A DNA stretch of 64,000 bases from an uncultured Gemmiger sp. (GTDB taxonomy: Bacteria; Bacillota; Clostridia; Oscillospirales; Ruminococcaceae), in NCBI GenBank assembly GCA_947629015.1, contig CANRCB010000007.1, positions 23,263 through 87,262 of the forward strand, given 5' to 3'. Of this stretch, positions 1 to 64,000 are shown piece by piece. The stretch's first letter is position 1, and the number at the start of each line of letters is the position of its first letter. Under the pieces are notes generated by a model. It saw only the letters and a program-made list of their open reading frames with translations, did no database searches and had not been told where the DNA came from. The translations under genes were made by a program, and so were the position numbers.

Positions 1-1
1 C

Positions 2-634
2 TACAACAGTGCCACCAACACCTATGATATGGAGCAGTGGTACGACAGCAACTATTACGGCGGCAACCAGTGGATGCGCACCATGGACGCGGCCAACAAC
101 ACCCAGCTCACCTTTACCAACCTGGTGATCCTGTTCACCGAGATCGACAACTACCCCGGCACCGCCGAAAAAGGCGGCCTGAAGCGCGTGGATTACAAGA
201 GCGGCGGCGTGGGCTACTATTTTTACGGCGGCAAGAGCGAGCGCATCTTCTGGGAGAAGGGCAACCCGTATGATATGCTCCGCCTGTATTATCTGAGCGC
301 GGACGGCGGCAACAGCGGCATCCCGCTGGAGGTCAACATCGGCAAGACCTACCTTTCGGTCGTGGATCTTGACTGCTACGAGATGTTCGCCAACAAATCC
401 CTTACCGCCGAGGCCGGCCAGAACGAGACGCCCGCCTCCCGCAGCAATGTGGGCAGCGGCACCACGCTGCGCGGCGCCGCCCCGCCGGAGGAGAGCGCCC
501 CCGCCGGCGGCGATGACGAGGACGTCATCGCCCCCAACAGCGGCGCCCCGGAAGGTGCCGGCGCCCCGGCCGTTGAGGACCCCGTGGTCGACCCCGTCCT
601 GCCGGAAGAGGACGACGGCCCCGCACTGGGCTGA
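2..634 (+). CDS. DUF3048 family protein, C-terminal part (5' end outside window)
   Basis: The frame is open from base 2, so the gene begins upstream of the window and only its last 210 codons are seen. The visible part matches the C-terminal half of DUF3048 proteins: a GGVGYYFYGG stretch, then FWEKGNPYDMLRL and a VNIGKTYLSVVD block. The next gene has the equivalent segments (GGVGLYLTGG, IQWSKGDATAPL, VAPGKSYIAVWG), so the two look like tandem paralogues. The last 70 residues are a low-complexity tail rich in Pro, Glu, Asp and Ala, probably a flexible extracytoplasmic extension. DUF3048 members (YerB-like) are usually exported lipoproteins of unknown activity. Whether this one has a signal peptide cannot be seen. 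Its stop lies 53 bases before the next start, so co-transcription is likely. Confidence 0.8.
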   Translation, partial: YNSATNTYDMEQWYDSNYYGGNQWMRTMDAANNTQLTFTNLVILFTEIDNYPGTAEKGGLKRVDYKSGGVGYYFYGGKSERIFWEKGNPYDMLRLYYLSADGGNSGIPLEVNIGKTYLSVVDLDCYEMFANKSLTAEAGQNETPASRSNVGSGTTLRGAAPPEESAPAGGDDEDVIAPNSGAPEGAGAPAVEDPVVDPVLPEEDDGPALG

Positions 635-687
635 CGCCCCCTTTGGGGGCGCCCCCCCGCCGCCATACCACATCCGTGAGGTATTCG

Positions 688-2139
688 ATGAAACGTTTTT
701 CCGCTTTGCTGCTCACCGCCGTGCTGCTGCTTGGCCTTGGGGGCTGTGCGCGTACGGCCCCGGCATCTTCGGGGGCGGCATCCGCACCCGCTGCGGCGCC
801 CACCCCCGAACCCACGCCGGAGCCCACGCCCGAACCCACGCCGGCCCCCGTCACCACCAACCCGCTGACCGGGCTTTCGGACGGTGACTATACCGGCCTG
901 CGCCCCGTGGCCGTGACGCTGCGCGGCGGCGCCGACAGTGCGCCGCTGTGGGGCATCGCCGCGGCTGATGTGCTGGTGGCGGGCGTGAGCGAGGGCTACA
1001 CCGCCACGCTGACGGCGCTTTACGCCGGCGTGCAGAGCATCGCCAAGGCGGGCCCGGTGGGCCCGGGGCGGGATCTGACCTTGCAGCTGGCGCTGCCGCT
1101 CAACGCCGTGCCGGTGCACATCGGCAAAAACATCTATGCCCAAAACCTGCTCAACCTGTTGGCGTACCAGGATGTGGACGGATACCACATCGGCAAGGCG
1201 GCCTTTGCCTTTGACGACGCGCGCAAGGCCGCCGGCTACCGCGAGGAGGATTGCTGGTACACCACCGGCGACCTTATCGGCGCGGGGCTGGCGCATTACG
1301 GCGCCTCGCCCGCCGGGCAGAGCCAGCCGCTGTTCGCCTTTGGCGCGCGGCCGGCCCCGGCGCAGCAAAACGCCGCCGACCTGACGGTGTGGTTTTCGGC
1401 CACGGACGCGCAGCGCTTTTTGTACAGCGCCGACACCGGCCTGTACGCGCTGTGCGCGGCCGACGGCACCCCCGTGGCCGACGGCATCGACGGCGCGGGG
1501 CCGGCGTTCACAAACGTGTTCGTGCTGTACGCCTCGAGCGGCATCAAGGACGACACCTATACCCGCGAGTATGACCTTTCCGGCGGCGTCGGCCTGTATC
1601 TGACCGGCGGCGGCTGGGAGGCCATCCAGTGGTCGAAGGGCGACGCCACCGCCCCGCTGGTGCTCACCGACGCGCAGGGGCAGCCGCTGACCGTGGCGCC
1701 CGGCAAGAGTTATATCGCCGTGTGGGGCGGCTATTACGGCCAGAGCCTGGTGCTGCTGGGCGCCGACGGCGCCGCCCAGGCTTTGCCGGAAAAGCCCGCC
1801 CTGCTGGAGAGCGGCGTGACCGATGAGGCCGCGGCCGCCGCCGAGGAGGAATATAAGAACCAGCACGCCATCATCGACGCGTGGGCCGCGCTGGACGCCG
1901 CCAACACCGAGCTGGCCGACGCCCAGCAGCAGTGGCAGCAGGCGCAGGCCGCCGCGAACCAGACCGACATCGACAACGCCGCCTATCTGGTGGCGCTGGC
2001 CCAACAGAAGGTGGACGAGGCCAAGGCCGCGCTGCAAGGGTTTGGCCTTGACCCCGCCCTGGGGCGTGACCAGCAGCCGGCCGCCCCCGCGGACACCGCG
2101 CCGGATACCGCCGCCACAGACGCCACACCCGCACCCTGA
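688..2139 (+). CDS. DUF3048 domain lipoprotein
   Basis: 483 residues. I chose the ATG at 688 because it starts a textbook lipoprotein signal (MKRFSALLLT, then a hydrophobic core ending LLGLGGC). The lipidated Cys would be residue 20. A PTPEP repeat spacer follows at about residues 38-52, then the DUF3048 domain from NPLTGLSDGDYTGLRPVAV to about residue 370. The C-terminal 110 residues include an Ala/Gln/Glu-rich stretch likely to form a coiled coil (AALDAANTELADAQQQWQQA region) and a Pro/Ala/Asp tail. The protein should sit on the outer face of the membrane. The family has no proven enzymatic role, so no function is assigned. It is a likely paralogue of the truncated upstream gene. A GC-rich hairpin just after the stop (2159-2184) should end the transcript. 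Confidence 0.88.
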   Translation: MKRFSALLLTAVLLLGLGGCARTAPASSGAASAPAAAPTPEPTPEPTPEPTPAPVTTNPLTGLSDGDYTGLRPVAVTLRGGADSAPLWGIAAADVLVAGVSEGYTATLTALYAGVQSIAKAGPVGPGRDLTLQLALPLNAVPVHIGKNIYAQNLLNLLAYQDVDGYHIGKAAFAFDDARKAAGYREEDCWYTTGDLIGAGLAHYGASPAGQSQPLFAFGARPAPAQQNAADLTVWFSATDAQRFLYSADTGLYALCAADGTPVADGIDGAGPAFTNVFVLYASSGIKDDTYTREYDLSGGVGLYLTGGGWEAIQWSKGDATAPLVLTDAQGQPLTVAPGKSYIAVWGGYYGQSLVLLGADGAAQALPEKPALLESGVTDEAAAAAEEEYKNQHAIIDAWAALDAANTELADAQQQWQQAQAAANQTDIDNAAYLVALAQQKVDEAKAALQGFGLDPALGRDQQPAAPADTAPDTAATDATPAP

Positions 2140-2158
2140 CCGGCCCGACACGCCAAAC

Positions 2159-2184
2159 ACGCCCGCCCCTTTTCGGGGCGGGCG
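2159..2184 (+). terminator. Terminator-like hairpin, left copy of an exact duplication
   Basis: The stem CGCCCGCCCC pairs with GGGGCGGGCG around a TTTT loop. The same 26 bases recur exactly at 2341-2366. This copy follows the DUF3048 stop by 19 bases but lacks a T-run. The right-hand copy has one. Confidence 0.7.
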
Positions 2185-2340
2185 TGTCAGACTGTCGAAA
2201 AACGATCATCGCTTTATGGAAGTGTGTAGGGCGGGCTCTTGAGCCCGCCGGAAAACATCGTTGCAGCGGCAAGGAGGATGCGGCGGGGGCAAGCCCCCGC
2301 CCTACAAATCTACCCGTGAAAGCGCTTTTTTGACACACTA
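2185..2340. mobile_element. 156-bp insert between two copies of a terminator hairpin (element D)
   Basis: No coding capacity is visible. The insert is bounded by exact 26-base direct repeats of the terminator hairpin. Its two ends resemble inverted repeats: AGACTGTCGAAAAAC reading in from the left, and AGTGTGTCAAAAAAGC reading in from the right on the other strand. Inside are two small hairpin modules, one around GGGCGGGCTCTTGAGCCCGCC and one around GGGGGCAAGCCCCC followed by GCCCTACAAA. Modules like these recur at 5.9, 21.7, 33 and 52.5 kb. The arrangement suggests a MITE-like insertion that duplicated its target, but transposition is inferred. Confidence 0.5.
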
Positions 2341-2371
2341 ACGCCCGCCCCTTTTCGGGGCGGGCGCGTTT
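2341..2371 (+). terminator. Intrinsic terminator, right copy of the duplicated hairpin
   Basis: The hairpin CGCCCGCCCC / GGGGCGGGCG is followed by CGTTTTT. It probably is the original terminator of the DUF3048 pair. It also sits just past the 3' end of the convergent ireB gene. Confidence 0.75.
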
Positions 2372-2392
2372 TTGCCGCGTTGCCGGCGGCCG

Positions 2393-2650
2393 TTACGGCT
2401 GCTGTTTGACGTAATTGCGCACGAGCGCCTGCAAAAAATCGTCGCGGTCGACGCGGCGGATCAGCGCGCGGGCGTTTTTGTAGGTGGTGATGTAGGTGGG
2501 GTCTTCCGAAAGGATGTAACCCACCAGCTGGTTGACAGGGTTGTAGCCTTTTTCCTCCAAAGCGCTGTAGACCTGCAAAACGATCTGGCGGATCTCCATG
2601 TCTTTTTCATCGCGGATGGAAAAAATCGCGGTCGGTTCCGTCATTGCCAT
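2393..2650 (-). CDS. ireB: IreB family regulatory phosphoprotein (UPF0297, YrzL-like)
   Basis: 85 residues, the usual size for the family. The hallmark central segment is present: VYSALEEKGYNPVNQLVGYI, then SEDPTYITTYKNARALIRRVDRDDFLQALVRNYV. In enterococci IreB is a small cytoplasmic substrate of the Ser/Thr kinase IreK and dampens cephalosporin resistance. In Bacillus and clostridia the orthologue YrzL usually sits next to yrrK/ruvX. The typical neighbours are absent here. Thr residues near the N-terminus (MAMTEPTAIF) fit the phosphorylation region of the family. The start at 2650 is supported by AAAGGAGGT eight bases upstream. An internal ATG at 2644 is less well spaced. Assignment is by family motif, and the physiological role in this organism is inference. 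Confidence 0.92.
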   Translation of the reverse strand: MAMTEPTAIFSIRDEKDMEIRQIVLQVYSALEEKGYNPVNQLVGYILSEDPTYITTYKNARALIRRVDRDDFLQALVRNYVKQQP

Positions 2651-2776
2651 TACGCTGACCTCCTTTTATGGCGTTCCGGCCCGGCGGGCCGTGGGAAAGT
2701 TTCGGTATGGTTCTCATTATATACCGCTTTTCCACGTTTGGCAAGGAAAAATTCAACGCCTTTCCCGGGCGGAACG

Positions 2777-2811
2777 CAAAAACACCGCCCGGCGCAACAG
2801 CGCCGGGCAGT
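2777..2811 (-). terminator. Intrinsic terminator after thiT
   Basis: On the minus strand the stem GCCCGGCGC / GCGCCGGGC with a 4-base loop is followed by GGTGTTTTTGCG. It lies 18 bases past the thiT stop and separates thiT from ireB. Confidence 0.75.
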
Positions 2812-2828
2812 GAAAGGAGCGCACAGGC

Positions 2829-3398
2829 TTACACCTTGAACAGCTTGGGGGCCACCTTGTACAACAGCCCGGCGCCAACAGAGGTAAGCACCGCCTCTGG
2901 CAGCATATAGATGCCGTTGTAGATAAGGCTGTACAGCCAGACGTTCATGCCGACGCCCCAATCCAAAGGCTGGCTGGCCCACAGCCATGCACCGGAGATC
3001 CAGCTGCAAAGATAGCGCAGGAAGCATACCACGAAAGCGCCTACCACAACGCCGACCAGGCGGTTTTTAAACGGTTTGGCAAACACACAAGCGGTGCCCA
3101 GAACGGTGAAAGCCAACACATAGTCCAGCATAATGACACCGATGAAAGCGATGACGGTACCGGCTGGCGGTGGATAAAAGCCCGTAAGCATCTGCAAAAG
3201 GCTGTTGGCAAAACCGGTCAAAAGCCCCCAAGCAAGGCCGTGGCGGTAGGAGACAAGGATGAACGGCAGCATGGAGAGTAGTGTCATCGCACCGCCGTTT
3301 GGCATCCTAAAAAGAGGGATCTGGGCGAGCACCGTGCCAACAGCGATCATCAGGGCACACTCGACAAGCGTGCGGGTCTTGGAAACGGATGTGGTCAT
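2829..3398 (-). CDS. thiT: Energy-coupled thiamine transporter ThiT (ECF S component)
   Basis: 189 residues with six predicted membrane segments, the typical ThiT/YuaJ size. The protein is the membrane substrate-binding subunit that captures thiamine and works with the shared ECF module EcfA-EcfA'-EcfT, which is not in this window. Family features are the N-terminal helix VECALMIAVGTVLAQIPLF followed by MPNGGAMTLLSMLPFILVSYR, the central GLLTGFANSLLQ and the C-terminal SLIYNGIYMLPEA. The identification is strongly supported by a TPP riboswitch immediately upstream. Start at 3398: AAGGAG lies 8 bases upstream. It forms a single-gene transcription unit bounded by its own promoter, riboswitch and terminator. 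Expression should fall when intracellular thiamine pyrophosphate is high. Confidence 0.95.
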   Translation of the reverse strand: MTTSVSKTRTLVECALMIAVGTVLAQIPLFRMPNGGAMTLLSMLPFILVSYRHGLAWGLLTGFANSLLQMLTGFYPPPAGTVIAFIGVIMLDYVLAFTVLGTACVFAKPFKNRLVGVVVGAFVVCFLRYLCSWISGAWLWASQPLDWGVGMNVWLYSLIYNGIYMLPEAVLTSVGAGLLYKVAPKLFKV

Positions 3399-3424
3399 GG
3401 GAAAACGCTCCTTACAAAAAATAG

Positions 3425-3469
3425 TCCATAAAAACGAGGAAACGCGCCCACATTAGGATGCGGGCGCGC
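3425..3469 (-). terminator. Candidate expression-platform terminator of the TPP riboswitch
   Basis: On the minus strand CGCGCCC pairs with GGGCGCG (3443-3469) and is followed by a T-rich run, TTTCCTCGTTTTTATGG. It lies between the TPP aptamer and the thiT start, the expected place for a ligand-controlled attenuator. The exact switching partner was not worked out. Confidence 0.6.
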
Positions 3470-3510
3470 AAGCGTTGCGTTTGGCCGCCGCAAAAGCGGC
3501 GGCATATGGC

Positions 3511-3608
3511 AAAACTCCCTACGCCGGCATTACCCGGATCAGGTTTCAAGGCGACCTGGGGCTGCAATTTGCCCCAATCTCAGCCGAGGATGCCCTCAGC
3601 GCCCCTGT
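3511..3608 (-). promoter_or_regulatory. TPP (thiamine pyrophosphate) riboswitch, THI element
   Basis: Reading the minus strand, the aptamer shows the invariant parts of the class in order: GGGGCGCTGAGGG, then GGCTGAGATT, a short variable arm, GCCTTGAAACCTGATCCGGG, TAATGCCGGCGTAGGGAG. These correspond to the CUGAGA pyrimidine-sensor bulge and the CCUGAUC/GUAAUGCCGGCGNAGGGA pyrophosphate-sensor region. It lies about 115 bases upstream of thiT, on the same strand, and downstream of a good promoter. Binding of thiamine pyrophosphate should terminate or block thiT expression. Confidence 0.96.
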
Positions 3609-3624
3609 TTTTATGTCCAGACAC

Positions 3625-3653
3625 AGTATAGCGCATCCGCGCGGCCGCGTCAA
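3625..3653 (-). promoter_or_regulatory. Sigma-A type promoter of the TPP riboswitch-thiT transcript
   Basis: On the minus strand TTGACG (3648-3653) is followed by 17 bases and TATACT (3625-3630). Transcription would begin just before the aptamer. Confidence 0.8.
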
Positions 3654-3808
3654 GGGCTGCGCCGCAAAATAGGGAAAACCGCCGCAGCGCCCCCCGCCGG
3701 CGGCCTCGCAAGGGGGCGTTTCCCGCCGCTGTACCGGGCGTTCCCCCGCGCCGTATGCCCGCCGGATGGGCGTGGGAAAAAACACAGCGGGTTTTTCTTT
3801 TCCAAATA

Positions 3809-3837
3809 TTGACAAAAATACCAACTTATCGTATACT
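3809..3837 (+). promoter_or_regulatory. Near-consensus sigma-A promoter for the AbrB-like gene
   Basis: TTGACA (3809-3814), a 17-base spacer and TATACT (3832-3837) lie about 85 bases before the ATG at 3922. It is one of the best promoters in the window. Confidence 0.85.
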
Positions 3838-3921
3838 TACCCCAAGAGGTTGCGTTTTTCGCGCGCAAAAATGCCATATTTTGCGCTCTATCGGCAACTG
3901 TTGAAAAAGGGGCGATGGAAC

Positions 3922-4173
3922 ATGAAATCCACCGGTATCACACGCCGCATCGACGAGATGGGCCGTTTTGTGCTGCCCAAAGAGCTGCGCACGGCCTATG
4001 GCATCACCCAGGACACGCCGCTGGAAATTTTTACCGAAGGTGACACCATCCTGCTGCGCAAATACCAGCCGGCCGGGTGCTGCAGCCTGTGCGGGGAGGT
4101 CAACGGCGAGATGGTGACCTTCCACGGGCAGCGCATCTGCGCCGCCTGCCGCCGCGAGCTGGGCCGGCTGTAA
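3922..4173 (+). CDS. AbrB/SpoVT-family DNA-binding protein with C-terminal Cys pairs
   Basis: 83 residues. The N-terminal half is a SpoVT/AbrB swapped-hairpin domain: STGITRRIDEMGRFVLPKEL, then YGITQDTPLEIFTEGDTILLRKY. The C-terminal 33 residues carry two paired cysteines (CSLCGEVNGE and ICAACRRELG), which looks like a small zinc-binding knuckle. Clostridial AbrB-like transition-state regulators often have this form, but the target genes are unknown. I chose ATG 3922 because AAAAAGGGG lies nine bases before it and the AbrB fold starts at once. An upstream ATG at 3915 is out of frame. It is transcribed alone from a near-consensus promoter, suggesting strong constitutive or growth-phase expression. 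Confidence 0.85.
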   Translation: MKSTGITRRIDEMGRFVLPKELRTAYGITQDTPLEIFTEGDTILLRKYQPAGCCSLCGEVNGEMVTFHGQRICAACRRELGRL

Positions 4174-4184
4174 GGGGTAAGGGG

Positions 4185-4227
4185 CACAAACAAAGCGGCC
4201 TGCCCCAAACGCAGGAGCGGGCCGCTT
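4185..4227 (-). terminator. Terminator between convergent genes
   Basis: AAGCGGCC (4193-4200) pairs with GGCCGCTT (4220-4227). On the minus strand the stem is followed by TGTTTGTG, so it best serves the XRE gene. It may also stop transcripts of the AbrB-like gene. Confidence 0.5.
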
Positions 4228-4249
4228 GCGGCACAGAAAAAACGGGGGG

Positions 4250-4942
4250 CTATTCCCCTGGGCCGTGCAGGGTGCGGACGGCCTCCTCGCTGTTTTTGAT
4301 GAGGTTGAACAGGCTGGTCGCGTGGCGCGGGTAATCCCGCGTAAGGCTCTCAGTGTTCATGCCGAGGGCGGCGTCGGGCACGGCATTGGCCCCGTCTTCC
4401 CCTTGCAGGGCGGCGCGCAGATCCCCTTCGATCAGGCTTTGGGCGGCCAGGGTATGGCTCTCCCACCTGGCGGGGCTGACGCGGAACAGGCTGGCCACGT
4501 TTTTGGGCGCCGCCTGGTACAGGTGGCGGAACATCTTGTACACCGAAAGCATCAGGTACTCGCTCACGGCGGTGGTGATCTTTTTGTCGCGGCAGATCTC
4601 CAGCTTGTCAAACAAAATATCCAGCGAGTTGGTGATGAGCTTTTTGTACATCGTGGGCAGCACGCTGCCGCGGTAGCGCCCGGCGGTGTTGGCATCGTCC
4701 GGCAGGTCCTCCACCTTGATGGTCTGGCCGTTGCGCTCGGCGCTGCGGCCCAGAAGATAATCACAGCTCACATTGTAATAATCGGCGACTTGAACCACAA
4801 AAGCAAGGCTGCATTCCCGGATGCCTTTTTCATAATGGGAAAGCTGGGCCTGGCTGATGCCAAGGTCCTGCGCGACCTGTTTTTGTGTGATACCGCGTTC
4901 TTTCCGCAGCAGCGTGATGACGCGGTTGAATTCAATGGCCAT
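4250..4942 (-). CDS. XRE-family HTH transcriptional regulator
   Basis: 230 residues. Residues 5-60 are a canonical HTH_3 domain: FNRVITLLRKERGITQKQVA, then LGISQAQLSHYEKGIRECSL. It continues into AFVVQVADYYNVSCDYLLGRS, the usual end of stand-alone Cro/CI-type regulators. The remaining 150 residues are mostly helical and resemble nothing I can name. They could form a dimerisation or sensor domain. ATG 4942 is chosen because the HTH starts there with GAAGGAC upstream. The frame is open further upstream but has no ribosome site. Two CTTTGTAAAT direct repeats overlap its promoter, so autorepression is likely. Targets are unknown and the nearest genes give no clue. Confidence 0.85.
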   Translation of the reverse strand: MAIEFNRVITLLRKERGITQKQVAQDLGISQAQLSHYEKGIRECSLAFVVQVADYYNVSCDYLLGRSAERNGQTIKVEDLPDDANTAGRYRGSVLPTMYKKLITNSLDILFDKLEICRDKKITTAVSEYLMLSVYKMFRHLYQAAPKNVASLFRVSPARWESHTLAAQSLIEGDLRAALQGEDGANAVPDAALGMNTESLTRDYPRHATSLFNLIKNSEEAVRTLHGPGE

Positions 4943-4971
4943 AAAACGAACGTCCTTCGGTTTGGATAACA

Positions 4972-5009
4972 CTTTGTAAATTATAGCGGCAAAAAAACGC
5001 TTTGTAAAT
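4972..5009 (-). promoter_or_regulatory. Promoter of the XRE gene with CTTTGTAAAT direct repeats
   Basis: On the minus strand TTTACA (5003-5008), 17 bases, TATAAT (4980-4985). The + strand sequence CTTTGTAAAT occurs at 4972-4981 and 5000-5009, 28 bases apart. One copy overlaps each promoter box, a plausible autoregulatory operator pair. Confidence 0.65.
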
Positions 5010-5210
5010 ACAAAAACCGACCACTTTTTTGCCCTGACTTTTGGCATTTTGCCGAAGGATTTTTCCGGCAACTAGGGGTTGTTGTCCACCTCCGGATACG
5101 TGCGTAAATATAGTGCCCAGATTTTGCCAGGCGCGGCGCGCGCGGGGCCAATGTAACCAAATTGTAATATTTTTCCATGCCAAATACGGCGGGAAAAGGG
5201 GGCTTTTTGT

Positions 5211-5849
5211 TTGAAATATACAAAGCTGCATCTTTTGCGCCACGGGTTGACGCAGGGCAACTTGGAGAGGCGGTACATCGGCAGCGGCAGCGATGTGCCG
5301 CTGTGCGCGCAGGGCGCCGCCCAGCTGGAGGAATTGAAGGCGCGGTTTGCCTACCCCGCGGCGGAGGTGGTGTTCGTTTCGCCTTTGCTGCGCGCGCGGC
5401 AGACGGCGGACATCCTCTACCCCGGCGTGCGCACCATCGCGCTGGAGGATCTGCGGGAGATGCATTTTGGCGTGTTTGAGGGCCGCACCGCGAAGGAGCT
5501 TGCGGCCGACCCGGCCTTTGCCGCCTGGCTGGACCCCGCGAGCGAGGCGGTGCCAAAGGGCGCCGAGAGCCGCGCGGCCTTTGCCCGCCGCACCGACGCG
5601 CTGCTGATGAAGCTGTTTGAATTTATGCTGCGCAGCCACATCGGGGAGGCGGCGTGCATCACGCACGGCGGCGTCATCATGAATATGCTGGCCCGCCACG
5701 CGCTGCCCCAGCGCCCGCCGGAGCAGTGGATGACCGACCCCGGCGCCGGCTACAGCCTGCGGTGTGACGCGCAGATGTGGATGCGCGACCAGCTGGCCGA
5801 GGCCTACGACGTGGCGCCGGCGGGCTACCTGGACGATGCGGAAGGGTGA
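5211..5849 (+). CDS. Histidine phosphatase superfamily protein (phosphoglycerate mutase-like)
   Basis: 212 residues. The catalytic RHG motif is near the N-terminus (LHLLRHGLTQGNLERRYIG). The second-half residues are also present: SPLLRARQTADIL, LREMHFGVFEGRT and ITHGGVIMNML with the second catalytic His. The set resembles CobC/GpmB-type small-molecule phosphatases, which act on phosphorylated metabolites through a phospho-His intermediate. The substrate cannot be read from the sequence. No cobalamin genes are nearby, so CobC itself is not favoured. The start is TTG 5211, with AAAAGGGGG eight bases upstream. The RHG motif is placed correctly (residues 10-12). It is followed by a repeat-rich intergenic region. 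Confidence 0.88.
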   Translation: MKYTKLHLLRHGLTQGNLERRYIGSGSDVPLCAQGAAQLEELKARFAYPAAEVVFVSPLLRARQTADILYPGVRTIALEDLREMHFGVFEGRTAKELAADPAFAAWLDPASEAVPKGAESRAAFARRTDALLMKLFEFMLRSHIGEAACITHGGVIMNMLARHALPQRPPEQWMTDPGAGYSLRCDAQMWMRDQLAEAYDVAPAGYLDDAEG

Positions 5850-6083
5850 AGGGCAAGGCGCGGCGGGCCGGACGGCGGTATGAGCCGGGGGCAAGTCCCG
5901 CCCTGCAAACGGATGATACGTTTTGTGCGATTTGCGGGCCGATTGTAATCGGCTCCTACGGGGTGGATGGTACGTTTTCCACCCCACTTATGGCGCGCGT
6001 GCGCGCGCCGCCCATTTCGAAACGGCTCTCGTCACGCACCGCGATGCGGTGCGTGACGAGAGCCGTTTTTGTCAAAGCAGTTT
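5850..6083. repeat. Mosaic intergenic repeat with a perfect 22-bp stem palindrome
   Basis: No gene is visible. The segment contains modules seen elsewhere in the window: GGGGGCAAGTCCCGCCCTGC, TTTGCGGGCCGATTGTAATC, and the unit ATGGCGCGCGTGCGCGCGCC that leads into AACGGCTCTCG. The last is repeated at 33131-33215. Bases 6021-6042 pair perfectly with 6046-6067 (22 bp, 3-base loop), and the + strand then runs into TTTTTG. It may terminate both convergent flanking genes. Confidence 0.6.
6021..6070 (+). terminator. Exceptionally long perfect hairpin, probable bidirectional terminator
   Basis: A 22-bp uninterrupted stem starts AACGGCTCTCGTCACG and closes on CACCGC/GCGGTG. It is followed on the + strand by TTTTTG. 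On the minus strand it lies about 15 bases after the stop at 6084. Confidence 0.65.
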
Positions 6084-7364
6084 TTATTGCTCAATAAAAT
6101 TTGCTTTGGCAAAAAATGCGTTCTGCACAGCCAGCAGCACGGCGGCGCGGCCGGCGGCAAAGTTGACCCCGCCCTGCAAGTAGCAGGTATAGGGCGGGCG
6201 CAGCGGGCCGTCGCAGGAGATCTCGATGGTGCTGCCCTCGGTGAAGGAACCGGATGCCATGACGACCTTGTCGGTATAGCCGGGCTCGTCGGCGGGCTCC
6301 GGCGTGACCATGCTGTCGATGGGGCTGGCGTGCTGGATGCCGGCGCAAAAGCCCTGCAGGGCCGCCGCCGAGCCGGCGTCAAAGCAGGTGACGATGTCGT
6401 TGTGGTCGTCGGTGTAACGCGGGATGGGGTTTTTGCCGCACAGCTCCAACAGGCACTGGGCGTAGACGGCGGTCTTGAGCGCCTCGGCCACGACGCCGGG
6501 GGCGTAGTAGAGGCCCAGGAACATCTCCCGCAGCGCGTCCTGCGTACAGCCAAGGTTGGCCCCAAGGCCCGGCGCCGTGAAACGGTGGGCGCACAGCTCC
6601 ACCAAATCGGCCCGGCCGGCGATGTACCCCCCGGTGGAGGCGATGCCGCCGCCGGGGTTTTTGATGAGGCTGCCGGCGATGAGGTCGGCCCCCGCCGCAA
6701 GCGGCTCGGCGGTCTGGGTGAACTCCCCATAGCAGTTGTCGACAAAGATGATGGCCTGCGGGTTGGCGGCGCGGGCGGTATCGGCCACCCTTTGGATGGC
6801 GGCCAGGTCAAAGGCGTTGCGCCGGCTGTAGCCGCGGCTGCGCTGGATGTGCACCACCTTGGCGGCCTTTGCCTTTTGGGCGATGGCGGCAAGGTCGGGG
6901 GTGTTGTCCGGCAAAAGGGGCGCTTCGTCGTACAAAACGCCAAACTCCCGCAGGGTGCCCCTGCCCTGCCCCGCCCTGCCCAGGCCGATGACGCCCTCCA
7001 GCGTATCATACGGGCGGCCGGTGGCGGCGAGCAGCGTATCGCCGGGGCGCAGAAGGCCGAACAGCGCCACCGCCAGCGTGTGGGTGCCGCTCATGAACTG
7101 GGGGCGCACGAGCGCCGCCCCGGCGCCAAAGGCGCGGGCAAACACGGCCTCGAGCATATTGCGGCTGTCATCCCAGACGCCGTACCCCGAGGAGCCCCAG
7201 AAATGCCGCGCCTCGACGCCGGCATCGGTGAAGGCGCGCAGCATTTTCAGCTGGTTGTCGTCCCGTATGGCCTCGATTTTGGCAAAAGGCTCCCGGCAAA
7301 GGGCCAGGGCCTGTCCGTCGAGGGCCAGCACGCGGGGCTGGAGGTCATAAAAATCCGAAAGCAT
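6084..7364 (-). CDS. Methionine gamma-lyase family PLP protein (YnbB / aluminium-resistance family)
   Basis: 426 residues, full length for the family. It shows a fold-type I PLP enzyme pattern: the N-terminal WGSSGYGVWDDSRNMLEAVF, VRPQFMSGTHTLAVALFGLL, the cofactor-binding IIFVDNCYGEFTQ and the PLP lysine in DLIAGSLIKNPGGGIASTGG. Members annotated as methionine gamma-lyase or aluminium-resistance proteins are common in Firmicutes, but their substrate is poorly established. I therefore give only the family. The start at 7364 (MLSDFYDLQP) has GAAAGGA a few bases upstream. It is the last gene of the minus-strand run murD-GNAT-kinase-this gene, separated from its predecessor by 42 bases including a small hairpin. 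Confidence 0.88.
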   Translation of the reverse strand: MLSDFYDLQPRVLALDGQALALCREPFAKIEAIRDDNQLKMLRAFTDAGVEARHFWGSSGYGVWDDSRNMLEAVFARAFGAGAALVRPQFMSGTHTLAVALFGLLRPGDTLLAATGRPYDTLEGVIGLGRAGQGRGTLREFGVLYDEAPLLPDNTPDLAAIAQKAKAAKVVHIQRSRGYSRRNAFDLAAIQRVADTARAANPQAIIFVDNCYGEFTQTAEPLAAGADLIAGSLIKNPGGGIASTGGYIAGRADLVELCAHRFTAPGLGANLGCTQDALREMFLGLYYAPGVVAEALKTAVYAQCLLELCGKNPIPRYTDDHNDIVTCFDAGSAAALQGFCAGIQHASPIDSMVTPEPADEPGYTDKVVMASGSFTEGSTIEISCDGPLRPPYTCYLQGGVNFAAGRAAVLLAVQNAFFAKANFIEQ

Positions 7365-7406
7365 CGTGTTTCCTTTCGCTGTTGCGGGGCGCCCACAGGC
7401 GCCCCT

Positions 7407-7928
7407 TTACTGTTTGGCCGCAAATCCGCCCAGCCACCCGTATGCCTGCTCGCGGGCGGTGAAGATCTTGTACGGCACGCCGCTCTCCCGCAGGGCCTTG
7501 AGCATGGCAGGGCGTGTGTTTGCGTTGAAATTTTCGATCCACTGTGTAAATTCCGGGTCTATCCGCTCCGGGCAGCCCGCGGCCATATCGGGGCGCGTGC
7601 GCCCCGCATACCGCTGTGCGCGGACCTGGACGCTTTGCCGGCAGGTGGCGGTGTCAACGTCAAGATACAGGCAGAGGTCGGCATAGCGCAGCCGCCGGGC
7701 AAAGGTGCGGCTGTAGTTGCCGTCCATCACCCAGGCGGGCCCCGCCAACGCCTGTGCCAGCAGAGCGTCAAACTCCGCACGGCTGCGCTCCACCCAGCCG
7801 GGCAGCCACCACAGCCTGTCCAGATGCACGACCGGCAAGCCGAACCGCGCGCCCATCCACCGGGCCAGCGTGCTTTTGCCGGCACCGCCGCAGCCGACGA
7901 TGAGCACCCGTTTGCAGGGGAATTCCAT
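7407..7928 (-). CDS. P-loop NTPase, adenylate kinase-like / FlaR-type topology modulation family
   Basis: 173 residues. The Walker A motif is at the start: RVLIVGCGGAGKSTLARWM. It is followed by VVHLDRLWWLPGW, WVMDGNYSRTFARRLRYADLCLYLD and a basic region. This is the layout of the small kinase-like proteins often annotated as DNA topology modulation protein FlaR or AAA family ATPase. WVMDGNY and the following Arg resemble the nucleoside-kinase lid and substrate region. The real substrate is unknown. The ATG lies 6 bases after the stop of the upstream GNAT gene, so the two are co-translated in one operon from murD. Nothing indicates that it is specific to cell-wall metabolism. Confidence 0.82.
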   Translation of the reverse strand: MEFPCKRVLIVGCGGAGKSTLARWMGARFGLPVVHLDRLWWLPGWVERSRAEFDALLAQALAGPAWVMDGNYSRTFARRLRYADLCLYLDVDTATCRQSVQVRAQRYAGRTRPDMAAGCPERIDPEFTQWIENFNANTRPAMLKALRESGVPYKIFTAREQAYGWLGGFAAKQ

Positions 7929-7934
7929 AGGCCC

Positions 7935-8714
7935 TCATTTTATACAATTTGTATTATATTGGTGAAGTATGCCGTTTTGTGTAAATCCAAGCCGTTCGTA
8001 CATCCCGCAGAGGGGCTTGGCGCAGTCCAGCCCGACGGCATACCCCTGCGCGGCCAGCGCGTTGGCGACGGCGGTGAGCAGCGCCGCAAACAGCCCCCGG
8101 CCGCGGGCGGCGGGGGCGGTACAGCCCATCTGCAGCCATGCCTCGCCGCCGCACAGCGTGGCGGAGACAGTGCTCAAGGGTGCGCCGTCCGCGCCGCGCA
8201 GCAGCCACACCCTGCCAAGGCCGTGGCTGCGCGCCGCGTTGGCGGTCACATACCAGGCATCCTGCTGCGCGGGCGCATCGGGGAACAACAGCGCCGCCAC
8301 CTCCCCGGCCGGCGGCGCATCGTCCGGCACGCAGCCGGGCGGCAGGCTGCGCGCCGGCAGGCGCGCCCCCGCGGGCAGGGCATAGCGGTACAGCGGCTCG
8401 CGCTCCGCCGCCGCCAAAGGGGCCAGCGGCGCCGGCGTGCGCAGCTTTTGCGTGCCGGTAAAGCGCAGGAAAGCGGCCAGTTCCTCACAGCGGGCGGCGC
8501 CCGCCCTGCCGCAGAGCAGCGCCGTCCGGCCGTAAAGGTCCAGCGCGGCGGGCGTGCCGCGCCCGCCGGCCAGGAGGAACAGCTTGACCGGCGCGCCGGC
8601 GTTGCCGGCCCAGAGCGCCAAGTCCCGCCGCAGCAGCGCGCCCCAGCCCGGCCATGGGCCAAGGGCGGCGGCGAAGGCGGTTTTGTCGGCCTGCGTCTCA
8701 ACGGCGCGGATCAT
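7935..8714 (-). CDS. GNAT-family N-acetyltransferase (probable)
   Basis: 259 residues. The N-terminal half is a divergent, Ala/Leu-rich domain. The C-terminal half has the GNAT core: WLLRGADGAPLSTVSATL, then WLQMGCTAPAARGRGLFAAL, which contains the acetyl-CoA loop variant (ARGRGLF), and a final CGMYERLGFTQNGILHQY strand-loop. The acceptor is unknown. The ATG overlaps the murD stop by four bases (ATGA), indicating translational coupling. This does not by itself prove a peptidoglycan role. The family call rests on the C-terminal motifs, and the first 110 residues are not recognised. Confidence 0.75.
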   Translation of the reverse strand: MIRAVETQADKTAFAAALGPWPGWGALLRRDLALWAGNAGAPVKLFLLAGGRGTPAALDLYGRTALLCGRAGAARCEELAAFLRFTGTQKLRTPAPLAPLAAAEREPLYRYALPAGARLPARSLPPGCVPDDAPPAGEVAALLFPDAPAQQDAWYVTANAARSHGLGRVWLLRGADGAPLSTVSATLCGGEAWLQMGCTAPAARGRGLFAALLTAVANALAAQGYAVGLDCAKPLCGMYERLGFTQNGILHQYNTNCIK

Positions 8715-10117
8715 GCGGGCAGGGCGTTGACGATGCGCTTGTAGTCCCGCCCGCGCACCTCAAAGTTCGGGTACATATCAAAGCTGGCCGAGGCCGGCGA
8801 CAGGCTGACGATATCCCCCGGTTTGGCGGCGGCGCGGGCCTTTTCCACCGCGTCCTGCATCGTATCGGCGTGCAGCACGGCCATGCCGCAGCCGGCAAAG
8901 CCGGGGTCGGCGCGCAGGGCCGCCTCGATGATGGGGCCGGTCTGGCCCATGAGGATGAGCGTTTTGACGTGGGCAACAAGTTCCGGGGCCAGCGGCGCGT
9001 AGGGGATCTTTTTATCGTAGCCGCCGGCGATCAGGATGATCTTCTGCTCAAAGCTGCGCAGCCCGGCGATGGTGCGCGTGGGGCTGGAGGCGATGGAATC
9101 GTTATAGTACTGCACGCCGTCCAAAAGGCGCACCGGCTCGATGCGGTGCTCGACGCCGGTGAAGGTGCTGCCCACGGCGCGCATGGCCTCGATGGGCACG
9201 CGGCCCCAGACGGCGGCGATGGCGGCGAGCAGGTTTTCGACGTTGTGCAAGCCGCGCAGCTTGACCTCGGCGCGCGGCAGCACCGGTGTGACGGTGCCGG
9301 CGGCTTTGTCGGCATAGCAGAGGGTATCGTCGCTTTGGCGCAAAAAGGCGCCGTTATCGGTCTCGCGCAGGCGGGTGAACCAGACCTGTTCGCCCTTACA
9401 GTCCGCCTGCATGGCGCGGGAGACCTCGTTCTCGTACCCCAGCACGGCGCGGCAGGGCGGAACCTGCCAGAGCAGGATGTTGCGCTTGGCGTCGATGTAT
9501 TCCTGCATATCCTTGTGGTGATCGAGGTGGTTGGGGGTGACGTTGGTGACGACAGCCACGGTGGGGCTGCGCCGCATACTGATGAGCTGGAAGCTGGAAA
9601 GCTCCGCCACGGCCACGTCGCCGGGCTGCACCTCGGCGAGCATGGGCAGCAGCGCCGCGCCGATGTTGCCGCCCAAAAACACCCGCCGCCCCGCCGCCTT
9701 GAACATCTCGGCGATGAGGGTGGTGGTGGTGGTCTTGCCGTCGGAGCCGGTCACGGCGACGATCTCGCAGGGGCAAAGCTCAAAAAACAGCTCCACCTCG
9801 CTGGTGACGAGGGTGCCGGCGGCTTTGGCGGCCTGCAAAGCGGGCTGGAAATACTCATACCCCGGGGTGCGCAGGATGATGTCCTGCCCGGCAAAACCGT
9901 CGGTGTAATGCGCGCCGAGGCTGAGGCGGACGCCGAGGCGGGTGAGGGTGGCGGCATATTCGCCGAAATCCGCAAGGGCCTGCTTGCGGTCGCACAGCGT
10001 GAGCTCGGCGCCAAGGCCGGCCAGCAGCTCGATGCAGGGCTTGTGGCTGACGCCGGCGCCGATAAGGGCGACCTTTTTGCCCGCCACGAGGGCGCGCAGG
10101 GCTTCGATGGGCTGCAT
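8711..10117 (-). CDS. murD: UDP-N-acetylmuramoyl-L-alanine--D-glutamate ligase
   Basis: 468 residues. MurD adds D-glutamate to UDP-MurNAc-L-Ala in the cytoplasm, the second amino-acid step of peptidoglycan precursor synthesis. The Mur ligase signature is intact: the ATP loop IVAVTGSDGKTTTTTLIAEM at about residue 115, the metal-binding SSFQL block, NVTPNHLDHHKDMQEYIDAK, the C-terminal YYNDSIASSPTRTIAGL and ILIAGGYDKKIPYAPL. I chose ATG 10117 because CAGGAG lies nine bases before it. A TTG at 10126 would sit too close to that site. It heads a minus-strand operon with a GNAT, a kinase-like and a PLP gene. It is not in a division/cell wall cluster here, unlike in many Firmicutes. Confidence 0.95.
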   Translation of the reverse strand: MQPIEALRALVAGKKVALIGAGVSHKPCIELLAGLGAELTLCDRKQALADFGEYAATLTRLGVRLSLGAHYTDGFAGQDIILRTPGYEYFQPALQAAKAAGTLVTSEVELFFELCPCEIVAVTGSDGKTTTTTLIAEMFKAAGRRVFLGGNIGAALLPMLAEVQPGDVAVAELSSFQLISMRRSPTVAVVTNVTPNHLDHHKDMQEYIDAKRNILLWQVPPCRAVLGYENEVSRAMQADCKGEQVWFTRLRETDNGAFLRQSDDTLCYADKAAGTVTPVLPRAEVKLRGLHNVENLLAAIAAVWGRVPIEAMRAVGSTFTGVEHRIEPVRLLDGVQYYNDSIASSPTRTIAGLRSFEQKIILIAGGYDKKIPYAPLAPELVAHVKTLILMGQTGPIIEAALRADPGFAGCGMAVLHADTMQDAVEKARAAAKPGDIVSLSPASASFDMYPNFEVRGRDYKRIVNALPA

Positions 10118-10149
10118 GATGACCAACTCCTGTTTTTGTCTTTTGTTCC

Positions 10150-10178
10150 ATTATAGTCCGAACGGCGGCTGTTTGCAA
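10150..10178 (-). promoter_or_regulatory. Sigma-A type promoter of the murD operon
   Basis: On the minus strand TTGCAA (10173-10178), 17 bases, TATAAT (10150-10155), about 33 bases before the murD ATG. It shows that murD is transcribed independently of the repeat element and the PRPP gene upstream. Confidence 0.7.
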
Positions 10179-10193
10179 ACCGGCGCACAAAAA

Positions 10194-10217
10194 CCCCGGC
10201 CCGCGCGGGCCGGGGCG
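10194..10217. repeat. Terminator-like hairpin, copy 1 of a 24-base duplication flanking element A
   Basis: The perfect palindrome CCCCGGCCCGC/GCGGGCCGGGG plus CG recurs exactly at 10616-10639. Copy 2 lies 10 bases from the stop of the PRPP gene, as expected for its terminator. Confidence 0.7.
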
Positions 10218-10615
10218 CAGACTGTCAAAAAAGAGGTATTTAAAATCTATCGGCCTCGGCTGACATGTGCGGACGAGGCCGATACCTCTAGAGCAAAAAA
10301 TCACGGTCGAGTCGCCTTTGGCATGAGAACGGGATTTTTTGCGATGGAGTGTGTCCAAGAGAGGGGTGCGAAGCGGCGCTATTTATAGTCCGCGTTCGCG
10401 GACGTATATTTCGGTCACGCCCTCGCTCGACGCTGTGCGCCCGCAGGCGCCTGCCGGAGCGCAACCGCCGCAAAGCGGCGGCTCTTAGCGCATAGGCTCG
10501 GGCGTTTGCGCCCTGCCAAACTATTTTTGGCAAAATATTTTGGCAGGCGGCGGGCATAGCCCGCCGTGCGCAAAACCCCTCTTTTGCAGCGTGTCGAGGA
10601 ACTCGACACGCTGAG
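10218..10615 (-). mobile_element. 398-bp intergenic element A with covarying hairpin module
   Basis: It contains no plausible gene. It is flanked by exact 24-base copies of a hairpin and starts with CAGACTGTCAAAAAA. Read on the minus strand it holds four stems in order. S0 is CAGCGTGTCGAG/CTCGACACGCTG at 10587-10613. S1 is ACCCCTCTTTTG paired with CAAGAGAGGGGT (10575-10586 with 10356-10367). S2 is 10293-10302 with 10333-10342. S3 is TATCGGCCTCG/CGAGGCCGATA at 10248-10284. The same order and loop sequences occur at 33.6 and 46.7 kb. About 200 bases of additional small palindromes fill the S1 loop here. It lies between two minus-strand genes, in the same orientation. Confidence 0.6.
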
Positions 10616-10639
10616 CCCCGGCCCGCGCGGGCCGGGGCG
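10616..10639 (-). terminator. Terminator-like hairpin, copy 2, after the PRPP synthetase-like gene
   Basis: Same 24 bases as 10194-10217. It lies ten bases past the stop at 10650. There is no clear T-run, so termination strength is uncertain. Confidence 0.55.
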
Positions 10640-10649
10640 GATGCGGGGT

Positions 10650-11819
10650 TCAGCGCTTGGTGCCGATGCGCAGGCCGCGCTGGCGCAGCAGCGCCTCGAT
10701 CTTGGAGATGGGGTCGATGATGCTGGAGACGCTCTTGTCGTGGTTGATGGCGGCGATGAAGTAGGCGGTGTATTTGGAAAGATCCACATCGCAGTACCAC
10801 GGGCGCTCGAGCAGCGCGGGGGTGCGGTAGGTCAGGTTGGTGCCCAGCACGCAGGTGAGCGCGCCCTCGCGGTAGGCCCTGTCAAATTCCGCCAGGCCGG
10901 AGGTGAACAGCGGGAAGGTGGCGCAGGTAAAAATGTGGTTGGCGCCGCGCTTTTTGAGCTCATGCGCGATGTCCAGCATGCTCTCGCCGGAGGCGATGAT
11001 GTCGTCGGCGATGAACACATCCTTGCCTTCCAGGCTCTCGCCGAGGTATTCGTGCGCGACGATGGGGTTGCGCCCGTTGACGACGCGGCTGTAATCCCGC
11101 CGCTTGTAGAACATGCCCAGATTGCAGCCCAGGACGCTGGAATAGTACATATTGCGGTTCATGGCGCCCTCGTCGGGGGAGACGACCATGAAATGCTCCT
11201 TGTTGAAATCCAGCGCCGGGAACCGCTTGAGCAGGTTTTTGAGCACCTGGTAGGTGGGCATGACGTTGTCAAAGCTCAACAGCGGCACGGCGTTCTGCAC
11301 GCGCGGGTCGTGCGCGTCAAAGGTGATGATGTTCTTGACGCCGATCTGGCGCAGCGTTTGCAGGGCGTAGGCACAGTCCAGGCTTTCGCGGGAGACGCGG
11401 CGGTGCTGCCGCCCGCCGTAGAGGCTGGGCATGACGACCGAGATGCGGTGCGCGCGGCCCGCCACCGCCTGGATGAGGCGCAGCAGATTTTGGAAATGGT
11501 CGTCGGGGGAAAGGCGGTTCTCATATCCGAACAATTTGTAGGTGACGCTGTAGTTGCCGGGGTCGACAAAGAAAAACAGGTCTTTGCCGCGGGCGGATTC
11601 CCGCACAAGGCCCTTGGCATCGCCGGACTGGAAACGCGGGCAGTCCGACGGGATGATGAAGGTGCTGCGCTTGATGCCCACCTCGCGCGCCCAGCGCACC
11701 AGATGGCCGTCGACCAGCTTGCAAAGCTCCTCGGCGCCGGGGCAGGCGATGAGGCCCAGGTCGGCGATGGCGTCCTCCCGCGCGAAAAAGTCCCGCGGGC
11801 CGAGATTCTGTTCAGGCAT
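10650..11819 (-). CDS. Ribose-phosphate pyrophosphokinase-like protein (long clostridial form)
   Basis: 389 residues, longer than the usual ~315 of PrsA. The PRPP-binding loop is clear (KDVFIADDIIASGESMLDIA). Further marks are the N-terminal LFFFVDPGNYSVTYKLFGYE, a SLYGGRQHRRVSRESLDC flexible-loop-like region, ITFDAHDPRVQNAVPLLSFD and MVVSPDEGAMNRNMYYSSVL. These correspond in order to PRPP synthetase segments, so conversion of ribose 5-phosphate and ATP to PRPP is likely. It may be a divergent class or a second copy beside a standard prs elsewhere. Start 11819 is chosen from the AAAGGAA eight bases before it rather than the upstream ATG at 11837. It is followed by a hairpin and element A. Confidence 0.8.
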   Translation of the reverse strand: MPEQNLGPRDFFAREDAIADLGLIACPGAEELCKLVDGHLVRWAREVGIKRSTFIIPSDCPRFQSGDAKGLVRESARGKDLFFFVDPGNYSVTYKLFGYENRLSPDDHFQNLLRLIQAVAGRAHRISVVMPSLYGGRQHRRVSRESLDCAYALQTLRQIGVKNIITFDAHDPRVQNAVPLLSFDNVMPTYQVLKNLLKRFPALDFNKEHFMVVSPDEGAMNRNMYYSSVLGCNLGMFYKRRDYSRVVNGRNPIVAHEYLGESLEGKDVFIADDIIASGESMLDIAHELKKRGANHIFTCATFPLFTSGLAEFDRAYREGALTCVLGTNLTYRTPALLERPWYCDVDLSKYTAYFIAAINHDKSVSSIIDPISKIEALLRQRGLRIGTKR

Positions 11820-12046
11820 GGACAGGCTTCCTTTCACTGTTGGGGCGGCGGGGCCGCCCGTTTTCCTTCCGTTGTACCCATTCTAGCACACAAGTGCGGC
11901 AAATTCAGCAGGAAAGCCATGCGTTTTTGCCGCTTTCCTTCATTTTTTCCACCTTGCACATCCTGCGGGAAAGAATCGGCCTTCAATTCTGGTGTTTTTG
12001 CCCACACATCGCTTTAAAGCCCGAAAGGGCCGGCGGCGCCGCGGGT

Positions 12047-13450
12047 TCAAAACGCCAATTCCTCCAGGCGCAGCAGGGCCAGGATGTAAATTTTGAGCGC
12101 CTCGATCAGTTTTTCAAAGTTCGCGCCCTCGTTGGCGCCGTGCATCGGGCCGGCAAAGGCGGGCAGCGGCAGGTCGGTGTGCTCGGGGCCAAAGCTGACC
12201 GCCAGCGGGAAATGCCGCGCGTAGGTGCCGCCGCCCATCACAAAGGGGGCCTTGTGTTCCCCTGTGACCTCGTTGTAGGTGCGGATGAGCGTTTGGATGG
12301 CGGGATGATCGGTGCCGATGTAGAACGGCACGCGGCTCTCCACGTTTTCCAGCGCCGCGGCGGTGCCGCACACCGCGCGCATGGCGGCGGTGAGGGCCTC
12401 GGCGTCGGTGTTCGTGGGGTAGCGGCAGTCAAAGCTCTGGCGGATGCGGCCGCCCTGCATCGTGACGGTGCCGCCGATGATGGTCAGCGGGTCGAACACG
12501 CCGTCGTCGGCCGCGATGCCCAGCGCCTTGCCGGCGGTATCGGCGTGCAGCGTGGCCAGCACCCGCAGGTAGGCATCCTCGGCCGGGGTGCACACGCCGC
12601 TTTGGAGCAGGCAGTCCACGATGCGCGCGATGGCGTTGACGGTGCCCGCCGGCATGGCGGCATGGCCGCTTTTGCCCCAGCCGCACAGCACGGTGTTGCG
12701 CGGGTCTTCGGGGTCGGGCTCAAGGGTCACGCCGTCGGCGGGGCGCAGCGAGCTTTGCGGCGCGCGCACCACGCATACGGCGCGGTCCGGCACGGCGTTG
12801 TGGGCGACGCCGCCCTCAAATTTGACGATGACGCCGCCCTCCAGCACGGGCGAGACGAGCTCGCCCCCAAAACCGCCCTTCTCGCCGTTGCAGACCGGGA
12901 ACTCGGCGTCCGGGGTGAAGCAGAACACCGGCTGCGGGTGGTTTTGGGCATAGTAGTCGGCGTCGGCCATGCCGGTCTCCTCGTTGGCGCCGAGCAGCGC
13001 GCGCACGGGGTAAGGCAGCGGGGCGCCGCTTTCCTTCAGATATTTGAGGGCGTACAGGCACAAAATGCCGGGGCCCTTGTCGTCGGCCACGCCGCGGCCC
13101 AGCAGCCAGCCGTCCTGCAGACGCACGGTGAAGGGGTCGGCGCTCCAGCCGTTGCCCGCGGGCACCACGTCCACATGGGTGATGGTGGCAAGGTATTTCT
13201 GCCCGTCGGCGATGGGGCCGGTCTGCGCCCAGCCGATGCGGCCGGCGTCGTTGTGGGTATCGAGCCCCAGCTCCGCGGCGATGGCCAGCGCGCAGTCCAG
13301 CGCCGCGGCGGGGCCGGGGCCGTAGGGCTTGCCCGGCTCCGGCGTGCCCTCGACGCTGGGCACCGCCACCAGGCGGGTGATATCGCGCAGGATGTTGTCA
13401 CGGTTTTGCTCGGCAAAGGCGTCGATGGACGCCCAACGCGCATCGGTCAT
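12047..13450 (-). CDS. Sapep-type Mn2+-dependent dipeptidase (M20 family)
   Basis: 467 residues, typical for the PepV/Sapep branch of M20 metallopeptidases that release amino acids from dipeptides in the cytoplasm. Metal-site motifs are present: ATITHVDVVPAGNGW (first His-x-Asp), GRGVADDKGPGILCLYALKY (bridging Asp), LLGANEETGMADADYY (catalytic Glu pair) and FTPDAEFPVCNGEKGG. The C-terminal metal His is in FAGPMHGANEGANFEKL. The lid domain lies between about residues 185 and 380. Start 13450 is supported by a GGGAGGC nine bases upstream. The frame is open far upstream, but that part has no ribosome site. It is transcribed as a single gene or with the repair pair upstream, from which it is separated by a terminator. 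Confidence 0.92.
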   Translation of the reverse strand: MTDARWASIDAFAEQNRDNILRDITRLVAVPSVEGTPEPGKPYGPGPAAALDCALAIAAELGLDTHNDAGRIGWAQTGPIADGQKYLATITHVDVVPAGNGWSADPFTVRLQDGWLLGRGVADDKGPGILCLYALKYLKESGAPLPYPVRALLGANEETGMADADYYAQNHPQPVFCFTPDAEFPVCNGEKGGFGGELVSPVLEGGVIVKFEGGVAHNAVPDRAVCVVRAPQSSLRPADGVTLEPDPEDPRNTVLCGWGKSGHAAMPAGTVNAIARIVDCLLQSGVCTPAEDAYLRVLATLHADTAGKALGIAADDGVFDPLTIIGGTVTMQGGRIRQSFDCRYPTNTDAEALTAAMRAVCGTAAALENVESRVPFYIGTDHPAIQTLIRTYNEVTGEHKAPFVMGGGTYARHFPLAVSFGPEHTDLPLPAFAGPMHGANEGANFEKLIEALKIYILALLRLEELAF

Positions 13451-13511
13451 AAGCGGGTGCCTCCCTGTTTTCCGGTTTTGTACCATTATAGCACCGCCGC
13501 GCGCAAAAGAA

Positions 13512-13543
13512 AACGCCCCGGGCAAAAATCCCGCGGCGGGGCG
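13512..13543 (-). terminator. Terminator of the DNA repair gene pair
   Basis: On the minus strand a GC-rich stem (CGCCCCG-type arms at 13514-13542, with ATTTTTG in the loop) is followed by TTTTCTTTT directly after the stop at 13545. Confidence 0.7.
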
Positions 13544-13544
13544 C

Positions 13545-14312
13545 TCACGGCGCGGCGGGGTCCGGCCACATCTCGCACATATCGCGCCAGTAGCGCTTGG
13601 GCGCATGGTTCCTTTGCAGCCCGGGGTCGCGGCGTTCCTCGATGGTCAAAGCCTGGAAGAAGCGCCGCCAGAGGGCCTGCCAGCCCTGCTCGGCCGCGTC
13701 CGGCGCGGGGGCGTAGCGCTCCATGGCAAGGTACTGCACCGCGCCGTTTTGGCGCAGCAGCGCGATGCCGTGGGTGGCGTCAAAGATCAAAAAGTCCTCG
13801 TCCGGCAGGCGGCTGCAAAAATGCGCGCGCAGCAGCGGCAGCACGCAGTGGTTGGGGTGGATGACGGCGCCCAGCATACCGCCGCGCTCCTCAAAGCGGA
13901 GGAATTCGATAAATTTGTGCGCCTCGTTGTTGACGCCGCGCTCCAACGCGAAGGCGGCGGCCACGTCGGGGTCCCCCAGCATGTTGGCGGCGCGCGGGCC
14001 AAGGGTGAAGCACAGGCGGGCAAAGCGCAGCAGGGCAAGATCCTTGCCGGGGTCGGTGCTCAAAAAACCGGTGAGGACGCGCTCGCGCACGGTGCCGCCC
14101 AGCCTTGCCAGCCCCGCCGCCACGCGGCGGGCGCGGGCGGCGTCGGTGGCGATGTCGGCGCTGCCGAACAGCGTCGTCTGCCCCTCCTCCGGGCCCAGCA
14201 CCGCGGCGGGGATCTCGCGGCGGGCAAAGCTGGCGAACACGCAGCACAAAAAGCCGGGGAAGGTGCCGTCGTAGCGGTAGGCGGTATCGGTCATATGCGC
14301 CTGGTAAGGCAT
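13545..14312 (-). CDS. TIGR03915-family putative DNA repair protein
   Basis: 255 residues. The N-terminus TAYRYDGTFPGFLCCVFASF is the family signature. Further conserved parts are RFARLCFTLGPRAANMLGDP, KFIEFLRFEERGGMLGAVIHP and the C-terminal NHAPKRYWRDMCEM. The family (DUF4130-containing) always pairs with a radical SAM protein of TIGR03916, and that partner is immediately upstream here. The pair is predicted to act in DNA repair or modification, but no reaction has been established that I can cite. Start 14312 is chosen because GAGAGGAGG lies seven bases upstream, although this overlaps the radical SAM gene by 22 bases. An internal ATG at 14294 would give the classic ATGA overlap. Confidence 0.9.
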   Translation of the reverse strand: MPYQAHMTDTAYRYDGTFPGFLCCVFASFARREIPAAVLGPEEGQTTLFGSADIATDAARARRVAAGLARLGGTVRERVLTGFLSTDPGKDLALLRFARLCFTLGPRAANMLGDPDVAAAFALERGVNNEAHKFIEFLRFEERGGMLGAVIHPNHCVLPLLRAHFCSRLPDEDFLIFDATHGIALLRQNGAVQYLAMERYAPAPDAAEQGWQALWRRFFQALTIEERRDPGLQRNHAPKRYWRDMCEMWPDPAAP

Positions 14313-15655
14313 TGCAGCGCCTCCTCTCGCACAAGGCGGGCGGCCCGGCCCGCCTCAACGCCCGCGGCGGCGAGCGCGTGCACCGCCGGCGCGGCGCCGG
14401 GCAGCGGGCGGGCGACGAAATCGTCCAGGCTCAGCTGCCGCACGCCGACACCGAACGCGCCGGGATCCAGCAGGGCGGCGGCGACCTCCTGCCGGGTGCC
14501 GCGGGCCGCGACGCGCCCGCCGCAGGTGATGAAATACTGCGCGCGCTTGAGCACCACGCCGATGCGCTTGAGTTCCGGCATACCCAGCGTCTGCTGGCGG
14601 CGCGCCTGCAGGATGCGCAGCGCGCTTTTGGGGCCGATGCCCGGCACGCGCAGCAGCGCGGCCTTGGGGGCGGTGTTGACCTCGACGGGAAAAAACGCCG
14701 GGTGCCGCAGCGCCCAGGTGCATTTGGGGTCCAGATATTCGTCAAACCAGGGTTCGTCCTCGCTCAGGATCTCGGCGGCGGAGAACTGGTAGTAGCGCAG
14801 CAGCCAGTCCGCCTGGTAGAGGCGGTGCTCGCGCAAAAGCGGCGGCTGCGTGGAGAGCGCCGGCAGGCGGCTGTCCGCCACGACCGGCAGATAGGCGGAA
14901 TAAAACACGCGCTTGAGCGCGTATTTTTTGTACAATCCTTCGGTCAGGCGCAGGATCTGGAAATCGCTTTCCGGGCTGGCGCCGATGATCATCTGGGTGC
15001 TCTGGCCGGCCGGGGCAAAGGCGGGGGCGTGGCGGTAAACGGCCAGATCCCGCCGGCTCTCGGCGCTCTGCGCGGCGATCTGGCCCATGGGGCGCAGGAT
15101 GGCCGCCTTGCTTTTGTCCGGCGCGAGGGCGTCCAGGCTTTTGGCGCTGGGCAGCTCGATGTTGACCGAGAGCCGGTCCGCCAGCAGGCCGATGCGCTCC
15201 ACCAGGCGCGGGTCCGCCCCGGGGATGGCCTTGGCGTGGATGTAGCCGTTGAAGCGGTATTCCTCCCGCAAAATGCGCAGCGCCTCGATCATGCGCTCCA
15301 TCGTGGCGTCGGGGCTGCCGAGCACGGCGCTGGAAAGGAACAGCCCCTCGATGTAGTTGCGGCGGTAAAACCCGATGGTGAGCTCAGCCAGCTCCCGCGG
15401 GGTGAAGGTGGCGCGCGGGCGGGGGTTGGAACGGCGGTTGACGCAATAGCTGCAATCATACGCGCAGGCGTTGGAAAACAGCACCTTGAGCAGCGATACG
15501 CAGCGCCCGTCCGGCGTGAAGGCATGGCAGATGCCGGCGGCGGCGGTGCTGCCCAGCGCCCCGTGCCGGCCGGGGCGCTCCACCCCGCTGGAGGTACAGG
15601 CAACGTCATATTTGGCACTGTCGGCCAGGATGGCCAGCTTGTCGGCCAAGTCCAT
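14291..15655 (-). CDS. TIGR03916-family putative DNA modification/repair radical SAM protein
   Basis: 454 residues. The radical SAM cluster motif CxxxCxxC is at about residues 73-80 (CAYDCSYCVNRRSN). The N-terminal MDLADKLAILADSAKYDVAC, which continues with SSGV, is the family start. The C-terminal part contains a helix-hairpin-helix DNA-binding motif (LLRVPGIGPKSALRILQARR) and a PELKRIGVVLKRAQYFITC segment. Together they indicate a SAM-radical enzyme that acts on DNA with its DUF4130 partner downstream. Start 15655 is chosen from AAAGGGGG nine bases before it. A longer open frame upstream runs through AT-rich, non-conserved sequence. The two genes overlap, so the proteins are probably made in equal amounts. 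Confidence 0.92.
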   Translation of the reverse strand: MDLADKLAILADSAKYDVACTSSGVERPGRHGALGSTAAAGICHAFTPDGRCVSLLKVLFSNACAYDCSYCVNRRSNPRPRATFTPRELAELTIGFYRRNYIEGLFLSSAVLGSPDATMERMIEALRILREEYRFNGYIHAKAIPGADPRLVERIGLLADRLSVNIELPSAKSLDALAPDKSKAAILRPMGQIAAQSAESRRDLAVYRHAPAFAPAGQSTQMIIGASPESDFQILRLTEGLYKKYALKRVFYSAYLPVVADSRLPALSTQPPLLREHRLYQADWLLRYYQFSAAEILSEDEPWFDEYLDPKCTWALRHPAFFPVEVNTAPKAALLRVPGIGPKSALRILQARRQQTLGMPELKRIGVVLKRAQYFITCGGRVAARGTRQEVAAALLDPGAFGVGVRQLSLDDFVARPLPGAAPAVHALAAAGVEAGRAARLVREEALQCLTRRI

Positions 15656-15848
15656 ACCGCGCCCCCTTTGCAAAAACGGGTAGAAAAAAGCAGGCCCGTG
15701 GCGGCGCGGCCCTTGCCGGGCCGCCGCAGGCGGCAGTGGATACCGGATTTTTTTTTGGAAAACGGGTCTCAAAGTCCGTACTATGGGACTGTGCTTGTTT
15801 TACAATAAAAGCATCGAAGGCGCCCATGACCAAAAGGAGGTGCGCGGT

Positions 15849-15965
15849 ATGCTGACGATGCTCGTTGCCCTGCTGTTCGCGTTTGGCGGGCTTGGTGGGA
15901 CGGTGCTGGGGATCCTTTTGTTCCCCTTCCTGGTCATCCTGGACCTTGCCAAGCGGTACAAGTAG
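15849..15965 (+). CDS. Small hydrophobic protein, 38 residues
   Basis: A very strong ribosome site (AAAAGGAGGT) lies seven bases before ATG 15849. The product is almost entirely one membrane helix (MLTMLVALLFAFGG, then VLGILLFPFLVIL) with a basic end, LAKRYK. Its stop is two bases from the stop of the convergent S24 repressor. No family is recognised. The ribosome site and the compact helix argue for a real membrane microprotein, but no function can be assigned. It would be missed by usual length cut-offs. Confidence 0.6.
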   Translation: MLTMLVALLFAFGGLGGTVLGILLFPFLVILDLAKRYK

Positions 15966-15967
15966 GC

Positions 15968-16588
15968 TCACCAGCGCGCCTTGGTCTCGACCACCTTGCC
16001 GGCGATGTACAGGTGTTCCAGCTCCTCCCCGCGCAGGACCAGCTCCTCATAATTGGGGTTGAAGGGCTGCAGCACCACCGCGCTGCCGCGCTGGATGTAG
16101 CGCTTGAGGGTGCCCTCCCCTTCCGTGCCGTAGATGAGCACGCCCAGGTCGCCGTTTTCCAGGGTGGGCTGCCGGTGGACGAGCGCGAGGTCCCCGTCCG
16201 AGATGCGGGGCTCCATGCTGTCCCCCTTGACGACGAGGTAGAAATACTGCGAGGGGTCCTTGACGCTGGCGACCTCGGTACCGTAATCCTCCTCAAAGGC
16301 GAGGGCGCCGTAGCCGGCCTTGACGGTGCCGACGACGGGGATCAGGCACTCGGTATAGCGGCTGAAGGCGGCGCGGGGCGGCGCCGCGGCGGTATCATAC
16401 AGGCCGAGCAGCGCGTCCGCCGTGGTGTCCAGGATGCCGGCCAGCCGGGCGACGGTGCCGGGATCCGGCGTGGAACGCCCCGTCTCCCACTTGCCGACGG
16501 CCTGCTGCGTGACCCCCAGCAGGCGCGAGACCTCGGCCTGGGAGAGTTTTTTGGCCTTGCGGGCCTGTTTTAAACGTTCAGCAAACAT
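15968..16588 (-). CDS. XRE-S24 (LexA/CI-like) self-cleaving repressor
   Basis: 206 residues. Residues 1-60 form a Cro/CI-type HTH (FAERLKQARKAKKLSQAEVS, then LLGVTQQAVGKWETGRSTPD). Residues about 85-205 form a peptidase S24 domain with the catalytic Ser in FYLVVKGDSMEPRISDGD and the Lys in EGEGTLKRYIQRG. The Ala-Gly cleavage region probably lies in VKAGYGAL. Such proteins repress DNA-damage or phage genes and cleave themselves when RecA filaments form. It differs from standard LexA in its HTH. The divergent intergenic region holds two ACAAC-N5-GTTGT repeats, so it probably represses itself and the facing small membrane gene. ATG 16588 has GAAAGGGGC upstream. No phage structural genes are adjacent. 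Confidence 0.88.
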   Translation of the reverse strand: MFAERLKQARKAKKLSQAEVSRLLGVTQQAVGKWETGRSTPDPGTVARLAGILDTTADALLGLYDTAAAPPRAAFSRYTECLIPVVGTVKAGYGALAFEEDYGTEVASVKDPSQYFYLVVKGDSMEPRISDGDLALVHRQPTLENGDLGVLIYGTEGEGTLKRYIQRGSAVVLQPFNPNYEELVLRGEELEHLYIAGKVVETKARW

Positions 16589-16632
16589 ACGGACGCCCCT
16601 TTCACACCCGATGCGGTTGTCGGTACAGGCTC

Positions 16633-16661
16633 AGTATACAACCTTTTGGCGTATTTGTAAA
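16633..16661 (-). promoter_or_regulatory. Promoter of the S24 repressor
   Basis: On the minus strand TTTACA (16656-16661), 17 bases, TATACT (16633-16638). The -10 box is preceded by GGTTG, resembling one half of the operator. Confidence 0.7.
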
Positions 16662-16704
16662 GGGGGATTTCTGAAAAAAAGTTGTTTTTTCCAAAATTTT
16701 TTGC

Positions 16705-16733
16705 TTGACAACAACTGACGGTTGTATTATGAT
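16705..16733 (+). promoter_or_regulatory. Promoter of the divergent small membrane protein
   Basis: TTGACA (16705-16710), 17 bases, TATGAT (16728-16733). The spacer is filled by the first ACAAC-N5-GTTGT operator, so repressor binding would block RNA polymerase. Confidence 0.8.
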
Positions 16734-16759
16734 AAAGAAAAGGAACAACTTGCGGTTGT
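16711..16759. promoter_or_regulatory. Twin operators ACAAC-N5-GTTGT
   Basis: Inverted repeats at 16711-16725 (ACAACTGACGGTTGT) and 16745-16759 (ACAACTTGCGGTTGT) share 13 of 15 bases. Their centres are 34 bp apart, about three helical turns. The first lies between -35 and -10, the second just past the expected start site. Binding by the adjacent S24 repressor is inferred from position. Confidence 0.75.
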
Positions 16760-16808
16760 TTGGAAAGGATGTGCGCCCCCGCGGGCGCTTTCAGGGGAGG
16801 AACCGAAA

Positions 16809-17102
16809 ATGAAACGCAAAGCATACAAACAGATCAAGCGGATGGCGGGCAAACTGGCGTTGGCGGCGGTGCTGCTGCTCGGCGCGCTGACAGTGTGCGC
16901 CCTGGCGCAGGGCGCGCTGGACCTGCCGGCCGGCGCGGGCCTGCTGCTGGGCGAGGCGCTGGCGCTCAACACCGTGTGCGGGCTGCTGCTGCCCGCGCCG
17001 GCGCCCGGCGCCGCGCAGATGGCCGCGGCCGCGCGGGAGCTATCCGCCGCGCCCCGCCCCCTGCTGCGCCTGGTGCACGGCGGCGGCGACCGCGTGGCGT
17101 GA
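16809..17102 (+). CDS. Small membrane protein under the S24 repressor operators
   Basis: 97 residues. A basic N-terminus (MKRKAYKQIKRMAGK) precedes a membrane helix (LALAAVLLLGALTVCALAQG) and a second hydrophobic stretch (GAGLLLGEALALNTVCGLLL). It ends in an Ala/Pro/Arg-rich tail. Start 16809 has GGGGAGG eight bases upstream. No family is recognised. Its promoter is covered by two candidate binding sites for the divergent LexA-like repressor, so it is probably induced by DNA damage. In Bacillus the gene divergent from lexA encodes the cell-division inhibitor YneA. This protein has no LysM domain, so any similar role is only a suggestion. A terminator follows at 17117-17145. Confidence 0.65.
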   Translation: MKRKAYKQIKRMAGKLALAAVLLLGALTVCALAQGALDLPAGAGLLLGEALALNTVCGLLLPAPAPGAAQMAAAARELSAAPRPLLRLVHGGGDRVA

Positions 17103-17116
17103 AATTTTGAATTTCT

Positions 17117-17145
17117 TGCGTCGCCCTTTTGAGTGACGCATTTTT
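17117..17145 (+). terminator. Intrinsic terminator
   Basis: TGCGTC pairs with GACGCA and is followed by TTTTTATAT. It lies 15 bases after the stop at 17102 and marks the left edge of the AT-rich island. Confidence 0.7.
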
Positions 17146-17155
17146 ATATGACCAC

Positions 17156-17185
17156 TTGGCTATATAATACGATTTGTGGTATAAT
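17156..17185 (+). promoter_or_regulatory. Putative promoter of the DUF2513 gene
   Basis: TTGGCT (17156-17161), 18 bases, TATAAT (17180-17185), about 30 bases before the ATG at 17216. Confidence 0.5.
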
Positions 17186-17215
17186 AAACTAACATCATTG
17201 AATGGAGCCAATAAA

Positions 17216-17656
17216 ATGATATTAAATCCCGATTGTGTGCGTGATACGATGATTTGCCTTGCCAATCTCTTAAAAATTGAAAACGGTAACCATTTCATAA
17301 CCGCCTCCGCTATAAACGTAGCAAGGGAACTTATTGTCGTTGATAAAAAGGATTACACCCTTGATGATATTACGTATACGATTTTGCAACTTGTTGAAAG
17401 TAATTACTTAAAGGCCGAAATAAACATTGATTACAAAGTCAATACATTTTATATTTCTCCGATTCTATATATCACACCTGCGGGTCATGACTTTTTGTCA
17501 GCAGTCGAAAACAACCAAAGTTGGACAAAGACTAAAACTGTGTTGAAGAGTATTGGTTGTGTTTCTCTTTCTATAATTAATTCGATTGCCCAAGGTTTCG
17601 CGCAAGGGCTTGCGCAGGATTTAGCAACAAAACTATTACCAACCGCCAATTTATAA
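17216..17656 (+). CDS. DUF2513-like protein in an AT-rich island
   Basis: 146 residues. The start MILNPDCVRDTMICLANLL and the downstream YTLDDITYTILQLVESNYL and YITPAGHDFLSAVEN match the layout of DUF2513 proteins, which are common on mobile elements of Firmicutes. They look like winged-helix proteins of unknown function. The C-terminal 35 residues form an amphipathic or weakly hydrophobic segment (SLSIINSIAQGFAQGLAQDL). Base composition is clearly more AT-rich than the rest of the window and codon use is different (many AAT, ATA, TTA codons), a sign of recent transfer. Start 17216 is preceded by TGGAG. Confidence 0.75.
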   Translation: MILNPDCVRDTMICLANLLKIENGNHFITASAINVARELIVVDKKDYTLDDITYTILQLVESNYLKAEINIDYKVNTFYISPILYITPAGHDFLSAVENNQSWTKTKTVLKSIGCVSLSIINSIAQGFAQGLAQDLATKLLPTANL

Positions 17657-17661
17657 AAAAG

Positions 17662-17880
17662 TTATGATAAGCTGCTTTTTAAGTCAGCTAAAATGCGCTT
17701 TTCTTCATCCAGCTGCGCGGCACCTAAAGCGCCTTTTTCGCTGGCTGCATCCCTCTTTTTTGTGATAGCCGCAATATCGTTTTCTGTCCTTTCGATTTTA
17801 GCTTTCAGCTTTGTAAGGTCTTTTTCTGCTTTTGAAACGTTCATTTTTGCAGGAATTACTATAGAGCCGTCTGCCGCCAT
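17662..17880 (-). pseudogene. Possible remnant of a phage tail tape-measure protein (N-terminus)
   Basis: 72 residues. The opening MAADGSIVIPAKMNVSKAEK is the style of phage tail tape-measure N-termini (ADGSIVI followed by a coiled coil), and the rest is a Lys/Glu/Ala coiled coil (LKAKIERTENDIAAITKKRD). Full-length tape-measure proteins are many hundreds of residues, and here a stop follows at once. The ribosome site is poor. I read it as a truncated prophage leftover. A genuine small coiled-coil protein cannot be excluded. Confidence 0.5.
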
Positions 17881-17961
17881 GCTGTTTCACCACATTGCAA
17901 ATAAATCAGTTGTCATTTTTTGTATGCTATGTTAGATTCAAAGGAATAAGGAGGGTTTACT

Positions 17962-18519
17962 ATGAATACTGTTGTGTCTGGAGATTATAAAGACAGAACT
18001 GTTGAATGCGCACTCGGCAGCAAAGATGTTTATATATCACTTGGTCTGACAAAAAGTCTGCCGTTGAACAAAACTACCGTCATGCGCTACGAGGTCATGG
18101 ATAAAGAGGCGCGCAACGGCTTCAGCGCCGGTAAAGCGGCTGTAGGAACAGCTGTTTTCGGTTACGGCGGCGCAGTTGCCGGAATTAAGAGTAATCAAGT
18201 ATACCGTGTCGCCGTATATTTCAGAGACGGCAAAAAGAGTTTGCTGGAAGTAGATTCTAAAATCTACGGGTATTTGGCCGCAGAACTTTTCGGCGTCGAG
18301 GATTACAGAGTTGTGGAACCTGCGCCGCAAGAGAAAGACAAGCCGCCGATTTTGGCAAAAGTCCTCATTTTCTGTGTGTCTGTTGTTGTCTGCGTTCTGA
18401 TCGCATCGCTTTTCTCGCCGGTCGTGGATGGTGTTATACAGCTAAACACCTTCGGAACAATTTTTGTTTTTGGCGTGCCTATCCTGCTTACCGTAATATT
18501 TCCACGAAAGAAAAAGTGA
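17962..18519 (+). CDS. Hypothetical membrane-anchored protein of the AT-rich island
   Basis: 185 residues. The N-terminal 120 residues are soluble and contain a Gly-rich patch (FGYGGAVAGIKSNQVYRVAV) followed by RDGKKSLLEVDSKIYGYLA. The C-terminus has two membrane helices (LAKVLIFCVSVVVCVLIASL and FGTIFVFGVPILLTVIF) and ends PRKKK. The strong AAGGAGG, about eight bases before ATG 17962, and the complete frame say it is a working gene. I do not recognise the family. The composition is AT-shifted like its neighbours, so it probably arrived with them. No partner or pathway is evident. Confidence 0.65.
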   Translation: MNTVVSGDYKDRTVECALGSKDVYISLGLTKSLPLNKTTVMRYEVMDKEARNGFSAGKAAVGTAVFGYGGAVAGIKSNQVYRVAVYFRDGKKSLLEVDSKIYGYLAAELFGVEDYRVVEPAPQEKDKPPILAKVLIFCVSVVVCVLIASLFSPVVDGVIQLNTFGTIFVFGVPILLTVIFPRKKK

Positions 18520-18603
18520 GTTTGACGTAGCCGTCACAAACGAATGTCCGGATATGAGCCAAGACAAAACCAACTTGTTAAAACTACCTACACGGCCAAA
18601 GTC

Positions 18604-18856
18604 CAAAAAATTCTTCCACACTGGATGAGGTACACAAGATTTGGGACGCTTACAATAAAAACGACAAGGAGGCTGACTTTTCCCTTATTCTTTAGCAACG
18701 GCAATGGAAAACGCCGGTATTTCTGTAATGGTACGGAAAAAGATTCTCGGCCACAAGACAGACGATGTGACAGAGCGCTATACGCACATTGACTTTGCCA
18801 CAAAGCTTGCCGCCGTAGAGCTTGCCACAAAGGATTTTAAGAAGGCGAATATGTAG
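18604..18856 (+). pseudogene. Tyrosine recombinase (phage integrase) C-terminal remnant
   Basis: From 18692 to the TAG at 18854-18856 the frame reads LATAMENAGISVMVRKKI, then LGHKTDDVTERYTHIDFATK. This is the LGH...Y catalytic end of an integrase, including the nucleophilic Tyr (ERYTH). In another frame just upstream (about 18614-18693) STLDEVHKIWDAYNKNDKEA looks like more of the same protein, so the gene is broken by deletion and frameshift. The R-H-R part is missing. It lies about 95 bases from the 3' end of tRNA-Ser, the usual integration site of such elements. Confidence 0.75.
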
Positions 18857-18906
18857 GCGATTGTACTCGCAAATCCAGTAAAATTTTGATAAGAATAGGC
18901 ACAAAG

Positions 18907-18950
18907 AAAAAGCCGCAGCCACGCATTTATTTGCGTAACTGCGGCTTTTT
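18907..18950. terminator. Bidirectional terminator after the tRNA-Ser genes
   Basis: AGCCGCAG pairs with CTGCGGCT, with an inner ACGCA/TGCGT pair. T-runs follow on both strands (TTTTTTGG on +, TTTTTCTTTG on minus). It abuts the CCA end of tRNA-Ser(GCU). Confidence 0.85.
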
Positions 18951-19041
18951 TGGCGGAGTAAGAGAGATTTGAACTCTCGCGCCGGTTTCCCGACCTACGC
19001 CCTTAGCAGGGGCGCCTCTTCGACCTCTTGAGTATTACTCC
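18951..19041 (-). tRNA. tRNA-Ser (anticodon GCU)
   Basis: The minus strand folds into a class II tRNA. The acceptor arms GGAGTAA/TTACTCC are followed by the discriminator G and an encoded CCA. The anticodon loop CTGCTAA gives GCU, the long variable arm is GGTCGGGAAACCGG-like and the T arm carries GTTCAAATC. It reads AGC/AGU serine codons and is the second gene of a two-tRNA unit. Confidence 0.93.
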
Positions 19042-19083
19042 ACAAGGCTAAAGTGAGTTTGGCTATTCACTTGTCAGCAAAAA

Positions 19084-19174
19084 TGGCGGAGAGGATGGGA
19101 TTCGAACCCATGGTCCGCTCACGCGAATCGCTGGTTTTCAAGACCAGTTCCATAAACCACTCGGACACCTCTCC
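19084..19174 (-). tRNA. tRNA-Ser (anticodon UGA)
   Basis: A class II tRNA on the minus strand, with acceptor GGAGAGG/CCTCTCC, discriminator G and encoded CCA. The anticodon loop CTTGAAAA gives UGA, and the T arm carries GGTTCGAATCC. It lies 42 bases upstream of tRNA-Ser(GCU) on the same transcript. Confidence 0.94.
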
Positions 19175-19311
19175 ACAGTGGCTCCGGCCAATGTAAGTGT
19201 TATTTTAGCATGGGCCGGCGCCCTTGTCAAGCGCTGTGACGTGCCGCCGGGCAAAAAATCGCCGGGCACGGCGGGGATGCGCCTTTCCCCGCCGCCCGGT
19301 TTGTGTTTGCC

Positions 19312-19647
19312 TTATCGGCGCCCGCTGCGCCGGAAGAGCCAGACCGCCCATGCCAGCACCGCCGCCAGCAGCGCCAGCACGGCCAGGGCTAAAAACAGCC
19401 ACCGCCAGCGGCCGGGCCGCCCCCAGGCGCGGCCGGAGGCCGGGGCATCGGCTGCGAAAGCGGCGTTGAACTCGGCCGCCGCCTGTTCCGGCATACCCAG
19501 CTCGGCCATGATCTCGGCGTCGGTCTGGCCGGCATCGCGGCGGTTCTGGAAATCGCTCGCCAGGTCGGCCATCACGCGCGCCCTGGTCTTGCGGTCCATG
19601 CGCAGGTGCCGCTCGATGGCGGCCATATAGCGTTTGACATCATTCAT
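19312..19647 (-). CDS. DUF1700/HAAS-like membrane protein paired with PadR
   Basis: 111 residues. The N-terminal 60 residues form a helical module (MNDVKRYMAAIERHLRMDRK, then ARVMADLASDFQNRRDAGQT and EIMAELGMPEQAAAEFNAAF) of the kind that follows PadR genes in Firmicutes (DUF1700 or HAAS type). One membrane helix lies near the C-terminus (WLFLALAVLALLAAVLAWAV), ending in RRSGRR. ATG 19647 overlaps the padR stop by eight bases and has CAGGAAG upstream, so the two are translationally coupled. The protein may present the short helical domain at the membrane to modulate PadR or an unknown partner, but that is inference. Confidence 0.75.
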   Translation of the reverse strand: MNDVKRYMAAIERHLRMDRKTRARVMADLASDFQNRRDAGQTDAEIMAELGMPEQAAAEFNAAFAADAPASGRAWGRPGRWRWLFLALAVLALLAAVLAWAVWLFRRSGRR

Positions 19648-20026
19648 CTTCCTGTCCCTCCCCGATGAACTGCTGCACGGTGGCGGCAAAATCCCGCCAG
19701 ATCCGGGCCTGCGCGGCTAGCGCCGCGCGCCCCGCCGGCGTGATGGTGTACACCTTACGAGGCATGGCGCGGTAGGGGTTCGCGCTCCCCTGTTCTGCGC
19801 TGCCGGGCGTCTGCCAGCCGGAGGCGATGCAGCCGCTGTCCTCCAGACGGTACAAAATCGGGTAGAGCGTGCCCTCCTTGAGCGCCAGCCCGCCGCCGCT
19901 GCGTTCTTTTAAGCGCAGCAGCAGCTCATAGCCATGGCCGGGTTTTGCCTTGAGCAGGGCCAGCACCAGCATCCCGAGCACGCCCTTTTTGAGCTGCCGG
20001 GCAAAGCGGGCCTCACTGTCCTCCAT
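19640..20026 (-). CDS. PadR family transcriptional regulator
   Basis: 128 residues. The winged-helix PadR core is evident: LKKGVLGMLVLALLKAKPGH, then GYELLLRLKERSG, LKEGTLYPILYRLEDSGCIA and RKVYTITPAGRAALAAQARI. It is a PadR-s1 type protein with a short C-terminal dimerisation helix (FAATVQQFIGEGQEDE). It should repress its own operon and possibly others in response to an unknown signal. A 21-base perfect palindrome sits just below its -10 box. Start 20026 is chosen for spacing from GGGAGGC. A TTG at 20035 is too close. The operon continues with the DUF1700-like gene. Confidence 0.9.
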   Translation of the reverse strand: MEDSEARFARQLKKGVLGMLVLALLKAKPGHGYELLLRLKERSGGGLALKEGTLYPILYRLEDSGCIASGWQTPGSAEQGSANPYRAMPRKVYTITPAGRAALAAQARIWRDFAATVQQFIGEGQEDE

Positions 20027-20052
20027 GCCGTTCAACGCCTCCCTTACGCTTA

Positions 20053-20073
20053 ATATTTAGTATTACTAAATAT
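20053..20073. promoter_or_regulatory. PadR operator palindrome
   Basis: ATATTTAGTA-T-TACTAAATAT is perfectly symmetric. It lies one base below the -10 box of the padR promoter, where bound repressor would block initiation. Confidence 0.75.
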
Positions 20074-20074
20074 A

Positions 20075-20103
20075 TGTATAGCACAAGTGCTCGCCGCTGT
20101 CAA
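20075..20103 (-). promoter_or_regulatory. Promoter of the padR operon
   Basis: On the minus strand TTGACA (20098-20103), 17 bases, TATACA (20075-20080). Confidence 0.78.
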
Positions 20104-20262
20104 CCTCTGCCGGTAAAAAATCTGCGCGCCGGCGGCCCGGCGGCACGCTGGGGGCCGCCGCCGGGCAAAAAATCGCCGGGCGGCATACCTTGTATTCGGC
20201 CCGCCGGGGTGCTATAATGGGCGCCGGCAAATTTTGACCCTGTGACCCGGAGGCGTTGCCCG

Positions 20263-21588
20263 ATGACCCCTGCCCAACCCAGGACTTTGCGCCAGCTGTT
20301 CGTGCCGATGTATTTTGAGACTTTGTTCCTGATGCTGGCCGGCATGGCGGATACACTGATGCTTTCGGCCTACAGCAACGAGGCCGTGGGTGCGGTGGGC
20401 ACCGCCAATACCTATATGAATATGTTCATCATCATGTTCGGCATCACCTCCACCGGCATGACGGCGGTGCTCACGCAGTACATCGGCGCGGGGCGCCCCG
20501 GCGTGGCGCGGCAGGCGCGGCGGCTGGGGCTCTGCTTCAACGCCGCGCTGGGGGCGGCGCTCTCGCTGCTGCTGGGGTTTGGGGCAAGGCAGGTGCTCAC
20601 CTTGATGGGCATCGCCCCGGGGCTTTTGCCGCACGCCGTAGTCTACCTGCGCATCGTGGGCGGCAGCTGCCTGTTGAACGCCCTCATCCCCATCTTTGCC
20701 AACGCCCTGCGCGCGTTCGGGCATACGCGCTGGCCGGCCGCCGCCACCGTGACGGCCAACGTGCTGAACGTGGCGCTCAACGCCGTGTTCCTGTTCGGGC
20801 TGCGGTGGGGCGTGGCCGGCGTGGCGCTGGCCACCGCGCTTTCCCGCGCGGTGAACCTGGCGGCCCTTGTGGTGCCCACGCTGCGCCTGACGGGCGGGCC
20901 GGACGGCGGCGACCGCCTGCCCAACCGCACGGTGCTGCGGCAGATCCTGCGCGTGGGGCTGCCCAGCGCCGCCGAGAGCGCGCTGTACAACGTGGCGGTA
21001 GCGCTGGTGGTGCGGTTTTTGAACGCCATGGACACCGACGGCATCAACATGATCGCCCGCTCCTACGCGGTGCAGCTGTGCAACCTGAGCTACTGCGCGG
21101 GCGTGGCGCTGGGGCAGGCCAACGCGGTGCTGACGGGCTGGCGCATCGGCGCGCGGGAATATGAAGCCTGTGACCGCGGCACCCACCGCGCGGCGTTTGC
21201 CGCGGCGGCGGCCGCCGCCGCGCTGCAGGCGGTGCTGGCCCTGCTGGCCGTGCCGCTGATGCGCCTGTTCACGGCGGACGCCGCCGTCATCGCGCTGGTG
21301 CAGAAGGTGCTGGCGGTGGATGTGGTGCTGGAGGTCGGCCGCGCGGGCAACCTGGTGTACGGCAACGCGCTCAAGACCAGCGGGGACGCCGTGTTCACCA
21401 CCGGTTTGGCGGTGGTGTTCATGTTCCTGTGCGCGGTGGGCGGCACCTGGCTGTTTGGCCTTACGCTGGGCATGGGGGCCGTGGGGGCGCAGATCGGCAT
21501 GGCGCTGGACGAATGCACCCGCGCCGTGGGCATGATGCTGCGCTGGCGCAGCGGCCGCTGGCGGCAAAAGGAGCTGATCACCCGGTGA
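20263..21588 (+). CDS. MATE family efflux transporter
   Basis: 441 residues and about 12 membrane segments, the normal size of MATE (NorM/DinF-like) exporters that use a Na+ or H+ gradient to expel cationic compounds. Family features are the opening LRQLFVPMYFETLFLMLAGM, which continues ADTLMLS, the internal symmetry of the two halves (second half starting VLRQILRVGLPSAAESALYN) and RLFTADAAVIALVQ. ATG 20263 has CGGAGG nine bases upstream. The GTG at 20242 lacks a site. A TATAAT sequence lies about 50 bases upstream. It stands alone between padR and a repeat-rich region. The divergent padR operon is a possible but unproven regulator. The substrate is unknown. Confidence 0.9.
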   Translation: MTPAQPRTLRQLFVPMYFETLFLMLAGMADTLMLSAYSNEAVGAVGTANTYMNMFIIMFGITSTGMTAVLTQYIGAGRPGVARQARRLGLCFNAALGAALSLLLGFGARQVLTLMGIAPGLLPHAVVYLRIVGGSCLLNALIPIFANALRAFGHTRWPAAATVTANVLNVALNAVFLFGLRWGVAGVALATALSRAVNLAALVVPTLRLTGGPDGGDRLPNRTVLRQILRVGLPSAAESALYNVAVALVVRFLNAMDTDGINMIARSYAVQLCNLSYCAGVALGQANAVLTGWRIGAREYEACDRGTHRAAFAAAAAAAALQAVLALLAVPLMRLFTADAAVIALVQKVLAVDVVLEVGRAGNLVYGNALKTSGDAVFTTGLAVVFMFLCAVGGTWLFGLTLGMGAVGAQIGMALDECTRAVGMMLRWRSGRWRQKELITR

Positions 21589-21796
21589 CCGGCCGCGCGG
21601 TTGGATGCCGCCCTGCCGTATCAAGCGCCGCGCCGCCGCGAATTTCCCGCAAATGGCATTTGCGGCAAGGTTCGGGGCGTCGAGGACGCCGCCCCCTACG
21701 GTTTTACCGGGGACATCATCCACCTGCGGCGGCAGGAGGGCATGGGAACCCCGACGCACTTCCATGAGGCGTTGCCCGTTTTTTTGACACAATGCG
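21589..21796. repeat. Mosaic intergenic element F between MATE gene and its terminator
   Basis: There is no gene. It contains AAGGTTCGGGGCGTCGAGGA, then CGCCGCCCCCTACGG, a module nearly identical to one at 52.48 kb. It ends CGTTTTTTTGACACAAT just before a strong hairpin. That end, TTTTTTGACACA, is also the end of the elements at 2.34 and 52.92 kb. Confidence 0.55.
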
Positions 21797-21834
21797 CGCC
21801 GCGGCGCCCTTTTTGGGGGCGCCGCGGCGTTTTG
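21797..21834 (+). terminator. Strong intrinsic terminator
   Basis: A 13-bp stem (CGCCGCGGCGCCC paired with GGGCGCCGCGGCG) is followed by TTTTGG. It probably is the original terminator of the MATE gene, now 208 bases from its stop. It also faces the convergent fucO-like gene. Confidence 0.8.
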
Positions 21835-21863
21835 GTGCTTTTGCCGGGCTTTTAACGGGCCGC

Positions 21864-23012
21864 TTACAGCAGGCCCTTGTACAGCTCGACGATCTCGGCG
21901 ACGGAGGTATCGCGCGGGTTGCCGGGGCGGCAGGCATCGGCATAGGCGGACTCGGACAGGAACTGGATGTCCTCCTCCTTGAGGATGCCCTTGAGGTCGG
22001 CCGGGATGCCCACGTCGGCGGACAGCTGCCTGACGGCGGCGATGGTGGCATCGGCGGCCTGTTCATCGCTCATCGCGTCGATGCCCTCGACGCCCATGGC
22101 CTTGCCGATGGCGCGGTAGCGCCCGCCCGCGACGGGCTTGTTGTACACAAGGCCGGTGGGCAGGATGATGGCGCAGGCCACGCCGTGCGGGGTATCGTAC
22201 AAAGCGGACAGGCCGTGCGCCATCGAGTGCACGATGCCCAGGCCCACGTTGGAGAAGCCCATGCCGGCGATATACTGCCCGAGGGCCATGCCCTCGCGGC
22301 CTTCCGGCGTGTTGGCGACGGCGCCGCGCAGGTTTTCGGAGATGAGGCGGATGGCCTCGAGGTGGAACATATCGCTGATGGCGCAGTGGCCGGCGGTGAT
22401 ATAGCCCTCGATGGCGTGGGTGAGCGCGTCCATACCGGTGGCGGCGGTCAGGCCCTTGGGCATGGTGGACATCATATCGGGGTCAACGACGGCGATCTCG
22501 GGGATGTCGTTGGTGTCGACGCAGACGAACTTGCGCTTCTTCTCGACGTCGGTGATGACGTAGTTGATGGTGACCTCGGCGGCCGTGCCGGCGGTGGTGG
22601 GCACCGCGATGGTGAACACGGCGTGCTTTTTGGTGGGGGCCACGCCCTCAAGGCTGCGCACATCGGCGAATTCCGGGTTGTTGATGATGATGCCGATGGC
22701 CTTGGCGGTGTCCATCGCGGAGCCGCCGCCGATGGCGACGATGCAGTCCGCCCCGGCCTTTTTGAACGCCTCGACGCCGTTCTGCACGTTCTCGATGGTG
22801 GGGTTGGGCTTGATGTCGGAGTAGACGTCATAGGCAAAGCCGGCGGCATCCAGAAGATCCGTCACCTTTTTGGTGACGCCGAACTTGATGAGATCCGCGT
22901 CGGAGCAGACCAGCGCCTTTTTGTAGCCGCGGGCGGTGAGCTCCGGCACGATGTTGTCCAGCGCGCCTTTGCCGTGGTAGGAGATGGTGTTGAGCACGAT
23001 ACGGTTTGCCAT
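21864..23012 (-). CDS. fucO: Lactaldehyde reductase / 1,2-propanediol oxidoreductase (iron-containing ADH)
   Basis: 382 residues, co-linear with FucO from first to last residue. Hallmarks are the MANRIVLNTISYHGKGAL start, VAIGGGSAMDTAKAIGIIIN, NPEFADVRSLEGVAPTKKH and IAVPTTAGTAAEVTINYVIT. Iron-ligand regions are ALTHAIEGYITAG and VHSMAHGLSALYDTPHG. FucO reduces L-lactaldehyde to 1,2-propanediol with NADH during anaerobic fucose or rhamnose use. Other group III alcohol dehydrogenases share the fold, so a broader alcohol/aldehyde role is possible. No fucose genes are in the window. Start 23012 is the standard family start. It is transcribed alone, convergent to the MATE gene. Confidence 0.88.
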   Translation of the reverse strand: MANRIVLNTISYHGKGALDNIVPELTARGYKKALVCSDADLIKFGVTKKVTDLLDAAGFAYDVYSDIKPNPTIENVQNGVEAFKKAGADCIVAIGGGSAMDTAKAIGIIINNPEFADVRSLEGVAPTKKHAVFTIAVPTTAGTAAEVTINYVITDVEKKRKFVCVDTNDIPEIAVVDPDMMSTMPKGLTAATGMDALTHAIEGYITAGHCAISDMFHLEAIRLISENLRGAVANTPEGREGMALGQYIAGMGFSNVGLGIVHSMAHGLSALYDTPHGVACAIILPTGLVYNKPVAGGRYRAIGKAMGVEGIDAMSDEQAADATIAAVRQLSADVGIPADLKGILKEEDIQFLSESAYADACRPGNPRDTSVAEIVELYKGLL

Positions 23013-23138
23013 AGATTACAGCCTCCAATCCTGTTTTTGCAGTGCCTTGCGCGGGGAACGCCCCCGCATATTACAAAATCAAGTATACCACGTGCGGGCG
23101 GGTTTTCCTAGTGGGATTTTTGCTGAATTCCCATCATT

Positions 23139-23246
23139 TTATTTAGCGGCGGCGAACGCGGCGGCCTGCAGCGCCTCATACAGCGGCAGGGCGTCCGGCG
23201 CGCGGTCAAAGAAAAGCAGGATATCGCTTTGCAAACGGTCCTCCAT
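23139..23246 (-). CDS. Small protein co-transcribed with the BlaI-like regulator
   Basis: 35 residues: MEDRLQSDILLFFDRAPDAL, then PLYEALQAAAFAAAK. Start 23246 has AAAGGGGA seven bases upstream. A second in-frame ATG at 23252 touches that site. It begins 13 bases after the stop of the regulator. No family is recognised, and there is no signal or membrane segment. BlaI operons normally continue with an M56 (BlaR1/MecR1) sensor peptidase. This peptide stands in its place. It might be a modulator of the regulator or a decayed remnant. Confidence 0.5.
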   Translation of the reverse strand: MEDRLQSDILLFFDRAPDALPLYEALQAAAFAAAK

Positions 23247-23259
23247 CACCATTCCCCTT

Positions 23260-23658
23260 TCATTCCTCGTCATATTCGGCGTTGTCGGCCAGCCATGCAT
23301 CCAGCCAGCGCAGCAGGCGGTGCACCTGCGCGTGTTCCAGCCGGCCGGTGGCCGCCAGCGCCTCCAGCATGGCGCGCACGTCGCCGCCGTAGAGCGTTTC
23401 GAGGTGCGCGGCGCTGACCGCGCCGCAGTAGGTGGCGCGCCGCACGAGCGGGGTGTACACATTTTTGTTGCCCTGCCTGGCCGCCCGGACAAAGCCCTTG
23501 CCCTCGAGCCGGAGCAGGAAGTTGAGCAGGGTGGAATCCGCCCAGCGGCAGCCGGGCGGCAGCTGCGCGGCGACCTGCCGCCGGGTGGCGGCACCGTTTG
23601 GCGCGGCGCGCCACAGCGCCGCCATGACCTGCTCCTCACTGCGGGAAAGCCGTTCCAT
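23260..23658 (-). CDS. BlaI/MecI/CopY-family transcriptional regulator
   Basis: 132 residues. A winged-helix repressor with the family outline: the opening LSRSEEQVMAALWRAAPNGA, WADSTLLNFLLRLEGKGFVR and GNKNVYTPLVRRATYCGAVS. The C-terminal dimerisation helices are LETLYGGDVRAMLEALAATG, then LRWLDAWL. In BlaI and MecI a sensor peptidase cleaves the repressor. CopY instead responds to copper through a C-terminal CxCxxxxCxC motif, which is absent here. Start 23658 has GGGGAG upstream. The frame stays open for another 100 codons upstream, but through the promoter region. Direct repeats around the promoter indicate autoregulation. No beta-lactamase or M56 gene is nearby, so the signal and targets are unknown. 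Confidence 0.83.
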   Translation of the reverse strand: MERLSRSEEQVMAALWRAAPNGAATRRQVAAQLPPGCRWADSTLLNFLLRLEGKGFVRAARQGNKNVYTPLVRRATYCGAVSAAHLETLYGGDVRAMLEALAATGRLEHAQVHRLLRWLDAWLADNAEYDEE

Positions 23659-23672
23659 ACATATCTCCCCTG

Positions 23673-23724
23673 TTTGTGGTAGATTTTCCGTTAGCATTTT
23701 ACATCTGTGGCAGATTTTTGTCAA
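23673..23724 (-). promoter_or_regulatory. Promoter and direct-repeat operators of the BlaI-like gene
   Basis: On the minus strand TTGACA (23719-23724), 17 bases, TAAAAT (23696-23701). On the + strand TTTGTGGTAGATTTT (23673-23687) and TCTGTGGCAGATTTT (23704-23718) are near-identical direct repeats 31 bp apart. One fills the spacer and one lies downstream of the -10 box. Confidence 0.72.
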
Positions 23725-23959
23725 TCCCCTCTCCCGCTGCCGCACGGCCGGCGTTTTTTGCGGGGTTTCTTTTATGATTGTAAAAGGTTTTGTCTGTGCA
23801 CGGCCGACAGTTGTGCCGTTTTTCCGGTTTTTTTGCGCACGGCGCGCGCAAATTCGGGGTTTTGCCAAGTGGCCGCGCGGCGGGGCTTTTATTATAATAG
23901 GGGGCGAACGCGGGGCCGCGCACGGCGGCCCCCTGAACGGGAAAGGGAGAATGGACGAT

Positions 23960-25057
23960 ATGGCAAGAGTGTACAATTTCAGCGCCGGGCCTTCGATGCT
24001 GCCGGAGGCGGTGCTCCAAAAGGCGCAGGCGGAGCTGCTGGACTACCATGGCAGCGGCCAGAGCGTGATGGAGATGAGCCACCGCAGCAAATGGTTCGAC
24101 GAGATCATCCAAAACACCGAGGCCGCGCTGCGCCGCGTGCTGAACGTGCCGGACAATTACAAGGTGGGCTTTTTCCAGGGCGGGGCCACGCAGCAGTTCG
24201 CCATGGTGCCGCTGAATTTCATGACCACCGGCACAGCGGATTACATCGTGACGGGCAATTTCAGCAAAAAGGCCGCCGAGGAGGGCGCCAAGTTCGGCAC
24301 CGCGCGCGTGGCGGCCTCGTCCAAGGACAAAAACTTCACCTACATCCCCGACGTCAAGGTCATCGCGTATGACCCGGGCGCCAGCTACATCCACATCTGC
24401 CAGAACAACACCATCTTCGGCACCCGGTATGTGGAGGTGCCGCAGGTCGAGGGCGTGCCGCTGGTGGCGGACATGAGCTCGATGATCTGCTCCGAGCCGG
24501 TGGACGTTGCCAAATACGGCTGCATCTATTTTGGCGTGCAGAAGAACATCGCCCCCGCCGGCATGGCAGTGGCCATCGTGCGGGAGGACCTGCTGGGCCG
24601 CAGCGCCAAGGGCTATGCCCCGGAGCAGATCCCCACCATGATGAACTACACCACCCTGCTGGGGGCCGGCAGCATGTACAACACCCCGCCCTGCTGGTGC
24701 ATCTATATGACCGGGCTGGTGATGGACTGGCTGGAGCATGAGGTGGGCGGCCTTGCGGCGATGCAGGCGCGCAACGCCGCCAAGGCCAAGGTGCTGTACG
24801 ATTACCTGGACGGGCAGGATTTCTACAAAAACCCCGTCGAAAAGCGGTACCGCAGCCTGATGAACGTGACCTTCACCTCCCCCACGGCGGAGCTGGACAA
24901 GGCGTTCTGCGCGGCGGCGGCCGAGGCGGGTTTCGTCAACCTCAAGGGGCACCGGCTGGTGGGCGGTATGCGCGCCTCCATCTACAACGCGATGCCGGCC
25001 GAGGGCATCGACAAGCTCGTCGCCTTTATGGAGAAATTCCGCAGGGAAAACGCGTAA
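23960..25057 (+). CDS. serC: Phosphoserine aminotransferase
   Basis: 365 residues. SerC converts 3-phosphohydroxypyruvate and glutamate to phosphoserine in serine synthesis. It also serves in pyridoxal phosphate synthesis where that route exists. Diagnostic parts are VYNFSAGPSMLPEAVLQKAQ, QSVMEMSHRSKWFDEIIQNT, VGFFQGGATQQFAMVPLNF and the PLP lysine in IYFGVQKNIAPAGMAVAIV near residue 200. The C-terminal end is LKGHRLVGGMRASIYNAMP. ATG 23960 follows the family start. ATG 23951, three codons earlier, is possible but sits almost on the AAAGGGAGA. A TATAAT-like -10 lies at 23893-23898 without a good -35. serA follows, so the pair forms the serine operon, interrupted by an unusual repeat at 25070-25220. 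Confidence 0.96.
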   Translation: MARVYNFSAGPSMLPEAVLQKAQAELLDYHGSGQSVMEMSHRSKWFDEIIQNTEAALRRVLNVPDNYKVGFFQGGATQQFAMVPLNFMTTGTADYIVTGNFSKKAAEEGAKFGTARVAASSKDKNFTYIPDVKVIAYDPGASYIHICQNNTIFGTRYVEVPQVEGVPLVADMSSMICSEPVDVAKYGCIYFGVQKNIAPAGMAVAIVREDLLGRSAKGYAPEQIPTMMNYTTLLGAGSMYNTPPCWCIYMTGLVMDWLEHEVGGLAAMQARNAAKAKVLYDYLDGQDFYKNPVEKRYRSLMNVTFTSPTAELDKAFCAAAAEAGFVNLKGHRLVGGMRASIYNAMPAEGIDKLVAFMEKFRRENA

Positions 25058-25069
25058 TAATCTAAAGAG

Positions 25070-25220
25070 AAGAGTGAAGAGAGAAAAGAGAGCAGAGTGG
25101 AATGTTGAGAGTGGAATGTGGAGAGTGGAGTTGCGGGGTGCCCTTCGGGCACGATTTTAAAAAAGCACCTTATTTCCACTTTCCACTTTCCACTTTCCAC
25201 TTTCCAAACTCCACTTTCCA
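25070..25220. repeat. Inverted heptamer repeat array (TTCCACT / AGTGGAA)
   Basis: The left part carries several GTGGAATGT, GAGAGTGGA units. The right part carries tandem TTCCACT heptamers (about 25169-25208), then TTCCAAACTCCACTTTCC. The two arms can pair across the middle GGGTGCCCTTCGGGCACGAT hairpin, giving one long imperfect hairpin between serC and serA. A near twin lies at 61608-61745. Confidence 0.75.
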
Positions 25221-25283
25221 AAAGCTCCTTGCTGAAACCGCCATTTTTATTGCTACTTTATTGTTAGGAAGGGAAACAACATC

Positions 25284-26447
25284 ATGTACATCATCAAGAC
25301 CTTGAACGCCATCTCCCCCGCGGGGCTGGCGAAGCTGCCGGCCAACCAGTTTGAGATCGACAACAACGCCGCCGCGCCGCAGGGCGTGCTGGTGCGCAGC
25401 ACCGATATGCACGCCGCGCCCCTGCCCGAGAGCCTGCTGGCCATCGCGCGCGCGGGGGCCGGCACCAACAACATCCCGGTGGAGGACTGCACCGAAAAGG
25501 GCATCGTCGTGTTCAACACGCCGGGCGCCAACGCCAACGGCGTGGCGGAGCTGACGGTGGGCGCCCTCATCGCCGGCAGCCGCCATATGGCCGAGGGCAT
25601 GGCCTGGGCGCAGACACTCAAGGGCAGCGCCACGCTGGGCAAGGACGTGGAAGGCGGCAAAAAGCAGTTCGTCGGGCCGGAGCTGCGCGGCAAAACGCTG
25701 GGCGTCATCGGCCTGGGCGCCATCGGCGCGCGGGTGGCCAACGCCGCCGTCGCGCTGGGCATGGAGGTGCTGGGCTATGACCCCTACATCAGCGTGGACG
25801 CGGCGTGGAGCCTTTCGCGCAGCGTGCAGCACTGCGTGACGATGGGTGAGATGCTGCCCCGCTGCGATTACCTGACCATCCACGTGCCCTACCTGCCCAC
25901 CACCCGCCACACCATCAACGAGCGCAGCCTTTCCGCCTGCAAGGACGGCGTGCGCGTTTTGAACTTTGCCCGCGGCGAGCTGGTGGACAACGCCGCGCTG
26001 CTGGACGCGCTCAACAGCGGCAAGGTGGCGGAGTATTTCTGCGATTTCCCGGCCGAGGAGCTGCTGGGCGTGAAGGGCGTGTACTGCACGCCGCACCTGG
26101 GCGCCTCGACCCCCGAAAGCGAGACGAACTGCGCCGTGATGGCCGCCGCCGAGCTGAGCGATTATTTGAAAAACGGCAACATCACCCACAGCGTCAACCT
26201 GCCCGACGTGCAGCAGCCGCGCGCGGCCGGCAAGCGCATCTGCATCATCCACAAAAACGAGCCGGGCGTCATCTCCGGCATCACCGGCGCGCTGACGGCG
26301 GTGGGCCTCAACATCGAGAACATGGTCAACAAGAGCCGCAAGGAGATCGCCTATACCCTGCTGGACGTGACCGGCCGCTTTGACGAGGCCGCCATGGCCG
26401 CCCAGCTTGCGGCGCTGCCCGCCACGGTGCGGGTGCGCATCCTGTAA
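25284..26447 (+). CDS. serA: D-3-phosphoglycerate dehydrogenase with ACT domain
   Basis: 387 residues. SerA oxidises 3-phosphoglycerate to phosphohydroxypyruvate with NAD+, the first step of serine synthesis. Visible parts are the substrate domain (IARAGAGTNNIPVEDCTEKG), VFNTPGANANGVAELTVGAL, the NAD-binding Rossmann loop TLGVIGLGAIGARVANAAVA and the hydroxyacid dehydrogenase signature VRVLNFARGELVDNAALLDA. The catalytic His is in YCTPHLGASTPESE. The C-terminal 70 residues form an ACT domain (ICIIHKNEPGVISGITGALT), the serine feedback site in this enzyme class. It has the shorter form with no ASB domain. ATG 25284 has GGAAGGG upstream. It probably shares a transcript with serC through the heptamer hairpin. 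Confidence 0.95.
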   Translation: MYIIKTLNAISPAGLAKLPANQFEIDNNAAAPQGVLVRSTDMHAAPLPESLLAIARAGAGTNNIPVEDCTEKGIVVFNTPGANANGVAELTVGALIAGSRHMAEGMAWAQTLKGSATLGKDVEGGKKQFVGPELRGKTLGVIGLGAIGARVANAAVALGMEVLGYDPYISVDAAWSLSRSVQHCVTMGEMLPRCDYLTIHVPYLPTTRHTINERSLSACKDGVRVLNFARGELVDNAALLDALNSGKVAEYFCDFPAEELLGVKGVYCTPHLGASTPESETNCAVMAAAELSDYLKNGNITHSVNLPDVQQPRAAGKRICIIHKNEPGVISGITGALTAVGLNIENMVNKSRKEIAYTLLDVTGRFDEAAMAAQLAALPATVRVRIL

Positions 26448-26486
26448 GCGCCCGAAAATACTTTTTACAACATTTTTTGACGTCGC

Positions 26487-26525
26487 GCCCGTTTTCTGCT
26501 ACAATGGCAGAAAACGGGCTTTTTC
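26487..26525 (+). terminator. Intrinsic terminator of the serC-serA operon
   Basis: A 13-bp stem (GCCCGTTTTCTGC/GCAGAAAACGGGC) is followed by TTTTTCCC, 39 bases after the serA stop. Confidence 0.9.
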
Positions 26526-26555
26526 CCGCACTTTCCGCAAAAAAGGAGGGCCGCC

Positions 26556-28649
26556 ATGCCGCCGCGCACGCACACGATCCGGGCCGACCATACGCCGGGC
26601 ACCTGGTGCCGGGCGCTCGTCTGCTGCGCCGCGCTGGGCGGATACCTGTTCCTCATCGCGGCCGGCGGGGCCGATATGGGCCGGCTCGTGCTGTTCTACC
26701 TGTGCGCGGCGGTGTATCTGGTGGGGCCGGGCCTCGCCTTGGCGGATTGGGCCGGCCCGTATGGCGACGGCCTGCGCGTGCCGCTGGCGATGCTGTACGG
26801 CATCGGGTTTTTGGCGGTGGTGCACTGTTTTTCCGTGCGTTTGGGCATGGTTTGGCTGCTGCGGGCGCTGCCCGCGGCATTGACGGCGGTGTGGGCGGCG
26901 CAAAAGCTGCGCGCCTGGCATAAGGCGGGCCGGCCGCGCCCTGCCGCACCGCCGGTATGGCGGGGCGGCGTGGTGCTGTGGGCGGTCCTGTGCCTGCTGT
27001 ACGCGCTGATGCTCGGCGCGCAGAACCCCCACCCGCTGGCGGGCGGCCCGGTGGAGCTTTCCCGCGATATGCTGTGGAACATCGGCAACGTGACGGCGCT
27101 GAGCCGGCATTTCCCCGCGCAGGACATCCGGTTTTTGGGGGTGCGGTTCTCCTACCATTACCTCACCGAGCTGCTCTGCGCCGCCCTGCATCTTGTGAGC
27201 GGGGCGTCCGCGTATGACTGCAACGCGTTTTTCGCCGGGCCGCTGTTTTTGGCCGGGGAGCTCATCGCTTTGTGCAGCCTGGGCCGGCATTATTTCGGCC
27301 CGGAGCGGCGGCGCGCGGCGCACCTGACGGTGTACCTGCTGTTTGGCTGCCAGTCTCTGGCGATGTGGCAGGTATCGGAAAAGGGCGACGGCATTTTTGC
27401 CAACACGCTGCTCAAACATCTTGTGACCAACATCAACGCCCAGGCCACGGCGCTTGTCCTGCTTTGTGTGTTCATGGTGCTGTTTACCGTCATCAGCCGC
27501 AAAAAGTTCAACGTCGGGCCGCTGTATATTGCCGCCCTGCTGGCGGCCTTCGCATTGCTGGGCCTGGCCAAGGGCCCGCAGGCGGCCATCGTTTTGTGCA
27601 GCCTTGCCATCACGATGGTGCTGGTGCTGCTGTTCCAAAAGCCCAAATACGGGCGCGCGCTGCTGTGCCTGGCGGGCTGCGCGGCGGTGTTCGCCGTGCT
27701 GTACCGGCTGCTGTTCGCGGCCGGGGCCAACGAAAGTATGCGGTTTTCCATCTTTTCGATGCAGAACACCCCCGCCTACCGCCTGCTCAGCCCGTATACC
27801 GATCGGCTGTGCCATGCCCTGCCGTTCATCTCGGGGTATGTATGGCTGGTGGGCATCGGGGTGGTGAACACCTTCTGTATGCTGCCGTTCCAGTTTTTGC
27901 TGTGGGCCACCGCCGTGCCGGGCGCGCTGCGCCGCCTGCACCGGCTGGACCCCGCCTGTATCCTGGCCCACGGCGCGGCGGTGGGCGGGTTCCTCGCCTA
28001 CCACATTTTCCGGCACACCAGCTCAAGCGAGATCTATTTTGCCCTGGTGGGCATGATCTTTATGACGCTGCTCGCCGCCGGCCGGCTGGACGTGCTGCTG
28101 GCCCGCCGCCCGCTGGCGCCCGCCAAATGGCCGCTGTGGCTGGCGGGGGCCGCCGCGGCACTGACCACCGTATACATCGTGGGCGCGTGCGGCCGGCAGG
28201 CGCTGGGGCAGGCGGCCGTCACCCTTGGCGCGGTGCCCCCCGCCCCCAACAGCCGCGCGGTGACCGCCGCCGAGGAGGCCGCCATGCGCTGGCTGGCCCA
28301 AAACACCGATACGGAGCTTGTGTTCACCACCGACCGTACCAGCGCCGCCCCGGATTTTGACAACGGCATCAGCAACGTGTACACGGCCCTGAGCGGCCGG
28401 CAGGCGTATATGGAAGGCTGGACCTACGCCGTGACCAACATGGGCGTGCCGGAGGCTACCGTCCTGCACCGCCTGGAGGTGAACGCCGCCGTCTTTGACA
28501 CCGCCACCCCGCCCGAGGCGCTGCGCGCTTTGTGCGCGGCCGAGGGCATCGGCTGCATCGTGGACGACAAGGCGTGGCCCGGCGGGGTATGCCCCGCATT
28601 GGCCCCCGCGTATGAGAGCGACGGCGTGGCCATCTATCTGCTGCAATAA
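26556..28649 (+). CDS. Polytopic membrane protein, GT-C glycosyltransferase-like
   Basis: 697 residues with about 12-13 hydrophobic helices in the first 560 residues and a soluble C-terminal domain of about 140 residues (from NSRAVTAAEEAAMRWLAQNT). The first loop after the early helices carries acidic and His residues (GGPVELSRDMLWNIGNVTAL, then FLGVRFSYHYLTELLC), as in GT-C lipid-sugar-dependent glycosyltransferases. The C-terminal domain, with FTTDRTSAAPDFDNGISNVY and ending GVAIYLLQ, resembles the extracytoplasmic tail of such proteins. The fold class is an inference from this layout, and no close family name is certain. AAAAGGAGGG precedes ATG 26556. It follows the serA terminator and ends convergently to a small gene, so it is a single-gene unit. 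Likely role: transfer of a sugar to envelope polymers. Confidence 0.65.
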   Translation: MPPRTHTIRADHTPGTWCRALVCCAALGGYLFLIAAGGADMGRLVLFYLCAAVYLVGPGLALADWAGPYGDGLRVPLAMLYGIGFLAVVHCFSVRLGMVWLLRALPAALTAVWAAQKLRAWHKAGRPRPAAPPVWRGGVVLWAVLCLLYALMLGAQNPHPLAGGPVELSRDMLWNIGNVTALSRHFPAQDIRFLGVRFSYHYLTELLCAALHLVSGASAYDCNAFFAGPLFLAGELIALCSLGRHYFGPERRRAAHLTVYLLFGCQSLAMWQVSEKGDGIFANTLLKHLVTNINAQATALVLLCVFMVLFTVISRKKFNVGPLYIAALLAAFALLGLAKGPQAAIVLCSLAITMVLVLLFQKPKYGRALLCLAGCAAVFAVLYRLLFAAGANESMRFSIFSMQNTPAYRLLSPYTDRLCHALPFISGYVWLVGIGVVNTFCMLPFQFLLWATAVPGALRRLHRLDPACILAHGAAVGGFLAYHIFRHTSSSEIYFALVGMIFMTLLAAGRLDVLLARRPLAPAKWPLWLAGAAAALTTVYIVGACGRQALGQAAVTLGAVPPAPNSRAVTAAEEAAMRWLAQNTDTELVFTTDRTSAAPDFDNGISNVYTALSGRQAYMEGWTYAVTNMGVPEATVLHRLEVNAAVFDTATPPEALRALCAAEGIGCIVDDKAWPGGVCPALAPAYESDGVAIYLLQ

Positions 28650-28655
28650 AAGGGA

Positions 28656-28683
28656 TGTCCGTGCCGGCAAAGCGGCACGGACA
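28656..28683 (-). terminator. Hairpin between convergent genes
   Basis: TGTCCGTGCC pairs with GGCACGGACA (10 bp). On the minus strand it runs into TCCCTTTTATT, so it may terminate the 59-residue gene. Confidence 0.5.
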
Positions 28684-28689
28684 GGGCGC

Positions 28690-28869
28690 TCAGCCGGTGT
28701 AGCGTTCGAGCATACGGTCGAGGTCCATCATCGCTTTTTCGGCGCCGCGCGCCACCTTGCGGATGCTGCGGCGGATCTGCCGGTGGCTGGCACCGCCGGC
28801 GCAGACCGCCGCCGCCCCCACCGCCATGCCCACGGCCGCGGCCGCGGCGGTGACCATCACGTTTTTCAT
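28690..28869 (-). CDS. Small YtxH-like membrane protein, 59 residues
   Basis: The N-terminus is a single membrane helix (MKNVMVTAAAAAVGMAVGAA, then AVCAGGAS). A basic helical tail follows (HRQIRRSIRKVARGAEKAMM), ending DLDRMLERYTG. This resembles the small YtxH-like proteins of Firmicutes in layout, not in any diagnostic residue. ATG 28869 has AAAGGGGG seven bases upstream. A longer in-frame extension upstream lacks a ribosome site. The gene is divergent from pyridoxamine kinase. Function unknown. Confidence 0.65.
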   Translation of the reverse strand: MKNVMVTAAAAAVGMAVGAAAVCAGGASHRQIRRSIRKVARGAEKAMMDLDRMLERYTG

Positions 28870-29033
28870 GGCAAGCCCCCCTTTCCTGATAACGGTATTT
28901 TTAGTTTTGCGCCGCGGTTCCGCCTTTATGCGTGTTTTTTTGTTGTTTTGCTCTGGTAAAATGAGCAAAAGGGGCCGTTTTCCGCGCTTTGGCGGGCCCG
29001 CCCCCATCTTTTGAAGGAAAAGAGCGCACTGCC

Positions 29034-29873
29034 ATGATCCATGCCCCCAAAACGGTTTTGTGCATCCACAGCCTGCCCTGCTTTGGCCGCGGCGGGCTGA
29101 CCGTCGCCGTGCCGGTGCTGGCCGCGCTGGGCGTGCAGGCCGTACCACTGCCCACGGCGCTGCTCTCGACCCATACCGGGGGCCTTGGCACCCCCGCCCG
29201 GCTGGACGCCACCCTGTTCGGCGCGGCGGCGCTGGCCCATTACCGCCGCCTTGGCGTATCGTTCGACGCCGTGTACACCGGCTACCTGGCCACCCCCGCG
29301 CAGGCGCAGCTTGCCGTGCAGGCGCTGGAGATGTGGCCGGGCGCGCTCAAGGTGGTGGACCCCATTTTGGGCGACGGCGGCCAGATGTACCACGGCCTTG
29401 CGCCGGAGCTGGTGCCGGCCCTGTATGACCTGTGCGCCCGGGCGGACCTGGTGCTGCCCAACCTGACCGAGGCCTGCCTTTTGCTGGGTATGCCGATGCC
29501 CGCCGGCAGCGGGGCGGAACAGGCGGCCAACCTGGCACAGCGCCTTTGCAAGGTGAGCCCGCAGGTGCTCATCACCGGCGTGGCCGAGCCGGAGGGCCGC
29601 TCCGTTTGCTGTGTGGGGGCGGTGCGCGGCGGGCCGGGGTACACCGTGCGCTCCGCCCTGCTGCCGCGTATGTTCCACGGCACGGGGGATATTTTTGCCG
29701 CCGCGATGGTGGGGCGCCTGCTGCAGGGCAACGTGCCGCAGGCCGCCGCCCAGGCCGCGGCCGCCTTTGTGGCAGACTGTATCCGCCAGACCCCCGCCGG
29801 CAGCGACGAGCGCCTTGGCGTTTGGCTGGAGAGCGCCCTGCCCGCCTTGCAGCTGGACGGCGAAGGGCTGTAA
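29034..29873 (+). CDS. Pyridoxamine/pyridoxal kinase (PdxK/PdxY family)
   Basis: 279 residues of the ribokinase-like PdxY type. The N-terminal substrate segment is LCIHSLPCFGRGGLTVAVPV, which replaces the usual S-HVAYG-VGN pattern as is common in clostridial members. Further marks are ALLSTHTGGLGTPARLDATL, VYTGYLATPAQAQLAVQALE, the Mg/ATP loop VVDPILGDGGQMYHGLAPEL and LPNLTEACLLLGMPM. The catalytic anion-hole Asp is in RMFHGTGDIFAAAMVGRLL. It salvages vitamin B6 by phosphorylating pyridoxal, pyridoxamine or related hydroxymethylpyrimidines. ATG 29034 lies after GAAGGAAAAG. It heads a three-gene run with trmL and a DegV protein. Confidence 0.88.
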   Translation: MIHAPKTVLCIHSLPCFGRGGLTVAVPVLAALGVQAVPLPTALLSTHTGGLGTPARLDATLFGAAALAHYRRLGVSFDAVYTGYLATPAQAQLAVQALEMWPGALKVVDPILGDGGQMYHGLAPELVPALYDLCARADLVLPNLTEACLLLGMPMPAGSGAEQAANLAQRLCKVSPQVLITGVAEPEGRSVCCVGAVRGGPGYTVRSALLPRMFHGTGDIFAAAMVGRLLQGNVPQAAAQAAAAFVADCIRQTPAGSDERLGVWLESALPALQLDGEGL

Positions 29874-29904
29874 CCACATCCAAAAAAAACGGGAAGTGAA
29901 AACC

Positions 29905-30435
29905 ATGCCGGTTTTGAACATCGTGCTGGTGGAGCCGCAGATCCCCCAAAATACCGGCAACGTGGCGCGCACCTGCGCCGTGACCGGGGCGCGGCTGCAT
30001 CTGGTGGGGCCGATGGGCTTTGCCATCGACGATAAAAAATTAAAGCGCGCAGGGCTTGACTATTGGCCGCAGCTTGATATAACATATTATGAGAGTTTGT
30101 TCAATTTTCTGGCAGAAAACCCCGGGCCCTTTTTTTATTTTACCAGCAAGGGCCCGCACCGCCACACCGACCTTTGCTACCCGGACGGCGCCTACCTGCT
30201 GTTCGGCCGCGAGGATGCCGGCCTGCCGGAAAGCCTGCTGGCCGCGCACCCCGGCAGCTGCGCGCGTATCCCCATGCGCCGGGGCGAGCGCTGCCTGAAC
30301 CTTTCCAACGCGGTGGCGGTGGGCGTGTACGAGGTGCTGCGCCAATGGGGCTTCGCGGACCTTGAATGCCGCGGCCAGTTGACCGGCCAGCCCTGGAGGG
30401 AGGAAGTAGAACCATGGGTAAGATCGGGTTTTTGA
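29905..30435 (+). CDS. trmL: tRNA (cytidine(34)-2'-O)-methyltransferase TrmL
   Basis: 176 residues. A SPOUT methyltransferase: the N-terminal LNIVLVEPQIPQNTGNVART, then CAVTGARLHLVGP, is the family opening. The knot-forming motifs are AYLLFGREDAGLPESLL and CLNLSNAVAVGVYEVLRQWG. TrmL methylates the ribose of the wobble base of tRNA-Leu isoacceptors using S-adenosylmethionine, as a dimer. ATG 29905 has GGGAAGTG upstream and is 31 bases after the pyridoxamine kinase stop. The last 22 bases overlap the DegV gene, so translation is coupled. A C-terminal extension of about 18 residues (GQLTGQPWREEVEPWVRSGF) carries the DegV ribosome site in its codons. Confidence 0.92.
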   Translation: MPVLNIVLVEPQIPQNTGNVARTCAVTGARLHLVGPMGFAIDDKKLKRAGLDYWPQLDITYYESLFNFLAENPGPFFYFTSKGPHRHTDLCYPDGAYLLFGREDAGLPESLLAAHPGSCARIPMRRGERCLNLSNAVAVGVYEVLRQWGFADLECRGQLTGQPWREEVEPWVRSGF

Positions 30436-31316
30436 CCGATTCCAGCTCGGATATCCCGCAGGAACTTGCGGAGAAATACGGCATCGAGGTGGTGGGGTTC
30501 CCCATCAACCTGGAAGGCAAAGAGTACATCGAGCGCCGGGACCTTACCAACGATGAATTTTACGCACTGATGCGCGCCGCCGCCGGCACGCCGACCACCG
30601 CCGCCATCACCCCGCTGCAATGGGTGGATATCTACAGCCGCTATGTGGACGAGGGCTATACCGACCTTGTGCACGTCTGCATCAACAGCGGCGGTTCCAG
30701 CACCTACGCCAACGCCCTGGCGGCGGTGGAGCAGCTGGGGGAGGCGCGCCCCGGCCACGGCCTGCGGCTGCGCATCATCGACAGCCATATGTATTCCATG
30801 CCGTTCGGCTGGTGGCTGTGTGAGTGCGCGCGCAAGGTGCGCGGCGGCGGCGACATTGCCGAATGCGTGCTGGAGATGGAGCGCGCCCTCGCCAAAACCG
30901 AGATCTGCCTGGCCGCCTACAGCCTGAAGCAGATGAAAAAATCCGGCCGCATCAGCGCCGCCGCCGCCGTGGCGGGGGATCTGCTGGGCATCCGGCCGGT
31001 CATCAGCCTCAACGACGGCATCTCCAAGGTGGAGGCCAAGGTCCGCGGGGACGCCAACGTCCCCCCGGCGATGATCAAATGGGTCAAGAGCCGCGTGCGG
31101 GACGTCAAGGCCATGCCGTACCAGATCCTGTACACCTCCAGCACCGAAAAGCGGGACGAGCTCATCAAGCTGTGCAAGAAGGAGTTCGGCCACGCGCCGT
31201 ATTATGTGGGCCAGCTGGGGGGCGTGGTCAGCGCCAACACCGGGCCGGACGGCATCGCCATCGTGTTTGAGGGCCGGCCCCGCCGCCTGTGTGACTACGC
31301 GCCCGCGCTGCCGTAA
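30414..31316 (+). CDS. DegV family fatty-acid-binding protein
   Basis: 300 residues. The N-terminus IGFLTDSSSDIPQELAEKYG and the lipid headgroup-binding segment AAAGTPTTAAITPLQWVDIY (the TSxPS-like loop) are family marks. SGGSSTYANALAA, RIIDSHMYSMPFGWWLCECA and LKQMKKSGRISAAAAVAGDL, continuing LGIRPVISL, complete them. DegV/FakB proteins hold a fatty acid for the kinase FakA, which is not in this window. Whether this one serves FakA cannot be told. ATG 30414 has GGAGGGAGGAAG upstream and lies inside the end of trmL. A terminator follows at 31337. Confidence 0.9.
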   Translation: MGKIGFLTDSSSDIPQELAEKYGIEVVGFPINLEGKEYIERRDLTNDEFYALMRAAAGTPTTAAITPLQWVDIYSRYVDEGYTDLVHVCINSGGSSTYANALAAVEQLGEARPGHGLRLRIIDSHMYSMPFGWWLCECARKVRGGGDIAECVLEMERALAKTEICLAAYSLKQMKKSGRISAAAAVAGDLLGIRPVISLNDGISKVEAKVRGDANVPPAMIKWVKSRVRDVKAMPYQILYTSSTEKRDELIKLCKKEFGHAPYYVGQLGGVVSANTGPDGIAIVFEGRPRRLCDYAPALP

Positions 31317-31336
31317 CGTACTGCCAAACACTTGTC

Positions 31337-31382
31337 CTCCCGGCCGGGGTGCCCCGCGCAAGGGCCCGCCGGGAGTTTTTTG
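31337..31382 (+). terminator. Intrinsic terminator after the DegV gene
   Basis: CTCCCGGC pairs with GCCGGGAG around a GC-rich loop and is followed by TTTTTTGCG. Confidence 0.85.
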
Positions 31383-31416
31383 CGCCGTTTTTGAAAAAAA
31401 GGAAAGGATGTTTTTT

Positions 31417-32820
31417 ATGCAAAGCAGCGCGGGCCGCCGCGTGTGGGGCACGCTGTTCGGCACGCGGGCGTTTTACCGCCGCGTGCTCACGGTGGTGCTG
31501 CCCATCATCGTGCAGAACACGCTGACCAACGTCGTCAGCCTGCTGGACAACGTCATGGTCGGGCAGGTGGGCACGCTGCCCATGTCCGCCGTGGCCATCG
31601 TCAACCAGCTGCTGTTCGTGTTCTACCTGTGCGTCTTCGGCTCCACGGCCGGCGCGGGCATCTACGGCGCGCAGTTCTACGGCCATGGCGACATGGAGGG
31701 CGTGCGGCAGACGTTCCGGTTCAAGCTGCTCATCGGCGGGGCGCTCACGGCCGGGGCCGCGGCGCTGTTTTTGCTGGCCGGGCCGCGGCTGGTGGGGCTG
31801 TACATCGCCGCCGGCACCGCGCCGGAGGAGACGGCGGCCATCCTCGGCCACGCCAGGGGGTACCTGTGGGTGATGCTGCCGGGGCTGCTGCCGTTTTTCA
31901 TCACGCAGGCGTATTCCGGCACACTGCGCCAGTGCGGCCACGCCGCGCTGCCGATGCAGGCCAGCCTGACGGCGATGGCGTGCAACTTTGTGGGCAACGG
32001 CCTGCTCATCTTCGGGCTGTTCGGCGCGCCGCGGCTGGGCGTGGTGGGCGCCGGCATCGCGACGACGCTCTCCCGCTTTGTGGAGCTGGCGGTGGTGGCC
32101 GCGGGCAGCCACCGCGGGCGGGAAAAATACCCCTATATGCAGGGGCTGTACCGCCATTTTGCCATACCGCGCGCGCTGGCGTGGGAGATCCTGGTCAAAA
32201 GCCTGCCGCTGATGGCCAACGAATGCCTTTGGAGCATGGGGCAGGCTATGATGCTGCAATGCTACAGCGTGCGCGGCATCGACGTCGTTGCCGCGATGAA
32301 CATCTGCAACACGGTGTCGGGGGTGTTCAACTCGGTGTTTCTGGCGCTGGGGGATGCCACCGCCATCGTGGTGGGGCAGTCCCTCGGCGCCAACGAGCTG
32401 GAGGACGCCCGCCGGCAGGCGTGGTGGATGCTGAGTTTGAGCGCGCTCAGCTGCGTGGCGGTGGGCGCGGCGCTGGCGCTGTGCGCGCCCGTCATCCCCC
32501 GCATCTACAACACCGAGCCCGCCATCCGCGCGCTGGCCACCGCCTGCATCTGCGTGGTGGCGGCGTGTATGCCGGTGAACGCCTTTGCCAACTGCGCCTA
32601 TTTCACGCTGCGCAGCGGCGGAAAAACGCTTATCACCTTCCTGTTCGACAGCTGCTTCACCTGGGCGGTGAGCGTGCCCTGCGCGTGGACGCTGGCCCAC
32701 CGCACGGCGCTGCCGGTGGTGGCGGTATTTTTCTGCGTGAGCGCGCTGGACCTGATCAAATGCGTGCTGGGCTTTGTGCTGATCAAAAAGGGCGTGTGGG
32801 TCAAAAACATCGTGGTGTAA
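31417..32820 (+). CDS. MATE family efflux transporter (second copy)
   Basis: 467 residues and about 12 membrane helices. The N-terminal part LTVVLPIIVQNTLTNVVSLL, continuing DNVMVGQVGTLPMSAVAIVN, is typical of the DinF/NorM-like MATE branch of clostridia. The second half starts EILVKSLPLMANECLWSMGQ, and FNSVFLALGDATAIVVGQSL is the matching helix. It differs clearly from the MATE protein at 20.3 kb, which is shorter and of another subgroup. ATG 31417 lies nine bases after GGAAAGG. An ATG at 31408 touches that site. The export substrate is unknown. It is followed by 1.27 kb of repeats without genes. Confidence 0.9.
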   Translation: MQSSAGRRVWGTLFGTRAFYRRVLTVVLPIIVQNTLTNVVSLLDNVMVGQVGTLPMSAVAIVNQLLFVFYLCVFGSTAGAGIYGAQFYGHGDMEGVRQTFRFKLLIGGALTAGAAALFLLAGPRLVGLYIAAGTAPEETAAILGHARGYLWVMLPGLLPFFITQAYSGTLRQCGHAALPMQASLTAMACNFVGNGLLIFGLFGAPRLGVVGAGIATTLSRFVELAVVAAGSHRGREKYPYMQGLYRHFAIPRALAWEILVKSLPLMANECLWSMGQAMMLQCYSVRGIDVVAAMNICNTVSGVFNSVFLALGDATAIVVGQSLGANELEDARRQAWWMLSLSALSCVAVGAALALCAPVIPRIYNTEPAIRALATACICVVAACMPVNAFANCAYFTLRSGGKTLITFLFDSCFTWAVSVPCAWTLAHRTALPVVAVFFCVSALDLIKCVLGFVLIKKGVWVKNIVV

Positions 32821-33525
32821 CCCGCCGCGCAGCGGCCGGATGAGAGGAAACGGGATGCCGTTTGCGGGGCATTTTTGTCCCCCCTCATCCGGCCGCTGCG
32901 CGGCCACCTTCCCCCCAAGGGGGAAGGCTTTAAGAGCGAGATGCCCCGGAAGGCTTCCCCCTCTGGGGGCGGCGGGGTGAGGGCACCCCGCCCTACACGC
33001 CGAAGGCGACTGATGAGGGGAAACGGGATTCCGTTTGCGGGAAGGCAATCGCCACCCTCCACGCGCACCCTGCGGGAAAATTGTAGGGCGGGCCTTCAGG
33101 CCCGTCGTGGCGCAAACGGTTGTCCGATATCCCCTTATGGCGCGCGTACGCGCGCCGCCCATTTTGGAACGGCTCTCGCTGCGCGCCGCTTTGCGGCGCG
33201 CAGCTCCGGCCGTTTTTGCCCGCGGCGCATGGCGCCGCAGGCAAAAACCCCCGCCCTACAAAGTGACCGGAAATGGGATACCGTTTGCGGGGCATTTTTT
33301 GTCCCCCCTCATCCGGCCGCTACGCGGCCACCTTCCCCCGGAGGGGGAAGGCTTTAAGAGCGCGATGCCTCGGAAGGCTTCCCCCTCTGGGGGCGGCGGG
33401 GTGAGGGCAAGGCCCTACACGCCGAAGGCGACTGATGAGGGGAAACAGGATTCCGTTTGCGGGGAGAAGGGGCCGGACGGCCCCGCGGGGTACCGGGCGG
33501 GCAGTATAATTCACCGGTGCACAAA
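32821..33525. repeat. Repeat-rich intergenic region with a 190-bp duplication
   Basis: No gene is supported. Two copies of a 190-bp unit lie at about 32850-33040 and 33274-33462. They share TTTGCGGGGCATTTTT, CCCCTCATCCGGCCGCT, CCCCCTCTGGGGGCGGCGGG and GCCGAAGGCGACTGATGAGG with about 90 % identity by eye. Between them are a TAGGGCGGGCCTTCAGGCCC hairpin module and the ATGGCGCGCGTACGCGCGCC unit also seen at 5.99 kb, with its own AACGGCTCTCG hairpin (33168-33215). Most units are themselves inverted repeats. Confidence 0.75.
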
Positions 33526-33556
33526 CACGAAGCCCCGCCTTGCGGCGGGGCTTCGT
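33526..33556. repeat. 31-base hairpin, left copy flanking element B
   Basis: The palindrome GAAGCCCCGCC/GGCGGGGCTTC sits within CACGA...TTCGT. The identical 31 bases recur at 33778-33808. Confidence 0.75.
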
Positions 33557-33777
33557 CCAGCGTGTCGCGTGCCGCGACACGCTGCAAGAGAGGGGTTCGG
33601 CTTTGCTGGCTGCGCCAGTCCGCCTGCACCCCTCTCTTGAACACACCCCGTCGCAAAAAATACCGTGCGCATGCCTTACAGGCGATTTGCACGGTATTTT
33701 TGCTCTGGCGGTATCGCCCTTGTCGGCACATGTCCGCCAAGGGCGATGGATTTAAAATATATCGTTTCGACAGTATG
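33557..33777 (+). mobile_element. 221-bp element B with covarying hairpin module
   Basis: It lies between exact 31-base hairpin copies and has no coding capacity. Stems in order: S0 CAGCGTGTCGCG/CGCGACACGCTG (33558-33584). S1 CAAGAGAGGGGT/ACCCCTCTCTTG (33585-33596 with 33628-33639). S2 GCAAAAAATACCGTGC/GCACGGTATTTTTGC (33653-33668 with 33689-33703). S3 ATCGCCCTTG/CAAGGGCGAT (33713-33747) with loop TCGGCACATGTCCGC. It ends TCGACAGT, the inverse of the ACTGTCRAAA end seen in the related elements. It is oriented with the flanking + strand genes. Confidence 0.65.
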
Positions 33778-33808
33778 CACGAAGCCCCGCCTTGCGGCGG
33801 GGCTTCGT
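33778..33808. repeat. 31-base hairpin, right copy flanking element B
   Basis: Identical to 33526-33556. About 280 bases remain before the Lrp gene. Confidence 0.75.
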
Positions 33809-34012
33809 GCATAGAGGGGTGGGAAAGTATATAAGGGTAGAAGATGGCTTATCAATGTGGTTTTATTATACCGGTTTTTCTTTATTTGTCAAATCCGGGG
33901 CTTGCTTTTTGCTTTCCGTTTCTTTATAATAAGCGCGGAAACACTTTATTTAATTTTCCGTTTTGGCGGCCGGCCGGCCGGTTGCCTGCCTTTGTAAAGT
34001 GTTACAAGCGTT

Positions 34013-34041
34013 TTGCACTTTATTTTCTTTTTTTGTATTCT
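34013..34041 (+). promoter_or_regulatory. Promoter of the Lrp-like gene
   Basis: TTGCAC (34013-34018), 17 bases, TATTCT (34036-34041), in an AT-rich stretch 48 bases before the ATG. Confidence 0.6.
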
Positions 34042-34088
34042 TTAGACAAAAGCGGCACTTTTGCCTAAATCTGTTGGGGGGCCTCCGC

Positions 34089-34517
34089 ATGGATGAGTTG
34101 GACCGCAAGATCCTGCGCCTTTTGCAGGAGAACGCGCGCACGCCGGTCAAGGAGATCGCGCGGCAGATCAACCTGACCAGCCCGGCGGTATCCAGCCGCA
34201 TCCACCGCCTGGAGGAAAGCGGCGTGATCGGCGGGTACACGGCGGTGCTGCGCCGGCCCGCCGCGCCCAGCCAGGTGGAGGCGCTCATCTCGGTGCTGGC
34301 GGGCGCCGCCGCCCGGGACGAGCTTTTGGCCCTGGTCCGGGAGGAGGCGCAGGTGCTCCAGTGCTGGCGCGTGACCGGCAGCTGCAATTTTGTGCTCAAG
34401 GTGAGCTGCGCGAACATCGAAGCGCTGGAGCACCTGTTGACCCGTATCCAGCGGCTTGGTTCCACCAACACGCAGATCATCCTGGCCACCCAGCTGGACC
34501 GCACCCCCGCCCTGTGA
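34089..34517 (+). CDS. Lrp/AsnC family transcriptional regulator
   Basis: 142 residues. The N-terminal HTH is typical: MDELDRKILRLLQENARTPV, then ITLTSPAVSSR-type recognition (INLTSPAVSSRIHRLEESGV) and IGGYTAVL. The C-terminal RAM domain (VEALISVLAGAAARDELLAL, VLQCWRVTGSCNFVLKVSC, LEHLLTRIQRLGSTNTQIIL) binds amino acids or similar ligands and forms the dimer. ATG 34089 follows a G-run (TTGGGGGGCC). The frame is open upstream but in AT-rich promoter sequence. It is followed after 27 bases by a GT2 gene, so both may be one transcript. Whether it controls the polysaccharide genes is open. Confidence 0.9.
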   Translation: MDELDRKILRLLQENARTPVKEIARQINLTSPAVSSRIHRLEESGVIGGYTAVLRRPAAPSQVEALISVLAGAAARDELLALVREEAQVLQCWRVTGSCNFVLKVSCANIEALEHLLTRIQRLGSTNTQIILATQLDRTPAL

Positions 34518-34544
34518 CCGCCGACCCGCCGAAGGAGGACGCCT

Positions 34545-35540
34545 GTGAGCATCAAAGCGAGTGTTGTGATCCCCAACCTGAACGGCGCCGGCTGGCTGCG
34601 CGACGCCATTGAATCCATCTGGGCGCAGACCTGCCCGGACTTTGAGCTGATCGTTGTGGACAACGGCTCCACCGACGAGAGTTTGGCCGTGGCCAAAAGC
34701 TATGTGGGGCGCGCGGGGTACACATTGATCTGCAATGACAGCAACACCGGGTTTTCCCACGCGGTCAACCAGGGCATCGCCGCCGCCAGGGGCGAATACA
34801 TCGCCCTGTTCAACAACGACGCCTTTGCCGAGCCGGACTGGCTGGCGGAGCTTGTGCGCACCGCCGAGAGCGACGGAAAGATCTTTGCCGTTTCCAGCCT
34901 GATGCTGCGCTACTATGAACCGGAGCTGGCCGACGACGCCGGGGACTATGTGACGCTGCTGGGCTTTGCCTGCAAGCGCGGCGACGGGCTGCGCGCCGCG
35001 CGCTACCAAAAGCCCTGCCGGGTGTTTTCGGCGTGCGGGGGGGCGGCGCTCTACCGCAAAAGCATCTTGGAGGAGATCGGCACCTTTGACGAGCTGTTTT
35101 TCGCCTATTATGAGGATGTGGATCTGAGCTGGCGCGCCAACAACCGCGGGTACAAAAACGTCTACTGCCCCACCGCGCGCTGCCGCCACATCTGCGGCGC
35201 GACCACCGGCGCCGTGCGCTACAACCCCTTTAAAAGCGTGCAGAGCGGGCGCAACAGCATCCTGCTGCCGTACAAAAACCAGCCGTGGCCGATGCTGGTG
35301 CTCAATTTCCTCCCGATGGCGCTGGGCTACCTTTTAAAGGTGCTGATGTTCCGCCTGCGCGGCTTTGGTAAGGACTATGCCAAGGGCTTTGCCGAGGCCC
35401 GCGCCGCCCTGCCCAAGGTGCAAAAGCTGCCGTTCCGCTGGCGGGACGTGCCGCACTACCTGTGGGTGGAGGGCAGCCTGATCGCGGGGCTGTTCCGCTA
35501 CATCGTCTACCGCGCGCAGCGGTTTTTGAAGATCACCTGA
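34545..35540 (+). CDS. Family 2 glycosyltransferase (rhamnosyltransferase-like)
   Basis: 331 residues. GT-A fold features: VVIPNLNGAGWLRDAIESIW, the nucleotide-binding VVDNGSTDESLAVAKSY, NTGFSHAVNQGIAAARGEYI and the DxD-like metal site in LFNNDAFAEPDWLAELV. The acceptor-side segment FFAYYEDVDLSWRANNRGYK (the ED-Y block) is typical of WcaA/RfbF-type enzymes. A C-terminal amphipathic or membrane-associated region (LVLNFLPMALGYLLKVLMF) suggests peripheral membrane attachment. It transfers a sugar from an activated donor to a cell-surface glycan, but which sugar cannot be read. The start is GTG 34545 with GAAGGAGG six bases upstream. A terminator follows. Confidence 0.9.
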   Translation: MSIKASVVIPNLNGAGWLRDAIESIWAQTCPDFELIVVDNGSTDESLAVAKSYVGRAGYTLICNDSNTGFSHAVNQGIAAARGEYIALFNNDAFAEPDWLAELVRTAESDGKIFAVSSLMLRYYEPELADDAGDYVTLLGFACKRGDGLRAARYQKPCRVFSACGGAALYRKSILEEIGTFDELFFAYYEDVDLSWRANNRGYKNVYCPTARCRHICGATTGAVRYNPFKSVQSGRNSILLPYKNQPWPMLVLNFLPMALGYLLKVLMFRLRGFGKDYAKGFAEARAALPKVQKLPFRWRDVPHYLWVEGSLIAGLFRYIVYRAQRFLKIT

Positions 35541-35552
35541 AAATGCAAGCGG

Positions 35553-35585
35553 CCCCGCCGCCCGGTACCGGGCGGCGGGGCTTTG
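35553..35585. terminator. Bidirectional terminator between GT2 and the minus-strand operon
   Basis: A perfect 28-base palindrome (CCCCGCCGCCCGGT/ACCGGGCGGCGGGG) is followed by CTTTGT on the + strand. The convergent operon ends ten bases to the right. Confidence 0.7.
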
Positions 35586-35594
35586 TACAGCGGG

Positions 35595-36248
35595 TCAGCG
35601 GTGCGGGCGTGCCCGCCAAAAACGCCAGACGGCGCGCAGCCAATCCAGCGCGGCGGCGGCCAGGGCCGGGCACAGCAAAAGGCAGAACAGCTGGTACCAG
35701 TTGGGCAGGAAATACGCCAGCCCGTGCGGCAGGGTGCTTTGGTAGTTGAGGTCGACGGTGCCAAGGGTGAACACCACCGTGACCTGTGTGCCGTCGGCGG
35801 GGCTGCACGGGTCCAGCCGGAGCGCGGCGATGCCGCCCTGCGGCAGGGTGAACACATAGCGGCCGTTGGCCTGCACCTTGGGGAAAACGCGCTTGTTTTG
35901 GCTGAAAGGCTCCCCCGCACGGTTGGTGTAATACAGGCAGATCTCCCGCGGTTCCCCCACCGGGAACAGCGGCACATAGCTCAGCGTGCGCAGCTTGCGG
36001 CCCGAAAGCCCCTCCAAAATAAGCTGCGGATCCAGCGAGGTGGCGGTGTAGCCGTTTTCCACCGCCGGGTCGGGGACGAGGTCGACGCAGGCAAACGCCT
36101 CCACCGGCACGGAACTCCACGGTTCCAGCCCGATATCGCCGAGCTTGCCCCACACGCCCAGCAAAAGCCAGGCGGCGGCCGCCAGCGCGTAGCAGGCGAT
36201 GGGCAGCGCCGCCCTGCGGCGCCAAAACGCGGCCAAACGCTGTTTCAT
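35595..36248 (-). CDS. Bitopic membrane accessory protein, paralogue of the 38402-39010 gene
   Basis: 217 residues. An N-terminal membrane helix (LPIACYALAAAAWLLLGVWG) precedes an extracytoplasmic domain. The C-terminus has a second hydrophobic stretch (NWYQLFCLLLCPALAAAALD) and a basic tail. The middle part aligns with the protein at 38402-39010: ICLYYTNRAGEPFSQNKRVF and GRYVFTLPQGGIAALRLDPC here, VALYWRRPGQRDFTEKQKVY and DEYTFTLGGEAVAALRIDPD there. I do not know the family. ATG 36248 overlaps the stop of the polytopic protein before it (ATGA), so the two are made together. The same arrangement recurs in the paralogous pair, which implies that the proteins form a unit. Confidence 0.7.
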   Translation of the reverse strand: MKQRLAAFWRRRAALPIACYALAAAAWLLLGVWGKLGDIGLEPWSSVPVEAFACVDLVPDPAVENGYTATSLDPQLILEGLSGRKLRTLSYVPLFPVGEPREICLYYTNRAGEPFSQNKRVFPKVQANGRYVFTLPQGGIAALRLDPCSPADGTQVTVVFTLGTVDLNYQSTLPHGLAYFLPNWYQLFCLLLCPALAAAALDWLRAVWRFWRARPHR

Positions 36249-38353
36249 GGGGCGGCCACCTCCTTGGTCGCCCGCACGGCCGTGGTGCCCGCGGGCAAAG
36301 GTGCCTGCAGCAGCTCGGGCGAAAAGCCGTCCTCCGTCACACGGTAAAGCGGCGTGACGCCGTTTTGCGCGGCGGCGAGGCCGTCGGTGAAGAGCGAAGC
36401 GTAGCTTTGCAGGAAGAATTCATCCACATTTTGCAGATACAGCACCGTGCAGCCGCTTTGCCGCACGATGGCGTCAAACTGCGGCGCCGTGTAGGCGTGG
36501 TAGTAGGCCTGTTTGGTGCCTGCGGCCCCGTCGCGCAGCTCCGGCAGGCCGAAGGTGCCCCCGCCCCCGCCGCCATAGTCCGGTCCGGGTTCCAGGGTGC
36601 CGGAATAATCGACCTGCAGGGGGTAGAAATCAAACACGGCGGCGAACCATTTCAGGCCCGTGTCCCCCTGGCTGACGAAGAAGATGCGGTCGGCCCCGGT
36701 CAGGTTTTGGCTGACACGCTCCGCCTCGGCGCGGTCGGTGCGGCGGTCGATGAATTCGGCGTCGGAGAAGCCCAGCACCGAAAGCTGCGGCAGCACCAGC
36801 TGGTGCCAGCGCAGCAGCATACCGCCGGCCAGCAGCAGCACGAACGCCTGCCCGGCCAGCACCGCGCCGCGCCGCATACGGCCGGGGCGGGCGGGCTGTG
36901 CCGCGCCGGCCTGCAAAGCGCCCGCCAGGCAGGCCAGCGCGATGAGGAACCACGCGATATAATAGCTGTAGATGTACCGGTTGTAATCGGTCAGGACGGC
37001 CGCCTGGAAGGGCTTGAAGATGAACCCGTAGCTGAGCGCCAGCATCAGGTTGTACCCGCCAAAGCATACGGTGGACGCCGCCGCCATGCAGACGATGCGC
37101 CACCGCGCGCGGGCGCCCGGCGCCAGCAGCACCGCGGCGGCGAACACCACAAGGATGAGCGCTACCACCCGGCAGCCCTGCCCGACCATGCTGACGGTGC
37201 CGGCATCCGTCCAGAACTGGGCGGACATATCGGCCATCGCCTGGCGGAACTGGGCCTCACGTTCGGCGTAAAAGCCGGTGGCGGGGCGGCCCAGCAGCAG
37301 CCCGACACCGTTGAGCACCACCTGCGCGAGCGAGGGGGTGGTATCCCCCATGCCGCCCGCGGCGCTGTTCTGCGCCACCAGGGCGCCGACATAGCGGATG
37401 TTCCACAGGTAATAGAGGACGAGCGGCGCGGCCATGCACAGCGCCGCAAAGCCGGTGCGTTTGGCAAGCCCCTTGCGGAAGGGCCCGTCCGGGAAGAGCC
37501 AGCCGTCCAGCGCCGTCAGGCCGGCGGCCACCAGCGCCAGCACAAAGGTGTTGGCCTTGAGGTTTGCGGCGAGCGCCAGCACCAGCAGCACCGCCCAGCG
37601 CGGCCCGCCGCCGCGGCGCAGGGCCAGCCACACGGCCACGGCGCCGCCCACCGCGAGCCCGGCGGGGATATCGCCGTAGGCGCTCATGTAGACGGTGCTC
37701 AGGTAGATGATGCGGTTGTAGGTGGTAAAAAACCACGGCACACACCACAGCGCCGCCGCCAGCGGCACCCACATCCGGTACTGCCCCCAGCGCAGCTCCC
37801 CCAACACCGCGGCGAACACCGCGAGGGCAAGGGCATCGTAGGCAAGGTAGATCTTCCAATCGGCGTAGGCGCCGAAAAAGCTGAAGAAATAGCCCAGCAG
37901 CGGCAGGCCGGGGTTCTGCGTGACGGGCCACGGCACCCCCAGCGAGGCGGTGGAGTAGAGCGCGTCGTCGGTGACGGTGACCTTGACGGCGGTGGCCCAG
38001 AGGTTGAGCTCGTCAAAGCCGATGGCCAGCGGCTGCCGCACAAAGAAATACACGGCAAACAGCGCCGTACCGCCCCAGAACAGCGCGGCGCCCGGCGTAC
38101 ACAGCGCGCGGCTGGCGGCCCGCAGGCCGGGGCGCGGCCGGAAGGCCGCCGCGCCCAACGCCGCACAGCCGGCCAGCGCCGCCCACATACCGGACAAAAG
38201 ATGCCCCGCCATGCCCCACAGCGTGAGCCAGAGCACCAGCGCCCCCAGCGCCGTGAGGGGGGCCAGCGCCGCGGCCAGCTTGCAGCGCAGCGTGAGGAAG
38301 GCGCACAGCAAAAACAGCGCCGCCAGCGATACGCCGACACACAGCAGCTCCAT
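36245..38353 (-). CDS. Large polytopic membrane protein, GT-C glycosyltransferase-like (copy 1)
   Basis: 702 residues with about 12-13 helices in the first 500 residues and a soluble tail of about 190 residues. The first large external loop carries VRQPLAIGFDELNLWATAVK, the position of the catalytic acidic residue in GT-C enzymes. NRIIYLSTVYMSAYGDIPAG is a second loop with Asp. The tail starts FSDAEFIDRRTDRAEAERVS and contains a Gly run (DYGGGGGGTFG) and VLYLQNVDEFFLQSYASLF. Such proteins usually move a sugar from a lipid-phosphate donor to a polymer outside the membrane. The class is an inference from topology and loop residues. AAAGGAGG precedes ATG 38353. It is translationally coupled to the accessory gene downstream. 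Confidence 0.65.
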   Translation of the reverse strand: MELLCVGVSLAALFLLCAFLTLRCKLAAALAPLTALGALVLWLTLWGMAGHLLSGMWAALAGCAALGAAAFRPRPGLRAASRALCTPGAALFWGGTALFAVYFFVRQPLAIGFDELNLWATAVKVTVTDDALYSTASLGVPWPVTQNPGLPLLGYFFSFFGAYADWKIYLAYDALALAVFAAVLGELRWGQYRMWVPLAAALWCVPWFFTTYNRIIYLSTVYMSAYGDIPAGLAVGGAVAVWLALRRGGGPRWAVLLVLALAANLKANTFVLALVAAGLTALDGWLFPDGPFRKGLAKRTGFAALCMAAPLVLYYLWNIRYVGALVAQNSAAGGMGDTTPSLAQVVLNGVGLLLGRPATGFYAEREAQFRQAMADMSAQFWTDAGTVSMVGQGCRVVALILVVFAAAVLLAPGARARWRIVCMAAASTVCFGGYNLMLALSYGFIFKPFQAAVLTDYNRYIYSYYIAWFLIALACLAGALQAGAAQPARPGRMRRGAVLAGQAFVLLLAGGMLLRWHQLVLPQLSVLGFSDAEFIDRRTDRAEAERVSQNLTGADRIFFVSQGDTGLKWFAAVFDFYPLQVDYSGTLEPGPDYGGGGGGTFGLPELRDGAAGTKQAYYHAYTAPQFDAIVRQSGCTVLYLQNVDEFFLQSYASLFTDGLAAAQNGVTPLYRVTEDGFSPELLQAPLPAGTTAVRATKEVAAP

Positions 38354-38401
38354 ACGCGCCCTCCTTTTTCCGTTCCTTTGGTGTTTTTGTATCCCGTATT
38401 T

Positions 38402-39010
38402 TCAGCGCCTGCGCAGCGGCAGCGCCGCCGCGAGCGCCTGCCACACCGCCGCCGCGAACACCGGCACAAAGAGCAGCAGCACCCACGCGCCGCCGCCCGG
38501 CACAAAGCGCAGGTACCATGCCCGCGGCGGGTTCACGGTGACGTCCTGCACCCGCACCGGCACGCCGCCGAGGCTGTCGGGGTCGATGCGCAGGGCGGCG
38601 ACGGCCTCGCCGCCAAGGGTGAAGGTATACTCGTCCGGGGCGGTGAGGCGGGCGTAGACCTTTTGTTTCTCGGTAAAATCCCGCTGGCCGGGGCGCCGCC
38701 AGTACAGCGCCACGCCGCCCGGGGGCAGGCGGTACTGCGCGTGCAGCTGCACCGTCTCGACATACGCCTCGCCCTGCCAGGTCAAGTGGGGGTCGGCGTC
38801 ACTGCTGACGTACCAGCCCTCCTCCCCGTAAGGGACAAGGCTTTGTGCCGCAAGATCCTCAAAGGCAAGGGTGAGGGTGGGCATCCGGCCACTGAGTTTG
38901 TGATCCAGCATGATGCCGCTGCCCACAAGGCACCACAACACCCACAGCGCCGCCGCCGCCATATAGCACAGCGCCACCCGCTGCGCGGGGCGCAAAGCCG
39001 CGCGTTTCAT
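38402..39010 (-). CDS. Bitopic membrane accessory protein, paralogue of the 35595-36248 gene
   Basis: 202 residues. Membrane helix near the N-terminus (VALCYMAAAALWVLWCLVGS), extracytoplasmic middle domain (SLVPYGEEGWYVSSDADPHL region) and a C-terminal hydrophobic segment (GGAWVLLLFVPVFAAAVWQA) followed by LRRR. It shares the layout and the ALRIDPD block with the protein at 35595-36248. ATG 39010 overlaps the preceding polytopic gene by four bases. The family is not known to me. Its strict pairing with a GT-C-like protein, seen twice, suggests a chaperone or substrate-presenting subunit, an inference only. Confidence 0.7.
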   Translation of the reverse strand: MKRAALRPAQRVALCYMAAAALWVLWCLVGSGIMLDHKLSGRMPTLTLAFEDLAAQSLVPYGEEGWYVSSDADPHLTWQGEAYVETVQLHAQYRLPPGGVALYWRRPGQRDFTEKQKVYARLTAPDEYTFTLGGEAVAALRIDPDSLGGVPVRVQDVTVNPPRAWYLRFVPGGGAWVLLLFVPVFAAAVWQALAAALPLRRR

Positions 39011-40992
39011 CCGGTGGCCACCCCGCTTTCGGCCACCGCCACCGGCACAAAGCACACATCCTGCCCCGGCAGATAGCGGTACAGGGCGGCGGGGCCCGCT
39101 TCCCCAAGGCCGCCCGCGACGGCGGGGCCAAGCTCCCCGGCCAGATACCCGTCCGACCGGTCGATGAGCAGGTAGGCGCAGGCGTTCGCATCCATATGCG
39201 CGCGCAGCTGCGCAAGGTCGCCGCGGGTGGTGTAGGTGTACATATCGCTGCCGGCCTCCGGCACCAGATTCATAAAATCGCCGTCGATGCAGGTGCCGGC
39301 CGCCTCGTCCCAGGCCCAGCCGTTGACGACGGTGGCGGTCAGCTCATATTTATAGTAATACCAGCGGGTGGCATCGTCCCCCTGGCTGAGCACCAGCACG
39401 CGGTCCGGCCAGTCCAGCACGGCGTTCATGGCGGCGGCACGGCGCTGCACGTCGGTGCGCACGGTGTACAGGCTGCTCACATCGCTCCAAAAGCCCGCCG
39501 CCGGGATGCCGCGCCACGCCACGCACGCCGCAACGGCCAGGGCCGCCGCCGCGAGCGCCGCCGGGGCGCGCTTGGCGCCGGCGGCCGCCCCCTGCCCCAG
39601 CAGGCAGAAGGCGGTGAGCGCCCACCCCGCGTAATAGGGGCCGAGATAGCGTTCATAGTCCTTGAGGACCAGCGCCTCGGACGCGGCGAAGTTGTAGTGG
39701 TACAGGATGAGGTGGAAGGCGTACAATGCCGCGAACCCCACGGCCAGCCCGGCGCACGCCGCCAGCGGGCGCCGCCGCGCCGCGCCCTTTGGCGCGCACG
39801 CCCGGCCCAGAGCCGCCATCACTGCGAGCAGCGCCACCGCCGCCGCGCCGCCGCCGGCCAAAAACACCCGGCGGCCGAAAAAGGCCCGCGCCATCAGCGC
39901 CATCAGCCGGGCAAAGCCTTCCTCCCGGCCGATGCCCAGCAGCTGGCGCACCCCGCCCAGGAGCACCGCGCCGTAGCCAAGGCCGGCGCTGCCCACGCCT
40001 GCGGCGGCGGCGGTATCGGCGGCCGCCACATAGGCGTTCCAGCCCAAAAACGCGAGGAGCCCCGGCAGGGCGGTGAGGGCGAAAACCCCCAGCGCGCCGG
40101 GCAAAGCCCGCGAAGGCTTTGTTTTTTGCGGGGGGCAGCACAGCCAGTCCAGCGCGATGACAAAGGCCGCGATGAGGCTGTAGGCAAAGGCGATATCCTT
40201 GTACAGCGCCAGCAGCGCGAGCGGGGCCAGCGCCAGCACGGCGCCGCTGCGCCGGGCGGGGGCGGCAAAGTACGCGCACAGCGCCCCGCCGAACAAAAAG
40301 CCCATGGGCATATCCGCCATGAGGGTGCGGTATGCGGTGCCCACGGCCCCCGCCGGCAGCACCTGAAAGAGCAGCGGCAGCAGCGCCGCCGCGCCGAACA
40401 CCAGAACGCTTTGCGGCCAGCGGGCCTTTGGCGCCGCGATGGCAGCGGCCGCGGCCGCGCAGGCCAACAGCAGCGTATCCACGGCGGCAAAGCACGCCCA
40501 CTCCGAAAAAGCGGGCGAGAACGCCGCGAACAGGTAGCACACCATGCTGCTGCCGGGCAGGGAATGGCTGGCCGTCAGGCTGTAGGGCTGCGCCACATAC
40601 AGCGCGTCCATCGTTTTGACCAGCTTGGCCGCCGCGCCCCACGCGGTGAACTCATCCCATTGGGTGAACATCGGCCGCTGCACGGCGAACAGCACCCAAA
40701 AAAACGCGCTTGCGCCGGCAAACAGCCAAAGCCCCGGGCTGCACGCCGCTTTTTGGAGCGCGGCCGCCCCGGCCCGCACGCCGCTGTACACGGCGCCCAG
40801 CAGCAACAGCGCGGGCACCGCCCACGCCCCCGCCCCGAGCACGCCAAAACAGCCGCAGAGGCTGAGCAGCACCGCCCCCGCCGCCAGCGTTGGCAGCGGC
40901 AGCAGCGCGGCGTCCCACCCAAGGGCGGCGGCCGCACACAGTGAGAGAGCGCACACAAGGCCCAGCACCAGCAAGCCGCTGAACAGCGCCAT
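39007..40992 (-). CDS. Large polytopic membrane protein, GT-C glycosyltransferase-like (copy 2)
   Basis: 661 residues with about 12 helices and a C-terminal soluble domain of about 150 residues. The first external loop has VQRPMFTQWDEFTAWGAAAK, matching RQPLAIGFDELNLWATAVK of copy 1 in position and in the acidic DE pair. Later blocks also match: ASEALVLKDYERYLGPYYAG here and AAVLTDYNRYIYSYYIAW there. The tail contains RVLVLSQGDDATRWYYYKYE, equivalent to RIFFVSQGDTGLKWFAAVFD in copy 1. The two are therefore paralogues. ATG 40992 is chosen because GGGAGGT lies eight bases before it. A GTG at 40999 is too close. Probable role: transfer of a sugar to an envelope polymer. Confidence 0.65.
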   Translation of the reverse strand: MALFSGLLVLGLVCALSLCAAAALGWDAALLPLPTLAAGAVLLSLCGCFGVLGAGAWAVPALLLLGAVYSGVRAGAAALQKAACSPGLWLFAGASAFFWVLFAVQRPMFTQWDEFTAWGAAAKLVKTMDALYVAQPYSLTASHSLPGSSMVCYLFAAFSPAFSEWACFAAVDTLLLACAAAAAAIAAPKARWPQSVLVFGAAALLPLLFQVLPAGAVGTAYRTLMADMPMGFLFGGALCAYFAAPARRSGAVLALAPLALLALYKDIAFAYSLIAAFVIALDWLCCPPQKTKPSRALPGALGVFALTALPGLLAFLGWNAYVAAADTAAAAGVGSAGLGYGAVLLGGVRQLLGIGREEGFARLMALMARAFFGRRVFLAGGGAAAVALLAVMAALGRACAPKGAARRRPLAACAGLAVGFAALYAFHLILYHYNFAASEALVLKDYERYLGPYYAGWALTAFCLLGQGAAAGAKRAPAALAAAALAVAACVAWRGIPAAGFWSDVSSLYTVRTDVQRRAAAMNAVLDWPDRVLVLSQGDDATRWYYYKYELTATVVNGWAWDEAAGTCIDGDFMNLVPEAGSDMYTYTTRGDLAQLRAHMDANACAYLLIDRSDGYLAGELGPAVAGGLGEAGPAALYRYLPGQDVCFVPVAVAESGVATG

Positions 40993-41018
40993 CGCGCACA
41001 CCTCCCGCCGCAGTTTTT

Positions 41019-42719
41019 TCAGACCGGGATCGTATAGAACGGCCCCACAAAATAATGCTGGAACAAAAGCACCGCCCCCAGCGCCGCGTACCCGCCGAAC
41101 AGCGGCAGGGCCAACGCCTCGGCGCGCTGCGGCGCAAGGCGCGGGCGCAGCCCGCGCGCCGCCAGCGCCGCGGCGCCGAAGCCCAGCGCCAAAAAGGCGG
41201 GCAGGAAATACCGCGCCTGCAGCCCGGTGATGCGCACCATGCCCACCGGGGTGTAGGTGATATACATCGCCGTCATCGCGCCCGCGGCGTACACCGCGCC
41301 GAACACGCCCAGCCCCGCCGTGCGGCGCCGCCCAAGGGCCTGGCCTTCCCCGGCCGAGAGCAGCGCCCCCGCCGCGAGGGCCAGCGGCCCCGTCAGGCTG
41401 AGCAGCGGCACCGGCAGATCCAGCGCGCCAAACACGCCCAGCCGGCCGATAAAGCCGTCGTTCTCATACAGTGTGCCCAGCGCCGCCGCCACGTAACGCA
41501 GCGGATTGTGCAGAATAAAGGCGAGCTGGGCGCCGCCGTCCACCGTCTCGCCCCCCTGGCGCGGGATAAAAGCAGGGTAGTTGCGGCAGAAGGGGCTGAG
41601 CACCGGGTCGCCGTACCATTCGACGAAGGCGGTCACGGCCAGGGCCGCGGCCAGCGTGGCGCCCGCCGCCAGCAGGCGGCGGCGCACGGCGGCGGGCTGC
41701 TGCCGGCCAAGGGTGAGCAGCGGCAGCACCGCCCACAGCAGGTTAAGGTACGGCTTGCCGATGTTGACATACACGCACACCGCAGCGTACAAAAGCGCCG
41801 CGCGCGGCGTCCACTCCCGCCGGGTGAGCAGCGCCAAAAGCAGGTAGTACCCGCCCAGCAGCGTGGCGTCATAGCTGAGGCTCGCGGCCATATACAGCGA
41901 GAGCGGCAGCAGCATGAAGGCCAGCAGCAGCGGCCGGCAGCGCTGCGCGCTTTTGAGCGCCGCGAAGCACAGCGCCGCATACGCCAGCAGGTTGCCGATG
42001 CGCCCCGCATACAGGCAGCCCAGCGCGCCCAGGCCGAACAGGCGCGCCAGCGCCATGCCCGCGGCCCCCGGCAAAAACGGCAGGACAAGGAAGCTGAGCG
42101 GCTCCGTCACTTTGGGGGCCGTGCCGGCATCGCGCAGGGCGCAATACTCGCCAAAGGCGGCGGCGATGCCCTCGATGGGGGCGTCGTCCCCGTACTGCTT
42201 GAGGGCGTAGCCGGCGGTATCGTAGCCGCGCTCGGCGCCGGTGATGGGGTCCGTCCCGATGCCGACGGAGGTGTGCGCGTTGACCCATGCGCCGGGGAAC
42301 GCTGTGACCAGCGCCGCCACATCGGTGGGGTAGGCGCGGGCGGCGTCAAAGTCAAAATGCCCCCGCGAGACCGACCAGGTGCGCAGGTAATGCGTGCTTT
42401 CGTCGGGCGGCTGGAGGGGCGGATCCCCAAAAACAAACAGCAGCCCGCACAAAGCGATGCACAGCGCTCCGCGCGCCGCAAAGCCCTTTGCGCAAAAGCG
42501 CACAAGCGCCGCGGCGCCCACGGCGCCGGCGCCGAAGGCGGCGCACCCGGCGGTGACGGCCCACGCGGGGCAGCGGCTGTCGAGATAAAAAAACACGCGC
42601 CAGCAATAGCTTACGCCCACGCCCGCCAGCGCCGCGCACAACACAGCAATGCCCCACCGTACAGCGGGGCTTTGCAGGGCGCCGGGGCGCGTATGCGGTT
42701 GCGGCATTTTTGGTTCCAT
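41019..42719 (-). CDS. DUF2142 domain membrane protein
   Basis: 566 residues with about 12 helices. The N-terminal external loop PPLQPPDESTHYLRTWSVSR is the DUF2142 signature. LYMAASLSYDATLLGGYYLL, VYVNIGKPYLNLLWAVLPL, EWYGDPVLSPFCRNYPAF and the C-terminal VRITGLQARYFLPAFLALGF complete it. DUF2142 proteins belong to the GT-C clan and occur in teichoic acid, glycolipid and polysaccharide clusters. Their reaction is not established in general. The ribosome site is weak for both ATG 42719 and ATG 42707. The start lies 26 bases after the LegB-like gene, so translation may depend on it. It is followed by the two GT-C/accessory pairs in one operon. Confidence 0.82.
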   Translation of the reverse strand: MEPKMPQPHTRPGALQSPAVRWGIAVLCAALAGVGVSYCWRVFFYLDSRCPAWAVTAGCAAFGAGAVGAAALVRFCAKGFAARGALCIALCGLLFVFGDPPLQPPDESTHYLRTWSVSRGHFDFDAARAYPTDVAALVTAFPGAWVNAHTSVGIGTDPITGAERGYDTAGYALKQYGDDAPIEGIAAAFGEYCALRDAGTAPKVTEPLSFLVLPFLPGAAGMALARLFGLGALGCLYAGRIGNLLAYAALCFAALKSAQRCRPLLLAFMLLPLSLYMAASLSYDATLLGGYYLLLALLTRREWTPRAALLYAAVCVYVNIGKPYLNLLWAVLPLLTLGRQQPAAVRRRLLAAGATLAAALAVTAFVEWYGDPVLSPFCRNYPAFIPRQGGETVDGGAQLAFILHNPLRYVAAALGTLYENDGFIGRLGVFGALDLPVPLLSLTGPLALAAGALLSAGEGQALGRRRTAGLGVFGAVYAAGAMTAMYITYTPVGMVRITGLQARYFLPAFLALGFGAAALAARGLRPRLAPQRAEALALPLFGGYAALGAVLLFQHYFVGPFYTIPV

Positions 42720-42744
42720 ACGCTGTTTGCAGGCCCGCCGGGCG

Positions 42745-43728
42745 TTACAGGATGTAGGCGCCTGCCTTGTATTGGTCAAGGTTTTCGCGCAAAAAGGCGA
42801 TGGTGGCGGCAAGGCCCTCGGCAAAGGTGTAGCGCGGCGCCCAGCCGGTGAGGGTGCGCAGCTTGGTGGCGTCGCCCAGAAGGCGGTTGACCTCGCTCTT
42901 TTCGGGGCGCAGGCGCGCGGCCTCGCACACGATCCCGGCATCGGGGTTGATCTGGGCGATGAGTTCGCGCGCCAGGTCGCCGATGGAATGTTCCTGCCCG
43001 GTGGCGATGTTGAGTTCCTGCCCGACGGCGGCGTCACAGTCGGCAATGGCCATGAAGCCGGCGACGGTATCCTTGACGTAGTTGAAATCCCGCGTGGGGG
43101 TCAGGCTGCCCAGTTTGATCTGTTTCTGGCCGGCCAGAAGCTGGGTGATGATGGTGGGGATGATGGCCCGGCCGGACTGGCGCGGCCCGTAGGTGTTGAA
43201 CGGCCGCACGATGGATACCGGCAGATCGAAGCTGCGGTAGAAGCTCTCGGCCAGGCGGTCGGCGCCGATCTTGGTGGCGGAGTAGGGGCTTTGGCCCTGG
43301 TAGGGGTGCTTTTCGTCGATGGGCACATACTGCGCGGTGCCGTACACCTCGCTCGTGGAGGTGACGAGCACACGGTTGGTGCCCAGCTCCCGCGCGGCGT
43401 TGAGCACGTTGAGCGTGCCCTTGATGTTGGTATCGACGTAACTGTCCGGCGAATGGTAGCTGAACGGGATGGCGATGAGCGCCGCCAGGTGGAACACCCG
43501 CTCCTGCCCGCGCAGGGCGGTGCGCACGCCGTTGGGGTCCCGGATATCGCCCATGAAGATCTCCATCTCATTTTTGACGGCGGGGGGCAGGGTGTCGATC
43601 CAGCCGCAGGAGCCGAAGGAATTGTACAGGCAGAAGGCGCGCACCTTCTCCCCTTTTTTGACGAGCTCCTCCGCCAGATGGCTGCCGATAAAGCCGTCGG
43701 CGCCGGTGACCACAACGGTATGTGCCAT
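42745..43728 (-). CDS. NAD-dependent 4,6-dehydratase LegB-like (extended SDR)
   Basis: 327 residues. Extended short-chain dehydrogenase with TVVVTGADGFIGSHLAEELV at the NAD site and LVTSTSEVYGTAQYVPIDEK. The YxxxK catalytic pair is in GQSPYSATKIGADRLAESFY. The segments YNSFGSCGWIDTLPPAVKNE, FMGDIRDPNGVRTALRG and FHLAALIAIPFSYHSPDSYV are distinctive of LegB-type UDP-GlcNAc 4,6-dehydratases and related CDP/GDP-sugar enzymes. It should make a 4-keto-6-deoxy nucleotide sugar for surface glycans. The aminotransferase, acetyltransferase and NeuB-type genes of legionaminic acid synthesis are not nearby, so the end sugar is open. ATG 43728 has AAGGAG seven bases upstream. First gene of the operon running to 35595. 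Confidence 0.85.
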   Translation of the reverse strand: MAHTVVVTGADGFIGSHLAEELVKKGEKVRAFCLYNSFGSCGWIDTLPPAVKNEMEIFMGDIRDPNGVRTALRGQERVFHLAALIAIPFSYHSPDSYVDTNIKGTLNVLNAARELGTNRVLVTSTSEVYGTAQYVPIDEKHPYQGQSPYSATKIGADRLAESFYRSFDLPVSIVRPFNTYGPRQSGRAIIPTIITQLLAGQKQIKLGSLTPTRDFNYVKDTVAGFMAIADCDAAVGQELNIATGQEHSIGDLARELIAQINPDAGIVCEAARLRPEKSEVNRLLGDATKLRTLTGWAPRYTFAEGLAATIAFLRENLDQYKAGAYIL

Positions 43729-43811
43729 AAAACGCTCCTTATCCATTTAAACGGTTACAAAACAGTATACCTGATTTTGTGCCGGATTGCAACCTTTGCT
43801 GGGCAAAAGGC

Positions 43812-43839
43812 GCCGCCCGGGCGCAAAGGCCCGGGCGGC
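43812..43839 (-). terminator. Terminator after the PfkB sugar kinase
   Basis: An 11-bp stem (GCCGCCCGGGC/GCCCGGGCGGC) is followed on the minus strand by GCCTTTTGCC, 18 bases after the stop at 43857. It separates the kinase from the LegB operon. Confidence 0.7.
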
Positions 43840-43856
43840 GGGCGCTGGCGTGGGGG

Positions 43857-44942
43857 TCAGCGCTTGATGTCGTAGTTCATGTTCATGAGGTTGCGGATGG
43901 TATCGACATCGTCGGTGATGTTGGCGTCGCCGTGGATGGTGTGCTTGATAACGCTGCTGGCCACCGCGAAGTTGACCATATCCATGGCCTTGTAGTCATG
44001 CATCATGGCGTAGATGAGGCCGCTGGCAAAGGCATCGCCGCCGCCGACGCGGTCCAGGATGTTGAAGGTGAACAGCTTGCTCTCGAAGGTATGCCCCTCA
44101 TACCACATGAAGGCCTTGAGGCTGTTCTCGGAGCCGGAATGCGCGTAGCGCACGTGCCGCGCGATGCATTTGAGGTTGGGGTACCGCGCGATGAACGCCT
44201 GGAAGATCTCGTCCTGCTGCTCATAGCTGGGCTGCAGGGGCACGCCGTCCTTGTAATCGCCCTTGGAGGGGTCCTCCTCGTCGCGCCAGAGGTGGTACGG
44301 CTCGATGCCGAACAGCACGTCGACATACGGCAGGCACTGGGTGCAGAAATCCCGCGCCTCGTCCCACGTCCACAGCGCACTGCGGAAGTTGCCGTCAAAG
44401 CTGACGGTCAGGCCCTTCTCCTTTGCCACCTTGAGGCATTCGAGGATGAAGGCGGCGCAGCCGGGGCCGAGCGCCGGCGTGATGCCGGAAAGGTGCAGCC
44501 AGTCATACCCGGCGAGCAGCTCCTCGACGTTGACGGTGGAGAAATCAAACTCTGTGATGGCGCTGTGCTTGCGGTCATAGGTGACCTTGCTGGCGCGGAT
44601 GCCGTAACCGGTCTCAAGGTAGTAGGTGCCAAGGCGGTGGGTGGGGGTCTGCTCCGGGGTGGAAAGGATGACCGGCGTGCAGTGCACGTCGTTGGAGCGC
44701 AGCCAGCGCACGGCGCTCTTGCCCAGGGAGTTGCCCGGCACGACGCTGAAGAAGGTGCTGTCCACCCCGAGGTTGGCCAGCGCCAGGGCGATGTTCGCCT
44801 CGCTGCCGCCGTAGCTGGCCTCAAAGTTGGTGGCCATGCGGATCTTTTCATAGTTGGGCGGGGTCAGGCGCAGCATGACCTCGCCGATGGTGATGAACTT
44901 TTTACCGGTGTTCCCTTTCGTGAGCGGATTGCGGTGTTGCAT
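43857..44942 (-). CDS. PfkB-family sugar kinase, 2-keto-3-deoxygluconate kinase-like
   Basis: 361 residues. The first PfkB signature is NFEASYGGSEANIALALANL and the second is ILDRVGGGDAFASGLIYAMM, with the catalytic Asp in GGGDAF. The N-terminus KKFITIGEVMLRLTPPNYEK is that of KdgK-like kinases. GLTVSFDGNFRSALWTWDEA and VDVLFGIEPYHLWRDEEDP also fit. The likely substrate is 2-keto-3-deoxygluconate from hexuronate breakdown, but neither the aldolase nor uronate isomerase genes are nearby, so other keto-sugars are possible. ATG 44942 has GGGAGGC eleven bases upstream. It is divergent from the MBOAT gene and ends at its own terminator. Confidence 0.88.
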   Translation of the reverse strand: MQHRNPLTKGNTGKKFITIGEVMLRLTPPNYEKIRMATNFEASYGGSEANIALALANLGVDSTFFSVVPGNSLGKSAVRWLRSNDVHCTPVILSTPEQTPTHRLGTYYLETGYGIRASKVTYDRKHSAITEFDFSTVNVEELLAGYDWLHLSGITPALGPGCAAFILECLKVAKEKGLTVSFDGNFRSALWTWDEARDFCTQCLPYVDVLFGIEPYHLWRDEEDPSKGDYKDGVPLQPSYEQQDEIFQAFIARYPNLKCIARHVRYAHSGSENSLKAFMWYEGHTFESKLFTFNILDRVGGGDAFASGLIYAMMHDYKAMDMVNFAVASSVIKHTIHGDANITDDVDTIRNLMNMNYDIKR

Positions 44943-45059
44943 AACAAAAACGCCTCCCATGCAGTTTGATTTTCAGGGGTGCCGCGCGCGGCGGGCTTTG
45001 TTGTGTTTATTGTACCGCATCGGCGCGTGCATTGCAAGAAAAATCCGTTCCAAACGCGC

Positions 45060-45088
45060 TTTACAGCGCCGCGCAAACTTTGTATAAT
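45060..45088 (+). promoter_or_regulatory. Promoter of the MBOAT gene
   Basis: TTTACA (45060-45065), 17 bases, TATAAT (45083-45088), 35 bases before the GTG start. Confidence 0.8.
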
Positions 45089-45122
45089 AGAAAAAGTGTA
45101 TTGTGGAAGGGTGTGTGCCGCC

Positions 45123-46595
45123 GTGAGCTTGCAGAGCTTTGCGTTTTTCGGGTTCGTGGCGGCGGTGGCGGCGGTATACCTGCACCTGCCGCAAAAGGCG
45201 CAGAGCCCTTTCCTGCTGGCGGCCAGCCTGCTGTTCTGCCTTTTGGCGATGCCGATGATGCTGCCGGTGCTGCTGGCGGTGGCCCTGCTGACCTGGGCCT
45301 GCGGGTTGGGCCTTGCGGGGGCGCACAAAAAGGCGTTTTTGCGCCTGGGGGTGCTGGGCAGCCTTGCCGTGCTGGCGTTTTTCAAATATAACGGCGCCTT
45401 CGCCGGCTTCCACGGCTGGCGGGCGGTGGCGATGCCGCTGGGCATCAGCTTTTACACCTTTGCGGCGCTGGGGTACCTGTTCGACGCCGCGGCCGGCGCG
45501 GGCCCCATCGAGCGCCGCTTTGACCGCTACCTTTTGTTTTTATCGCTGTTCGCCACCGTGACGCAGGGGCCCATCTGCCGCGCGGGGGCGCTGCTGCCGC
45601 AGCTGGACGCCGAACACCGCTTTGACGCACAGCGCACGGTGCGCGCGCTGCGGCTGGCGGCGCTGGGGCTGTTCAAGCTGGTGGCGGTGAGCGACGTGCT
45701 GGGCGTCTTTGTCGACGAGGTGTTCGGCCCCGGCGGCGCGGCGTACGGCGGGCCGGTGCACGTGCTGGGCGCGGTGTTTTATACGCTGCAGCTGTATTTC
45801 AACTTCTGCGGCTACTCCGAGCTGGCGCGCGCGGTGGGGCTGCTGCTGGGCCTGGAACTGCCGGAGAATTTCAAAACGCCGTTCTTCGCCACCAACTTTT
45901 CCGGCTTTTGGGGGCGGTGGCACATCAGCCTTTCTTCCTGGCTGCAAGACTATCTGTTCACCCCGCTGGCGTGGGCCGATACCGGCCCCCTGTTCGGCGG
46001 GCACCTGCCGGCGCCCGTCTGCATCCTTGCGGTGTTTTTTGTATCGGGGCTGTGGCACGGCAACACGCTGCCGTTTGTGTTCTGGGGGCTGTGGCAGGCC
46101 GCCTGCCGCCTGGGCGAGGAGGCGCTGCACCGCACCCTTGGCAAGCCGAAAAAGCGCGCGCCCGCGTATGCCGTATGGGGCAAGCGGGCCGGCGTGTTCA
46201 TTTTGTGGTGCCTGGGCATGGTGTTTTTCCGCGTGGGCAGCGGCAGCGGCACGCTGGGCGACGGGTTCGCCTACCTGGCGGCCTGCGGGCGCGGATGGGC
46301 CCCGGCGCGTTTTGGCGCGGAGCTGTACGGCGCCGCGTATACCGGCTTTTACGCCCACCCGGTGATGGCGGCGGGCTATTACGCCTTTTTGGCGGCGGCG
46401 CTGGCGCTGGCGTTTTATCTGGATACGCGGCGGGCACTCGCCTTTAAAAACCGCCCGGCGGAGGAATGCCTTGCCGCCGAAAAGCACCGCACCGCCATCT
46501 ACTATCTGCTGGTGGTGTTTTTGCTCGTCGGCTACATCATGCAGAGCGGCGGCTATGGCGCCGCGGCCGGGTTTGGGCTGTACGCGGGGTTTTAA
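45123..46595 (+). CDS. MBOAT family O-acyltransferase (AlgI/DltB-like)
   Basis: 490 residues, about 11 membrane segments. The start SLQSFAFFGFVAAVAAVYLH is the AlgI/DltB family opening. LAFFKYNGAF, MPLGISFYTFAALGYLFDAA, RFDRYLLFLSLFATVTQGPI and LQLYFNFCGYSELARAVGLL follow in order. NFSGFWGRWHISLSSWLQDY precedes the catalytic His in FFVSGLWHGNTLPFVFWGLW. Such enzymes carry acyl (usually acetyl) groups across the membrane to an exopolysaccharide or teichoic acid. The start is GTG 45123, since the fold begins there and GAAGGG lies upstream. The open frame before it is not conserved. The DltD-like gene downstream is the expected partner, with an unusual hairpin element between them. Confidence 0.9.
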   Translation: MSLQSFAFFGFVAAVAAVYLHLPQKAQSPFLLAASLLFCLLAMPMMLPVLLAVALLTWACGLGLAGAHKKAFLRLGVLGSLAVLAFFKYNGAFAGFHGWRAVAMPLGISFYTFAALGYLFDAAAGAGPIERRFDRYLLFLSLFATVTQGPICRAGALLPQLDAEHRFDAQRTVRALRLAALGLFKLVAVSDVLGVFVDEVFGPGGAAYGGPVHVLGAVFYTLQLYFNFCGYSELARAVGLLLGLELPENFKTPFFATNFSGFWGRWHISLSSWLQDYLFTPLAWADTGPLFGGHLPAPVCILAVFFVSGLWHGNTLPFVFWGLWQAACRLGEEALHRTLGKPKKRAPAYAVWGKRAGVFILWCLGMVFFRVGSGSGTLGDGFAYLAACGRGWAPARFGAELYGAAYTGFYAHPVMAAGYYAFLAAALALAFYLDTRRALAFKNRPAEECLAAEKHRTAIYYLLVVFLLVGYIMQSGGYGAAAGFGLYAGF

Positions 46596-46805
46596 CCTTG
46601 TAGGGGGGAGGTTCGGCTTGGTTGGCTCGCGCGCTTTGCGCGCTCCCCAAGTCGCCTGCACCTCCCCCTTAGATCCCCCTCCGTCGCAAAAATGCCTTGT
46701 TCATGCCTGAAGGCGACTCACTGCGGCATTTTTGCTCTAGCGGTATCGCCATCGTCGGCACATATCCGCCGATGGCGATGGATAAAAATGTTGCCTGCCA
46801 TATTT
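46596..46805 (+). ncRNA. Candidate structured RNA/element C between MBOAT and DltD-like genes
   Basis: No gene. Stems: S1 AGGGGGGAGGT/ACCTCCCCCTT (46602-46612 with 46660-46670). S2 GCAAAAATGCC/GGCATTTTTGC (46686-46696 with 46725-46735). S3 ATCGCCATCG/CGATGGCGAT (46745-46779) with loop TCGGCACATATCCGC. All correspond to stems of elements A and B with different but complementary bases. The single-stranded parts GGTTCGGCTT, GTCGCAAAAA and TTTTTGCTCT are conserved. The S0 stem and the flanking hairpin duplication are missing. It is co-directional and ends 19-44 bases upstream of the next ATG, so it could act on that gene. Confidence 0.55.
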
Positions 46806-46823
46806 CGAAAGGGGTGGTGCCGG

Positions 46824-47765
46824 ATGAAAAGCATCCTGAAAAAGCTGGCGCTGCTTTCCGTCCCCGTGTGGGTGTGGCTGGCGTTTTTCATCGCGTTTGA
46901 GCCCAACAACTATTTCGGGCTCAAAAGCGGCAGCGGCTCCAGCCAGCCGGTGGCGCGCGTGCGCGCGTGGGAGCAGGCGCCGGGGCAAAACCTGATCTTG
47001 GGCGACAGCCGCCTGGCCCATTTCGACATGGACCTCATCGCCGAGGAAAGCGGCGAGGCGTGGCAAAACCTCGCCTTTGGCGGGGCGTCGCTGCGCGAGA
47101 CGCTGGATCTGGCCGGCTATGTGCTGGACAGCCCCCACGAGGTAAAGCACATTTTGTTCGCGCTTTCCTTCTACACCCTCAACGCCGGCTATGACACCGA
47201 CCGCTTCTCGGCGCTGGCGCAGACGCTGCACGACCCCCTCGCCTACTGCCTGAACCTGGAATACAACGTCAACGCCCTGACGGTGTTCCTGGACACGGTG
47301 CGCGGCACGCCGGACACCGTGGAAAGCGGGGACTGGGGCCCCGCCGATTATCTTGGCGCGGACGGCGCCGCCATCCCGCTGCACCGCCGCCTGTATGACT
47401 ACCCCGCCACCATCGCGCCGCGCTGCGCGCGCTGGGCCCCCAATGAGGAGCAGCTGGCCCGGCTGGAGGCGCTGGCCGCACGCTGCCAAAGCGAGGGCGT
47501 GGCGCTGACGGTGGTGCTGCCGCCGATGGCCGGCAACGTGCGCACCGAGATCTGCGACGCCTACGGCATCACGCCGGTGATGGAAGGGGACATTTTGCCC
47601 CGCCTTGCGGCGTGGAGCGGGGAGTACGGCTTCCAGCTGCTGGACTACGAGTGGGGCGGCAGCTGCATCACGGACGATGACACGCAGTTTTTTGACGGTT
47701 TCCACCTGGACGAGAAATACGGCCTGCCGCTTTGGACGCGGCAGCTGTTTGGAGACATGGCATGA
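46824..47765 (+). CDS. DltD/AlgX-like SGNH protein, partner of the MBOAT acyltransferase
   Basis: 313 residues. An N-terminal membrane anchor (LALLSVPVWVWLAFFIAFEP) is followed by an extracytoplasmic SGNH-like domain. The nucleophile block is NLILGDSRLAHFDMDLIAEE, the Gly block is WQNLAFGGASLRETLDLAGY and the C-terminal Asp-x-x-His pair is TQFFDGFHLDEKYGLPLW. This is the pattern of DltD and AlgX/AlgJ proteins, which work with MBOAT proteins to acylate surface polymers. The set here is MBOAT plus SGNH without dltA or dltC, which favours polysaccharide O-acetylation over D-alanylation. ATG 46824 has GAAAGGGG upstream. Its stop overlaps the next start (ATGA). Confidence 0.8.
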   Translation: MKSILKKLALLSVPVWVWLAFFIAFEPNNYFGLKSGSGSSQPVARVRAWEQAPGQNLILGDSRLAHFDMDLIAEESGEAWQNLAFGGASLRETLDLAGYVLDSPHEVKHILFALSFYTLNAGYDTDRFSALAQTLHDPLAYCLNLEYNVNALTVFLDTVRGTPDTVESGDWGPADYLGADGAAIPLHRRLYDYPATIAPRCARWAPNEEQLARLEALAARCQSEGVALTVVLPPMAGNVRTEICDAYGITPVMEGDILPRLAAWSGEYGFQLLDYEWGGSCITDDDTQFFDGFHLDEKYGLPLWTRQLFGDMA

Positions 47766-49102
47766 AGGCACCGGATTTTCTGATCCTGTATGAGCACACC
47801 GTGCGCGAGTATGAGAGCGACCTTTTGCTCAAGCTCGAGCTGGAGCGCCGCGGCTACACGGCCGAGATACGCCAGCTTTTGGATCCCAAGCGCCTTGGCT
47901 GGATCTTTGGCCCCGCCGCAAAGCGCCCCAAGGTGCTGGTGGCGAGCTGTATGTATGACGACGAGGCCATCAACAGCCACGTCTACAACAACATCGGCCG
48001 CTGCGACAGGATCGTCAACCTGCACTGGGAGCAGATGCTTTCCGACACGCAGGAGGAGGGCGCGTGGTTCAACATGGCCGGCAACGCCAAGCGCTGCGTG
48101 CAGACCTGCTGGGGCACCCGCACGGCCCGCCGCCTGCAGGCCCACGGTATGCAGGCCAAAAACACCCCCGTGACCGGCGCCGTGATGATGGATTTTCTGC
48201 GGCCGGAATTTGCGGGCTATTTTAAGCCGAAGGCCGCCCTGTGCGCCGAATACGGCCTGGATCCCGCGCACCACCTGCACCTGTACATCTCCAGCTTTGG
48301 TTACGCCAGCATGGGCGAGCAGGAGGTGGCCGAGCTTTCCAAAATGGCGGGCACGGATTTTACCGGCTTTGCCAAGACCAACCGGGAATCGATGGCCGAG
48401 ACCCTGCGCTGGTTCGATACATATCTGGCCGCCCACCCCGATGTGGAGCTTGTTTACCGCCGCCACCCCAGCGAATGGAACAGCCCCGCGCTGGAGGCGC
48501 TTGCCGCCAAACGGCCCAACTTCCACGTCATTTTTGCCGATTCGGTCAAGCAGTGGATCGTGGCGGCGGATTCCATCTCCATCTGGATGAGCACCGCCAT
48601 TGCCGAGGTGTATATGGCCGGCAAAAGCTGCTGCATCCTGCGCCCGCAGCCCATCGAGCATGAATATGACCCCGTGATCTACAAGGGCGCCGAATACATC
48701 ACCGGCTATGCCGCCTTTGCCGCCGCGCTGGACGCACAGCGCGCGGGCGGCGCGGCGCCGGCCTTCCCCATTGAAAAGAGCGTTATCGAGGGGTATTTTG
48801 ACCCCGGCCCGCGCCCCGCCTACCGGCGCATGGCGGATCTTTTGGAGGAGGTCTACCGGGACCCGCCGCGGGATACGCCGATGGGGCCGGGATTCAAGGC
48901 GCATTTCAACCTGCTCAAATATCTGGCGCTGCGCGGGGTGCATTTTTTGTTCCGGCACCGCTGGCAGCCCAAAACGGTGTTCGCTTTCTGCCCGCCGCTG
49001 GCGGCGTTTGCCCAGCGCATCTACGGCTATGTGGAAAAGGCGTACATCCCGCCCGCGGAGCGCGCGCGCATGGAGGCGCGCATCCGCCCCTTTGTACAAT
49101 GA
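47762..49102 (+). CDS. Surface carbohydrate biosynthesis protein, GT-B-like (probable)
   Basis: 446 residues, no membrane segment. The N-terminus has a Rossmann-like start (APDFLILYEHTVREYESDLL, LKLELERRGYTAEIRQLL) and PKVLVASCMYDDEAINSHVY. The C-terminal half has LELVYRRHPSEWNSPALEAL-type content (VELVYRRHPSEWNSPALEAL) and the block FADSVKQWIVAADSISIWMS, then TAIAEVYMAGKSCCILRP. This is like the donor-binding end of CDP-glycerol or polysaccharide-type GT-B transferases. The call as a surface-carbohydrate transferase rests on that block and on the neighbours. A specific donor cannot be given. ATG 47762 overlaps the DltD-like stop by four bases, and a flippase gene follows. Confidence 0.65.
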   Translation: MKAPDFLILYEHTVREYESDLLLKLELERRGYTAEIRQLLDPKRLGWIFGPAAKRPKVLVASCMYDDEAINSHVYNNIGRCDRIVNLHWEQMLSDTQEEGAWFNMAGNAKRCVQTCWGTRTARRLQAHGMQAKNTPVTGAVMMDFLRPEFAGYFKPKAALCAEYGLDPAHHLHLYISSFGYASMGEQEVAELSKMAGTDFTGFAKTNRESMAETLRWFDTYLAAHPDVELVYRRHPSEWNSPALEALAAKRPNFHVIFADSVKQWIVAADSISIWMSTAIAEVYMAGKSCCILRPQPIEHEYDPVIYKGAEYITGYAAFAAALDAQRAGGAAPAFPIEKSVIEGYFDPGPRPAYRRMADLLEEVYRDPPRDTPMGPGFKAHFNLLKYLALRGVHFLFRHRWQPKTVFAFCPPLAAFAQRIYGYVEKAYIPPAERARMEARIRPFVQ

Positions 49103-49130
49103 CGGCCGGCCCGGAAAGCGAGGTGGGCGC

Positions 49131-50573
49131 ATGGCGCAGGAAAAAAGTGAAAATTTTATCGGCAATGTGATGAAATATTCCGTCGCCACCTGGCTGGGGT
49201 TCGGCATCACCGGCGCGGCGCTCATCGTCAAGGGCTTTTTGCCGGCCGAGGTGCAGGGCGCGCCCGTCACCTTCATGACCTATACGGCCAGCCTGATGAA
49301 CCTTGGCATCCTGGGGCTGGACCAAAGCCTGCTGCGCTTTTACAAGGAGCCGCCCGCCGGCGCCGGGCCGCGCGGGCTGTTCGGCGCGTGCGTGGCGTTC
49401 TCGGGCGCGTTCATGCTGGTGTTGGGGGTGGTGTGCAGCGCGCTTTTTGCCCGCCCGCTGGCGGCGGCGCTGGGGCTTGGCACGCCGCTCGTCCCGCTTT
49501 TGTTTTTGAACGCGGCGCTGTACATGGTGGTGCGGTATCTGAACGTTTTGCTGCGCCTGGAGGGCGACATCAAAGCCTATACCCTGGAAACGCTGTGGAT
49601 GCAGGGCTGCTACAACCTGTTTTACCTGCTGCCGGGCTTTTTTACCTCCAACACCGTGGTGCTGGCGCTGGCCGCGGTGCTGAGCTTCGGCGTGGTGGGC
49701 ATCGCGTTCGGGGCCAGGGTGTTTGCCGCCGTGCGCCTGCCCGCCCCGGCGCAGCTGCGCGGCATCGCCCGCACGGTGGTGCCTTACGGCGTGGCGCTGG
49801 CCCCGGCGCAGATCCTGTTCACCCTCAACAGCGGTATCTGCCTTTCCTTCGTCGGCAACTTTGCCGGTGAGCGGGCGCGCGGGCTGTTCGCCTTCGGGTT
49901 CAGCCTGGCGCAGCTCGTGACCGCCGTGCAGGCCGGCTTTTCGACCTATTGGGGGCCGTATGTGTTCGCCCATTACCGCGAGGAGCAGGCGCGCATCGGC
50001 CGCGTGCACGATATGCTGAACCTGCTCATCTTCGGGTTTTTCTGCTGCCTGGTGATGTTTGAGGATGTGGTGTTCCTCATCTTCCCGGACAAGGCCGGCT
50101 GCATGGGCATCTTCCCGCTGCTCATGCTGGGCGTGGTGTTCAATATTTTGTGCGAGGGCACGGTGTACGGCAACGCCATCGCGCGCAAGCCCTGGCACGA
50201 TACCGTGGGCATCGCGCTGGGCGCGGCCGTCAACCTGGGGCTGTGCGCCGCGCTGGTGCCGCGCTGGGGGCTTTGGGGCGCGGGGCTGGCCATCGCCGCC
50301 GGCAACGGCGTGATGTTTTTGTACCGCACGCTGACGGGGCAATACTATTACCGCACCGTGCCGAGCGCCGCCAAAACCGTCTCGGGCTTTTTGCTGGCCT
50401 TTGCGGTGACGGGCATCGGCTGCGTGCTGTATGACCGGTTCTGGCTGAAATTTCTGCTGACGGCGGCGGTGCTGTTCCTCTACGGCACGCTGTACCGCGC
50501 CCAGCTGCACGAGGCCTGGCGCACGGGGCTGGCCCTTTTGCGCAAACTGCAAAAACGGGGGGATGGCGTATGA
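49131..50573 (+). CDS. Polysaccharide flippase / biosynthesis protein (Wzx/MOP superfamily)
   Basis: 480 residues with 12-14 membrane helices. The start ENFIGNVMKYSVATWLGFGI and the matching LRGIARTVVPYGVALAPAQI at the second half are the MOP (Wzx-like) pattern. STYWGPYVFAHYREEQARIG and FPLLMLGVVFNILCEGTVYG also fit polysaccharide exporters. It should flip undecaprenyl-linked glycan units to the outer face for the enzymes encoded around it. ATG 49131 has GCGAGGTGGG upstream. The stop overlaps the GNAT start by four bases, so the run DltD-like to hflX is one transcription unit. Confidence 0.88.
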   Translation: MAQEKSENFIGNVMKYSVATWLGFGITGAALIVKGFLPAEVQGAPVTFMTYTASLMNLGILGLDQSLLRFYKEPPAGAGPRGLFGACVAFSGAFMLVLGVVCSALFARPLAAALGLGTPLVPLLFLNAALYMVVRYLNVLLRLEGDIKAYTLETLWMQGCYNLFYLLPGFFTSNTVVLALAAVLSFGVVGIAFGARVFAAVRLPAPAQLRGIARTVVPYGVALAPAQILFTLNSGICLSFVGNFAGERARGLFAFGFSLAQLVTAVQAGFSTYWGPYVFAHYREEQARIGRVHDMLNLLIFGFFCCLVMFEDVVFLIFPDKAGCMGIFPLLMLGVVFNILCEGTVYGNAIARKPWHDTVGIALGAAVNLGLCAALVPRWGLWGAGLAIAAGNGVMFLYRTLTGQYYYRTVPSAAKTVSGFLLAFAVTGIGCVLYDRFWLKFLLTAAVLFLYGTLYRAQLHEAWRTGLALLRKLQKRGDGV

Positions 50574-51157
50574 CCCACCGCGGCACGGTCGAGCTTGCCA
50601 CGCCGCGCCTTGTGCTGCGCCGCTTTACCACGGACGACGCCAAGCCGATGTTCGATACCTGGGCCAGTGACCCGGCCGTGACCCGATTTTTGCGCTGGAG
50701 CCCGCACCGGGACTGGGGCGCTACGGCGGAGCTTTTGCACGAATGGTGCAAAAACTACGCCCGGCTGGATTTTTACAGCTGGGCGGTCTGCCTGCGGGCG
50801 GGCGGCACGCTCATCGGCAGCATCGCCGTCGGCACCGCCGAGGCGGACGACGGCTGGCAGCGCCCGGTGCCCCCCGCCCCGCACTGGGAGCCGGGCTATG
50901 CGTACGGGCGCGCGTACTGGGGCCGCGGCTACGCCACCGAGGCGCTGTGCGCCGTGCGGGATTTTTGGTTCGCCCAGGCCGGCGGGGATTTTTTGGCCTG
51001 CTGCCACGCCGTGGAAAACCCGGCCAGCGGGCGCGTGATGCAAAAGGCCGGGTTCGCATATGACCACGACGCCTTCTACCACCGCTTTGACGGCAGCGCC
51101 GTGGCGTGCAGGGTGTATGGGCTGAAGAAAGGTATGTATGGAACAGCTGGAACTTGA
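50570..51157 (+). CDS. GNAT-family N-acetyltransferase (RimJ/RimL type)
   Basis: 195 residues. The opening ELATPRLVLRRFTTDDAKPM is typical of the RimJ/RimL branch. VTRFLRWSPHRDWGATAELL and the acetyl-CoA segment GYAYGRAYWGRGYATEALCA (R-x-x-G-x-G/A loop as WGRGYAT) follow. AVENPASGRVMQKAGFAYDH is the C-terminal helix-strand. It acetylates an amino group of a protein, amino acid or antibiotic; the acceptor is unknown. It overlaps the flippase by four bases and hflX by 20 bases, so translation is coupled on both sides. No link to polysaccharide is proved by this. Confidence 0.88.
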   Translation: MTHRGTVELATPRLVLRRFTTDDAKPMFDTWASDPAVTRFLRWSPHRDWGATAELLHEWCKNYARLDFYSWAVCLRAGGTLIGSIAVGTAEADDGWQRPVPPAPHWEPGYAYGRAYWGRGYATEALCAVRDFWFAQAGGDFLACCHAVENPASGRVMQKAGFAYDHDAFYHRFDGSAVACRVYGLKKGMYGTAGT

Positions 51158-52430
51158 TTTTGGCGCCACGGCGCAAAAAAGCATCGATGACGGGCAGCCG
51201 GCGCCCAAGGCCGTGCTGCTCTCGCTCGATTTGGGCGCGTTCGACGCCGCCCGCAGCCTGGACGAGCTGGCCGCCCTGGCCGAGGCCGACGGGCTGGAGG
51301 TGGCGGCCGTCGTACAGCAAAAGCGCGGCGCGCCGGTGGCGGCCACGCTGCTGGGCGAGGGCAAGGTGGCCGAGGCGCGGCTGGTCTGCCTGAACACCGG
51401 CGCGGACGTGGCGGTGTTTGACGGGGAGCTTTCCGGCAGCCAGCTGCGCAACCTGGCGGCCGCCTTGCAGGTGGACGTGCTCGACCGCACGATGCTGATT
51501 TTGGACATCTTCCAAAAGCGCGCGGCCACCAACGAGGGCAAATTGCAGACGGAGCTGGCGCTGCTGCGCTACCGGCTGCCGCGGCTGCAGGGCCTTGGCG
51601 AGGCGCTGAGCCGGCAGGGCGGCGGCGGGGGCGGCGGCGGGGGCGCGCGCCGCGGCGCCGGCGAGAGCAAGCTGGAGCTGGACCGCCGGGCCCTGCACGC
51701 GCGCATCGATATGCTGGAGCGGCGGCTCAAGGAGATGGAAAAGCACCGCGGCGAGACGCGGCGCGCCCGCCAAAAGGGCGGCGTGCCGGTGGTGGCGCTG
51801 GTGGGGTACACCAACGTGGGCAAATCCAGCCTGATGAACGCCTTGTGCGGCGCGGGCATCTTTGCCACCGATATGCTGTTTGCCACGCTGGACCCCACCG
51901 CCCGCAGGCTGGCGCTGCCCAGCGGCCTGAACGCCGTTTTGGTGGATACCGTCGGTTTTGTGAGCCGGCTGCCGCACCACCTGGTGGAGGCGTTCAAGAG
52001 CACATTGGAGGAGGCCGCCTACGCCGACGTCATCGTCAAGGTGGCCGACGCCAGCGACCCCGCGGCCGCCGCGCAGCTGGCGGTGACGGACGAGGTGCTG
52101 GAAAGCCTTGGCTGCGGCGGCATCCCGCAAGTGACGGTCTACAACAAGTGCGACATCGGCGCCTTGGCCCCCTATGACCCGCAGGTGCTGCTGGTAAGCG
52201 CCAAAACGGGGCGCGGCCTGCCGGCGCTGCTGGCGCGCCTGGATGAGCTTTTGGCCGCGCGGGTGCGCGCCGTGGAGGTGCTGCTGCCCTATGGCAAGCT
52301 GGCGCTGGCCGAGATTTTGCGCAGCCGCGGCAGCGTGGCCGCCGAGGAATACCGCGAGGACGGCGTCTACTACCGCGGCACCGTGCCCGCCGAGGACTGG
52401 CACCGCCTGGCGCCGTACCTGCTGCCGTAA
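51138..52430 (+). CDS. hflX: GTPase HflX
   Basis: 430 residues. HflX binds the 50S ribosomal subunit and splits stalled ribosomes. The N-terminal domain has VFDGELSGSQLRNLAAALQV and DRTMLILDIFQKRAATNEGK, continuing LQTELALLRYRLPRL. The coiled-coil linker is SKLELDRRALHARIDMLERR. The G domain has VALVGYTNVGKSSLMNALCG (G1), LDPTARRL (G2), VDTVGFVSRLPHHLVEAFKS (G3) and YNKCD (G4). The motif before the coiled coil, normally SRxGGGIGTRGPGE, reads SRQGGGGGGGGGARRGAGES: a Gly-run expansion with loss of the Thr and Pro. ATG 51138 has AAGAAAGG upstream. The expansion comes from GGC/GGG slippage and may alter the loop. Confidence 0.94.
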   Translation: MEQLELDFGATAQKSIDDGQPAPKAVLLSLDLGAFDAARSLDELAALAEADGLEVAAVVQQKRGAPVAATLLGEGKVAEARLVCLNTGADVAVFDGELSGSQLRNLAAALQVDVLDRTMLILDIFQKRAATNEGKLQTELALLRYRLPRLQGLGEALSRQGGGGGGGGGARRGAGESKLELDRRALHARIDMLERRLKEMEKHRGETRRARQKGGVPVVALVGYTNVGKSSLMNALCGAGIFATDMLFATLDPTARRLALPSGLNAVLVDTVGFVSRLPHHLVEAFKSTLEEAAYADVIVKVADASDPAAAAQLAVTDEVLESLGCGGIPQVTVYNKCDIGALAPYDPQVLLVSAKTGRGLPALLARLDELLAARVRAVEVLLPYGKLALAEILRSRGSVAAEEYREDGVYYRGTVPAEDWHRLAPYLLP

Positions 52431-52920
52431 AGCGGGGGCAAGACCCCGCCCTGCAAACCACCCGGGAACAACATTTGCAGTAAGGTTCGGGGCGTCGGGG
52501 ACGCCGCCCCCTACAAACCCGATGCTATGTTTCTCGCGGTTTGCGGGCCGATTGTAATCGGCCCCTACGGATAGACCGTGGGTGTCTGCAAAACCGTTAG
52601 GTGCGCTCTGCCCATAGCGGCGCGCAGCGCGGCGTGAGCGTGGACGGCGCCGCAAGGTGGCGCCCGTCCGGCGGACGGGGGATGGTGCCCGCCGAAATAC
52701 CCGGGCGATATCTTGCCTCGGGGGATTCCAAAGGGGGAACCCCCTTTGGTCGTGGGTCCGCTGCATGCGAAACCAGCGGGACCTTTTCGGTTCCTTTTCG
52801 GTCACGAAAAGGAACGGTAAAAAGCCAAATCCCGGTAAAATGCGGCAGCCAACGGGCCCCGCGGCGGGGTCAAGACCCCGCCCTACAATTCTACCCATAA
52901 AAGCGCTTTTTGACACACTG
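52431..52920. repeat. 490-bp mosaic intergenic region E between hflX and its terminator
   Basis: No gene is supported. It opens with GGGGGCAAGACCCCGCCCTG and continues with AAGGTTCGGGGCGTCGGGGA, then TTTGCGGGCCGATTGTAATC. All are modules found at 2.3, 5.9 or 21.7 kb. It ends with GGGGTCAAGACCCCGCCCTA, then CTACCCATAAAAGCGCTTTT, TTGACACACT. The last part is nearly identical to the end of element D at 2.3 kb, again directly before a terminator hairpin. Confidence 0.65.
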
Positions 52921-52956
52921 AAATCGCCTGCCCCGGTGCCGTGGCAGGCGATTTTG
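52921..52956. terminator. Terminator shared by hflX and the convergent SPFH gene
   Basis: A 12-bp stem (AAATCGCCTGCC/GGCAGGCGATTT) with TTTTGG on the + strand. It lies 490 bases from the hflX stop and 18 bases from the SPFH stop. Confidence 0.7.
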
Positions 52957-52973
52957 GATGCTATGGCGGCGTG

Positions 52974-53864
52974 TCATTCATTTTTGGCACTCTCGGCGAT
53001 GGCGGCCACGGTAGCGGCCAGGTTCTGCATATCGCTGGGCACGATGAGCTTGGTGGCCTTGCCGTCGGCGACCTTTTCCAGCGCTTCCATGCTGCGCAGC
53101 GCCAGCATACTCTGGCTGGGGTTCGCCTCGTTGATGAGCCTGATGGCATCGGCGCGGGCCTTCTGCACCATGAGCAGGGCCTGGGCCTCGCCCTCGGCCT
53201 CGCGGATGCGCTGCTGCTTGACGGCCTCGGCGCGCAGGATGGCGGATTCCTTTTCACCCTCGGCGCGGGTGATGGCGGCCTGCTTTTCGCCCTCGGCCAG
53301 CAGGATGCTGGCGCGTTTCTCGCGGTCGGCCTTCATCTGCTTTTCCATCGCCTGGCGGATCTCGACCGGCGGCTCGATGTTCTTGAGCTCGACACGGTTG
53401 ACCTTGATGCCCCAGCGGTCGGTGGCTTCGTCAAGGGTGGCGGTGATGCGGCCGTTGATGGCGTCGCGGCTGGTGAGCGTCTCGTCCAGCGTCATGGAGC
53501 CGATGATATCGCGTAAACTGGTGGCCGAGAGGTTCTCGATGGCCTGCACCGGGCGGTTGACGCCGTAGGTGTAGGCCTTGGCGTCAAACACCTGGAAAAA
53601 GACGACGGTGTCGATCATCATGGTGACGTTGTCGCGCGTGATGACGGGCTGGGGCGGGAAATCGGCGGCCTCCTCCTTGAGGCTGACCTTGCGCACCACG
53701 CGCTCGACAAAGGGCACGCGGATGTGCAGCCCGGCGCCCCAGGTGGCTTTGTAGACGCCCAAAAACTCGGTGATGTAGGCGTTGGCCTGCGGCACGATGA
53801 CGACGCAGGTCGCCAGCAGGACGACGATGAGGATGATCAGGATAGCCAAAATGAGCAGCGGCAT
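52974..53864 (-). CDS. SPFH/Band 7 domain protein (stomatin-like, QmcA type)
   Basis: 296 residues. An N-terminal membrane helix (LLILAILIILIVVLLATCVV) is followed by the Band 7 domain (VPQANAYITEFLGVYKATWG, FPPQPVITRDNVTMMIDTVV, LRDIIGSMTLDETLTSRDAI, WGIKVNRVELKNIEPP). A long Ala/Glu/Lys coiled coil follows (about residues 165-250: REKRASILLAEGEKQAAITR). Stomatin-like proteins build oligomers that organise membrane microdomains and often work with an NfeD partner, which is the next gene upstream here. ATG 53864 has AAAGGGGAG upstream. The end is SAKNE. It shares an operon with nfeD and lies convergent to hflX. Confidence 0.92.
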   Translation of the reverse strand: MPLLILAILIILIVVLLATCVVIVPQANAYITEFLGVYKATWGAGLHIRVPFVERVVRKVSLKEEAADFPPQPVITRDNVTMMIDTVVFFQVFDAKAYTYGVNRPVQAIENLSATSLRDIIGSMTLDETLTSRDAINGRITATLDEATDRWGIKVNRVELKNIEPPVEIRQAMEKQMKADREKRASILLAEGEKQAAITRAEGEKESAILRAEAVKQQRIREAEGEAQALLMVQKARADAIRLINEANPSQSMLALRSMEALEKVADGKATKLIVPSDMQNLAATVAAIAESAKNE

Positions 53865-53909
53865 GATACTTCTCCCCTTTTCTGTGTTTTTATCGCGGCC
53901 CGGGGCGCG

Positions 53910-54359
53910 TTACCGCGCGGCGGGTTCGGGTACGGGTACGGGCTCCACGATGAGGATGAAACCATCCACATCCAGCACGCGGCAGGCGCTGCCCGGCTCC
54001 ATCGGCACGGCGCTGCGGGCCTGCCAGTCCAGCCCGTCGACGTGGACGCGGCCGAGGGTTCCGGGCACAAGGGCCTTGAGCACGGTGCCCTGCTTGCCGA
54101 TGGTGAGCGGGCTGCCGTTGGTGACGGGCGGGGGCTGCTGCCCCCGCCGGGCGGCAAGGCGCGGCAGCATGATGAGCAGCACGGCGGCGGATACCACCGC
54201 GAAGGCCAGCACCTGCCAGCCGAAGTGGAGCGGGGTAAAGCTCAGCAGCAGCGCCGCAGCGGCGCCGACCGCGAACCAAACCGAGACGAGCGCCGTGGTC
54301 ACGGCCTCGGCGGCGACAAAGGCTGCGACGGCAATGAGCCAGAAGATGCTTTCCCACAT
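53910..54359 (-). CDS. NfeD family membrane protein
   Basis: 149 residues, the short NfeD1b form without the protease domain. Three to four N-terminal helices (ESIFWLIAVAAFVAAEAVTT, VWFAVGAAAALLLSFTP, VLAFAVVSAAVLLIMLPRLA) are followed by a cytoplasmic OB-fold domain (LTIGKQGTVLKALVPGTLGR, VHVDGLDWQARSAV, RVLDVDGFILIVEPV). NfeD proteins anchor or modulate SPFH proteins, and the SPFH gene follows 45 bases downstream. The C-terminal Pro/Glu tail is short. ATG 54359 has AAAGGGGG upstream, and its promoter is at 54404. Confidence 0.9.
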   Translation of the reverse strand: MWESIFWLIAVAAFVAAEAVTTALVSVWFAVGAAAALLLSFTPLHFGWQVLAFAVVSAAVLLIMLPRLAARRGQQPPPVTNGSPLTIGKQGTVLKALVPGTLGRVHVDGLDWQARSAVPMEPGSACRVLDVDGFILIVEPVPVPEPAAR

Positions 54360-54403
54360 AAAACGTGCCCCCTTTCCAGGCGATGCGGGTGCCTGCTGCC
54401 CTT

Positions 54404-54433
54404 ATTGTAAACCCAATATACGGCGTCTGTCAA
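54404..54433 (-). promoter_or_regulatory. Promoter of the nfeD-SPFH operon
   Basis: On the minus strand TTGACA (54428-54433), 18 bases, TACAAT (54404-54409), 45 bases before the ATG. Confidence 0.68.
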
Positions 54434-54472
54434 TGAAAAATACTGCCAATGGCGGGGCGCGGTGCCGGGGCG

Positions 54473-54506
54473 GCACAAAAAAGGCGGCGGGGCCCAGGGC
54501 CCCGCC
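54473..54506 (-). terminator. Terminator after the GH13 gene
   Basis: On the minus strand a 9-bp stem (GGCGGGGCC/GGCCCCGCC) is followed by GCCTTTTTTTGTGCC. Confidence 0.8.
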
Positions 54507-54544
54507 GGAAAACGTTGCGGCGGCGGCAGGGCCGCGCGGGGCGG

Positions 54545-56398
54545 TCAGTAAATTTTGAAATAGCCGGGGCGGGCGGGGGCGGCGTTATCCTCCACAAGGA
54601 CGGTGAAGCCCCCGGGGTTGACCTCGGCATTTTTGCCGAACGCCTGCACCACCTCGAGGTGCGGCCCGCGGTTGAGCACCACCTCGGCCGTCTGCGTTTG
54701 GCCGGTGCGGCGGTAGTGCAGGATATCGCCGGAAGCCCGCACCAGCTCGATGCCGCCGTCGGCAAAGGCATCGCAGCCGGCGCGCAGCTGTGCCAGCGTG
54801 CGCAGTGGGCCGCGCAGGCGTTCCTCGGTGCTGTTCCAGTCAAAATAGGCGCGGTTGAAGGGGTCGCGGTAGCCCTGCATGCCGATCTCGTCGCCGTAAT
54901 AGACGCAGGGCACGCCGGGCAGGGTAAAGATCATCGCGTAGGCCAGCAGCAGGCGGCGCAGCGCGTCGTCGATGTGGTCGGGGCTGATGCGGCGCCCGCT
55001 CTGCCAGTGGCGGTCCCGCCCGGCGGCGGGCTCGTCGGCGATGGCGGTGATGGCGCGCTCGGTATCGTGGGTGGAGAGGAAGTTCATCGCGCAGTCCAGC
55101 GCGGGCTTGGGGTAGTTTTCGCAGATGCGCAGGATGCCGTCGGCGACGGCGGCGGTGTCGGCGCCGCGCACCCAGTCGATGGCGGCGCTGCGGAAGGGGT
55201 AGTTCATGACGGTATCCAGGCCCTTGCCCCGCAGGTAGGTGCGGCGCCGGCCCCAGCCCTCCTTGGTGGTGGCGTCCTCCCACACCTCGCCGATGAGCAG
55301 CTTGTCCTCGCCGTGGGCCTTGACGGCCTGGCGTATCTTTTCGATAAAGCCGTCGGGCAGCTCGTCGGCGACGTCCAGCCGGAAGCCCGAGGCCCCAAGC
55401 GAGAGCCATGTGTCGATGACGCCGCCTTTGCCGCAGATGAACTCGACATAACTGGGGGAATCCTCCTGCACCTCGGGCAGGGTCGGGAAGCCCCACCAGC
55501 TGCGGTAGCCGCAGGGATAGCCGGAGTCAAAATCATACCAGCCGCGATAGGGGGAGTGGATGTCCCGGTAGGCGCCGCCCGGGCCGTAGCGGCCCTCGCG
55601 GTTGAAGTAGACGGAGTCCGACCCGGTGTGGCTGAACACGCCGTCCAGCACGATGCGGATGCCGCAGGCTTTGGCGGCGGCGCACAGGGCGGCGAATTCC
55701 TCGTTGGTGCCAAGGGTGGGGTCGGCCTTGAGGTAGTCGGCGGTGTTGTAGCGGTGGTTGGCGTGGGCCTCAAAGATGGGGTTCAGGTACAGGCACCGCA
55801 CGCCGAGGCCGGCAAGGTAGGGCAGTTTTTGCCGGATACCGGCAAAGTCTCCGCCGAAATAGTCCATGTTGATGTAGCCGTCCTCCTGCTCGTTGGGCCA
55901 GAAGTAGGGCTCGCCGTCCTTGTCGGGGCGGTAGATGCGGTCGGGCCAGGGCCAGGGTTTGTCCGGCCGGCCCTCAAAGAAACGGTCGGGGAAGATCTGG
56001 TACATGGTGCCGCCGCGTATCCACGCCGGCGTATCGAAGCCCGCCTCATAGACGGTGAGCTGCCACGGTTCCCCGTCCACCCAGGTAAGCTCCCCCTCGC
56101 CGCCGGCGCCGCGGAAGATCTTGCGGAAATCGGTGTAGAGGTCAAAATAATAGAAGTACAGCCCCGCCGTGGTGGGCGCCACGGTCAGGGTGAAATGGTT
56201 CAGGTGCGGGGTCTGCCCGGTGAACCGCATCCGGTAGTGCACCGGCTGCTCCCGGTCCTTGGTGAGGACGAGGTGCGGATCCACATAGCCGAGATCCTCC
56301 GGCACGGTGAGGCGGAAGGTCACGCCGGTGCCCGCCGGCACCGCGCCGAAAGGCGTTTTGCAGGCGGCATCCAGGCTGTTGTAAAAGGTGTGCGCCAT
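54545..56398 (-). CDS. Glycoside hydrolase family 13 enzyme (neopullulanase/alpha-amylase type)
   Basis: 617 residues. An N-terminal beta-sandwich of about 125 residues (CBM34-like: VTFRLTVPEDLGYVDPHLVL) precedes the catalytic barrel. The barrel shows YQIFPDRFFEGRPDKPWP, GVRCLYLNPIFEAHANHRYN and RIVLDGVFSHTGSDSVYFNR. The nucleophile Asp is in ASGFRLDVADELPDGFIEK, the acid Glu in KLLIGEVWEDATTKEGWG and the third Asp in MNFLSTHDTERAITAIADEP. No signal peptide is visible, so it acts in the cytoplasm on maltodextrins, cyclodextrins or pullulan fragments. Glycogen phosphorylase lies just upstream on the same strand, so the pair fits glycogen or maltodextrin breakdown. ATG 56398 has AAGGAG twelve bases upstream. 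Confidence 0.92.
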   Translation of the reverse strand: MAHTFYNSLDAACKTPFGAVPAGTGVTFRLTVPEDLGYVDPHLVLTKDREQPVHYRMRFTGQTPHLNHFTLTVAPTTAGLYFYYFDLYTDFRKIFRGAGGEGELTWVDGEPWQLTVYEAGFDTPAWIRGGTMYQIFPDRFFEGRPDKPWPWPDRIYRPDKDGEPYFWPNEQEDGYINMDYFGGDFAGIRQKLPYLAGLGVRCLYLNPIFEAHANHRYNTADYLKADPTLGTNEEFAALCAAAKACGIRIVLDGVFSHTGSDSVYFNREGRYGPGGAYRDIHSPYRGWYDFDSGYPCGYRSWWGFPTLPEVQEDSPSYVEFICGKGGVIDTWLSLGASGFRLDVADELPDGFIEKIRQAVKAHGEDKLLIGEVWEDATTKEGWGRRRTYLRGKGLDTVMNYPFRSAAIDWVRGADTAAVADGILRICENYPKPALDCAMNFLSTHDTERAITAIADEPAAGRDRHWQSGRRISPDHIDDALRRLLLAYAMIFTLPGVPCVYYGDEIGMQGYRDPFNRAYFDWNSTEERLRGPLRTLAQLRAGCDAFADGGIELVRASGDILHYRRTGQTQTAEVVLNRGPHLEVVQAFGKNAEVNPGGFTVLVEDNAAPARPGYFKIY

Positions 56399-56487
56399 AA
56401 AGCAGCGGCTCTCCTTGCCGGAAAAGTTTGCCGCCCCTCCCCGCGGGGAAAGGCGGCAGAGTTTCTACGGTTTTGGGCCGGCCGTTT

Positions 56488-58899
56488 TTACTTGACCGGC
56501 GTGGCGCCCCAGATATCGCGGGCGTAATCCATGACCGAACGGTCGGCCGAGAAGATGCCCGCCCCGGCGATGTTCATCAGGCTCATGCGGTTCCAGGCCC
56601 CGCGGTCACGGTAAAGGCGCTGCACCTCGGCCTGCGCACGGCGGTAGTCCTTGAAATCGGCCATGACCATGTACGGGTCGGCGTTGCGGAGGTTCGAGGT
56701 GATCTCGCTGAAATTGTCGCCGTTCCAGCCCTTCTCGAACAGATCGAGCACCGCCATGGCGATGTCGTCGTCCATGATGAACGCCTGCGGGTGGTAGCCC
56801 ATGCCCTTGAGGGCGTTGACCTCCGGCGTGAGCATACCGAAGATGATCTCGTTTTCATGGCCGGCGGCGTCGGCGATCTCGACGTTGGCGCCGTCCAGCG
56901 TGCCCAGGGTCACGGCGCCGTTGAGCATGAACTTCATGTTGCCGGTGCCGGAAGCCTCGGTGCCGGCGAGGGAGATCTGCTCCGACACCTCCGACGCGGG
57001 CATCAGCCGCTCGGACAGGCTGACGCAGTAATCCTCCAGGTAGACGATGCGCAGCTTGCCGCGCACGGCGGGGTCGGCGTCGATAAGCTGCCCCAGCTTG
57101 CAGATGAGGCGGATCATCTGCTTGGCAAAGTAGTACCCCGGGGCCGCCTTGGCGCCGAAGATGTAGGTCTTGGGCGTGAACTCGGCGTTCGGGTTGTTTT
57201 TGAGGTACAGGTACTCGGCCGCGATGTTGAGGGCGTTGAGGTGCTGGCGCTTGTACTCATGCATGCGCTTGACCTGGCAGTCAAAAATGGAATCGGGGTC
57301 GATGTCCTGGCCAGTGGCGCGCGCAAGATAGTTGGCAAAGGCGGCCTTGTTCGCCCGCTTGACGGCGTCCAGCTTTTGCAAAAAGGCGCCGTCCTGCGCG
57401 CAGCCGCGCAGCTTTTCCAGCTGCATGGCGTCGGTCTTGAAGCCGTCGCCGATGGTGTCCTCCAGCAGGGAGGTCAGCGCCGGGTTGCCCGCCAGCAGCC
57501 AGCGGCGGTAGGCGATGCCGTTGGTGACGTTGGTGAACGCCTTGGGCTTGTACAGGAAATAATCGTGGAAGACACTGTCCTTGATGATCTCGCTGTGCAG
57601 CTTGGACACACCGTTGATGGAGTGGCAGACATAGGCGCAGATGTTGGCGGTGCGGACCTGGTTGTCGCCCAGGATGGCCATGTAGTCGATCTTGCCCTTG
57701 TCGCCGGGGAAGACCCTTTCCAGGTCGATGCGGCAGCGGCGGTCCAGCTCGCACACGATCTGCCAGATGCGCGGCAGCGTCGTGCGGAAGATATCGGCGC
57801 TCCACTTTTCCAGCGCCTCGCTCATGACGGTGTGGTTGGTGTAGGCAAAGACGCGGCGGCAGATATCGAACGCGGCCTCCCAGCTGTAGTTGCACTCATC
57901 CAGCAGGATGCGCATCATCTCGGGGATGGCGACGGTGGGGTGGGTGTCGTTGAGCTGGATGGCGACCTTGTCGGGCAGGTTGTCCAGCGTGCCGTACTGC
58001 GCGAGATGGATGCGCAGGATGTCGGCGATGGACGCGGCCGAGAAGAAATACTGCTGGCGCAGGCGCAGGGTCTTGCCCTCGGTGTGGTTGTCGTTGGGGT
58101 AGAGCACCTTGGAGATGAGCTCCGCCGAGGCGGAGCGCGTGATGGCGGTGTTGTAGTTGCCGGCGTTGAAGCTGCTCATATCAAAGCTGGGGGCCTTGGC
58201 CTGCCACAGCCGCAGCTTGGACACGCCGGTGTCGCCGTAGCCGGCCACATACATATCGTTGGGCACGGCGATGACGGAGTTGTAGTCCTCATGCCGGACG
58301 TGGTGGAAGCCGCCCTCCCACACTTCCTTGATGGTGCCGTCAAAGCGGATCTCCTGCTGCTGGTCGGGGTGGCTCTTGAACCAGACATGGCCGCCGGGCA
58401 GCCAGTTGTCGGCCGTTTCCTGCTGCCAGCCGTCGACGATCTTCTGCTTGAAGATGCCGTACTCGTACAAAATGGAGTAGCCGGTGCCGGGGATACAGTC
58501 GGTGGCCATACCGTCCAGGTAGCAGGCGGCAAGGCGGCCAAGCCCGCCATTGCCAAGGCCGGCGTCGGGCTCGCATTCATAGATGGTGTCGATCTTGATA
58601 TCGGCGTCGGCGAGGACCTGCTCCGCCACCTCGTTGAGGCCGAGGTTGAAAAGGCTCGTGCGCAGGCTGCGGCCCATCAAAAATTCCATGCACAGGTAGT
58701 ACACCTGTTTTTTGCCCTGGCCCATGGCCCGGGCCTGGAACTGTTTCTGCCGGTCGGACATGATCTGGCGCGTGACCATGGCGAGGCAGCGGTAGATCTG
58801 GTCGGCGCTGGCGCTGTCCAGCGTGGTGGTGCATTCGCTCGCAAGTTTTTCCTTGAGCAGGCGCTCAAACTCTTTTTTGGTATATTTAGGCAAAATCAT
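56488..58899 (-). CDS. glgP: Glycogen/alpha-glucan phosphorylase
   Basis: 803 residues, full length for GT35. The enzyme releases glucose 1-phosphate from alpha-1,4-glucans using phosphate and PLP. Seen in order: YYLCMEFLMGRSLRTSLFNL, YECEPDAGLGNGGLGRLAAC, VWEGGFHHVRHEDYNSVIAV, VAIQLNDTHPTVAIPEMMRI and FAYTNHTVMSEALEKWSADI. KRMHEYKRQHLNALNIAAEY follows, and the PLP-lysine signature is SLAGTEASGTGNMKFMLNGA. ATG 58899 (MILPKYTKKEFERLLKEKL) has AAGGAG upstream. The frame is open upstream but not conserved. It is first in an operon with the GH13 enzyme and is read from the promoter at 58973. Confidence 0.96.
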   Translation of the reverse strand: MILPKYTKKEFERLLKEKLASECTTTLDSASADQIYRCLAMVTRQIMSDRQKQFQARAMGQGKKQVYYLCMEFLMGRSLRTSLFNLGLNEVAEQVLADADIKIDTIYECEPDAGLGNGGLGRLAACYLDGMATDCIPGTGYSILYEYGIFKQKIVDGWQQETADNWLPGGHVWFKSHPDQQQEIRFDGTIKEVWEGGFHHVRHEDYNSVIAVPNDMYVAGYGDTGVSKLRLWQAKAPSFDMSSFNAGNYNTAITRSASAELISKVLYPNDNHTEGKTLRLRQQYFFSAASIADILRIHLAQYGTLDNLPDKVAIQLNDTHPTVAIPEMMRILLDECNYSWEAAFDICRRVFAYTNHTVMSEALEKWSADIFRTTLPRIWQIVCELDRRCRIDLERVFPGDKGKIDYMAILGDNQVRTANICAYVCHSINGVSKLHSEIIKDSVFHDYFLYKPKAFTNVTNGIAYRRWLLAGNPALTSLLEDTIGDGFKTDAMQLEKLRGCAQDGAFLQKLDAVKRANKAAFANYLARATGQDIDPDSIFDCQVKRMHEYKRQHLNALNIAAEYLYLKNNPNAEFTPKTYIFGAKAAPGYYFAKQMIRLICKLGQLIDADPAVRGKLRIVYLEDYCVSLSERLMPASEVSEQISLAGTEASGTGNMKFMLNGAVTLGTLDGANVEIADAAGHENEIIFGMLTPEVNALKGMGYHPQAFIMDDDIAMAVLDLFEKGWNGDNFSEITSNLRNADPYMVMADFKDYRRAQAEVQRLYRDRGAWNRMSLMNIAGAGIFSADRSVMDYARDIWGATPVK

Positions 58900-58972
58900 T
58901 CTCTCCTTACTGGCCGGTAAATGGGCCCGCGTGCGGGCCGGTATGGATCGGACACAGGATACCACAAGATAG

Positions 58973-59001
58973 ATTATAGTAAAAATTGGCCCGGCGCGCA
59001 A
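58973..59001 (-). promoter_or_regulatory. Promoter of glgP
   Basis: On the minus strand TTGCGC (58996-59001), 17 bases, TATAAT (58973-58978), about 75 bases before the ATG. Confidence 0.65.
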
Positions 59002-59151
59002 GGTTTTTTCCGCAATGGGCATTATTTTTTGTTTTTTCCACAAAAAGGGCTTTCTCTTGACGGGATTTTATATTATAATAGGGGCGGATGTACCGGCGCC
59101 GCCCGGCGCGGCACCGGCAGACAAGGGACACGGCAAAGGAGTGTTTGCAGG

Positions 59152-59520
59152 ATGGAGAACGCGGATGTTTCCAAGGTGCGTTTGACGATATGCGGTTCCA
59201 ATTACGTCCTCAGCACCAACGAGGGCGAGGACTACTTGCGCAATCTGGCGGATCGCCTTGACCTTGAGATGAAGGATATGATGGCGAAATCGGCCTCGGT
59301 GTCCATCACGACCGCCGCCGTGCTGACGGCGCTGGGCTACCTGGACGAGCTGGAGAAGGCCAGCGGCAGCGCCGACAATATGCGCCGCCAGATCAAGGAT
59401 TATCTGGAGGACGCCGCCAGCGCCAAGATGGCCGCCGAGGAGCTGCGGCGCGAGAACGCCGCCCTGCGCCGCCGTGTGGAGGAGCTGGAGCGCCTGCAAA
59501 ACGGCCCGGCCCTGCCATGA
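59152..59520 (+). CDS. zapA: Cell division protein ZapA
   Basis: 122 residues. The N-terminal globular domain has the family pattern VRLTICGSNYVLSTNEGEDY, then LRNLADRLDLEMKDMM. The long C-terminal coiled coil (SAKMAAEELRRENAALRRRV, then EELERLQNG) forms the dimer/tetramer. ZapA bundles FtsZ filaments at the division site. ATG 59152 has AAAGGAG ten bases upstream. A TATAAT -10 lies at 59074-59079 without a clear -35. The last four bases overlap the U32 peptidase start (ATGA), a neighbourhood that is common in clostridia. Confidence 0.92.
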   Translation: MENADVSKVRLTICGSNYVLSTNEGEDYLRNLADRLDLEMKDMMAKSASVSITTAAVLTALGYLDELEKASGSADNMRRQIKDYLEDAASAKMAAEELRRENAALRRRVEELERLQNGPALP

Positions 59521-61595
59521 CGCCGGCCGCCCTTTACCCGGAGATCCTGGCCCCCGCCGGGGACGAAGCAATGCTAAGCGCCGCTGTCTGCAGCGGCGCT
59601 GATGCTGTTTATCTGGGGGTTTCGGGCTTCAACGCGCGGCGCGGCGCGCACAATTTCACCGCCGAAACGCTGCCCGCCGCAGTCTCCTACTGCCATGCGC
59701 GCGGGGTGAAGGTGCACGCCGCGCTCAACACCCTTGTGTTCGCGGACGAGCTGCCGGCTTTGGCCGGCGCGGTGCGCGCCGCCGCCGAGGCGGGCGTGGA
59801 CGCCGTGATCACCGACGACCTTGCCGCCGCGCGCCTTGTGCAGGGCATCGCCCCCGGCCTGGCGCTGCACGCCAGCACCCAGATGAGCATCCACACCGCC
59901 GCCGGGGCCAGGGCTGCTGCGGCGCTGGGGTTCCGGCGGGTGATCCTGGCGCGGGAGCTCACGCTGGAGGAGATACGCGCCGTCGCGGCCGCCTGCCCGG
60001 GGCTGGAGCTGGAGGTGTTCGTCCACGGCGCTTTGTGCTTTGCCGTCAGCGGGCAGTGCATGATGAGCGCGTTTTTGGGCGGGCGCAGCGGCAACCGCGG
60101 CGCCTGCGCCGGGCCCTGCCGGCTGCCGTTTGACGCCGCGCAGAGCCTGCGCCCCGGCGCGCCGGGCACCGCCTGCCATTTGAGCCTGAAGGACATGGAC
60201 CATATCCCCCACCTGCCGGCGCTGGCCGGCGCCGGCGTGGTGAGCGTGAAGATCGAGGGGCGGCTGCGCACGCCGGAATATGTGGCGGCGGCCGTGACGG
60301 CGGCGCGCGCCGCGCGGGAGGGCCGACCCTATGACGCCGCGCTGCTGCGGGACATTTTTTCCCGTTCCGGCTTTACCGACGGCTACCTGACCGGCCGGCG
60401 GGACGGGGCAATGTTCGGCGTGCGCACCGGGGCGGACGCCGCCGCCACCCGCGCCGCCGCGCCCCGGGCGCGGGCGCTCTACCGGCGGGAATTTGCGCGC
60501 GTGCCGGTGGCCCTTTCCGTCACATTCGCCGAAAACGGCGTGGCGCTCTCGGCCGCCGACCGGGACGGCCACACCGTGACGGTGCGCGGCGACACGGCGC
60601 CGCAGCCCGCCGAAAGGGATCCGCTGCCCGGTATGCGGGCGGCGCTGGCCAAAACCGGCGGCACCCCGTTTTACGCGGCGGAGGTCCGCGTTGCGGGCGG
60701 CGCACCCGGCTTTGTGCCCGCCGCGGTGTGGAACGCGCTGCGCCGCCAGGCATTGGAAACGCTGCTGGCACAGCGCGCGGCGCCGCGGCCGTGGCCGGCG
60801 CGGGCCTTTGCCCTGCCCGCCTTCCCCGCGCGGGCGGCGGGCGCCGTGCCAAGGCTGGCGGCGCGCTTTGAAAGCTGGGCGCAGGTGCCGCCGGGCCGGA
60901 CGGAACGCCTTGCCTTTCTGGTGCTGCCCATCGCCGAGGCCGGCAGCGTGCCGGCGCCGCTGCGCGCCAAAACGATACTGGAGCTGCCGCGCGTGATGTT
61001 TGGCTGTGAGGGCACGGTGCGCGCGCAGCTGGCCGCCTGCGCGCCGCTGGGTTTTATGGGCTTTGCGGCCAGCAACCTTGCGCACCTGCCTTTGGCCGCC
61101 GGGGCCGGCGCCGGGCCGCTGTACGGCGGGCTGGGCCTCAACGTAACCAACCCCCTGGCCGCGCAGGCGTATGCCGGGCAGGGGCTGCGCGGGCTGCTGC
61201 TCCACCCCGAAACGCCGCTGCCCGCCATGGCGCGCGTGGCGGGCGTGCCCACCGCCGCCCTTGTGTACGGCCATCTGCCGCTGATGCTCACCCGCGCGTG
61301 CCCGCTGCGCAACGTGCGCGGCTGTGCGGGCTGTAAGCACGCCGGCACCCTGCGGGACCGCAAAGGGCGGGATTTTGCGCTGCGCTGCGCAAAGCCCCAA
61401 AACGATGTGCGCACCCTTTACAACCCTGTGCCGCTGTATATGGGCGACCGTCCGGGCGAGCTGCCCGCCGATTTTGCCCTGGCAGCTTTTACCACCGAGG
61501 GCGCGGAGCGCGCCGCAAAGGTGCTTGCGCTGCTTGACGCCGGCGCCCCGTTTGACAGCGAGTTTACAAGAGGGGTATACTATAAAGGATGCTGA
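59517..61595 (+). CDS. U32 family peptidase-like protein (YrrO/RlhA/TrhP type)
   Basis: 692 residues. The N-terminal barrel has PEILAPAGDEAMLSAAVCSG, then ADAVYLGVSGFNARRGAHNF. The family's Cys region reads VFVHGALCFAVSGQCMMSAF, then GGRSGNRGACAGPCRLPFD. VSVKIEGRLRTPEYVAAAVT follows. A DUF3656-type insert and a C-terminal U32 repeat (LTRACPLRNVRGCAGCKHAG, then RDRKGRDFALRC) carry four more Cys, probably an Fe-S site. Characterised relatives (RlhA, TrhP) hydroxylate 23S rRNA or tRNA with prephenate-linked chemistry. Peptidase activity is doubtful for this branch. It is translationally coupled to zapA. Confidence 0.88.
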   Translation: MTPAALYPEILAPAGDEAMLSAAVCSGADAVYLGVSGFNARRGAHNFTAETLPAAVSYCHARGVKVHAALNTLVFADELPALAGAVRAAAEAGVDAVITDDLAAARLVQGIAPGLALHASTQMSIHTAAGARAAAALGFRRVILARELTLEEIRAVAAACPGLELEVFVHGALCFAVSGQCMMSAFLGGRSGNRGACAGPCRLPFDAAQSLRPGAPGTACHLSLKDMDHIPHLPALAGAGVVSVKIEGRLRTPEYVAAAVTAARAAREGRPYDAALLRDIFSRSGFTDGYLTGRRDGAMFGVRTGADAAATRAAAPRARALYRREFARVPVALSVTFAENGVALSAADRDGHTVTVRGDTAPQPAERDPLPGMRAALAKTGGTPFYAAEVRVAGGAPGFVPAAVWNALRRQALETLLAQRAAPRPWPARAFALPAFPARAAGAVPRLAARFESWAQVPPGRTERLAFLVLPIAEAGSVPAPLRAKTILELPRVMFGCEGTVRAQLAACAPLGFMGFAASNLAHLPLAAGAGAGPLYGGLGLNVTNPLAAQAYAGQGLRGLLLHPETPLPAMARVAGVPTAALVYGHLPLMLTRACPLRNVRGCAGCKHAGTLRDRKGRDFALRCAKPQNDVRTLYNPVPLYMGDRPGELPADFALAAFTTEGAERAAKVLALLDAGAPFDSEFTRGVYYKGC

Positions 61596-61607
61596 GCGCG
61601 GGGCGCG

Positions 61608-61745
61608 GCACGGCGCGAGTGTTGAAAGTGGAGCGTGGAAAGTGGAGTGGCGGTGGGCCGCAAAGAGGTACGGGATTTAAAAAATGCCTTTCTTTCCACT
61701 TTCCACTTTCCAAACTCCACTTTCCAAATTCCACTTTTCACTCTC
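61608..61745. repeat. Second inverted heptamer array (AGTGGA / TCCACTT)
   Basis: Left arm: GAAAGTGGAGCGTGGAAAGT, then GGAGTGG. Right arm: TTTCCACTTTCCACTTTCCA, then AACTCCACTTTCC and TTCCACTTTTCACTC. They can form one long hairpin around GGCGGTGGGCCGC. It lies between the U32 gene and dut and is a close relative of the array at 25070-25220. Confidence 0.75.
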
Positions 61746-61762
61746 GAATGAAGGAGCCTGAC

Positions 61763-62212
61763 ATGGAAACCAAAACCGTAAAATACAAGATCCTTGACCC
61801 GCGCGCCAAGGCGCCCGCCTACGCCACGCCGGGCGCCGCCGCGGCCGACCTGTGCGCCGTGCTGGACGCCCCGCTCACCCTTGCGCCGGGGCAGCGCGCG
61901 CTCATCCCCACCGGGTTCGCCATCGAGCTGCCGGGGCCGGAGTGTGTGGCGCTCATCTACGCGCGCAGCGGGCTGGCCGTCAGGCACGGCATCTCGATGG
62001 CCAACTGCGTGGGCGTCGTCGACAGTGACTACCGCGGTGAGGTCAAGGTGGCGCTGGTGAACCTTGGCACCGAAGCCTACACCGTCCAGCCGGGGGAGCG
62101 CGTGGCCCAGCTGTGCATCGCGCCCGTGTGGCAGGCGGCCTTTGTGCCCGCCGACACCCTCGGCGATACCGAGCGCGGCGCCGGGGGCTTTGGCTCGACC
62201 GGCAGGCTGTAA
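61763..62212 (+). CDS. dut: dUTP diphosphatase
   Basis: 149 residues, a trimeric dUTPase with all five motifs: TPGAAAADLCAVLDAP (1), IYARSGLAVRHGISM (2), NCVGVVDSDYRGEVKVALVN with the catalytic Asp (3), GERVAQLCIAPV (4) and the C-terminal RGAGGFGSTGRL arm (5). It hydrolyses dUTP to dUMP, which keeps uracil out of DNA and feeds thymidylate synthesis. ATG 61763 has AAGGAG six bases upstream. The frame is open through the heptamer array before it, but that is not coding. The next gene (maf) also cleans nucleotide pools. Confidence 0.95.
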   Translation: METKTVKYKILDPRAKAPAYATPGAAAADLCAVLDAPLTLAPGQRALIPTGFAIELPGPECVALIYARSGLAVRHGISMANCVGVVDSDYRGEVKVALVNLGTEAYTVQPGERVAQLCIAPVWQAAFVPADTLGDTERGAGGFGSTGRL

Positions 62213-62303
62213 AAAATAAGGCCGCAAAAACCCGCCCGCGCCCGCACCCTGTGACAGGGTTCGACGCGCGGGCCGCGTATACTGGACAGAAAGGATGCAT
62301 ACC

Positions 62304-62864
62304 ATGGCACTGTATCTGGCATCGGCCAGCCCGCGCCGGCGGGAGTTGATGGCGCTGGTCCACCCGGATTTCCTGGTGGAGGTGAGCGACGTGGCGGAGG
62401 ACGACATCTTTGCCGATTCCCCCGCGCGGCTGGCGCAGAGCCTGGCCATCGCCAAGGCGCGGGCGGTGGCCGCCCAGCACCCCTTCGATACCGTTATCGG
62501 GTTCGACACGGTGGTGGACTGCGGCGGCGCCGTGTTCGGCAAACCGCGGGACAAGGCCGAGGCGCTGACCATGCTGCGCGCGCTTTCGGGCCGGGTGCAC
62601 CGGGTACATACCGGCGTGTGCGTGTGCCAAAGCGGGCGCGCCGCCGCCACGGTGGAGACGACCGCCGTCTCCTTCGCCCCCATCCCGGAGGCGGAGTTGC
62701 TGGCCTATGTCGACACCGCGGAGCCGTATGACAAGGCCGGCGGGTATGCCATCCAGGGCCGCGCGGCCCGCTGGTGCAGCCGCATCGAGGGCTGCTATTA
62801 CAACATCATGGGCCTGCCCGTGCACCGGGCGGTGCAGCTGCTCGCCCGGTTCGGCGTGCGCTGA
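62304..62864 (+). CDS. maf: Maf family nucleotide pyrophosphatase
   Basis: 186 residues. Family marks: ALYLASASPRRRELMALVHP, FDTVIGFDTVVDCGGAVFGK, ALSGRVHRVHTGVCVC and the catalytic-Asp/Lys region YDKAGGYAIQGRAARWCSRI, continuing EGCYYNIMGLPVHRAVQLL. Maf proteins hydrolyse dTTP/UTP or modified nucleotides and in Bacillus delay septation when overproduced. ATG 62304 has AAAGG nine bases upstream. An ATG at 62295 touches that site. mreB follows 48 bases later, the standard maf-mreB order of Firmicutes. Confidence 0.93.
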   Translation: MALYLASASPRRRELMALVHPDFLVEVSDVAEDDIFADSPARLAQSLAIAKARAVAAQHPFDTVIGFDTVVDCGGAVFGKPRDKAEALTMLRALSGRVHRVHTGVCVCQSGRAAATVETTAVSFAPIPEAELLAYVDTAEPYDKAGGYAIQGRAARWCSRIEGCYYNIMGLPVHRAVQLLARFGVR

Positions 62865-62912
62865 GCGCCGCAGCGGCGGCAGGGCATCCATGTGAAGGAG
62901 CGCTGTTTCGTT

Positions 62913-63983
62913 ATGGGCATTTTCGCCAGGATCCGGGCGTTTTTTGCGCGCCGGCCGCACCGGCTGTTCTGCCGGGACATCGGCATCGACCTCGGCACCG
63001 CCAACACGCTGGTGTACATGAAGGGCCGCGGCATCATCATGCGGGAGCCGAGCGTGGTCGCGGTGGACACCAAGACCGAGGAGCTGCGCGTGCGCAGCGT
63101 CGGGCACCAGGCCAAGGCCGTGATCGGCCGCGCGCCGGGCTCCATCGTGGCGGTGCGCCCGCTCAAGGACGGCGTCATCGCGGATTTTGACATCACCGCC
63201 GCCATGCTGCAAAGTTTCATCCGCCAGGCGTGCGGCCGGGGGCCGTTCTCCCGCCCGCGGGTGGTCATCTGCGTGCCCTCCGGCGTGACGGAGGTGGAGC
63301 GCCGCGCCGTGCGCCAGGCCGCCGCCCGCGCGGGCGCGCGGCAGGTGACGGTCATCGAGGAACCGATGGCCGCGGCCATCGGCGCCGGCCTGCCCACCAC
63401 CGAGCCGGTGGGCAGCATGATCGTGGACATCGGCGGCGGCACGGCGGAGGTGGCGGTCATCAGCCTTTCGGGCGTGGTGGCCAGCCGCAGCGTGCGCTGC
63501 GCCGGCGATACGCTGGACCAGAGCATCATCGCCTACATCAAGCGCAAATACAACCTGCTGGTGGGCGAGCGCACCGCCGAACAGATCAAGATCGAGATCG
63601 GCTCCGCCTGCCCGCAAAGCCCCGAGACGACGATGGAGATCAAGGGCCGCAACCTTGTGGACGGCCTGCCCAAGGATATCGTCATCCGCTCGGAGGAGGT
63701 GCGCGCCGCGATGAGCGAGGCGCTGCTGCGCATCGTGGACGCCATCAAGGACACGCTGGAGCGCACCCCGCCGGAGCTTTCGAGCGACATCATCGACAAG
63801 GGCATCGTGCTCTCGGGCGGCGGGGCGCTGCTGCGCGGGCTGGACACCCTGATACGGGACGAGACCGGCATCGAGGTGCACGTGGCCGAAAACCCGCTGG
63901 ACTGTGTGGCGCTGGGCGCCGGCGCCGTGCTGGATGACCCCTCCCTGGCCCCCCGCCAGCGGGAGGAGTTTGCCTACCTGTAA
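62913..63983 (+). CDS. mreB: Rod shape-determining protein MreB/Mbl
   Basis: 356 residues. Actin-like ATPase: FCRDIGIDLGTANTLVYMKG (phosphate 1), VVICVPSGVTEVERRAVRQA, IEEPMAAAIGAGLPTTEPVG, MIVDIGGGTAEVAVISLSG (phosphate 2) and IDKGIVLSGGGALLRGLDTL (adenosine). It guides lateral cell wall synthesis from the membrane. Residues 1-28 before the first phosphate loop form a basic amphipathic extension (IFARIRAFFARRPHRLF), longer than the usual few residues. It could be the membrane anchor. ATG 62913 has AAGGAG about twelve bases upstream. A GTG at 62892 is possible. The gene ends 17 bases before the window edge, with mreC expected next. Confidence 0.93.
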   Translation: MGIFARIRAFFARRPHRLFCRDIGIDLGTANTLVYMKGRGIIMREPSVVAVDTKTEELRVRSVGHQAKAVIGRAPGSIVAVRPLKDGVIADFDITAAMLQSFIRQACGRGPFSRPRVVICVPSGVTEVERRAVRQAAARAGARQVTVIEEPMAAAIGAGLPTTEPVGSMIVDIGGGTAEVAVISLSGVVASRSVRCAGDTLDQSIIAYIKRKYNLLVGERTAEQIKIEIGSACPQSPETTMEIKGRNLVDGLPKDIVIRSEEVRAAMSEALLRIVDAIKDTLERTPPELSSDIIDKGIVLSGGGALLRGLDTLIRDETGIEVHVAENPLDCVALGAGAVLDDPSLAPRQREEFAYL

Positions 63984-64000
63984 GCGGCAGCCGCCCGCCA

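Follow-up and report, generated by a model that had tools for sequence, protein, structure and literature searches.

Gene-less miniature elements of Gemmiger carry a structured three-hairpin module between copies of a duplicated hairpin, with an IS1182-family transposase as their probable mover

Bacterial MITEs, RU and BOX repeats are short, gene-less and intergenic, occur in many copies, and possess terminal repeats and internal hairpins. Among insertion sequences (IS), IS1272 of the IS1182 family and TnSha1 are described to insert structure-dependently into stem-loops (Furi 2016, PMC4923244; Wan 2017, PMC5678879). The targets reported for IS1272 are hairpins, several of them confirmed terminators, with no sequence consensus; the element has 16-bp inverted repeats, and one target was hit in both orientations (PMC4923244, PMC5678879). 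A hypothetical "pathway b" for IS1272, with joining at the 5' feet and hence duplication of the entire stem-loop, was drawn by Wan et al. (2017), and by their account such duplications were not seen (PMC5678879). Transposases related to IS1182 are discussed as acting with or without target duplication and as recognising sequence or DNA structure (PMC12056078), and a table row lists a 4-bp duplication for ISPse1 of the IS1182 family (PMC3281130).

The window analysed here is a stretch of 64,000 nucleotides from an uncultured Gemmiger sp. (contig CANRCB010000007.1), whose genome assembly (G000) is 87% complete and consists of 75 contigs. A preliminary description, made from the sequence alone, had placed three copies (A, B and C) of a multi-hairpin element in this window, each with the hairpins S1-S2-S3. 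A structure model built from 60 copies re-found all three at the same places (B at 33586-33748, plus strand, 179 bits; C at 46602-46780, plus strand, 134 bits; A at 10248-10383, minus strand, 107 bits). The stem sequences that had been quoted for S3 and S0 were correct, and the extents given for A and B (10218-10615 and 33557-33777) were approximate, with the ends as listed in Table 1. Two stretches thought to be single-stranded, TCGCAAAAA and TTTTTGCTCT, are mostly paired, and GCAAAAA and TTTTTGC form the base of S2.

Table 1. Features of elements A, B and C and of a second element type in the window.
Feature	Position	Strand	Remarks
Element B, complete	33558..33777	+	220 bp; 5' end CAGCGTGTCG, 3' end CGACAGTATG
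Left copy of the duplicated hairpin of B	33526..33556	+	31 bp; one additional C ahead of the element
Right copy of the duplicated hairpin of B	33778..33808	+	31 bp, identical to the left copy
S0 of B, subterminal hairpin containing the left terminal repeat	33558..33584	+	
S1 of B	33586..33638	+	
S2 of B	33653..33703	+	stem closed by GCAAAAA...TTTTTGC
S3 of B	33713..33747	+	CATGTC in the loop
Element A, complete	10218..10613	-	396 bp; approx. 190-nt insert within S1
Gene-proximal (left) hairpin copy at A	10614..10639	-	25/26 identical to the right copy
Right hairpin copy at A, then T-run	10192..10217	-	terminator-like in the terminator scan
Element C, S1-S3 module	46602..46780	+	lacks S0, the terminal repeats and a duplicated hairpin
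Second element type	2188..2340	-	same ends, other interior; 29-bp hairpin on each side, 28/29 identical

In A and B the three-hairpin module lies between terminal inverted repeats with no gene inside. The imperfect repeats CAGCGTGTCG and CAGACTGTCG are found at the ends of A, of B and of the second element type. A is flanked by a ribose-phosphate pyrophosphokinase-like gene and a Mur-ligase gene, and C begins approx. 5 nt downstream of the stop codon of an MBOAT gene. The insertion, the terminal repeats and the duplicated hairpins (24-31 bp) that border both A and B had escaped the preliminary description. We read A and B as copies of a gene-less miniature transposable element located between hairpin copies and most likely moved in trans by an IS1182-family transposase.

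Five additional model matches in the window were weak (12-32 bits). Since the opposite strand of B itself scores 32 bits, weak hits alone were not trusted, and hits below approx. 35 bits were accepted only with visible ends or hairpin duplications. At 52880-52922 (minus strand) the window holds the 5' end of another second-type element, adjoining a hairpin; by exact pattern, second-type 5' ends numbered 27 in G000, 32 in G018 and 0 in G011. The insert in S1 of A spans 10384-10570, similar ones were seen in L001, L131 and L152, and related inserts occur in other copies and genomes. A hairpin-rich insert of approx. 61 nt or longer was present in the S3 loop of L013, L014, L015, L018, L026, L031 and L034, in all three genomes, and L001 and L025, from different genomes, both end abruptly within the S3 loop and have GTTTTTCGCGCACATAT in common shortly afterwards. 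The intergenic region upstream of B (33060-33480) appeared by eye to be composed of other repeats.

The bordering hairpins vary in sequence between sites and agree within a site; thus the hairpin is the duplicated target and not a part of the element. In three genomes the flanking hairpins matched in 59 of 119 candidate end pairs, 51 of them directly, 5 with inverted loops and 3 symmetrically, and 60 had no flanking match; false pairings and decayed copies are among the candidates. A direct flanking-repeat score of at least 12 was reached by 55 of the 119 end pairs compared with 1 of 2000 mismatched pairs, and a repeat of this control gave 1/1500 direct and 1/1500 inverted matches. The duplicated length was 14-41 bp (median 28), and an unbroken stem of at least 6 bp was present in 49 of the 55 duplicated repeats as against 27% of 3000 random 28-mers of the window. 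At further loci (38 from other genomes, 2 from G000) a duplication at a score of at least 15 was detected in 10 of 40, with 0/3000 in the null set. Tandem cases were also found, in which two elements and three hairpin copies follow each other in series (L127, L014/L118). A stem-loop replacement of the IS1272 type, where the hairpin is deleted and no duplication arises, does not describe these sites, as the hairpin lies on both sides.

The locus of A provided an empty site. In G018 the matching intergenic region behind the ribose-phosphate pyrophosphokinase gene (L387, 91% identity) contains one hairpin, and in G000 the order is hairpin, A, hairpin. Among 31 other listed loci at this site an element was recognised by eye in two. 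One of them (L360, G002) holds an element of another subfamily, reversed and adjoining the terminator-like hairpin of the site, and the other (G011) a copy without ends, upstream of this hairpin. The site was probably hit by insertion more than once.

In five of the 59 matching pairs, one of them truncated (L103), the copies agreed better as reverse complements, with their loops inverted. The hairpins flanking an IS1182 insertion in G011 were likewise loop-inverted. The inversion could have arisen either at insertion, when the cruciform strands went to opposite sides, or by later template switching. By eye L044 was also loop-inverted, outside the five scored pairs.

By a simple rule, 31 of the 59 matching copies had a T- or A-run beside the hairpin (15 with a T-run behind the right hairpin, 13 with an A-run ahead of the left hairpin and 3 with both) and 28 had neither. 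"Terminator" as the target therefore fits about half of the matching copies by this rule, and this mixture of sides shows that the copies do not generally run with their flanking genes, as had been stated for A, B and C. At A the terminator scan called the right hairpin terminator-like in its own direction, and three other sites on the opposite strand. Neither copy of the flanking hairpin of B is followed by a T-run and neither was called. S2 or S3 as an intrinsic terminator was dropped, since the scan calls none at B or C.

The exact core pattern was found 17 times in G000, 21 times in G011 and 58 times in G018, all of one genus, and in 0 of 58 other genomes in the same search, which holds for the exact pattern only. 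With strict filters the structure model gave 19 copies in G000, all above 106 bits. When 84,980 species, each represented by a single genome, were scanned (the window's own species may be left out), the pattern occurred solely in uncultured Gemmiger sp. Lapin-030 bin95 and Lapin-028 bin58. The structure model, which is looser, had hits in 28 of 35 Gemmiger genomes at E<=0.001 and in 9 of 148 genomes of the family, the weak ones of which may be due to chance; hits above 108 bits were present in at least 11 of the 35 Gemmiger genomes among the matches listed. The full architecture of ends and duplicated hairpins was seen in G012, G191, G091, G164 and, by eye, G116, the last four of which represent four genera beyond Gemmiger.

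The fold of B was better than 200 of 200 shuffles (z = -9.3). Among 60 distinct copies both sides had changed in 18 of 54 pairs, and 94.6% of the cells were paired. None of 500 shuffles of this alignment was as high on four of five covariation measures and all 500 were as high on the fifth (further pair types, 32); kinship among copies can beat shuffles in this test without any structure. An alignment of 22 copies, most of them end-less, had changes on both sides in 30 of 54 pairs; S3 was 99.4% paired, and on no measure did any of 500 shuffles score as high. The corresponding value was 42 of 54 pairs for the 22 matches that the model gave in 20 loci, taken from G012 and from other genera; both 22-row alignments were fitted to the structure model and lean towards it. 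Alignment A6 differs from A5 in the omission of three weak matches (23-26 bits) and of two strong ones from source L027, and alignment A4 includes two weak matches of 15 bits. Unpaired letters were conserved across copies, with invariant ones in the mostly end-less set. The conserved loops and covarying stems of the preliminary description thus held.

The preliminary description could not match the element to a named family, and indeed no Rfam 15 family reached its gathering score on the elements. Over the whole window this search returned just a TPP riboswitch, at 3499-3616 (minus strand), and two tRNAs, both elsewhere, and on eight loci (relatives or C) the sole gathering-score match was a tRNA. 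In e-value mode B gave 22 matches, mostly short GC hairpins, which were rejected as all lay under the gathering scores.

A simple end rule divided 80 copies into 44 with both ends, 16 with one and 20 with neither (naked copies), C being among the latter. A sense gene ends upstream of 24 of the 44 both-ended copies and a converging gene ends downstream of 25; these copies therefore have no preferred orientation. A sense stop codon precedes 17 of the 20 naked copies, for 16 of them at a distance of no more than 20 nt; L005, 63 nt from the stop codon, is probably a variant with ends. Seventeen loci of G004, G031, G027, G021, G034, G013 and G019 comprised 12 naked copies, 4 with one end and 1 with both; L391-L408 were chosen from the top of the model-hit list, and the shares of naked copies there are biased. 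The genes upstream of the naked copies tested encode a class II tRNA synthetase, glutamate dehydrogenase, a RidA-type protein, an M24 peptidase, purH and bipA. A small hairpin of a different kind is often visible by eye directly ahead of S1, either overlapping the stop codon or lying behind it (L393, L401, L403 and others).

Three loci have a copy in the same position in more than one Gemmiger species (two or three). At the class II tRNA-synthetase locus of three species the element is 87-93% identical, the upstream coding sequence 90-95%, and the downstream 150 bp 44-70% with many gaps. This suggests, by sequence comparison, vertical keeping of the same-locus copies. Naked copies at unrelated sites were as alike as same-locus ones (89%, one pair tested), and thus homogenisation may also account for the likeness. 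We read C as a domesticated or relic copy of the module which, without ends, stays with its operon. A wider reading, which we hold to be possible rather than probable, would give a family-wide structured RNA, new to Rfam, a double life, in some lineages on an IS1182-type transposon that copies terminator hairpins whole and so keeps the host terminator working, and in others as an end-less RNA fixed at the 3' ends of housekeeping genes. If true, the genes concerned would be those of a seryl-type tRNA synthetase, glutamate dehydrogenase, purH and bipA, and the inverted loops would be footprints of cruciform transposition.

Of ten Gemmiger genomes searched for IS1182-family transposases, five gave matches, one of which exceeded the curated cut-off. 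Ends near-identical to those of the elements lie beside IS1182 transposase pieces in G011 (L171/L182, L161, L164) and G018 (L177), and these transposase-bearing pieces terminate in CAGACTGTC.../...GACANNCTG next to hairpins; in G018 the transposase is represented just by an open frame of 53 aa, where a contig begins. At L161 the assembly has one hairpin copy, and a second flank was not found. In G091, of another genus, four IS1182 insertions (ends CAGACCGCTGACAAAG...GTCAGTAATCTG) have the whole hairpin duplicated on both sides, each insertion being a pair of contig ends matched through its hairpins. Because IS1182 insertion sequences of relatives have similar ends and, in G091, duplicate the whole hairpin, an IS1182 transposase is the likely mover. 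The ends of the G091 insertion sequence and of the miniature elements of G091 are not shared letter for letter. The 87% complete assembly of G000 gave no IS1182 transposase hit at E<=0.001, and among its listed 5' and 3' ends no large autonomous element with both ends was found. Of eight other model-hit genomes, five gave no IS1182 transposase hit (G012, 98% complete; G164, 97%; G116; G140; G069).

The S1-S3 module could instead be primarily a structured RNA selected by the host at gene 3' ends, with the terminal repeats secondary. The position of naked copies behind sense stop codons, their retention behind the tRNA-synthetase gene in three species, and the covariation and invariant unpaired letters of the mostly end-less alignment, which leans towards the model, are consistent with this. 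We consider it doubtful, as elements with ends in four other genera speak against a recent capture of these ends, L392 and L402 instead lie directly at the stop codon of a gene on the opposite strand, and naked copies at unrelated sites are equally alike in the pair compared. The covariation itself might not stem from selection for structure. Where inverted repeats occur, template switching is able to make the two arms alike and to turn the spacer around (PMC8604942, PMC8794818), and covariation among repeat copies therefore argues less strongly for selection than it seems to. The loop-inverted flanking pairs correspond to the spacer inversion named in PMC8604942, and among the changed cells of the 60 copies 167 were altered on both sides and 49 on just one (summed from the table). 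That arm homogenisation produced the whole pattern nevertheless seems improbable, though well within reason, since the S3 loop and the unpaired, asymmetric stretches of S2 vary little across copies and species and arm copying alone would be insufficient for this.

A different hairpin-directed enzyme, such as a Cas1-like integrase, a group IIC intron or an HUH nuclease, could also have made the insertions. CRISPR spacer integration duplicates a palindromic repeat of comparable length, and group IIC introns insert at terminators. Group II introns are not known to make a target duplication; no Rfam intron model matched in the window, and A and B measure just 396 and 220 bp. The similar ends together with the whole-hairpin duplication point to IS1182, and we regard another enzyme as very unlikely.

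In the mechanism that we propose for IS1182-type insertion, the transposase would bind the terminal repeats (CAGNSTGTC...) and would recognise its target by shape, namely a stem-loop or cruciform that is extruded and in many cases a terminator. On each strand a 3' end of the element would then be joined to the hairpin at its 5' foot, and gap filling would copy the entire stem-loop to both sides. The ends, the copy number, the hairpin duplication, the empty site for A and the IS1182 transposase genes with similar ends are observed, whereas the identity of the transposase that moved these copies, the order of its cuts and any use of the module to the element or the host are inferred. The suggested route would allow an element to enter terminators, yet an intact hairpin would remain downstream.

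The titles and opening lines of abstracts that the literature searches listed contained no report of an A/B-type element or of a whole-hairpin duplication by an IS. With IS1272 and TnSha1 the elements share the hairpin as target; however, IS1272 deletes or replaces the hairpin without duplication, whereas A/B-type elements duplicate it whole. They look like pathway b of Wan et al., and would give natural evidence, at dozens of sites, for an outcome of the IS1182 type that was proposed but unseen for IS1272. For the IS1182 family at large, no whole-hairpin-duplicating member was seen in the discussion in PMC12056078, and ISPse1 duplicates 4 bp. Like MITEs, RU and BOX repeats, the elements are short, gene-less, intergenic and multi-copy, with terminal repeats and internal hairpins, but their three-hairpin interior covaries across genera and their target hairpin is duplicated whole. 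Conserved loops and covarying stems are common to them and to structured RNA candidates of Rfam, from which they differ in having no gathering-score match; they add a cross-genus structured element of gut bacteria without an Rfam entry, and they warn that hairpin covariation among repeat copies need not imply RNA function. A miniature element of a hairpin-seeking IS family is in itself known; new are the whole-hairpin duplication, the conserved structured cargo and its two forms.
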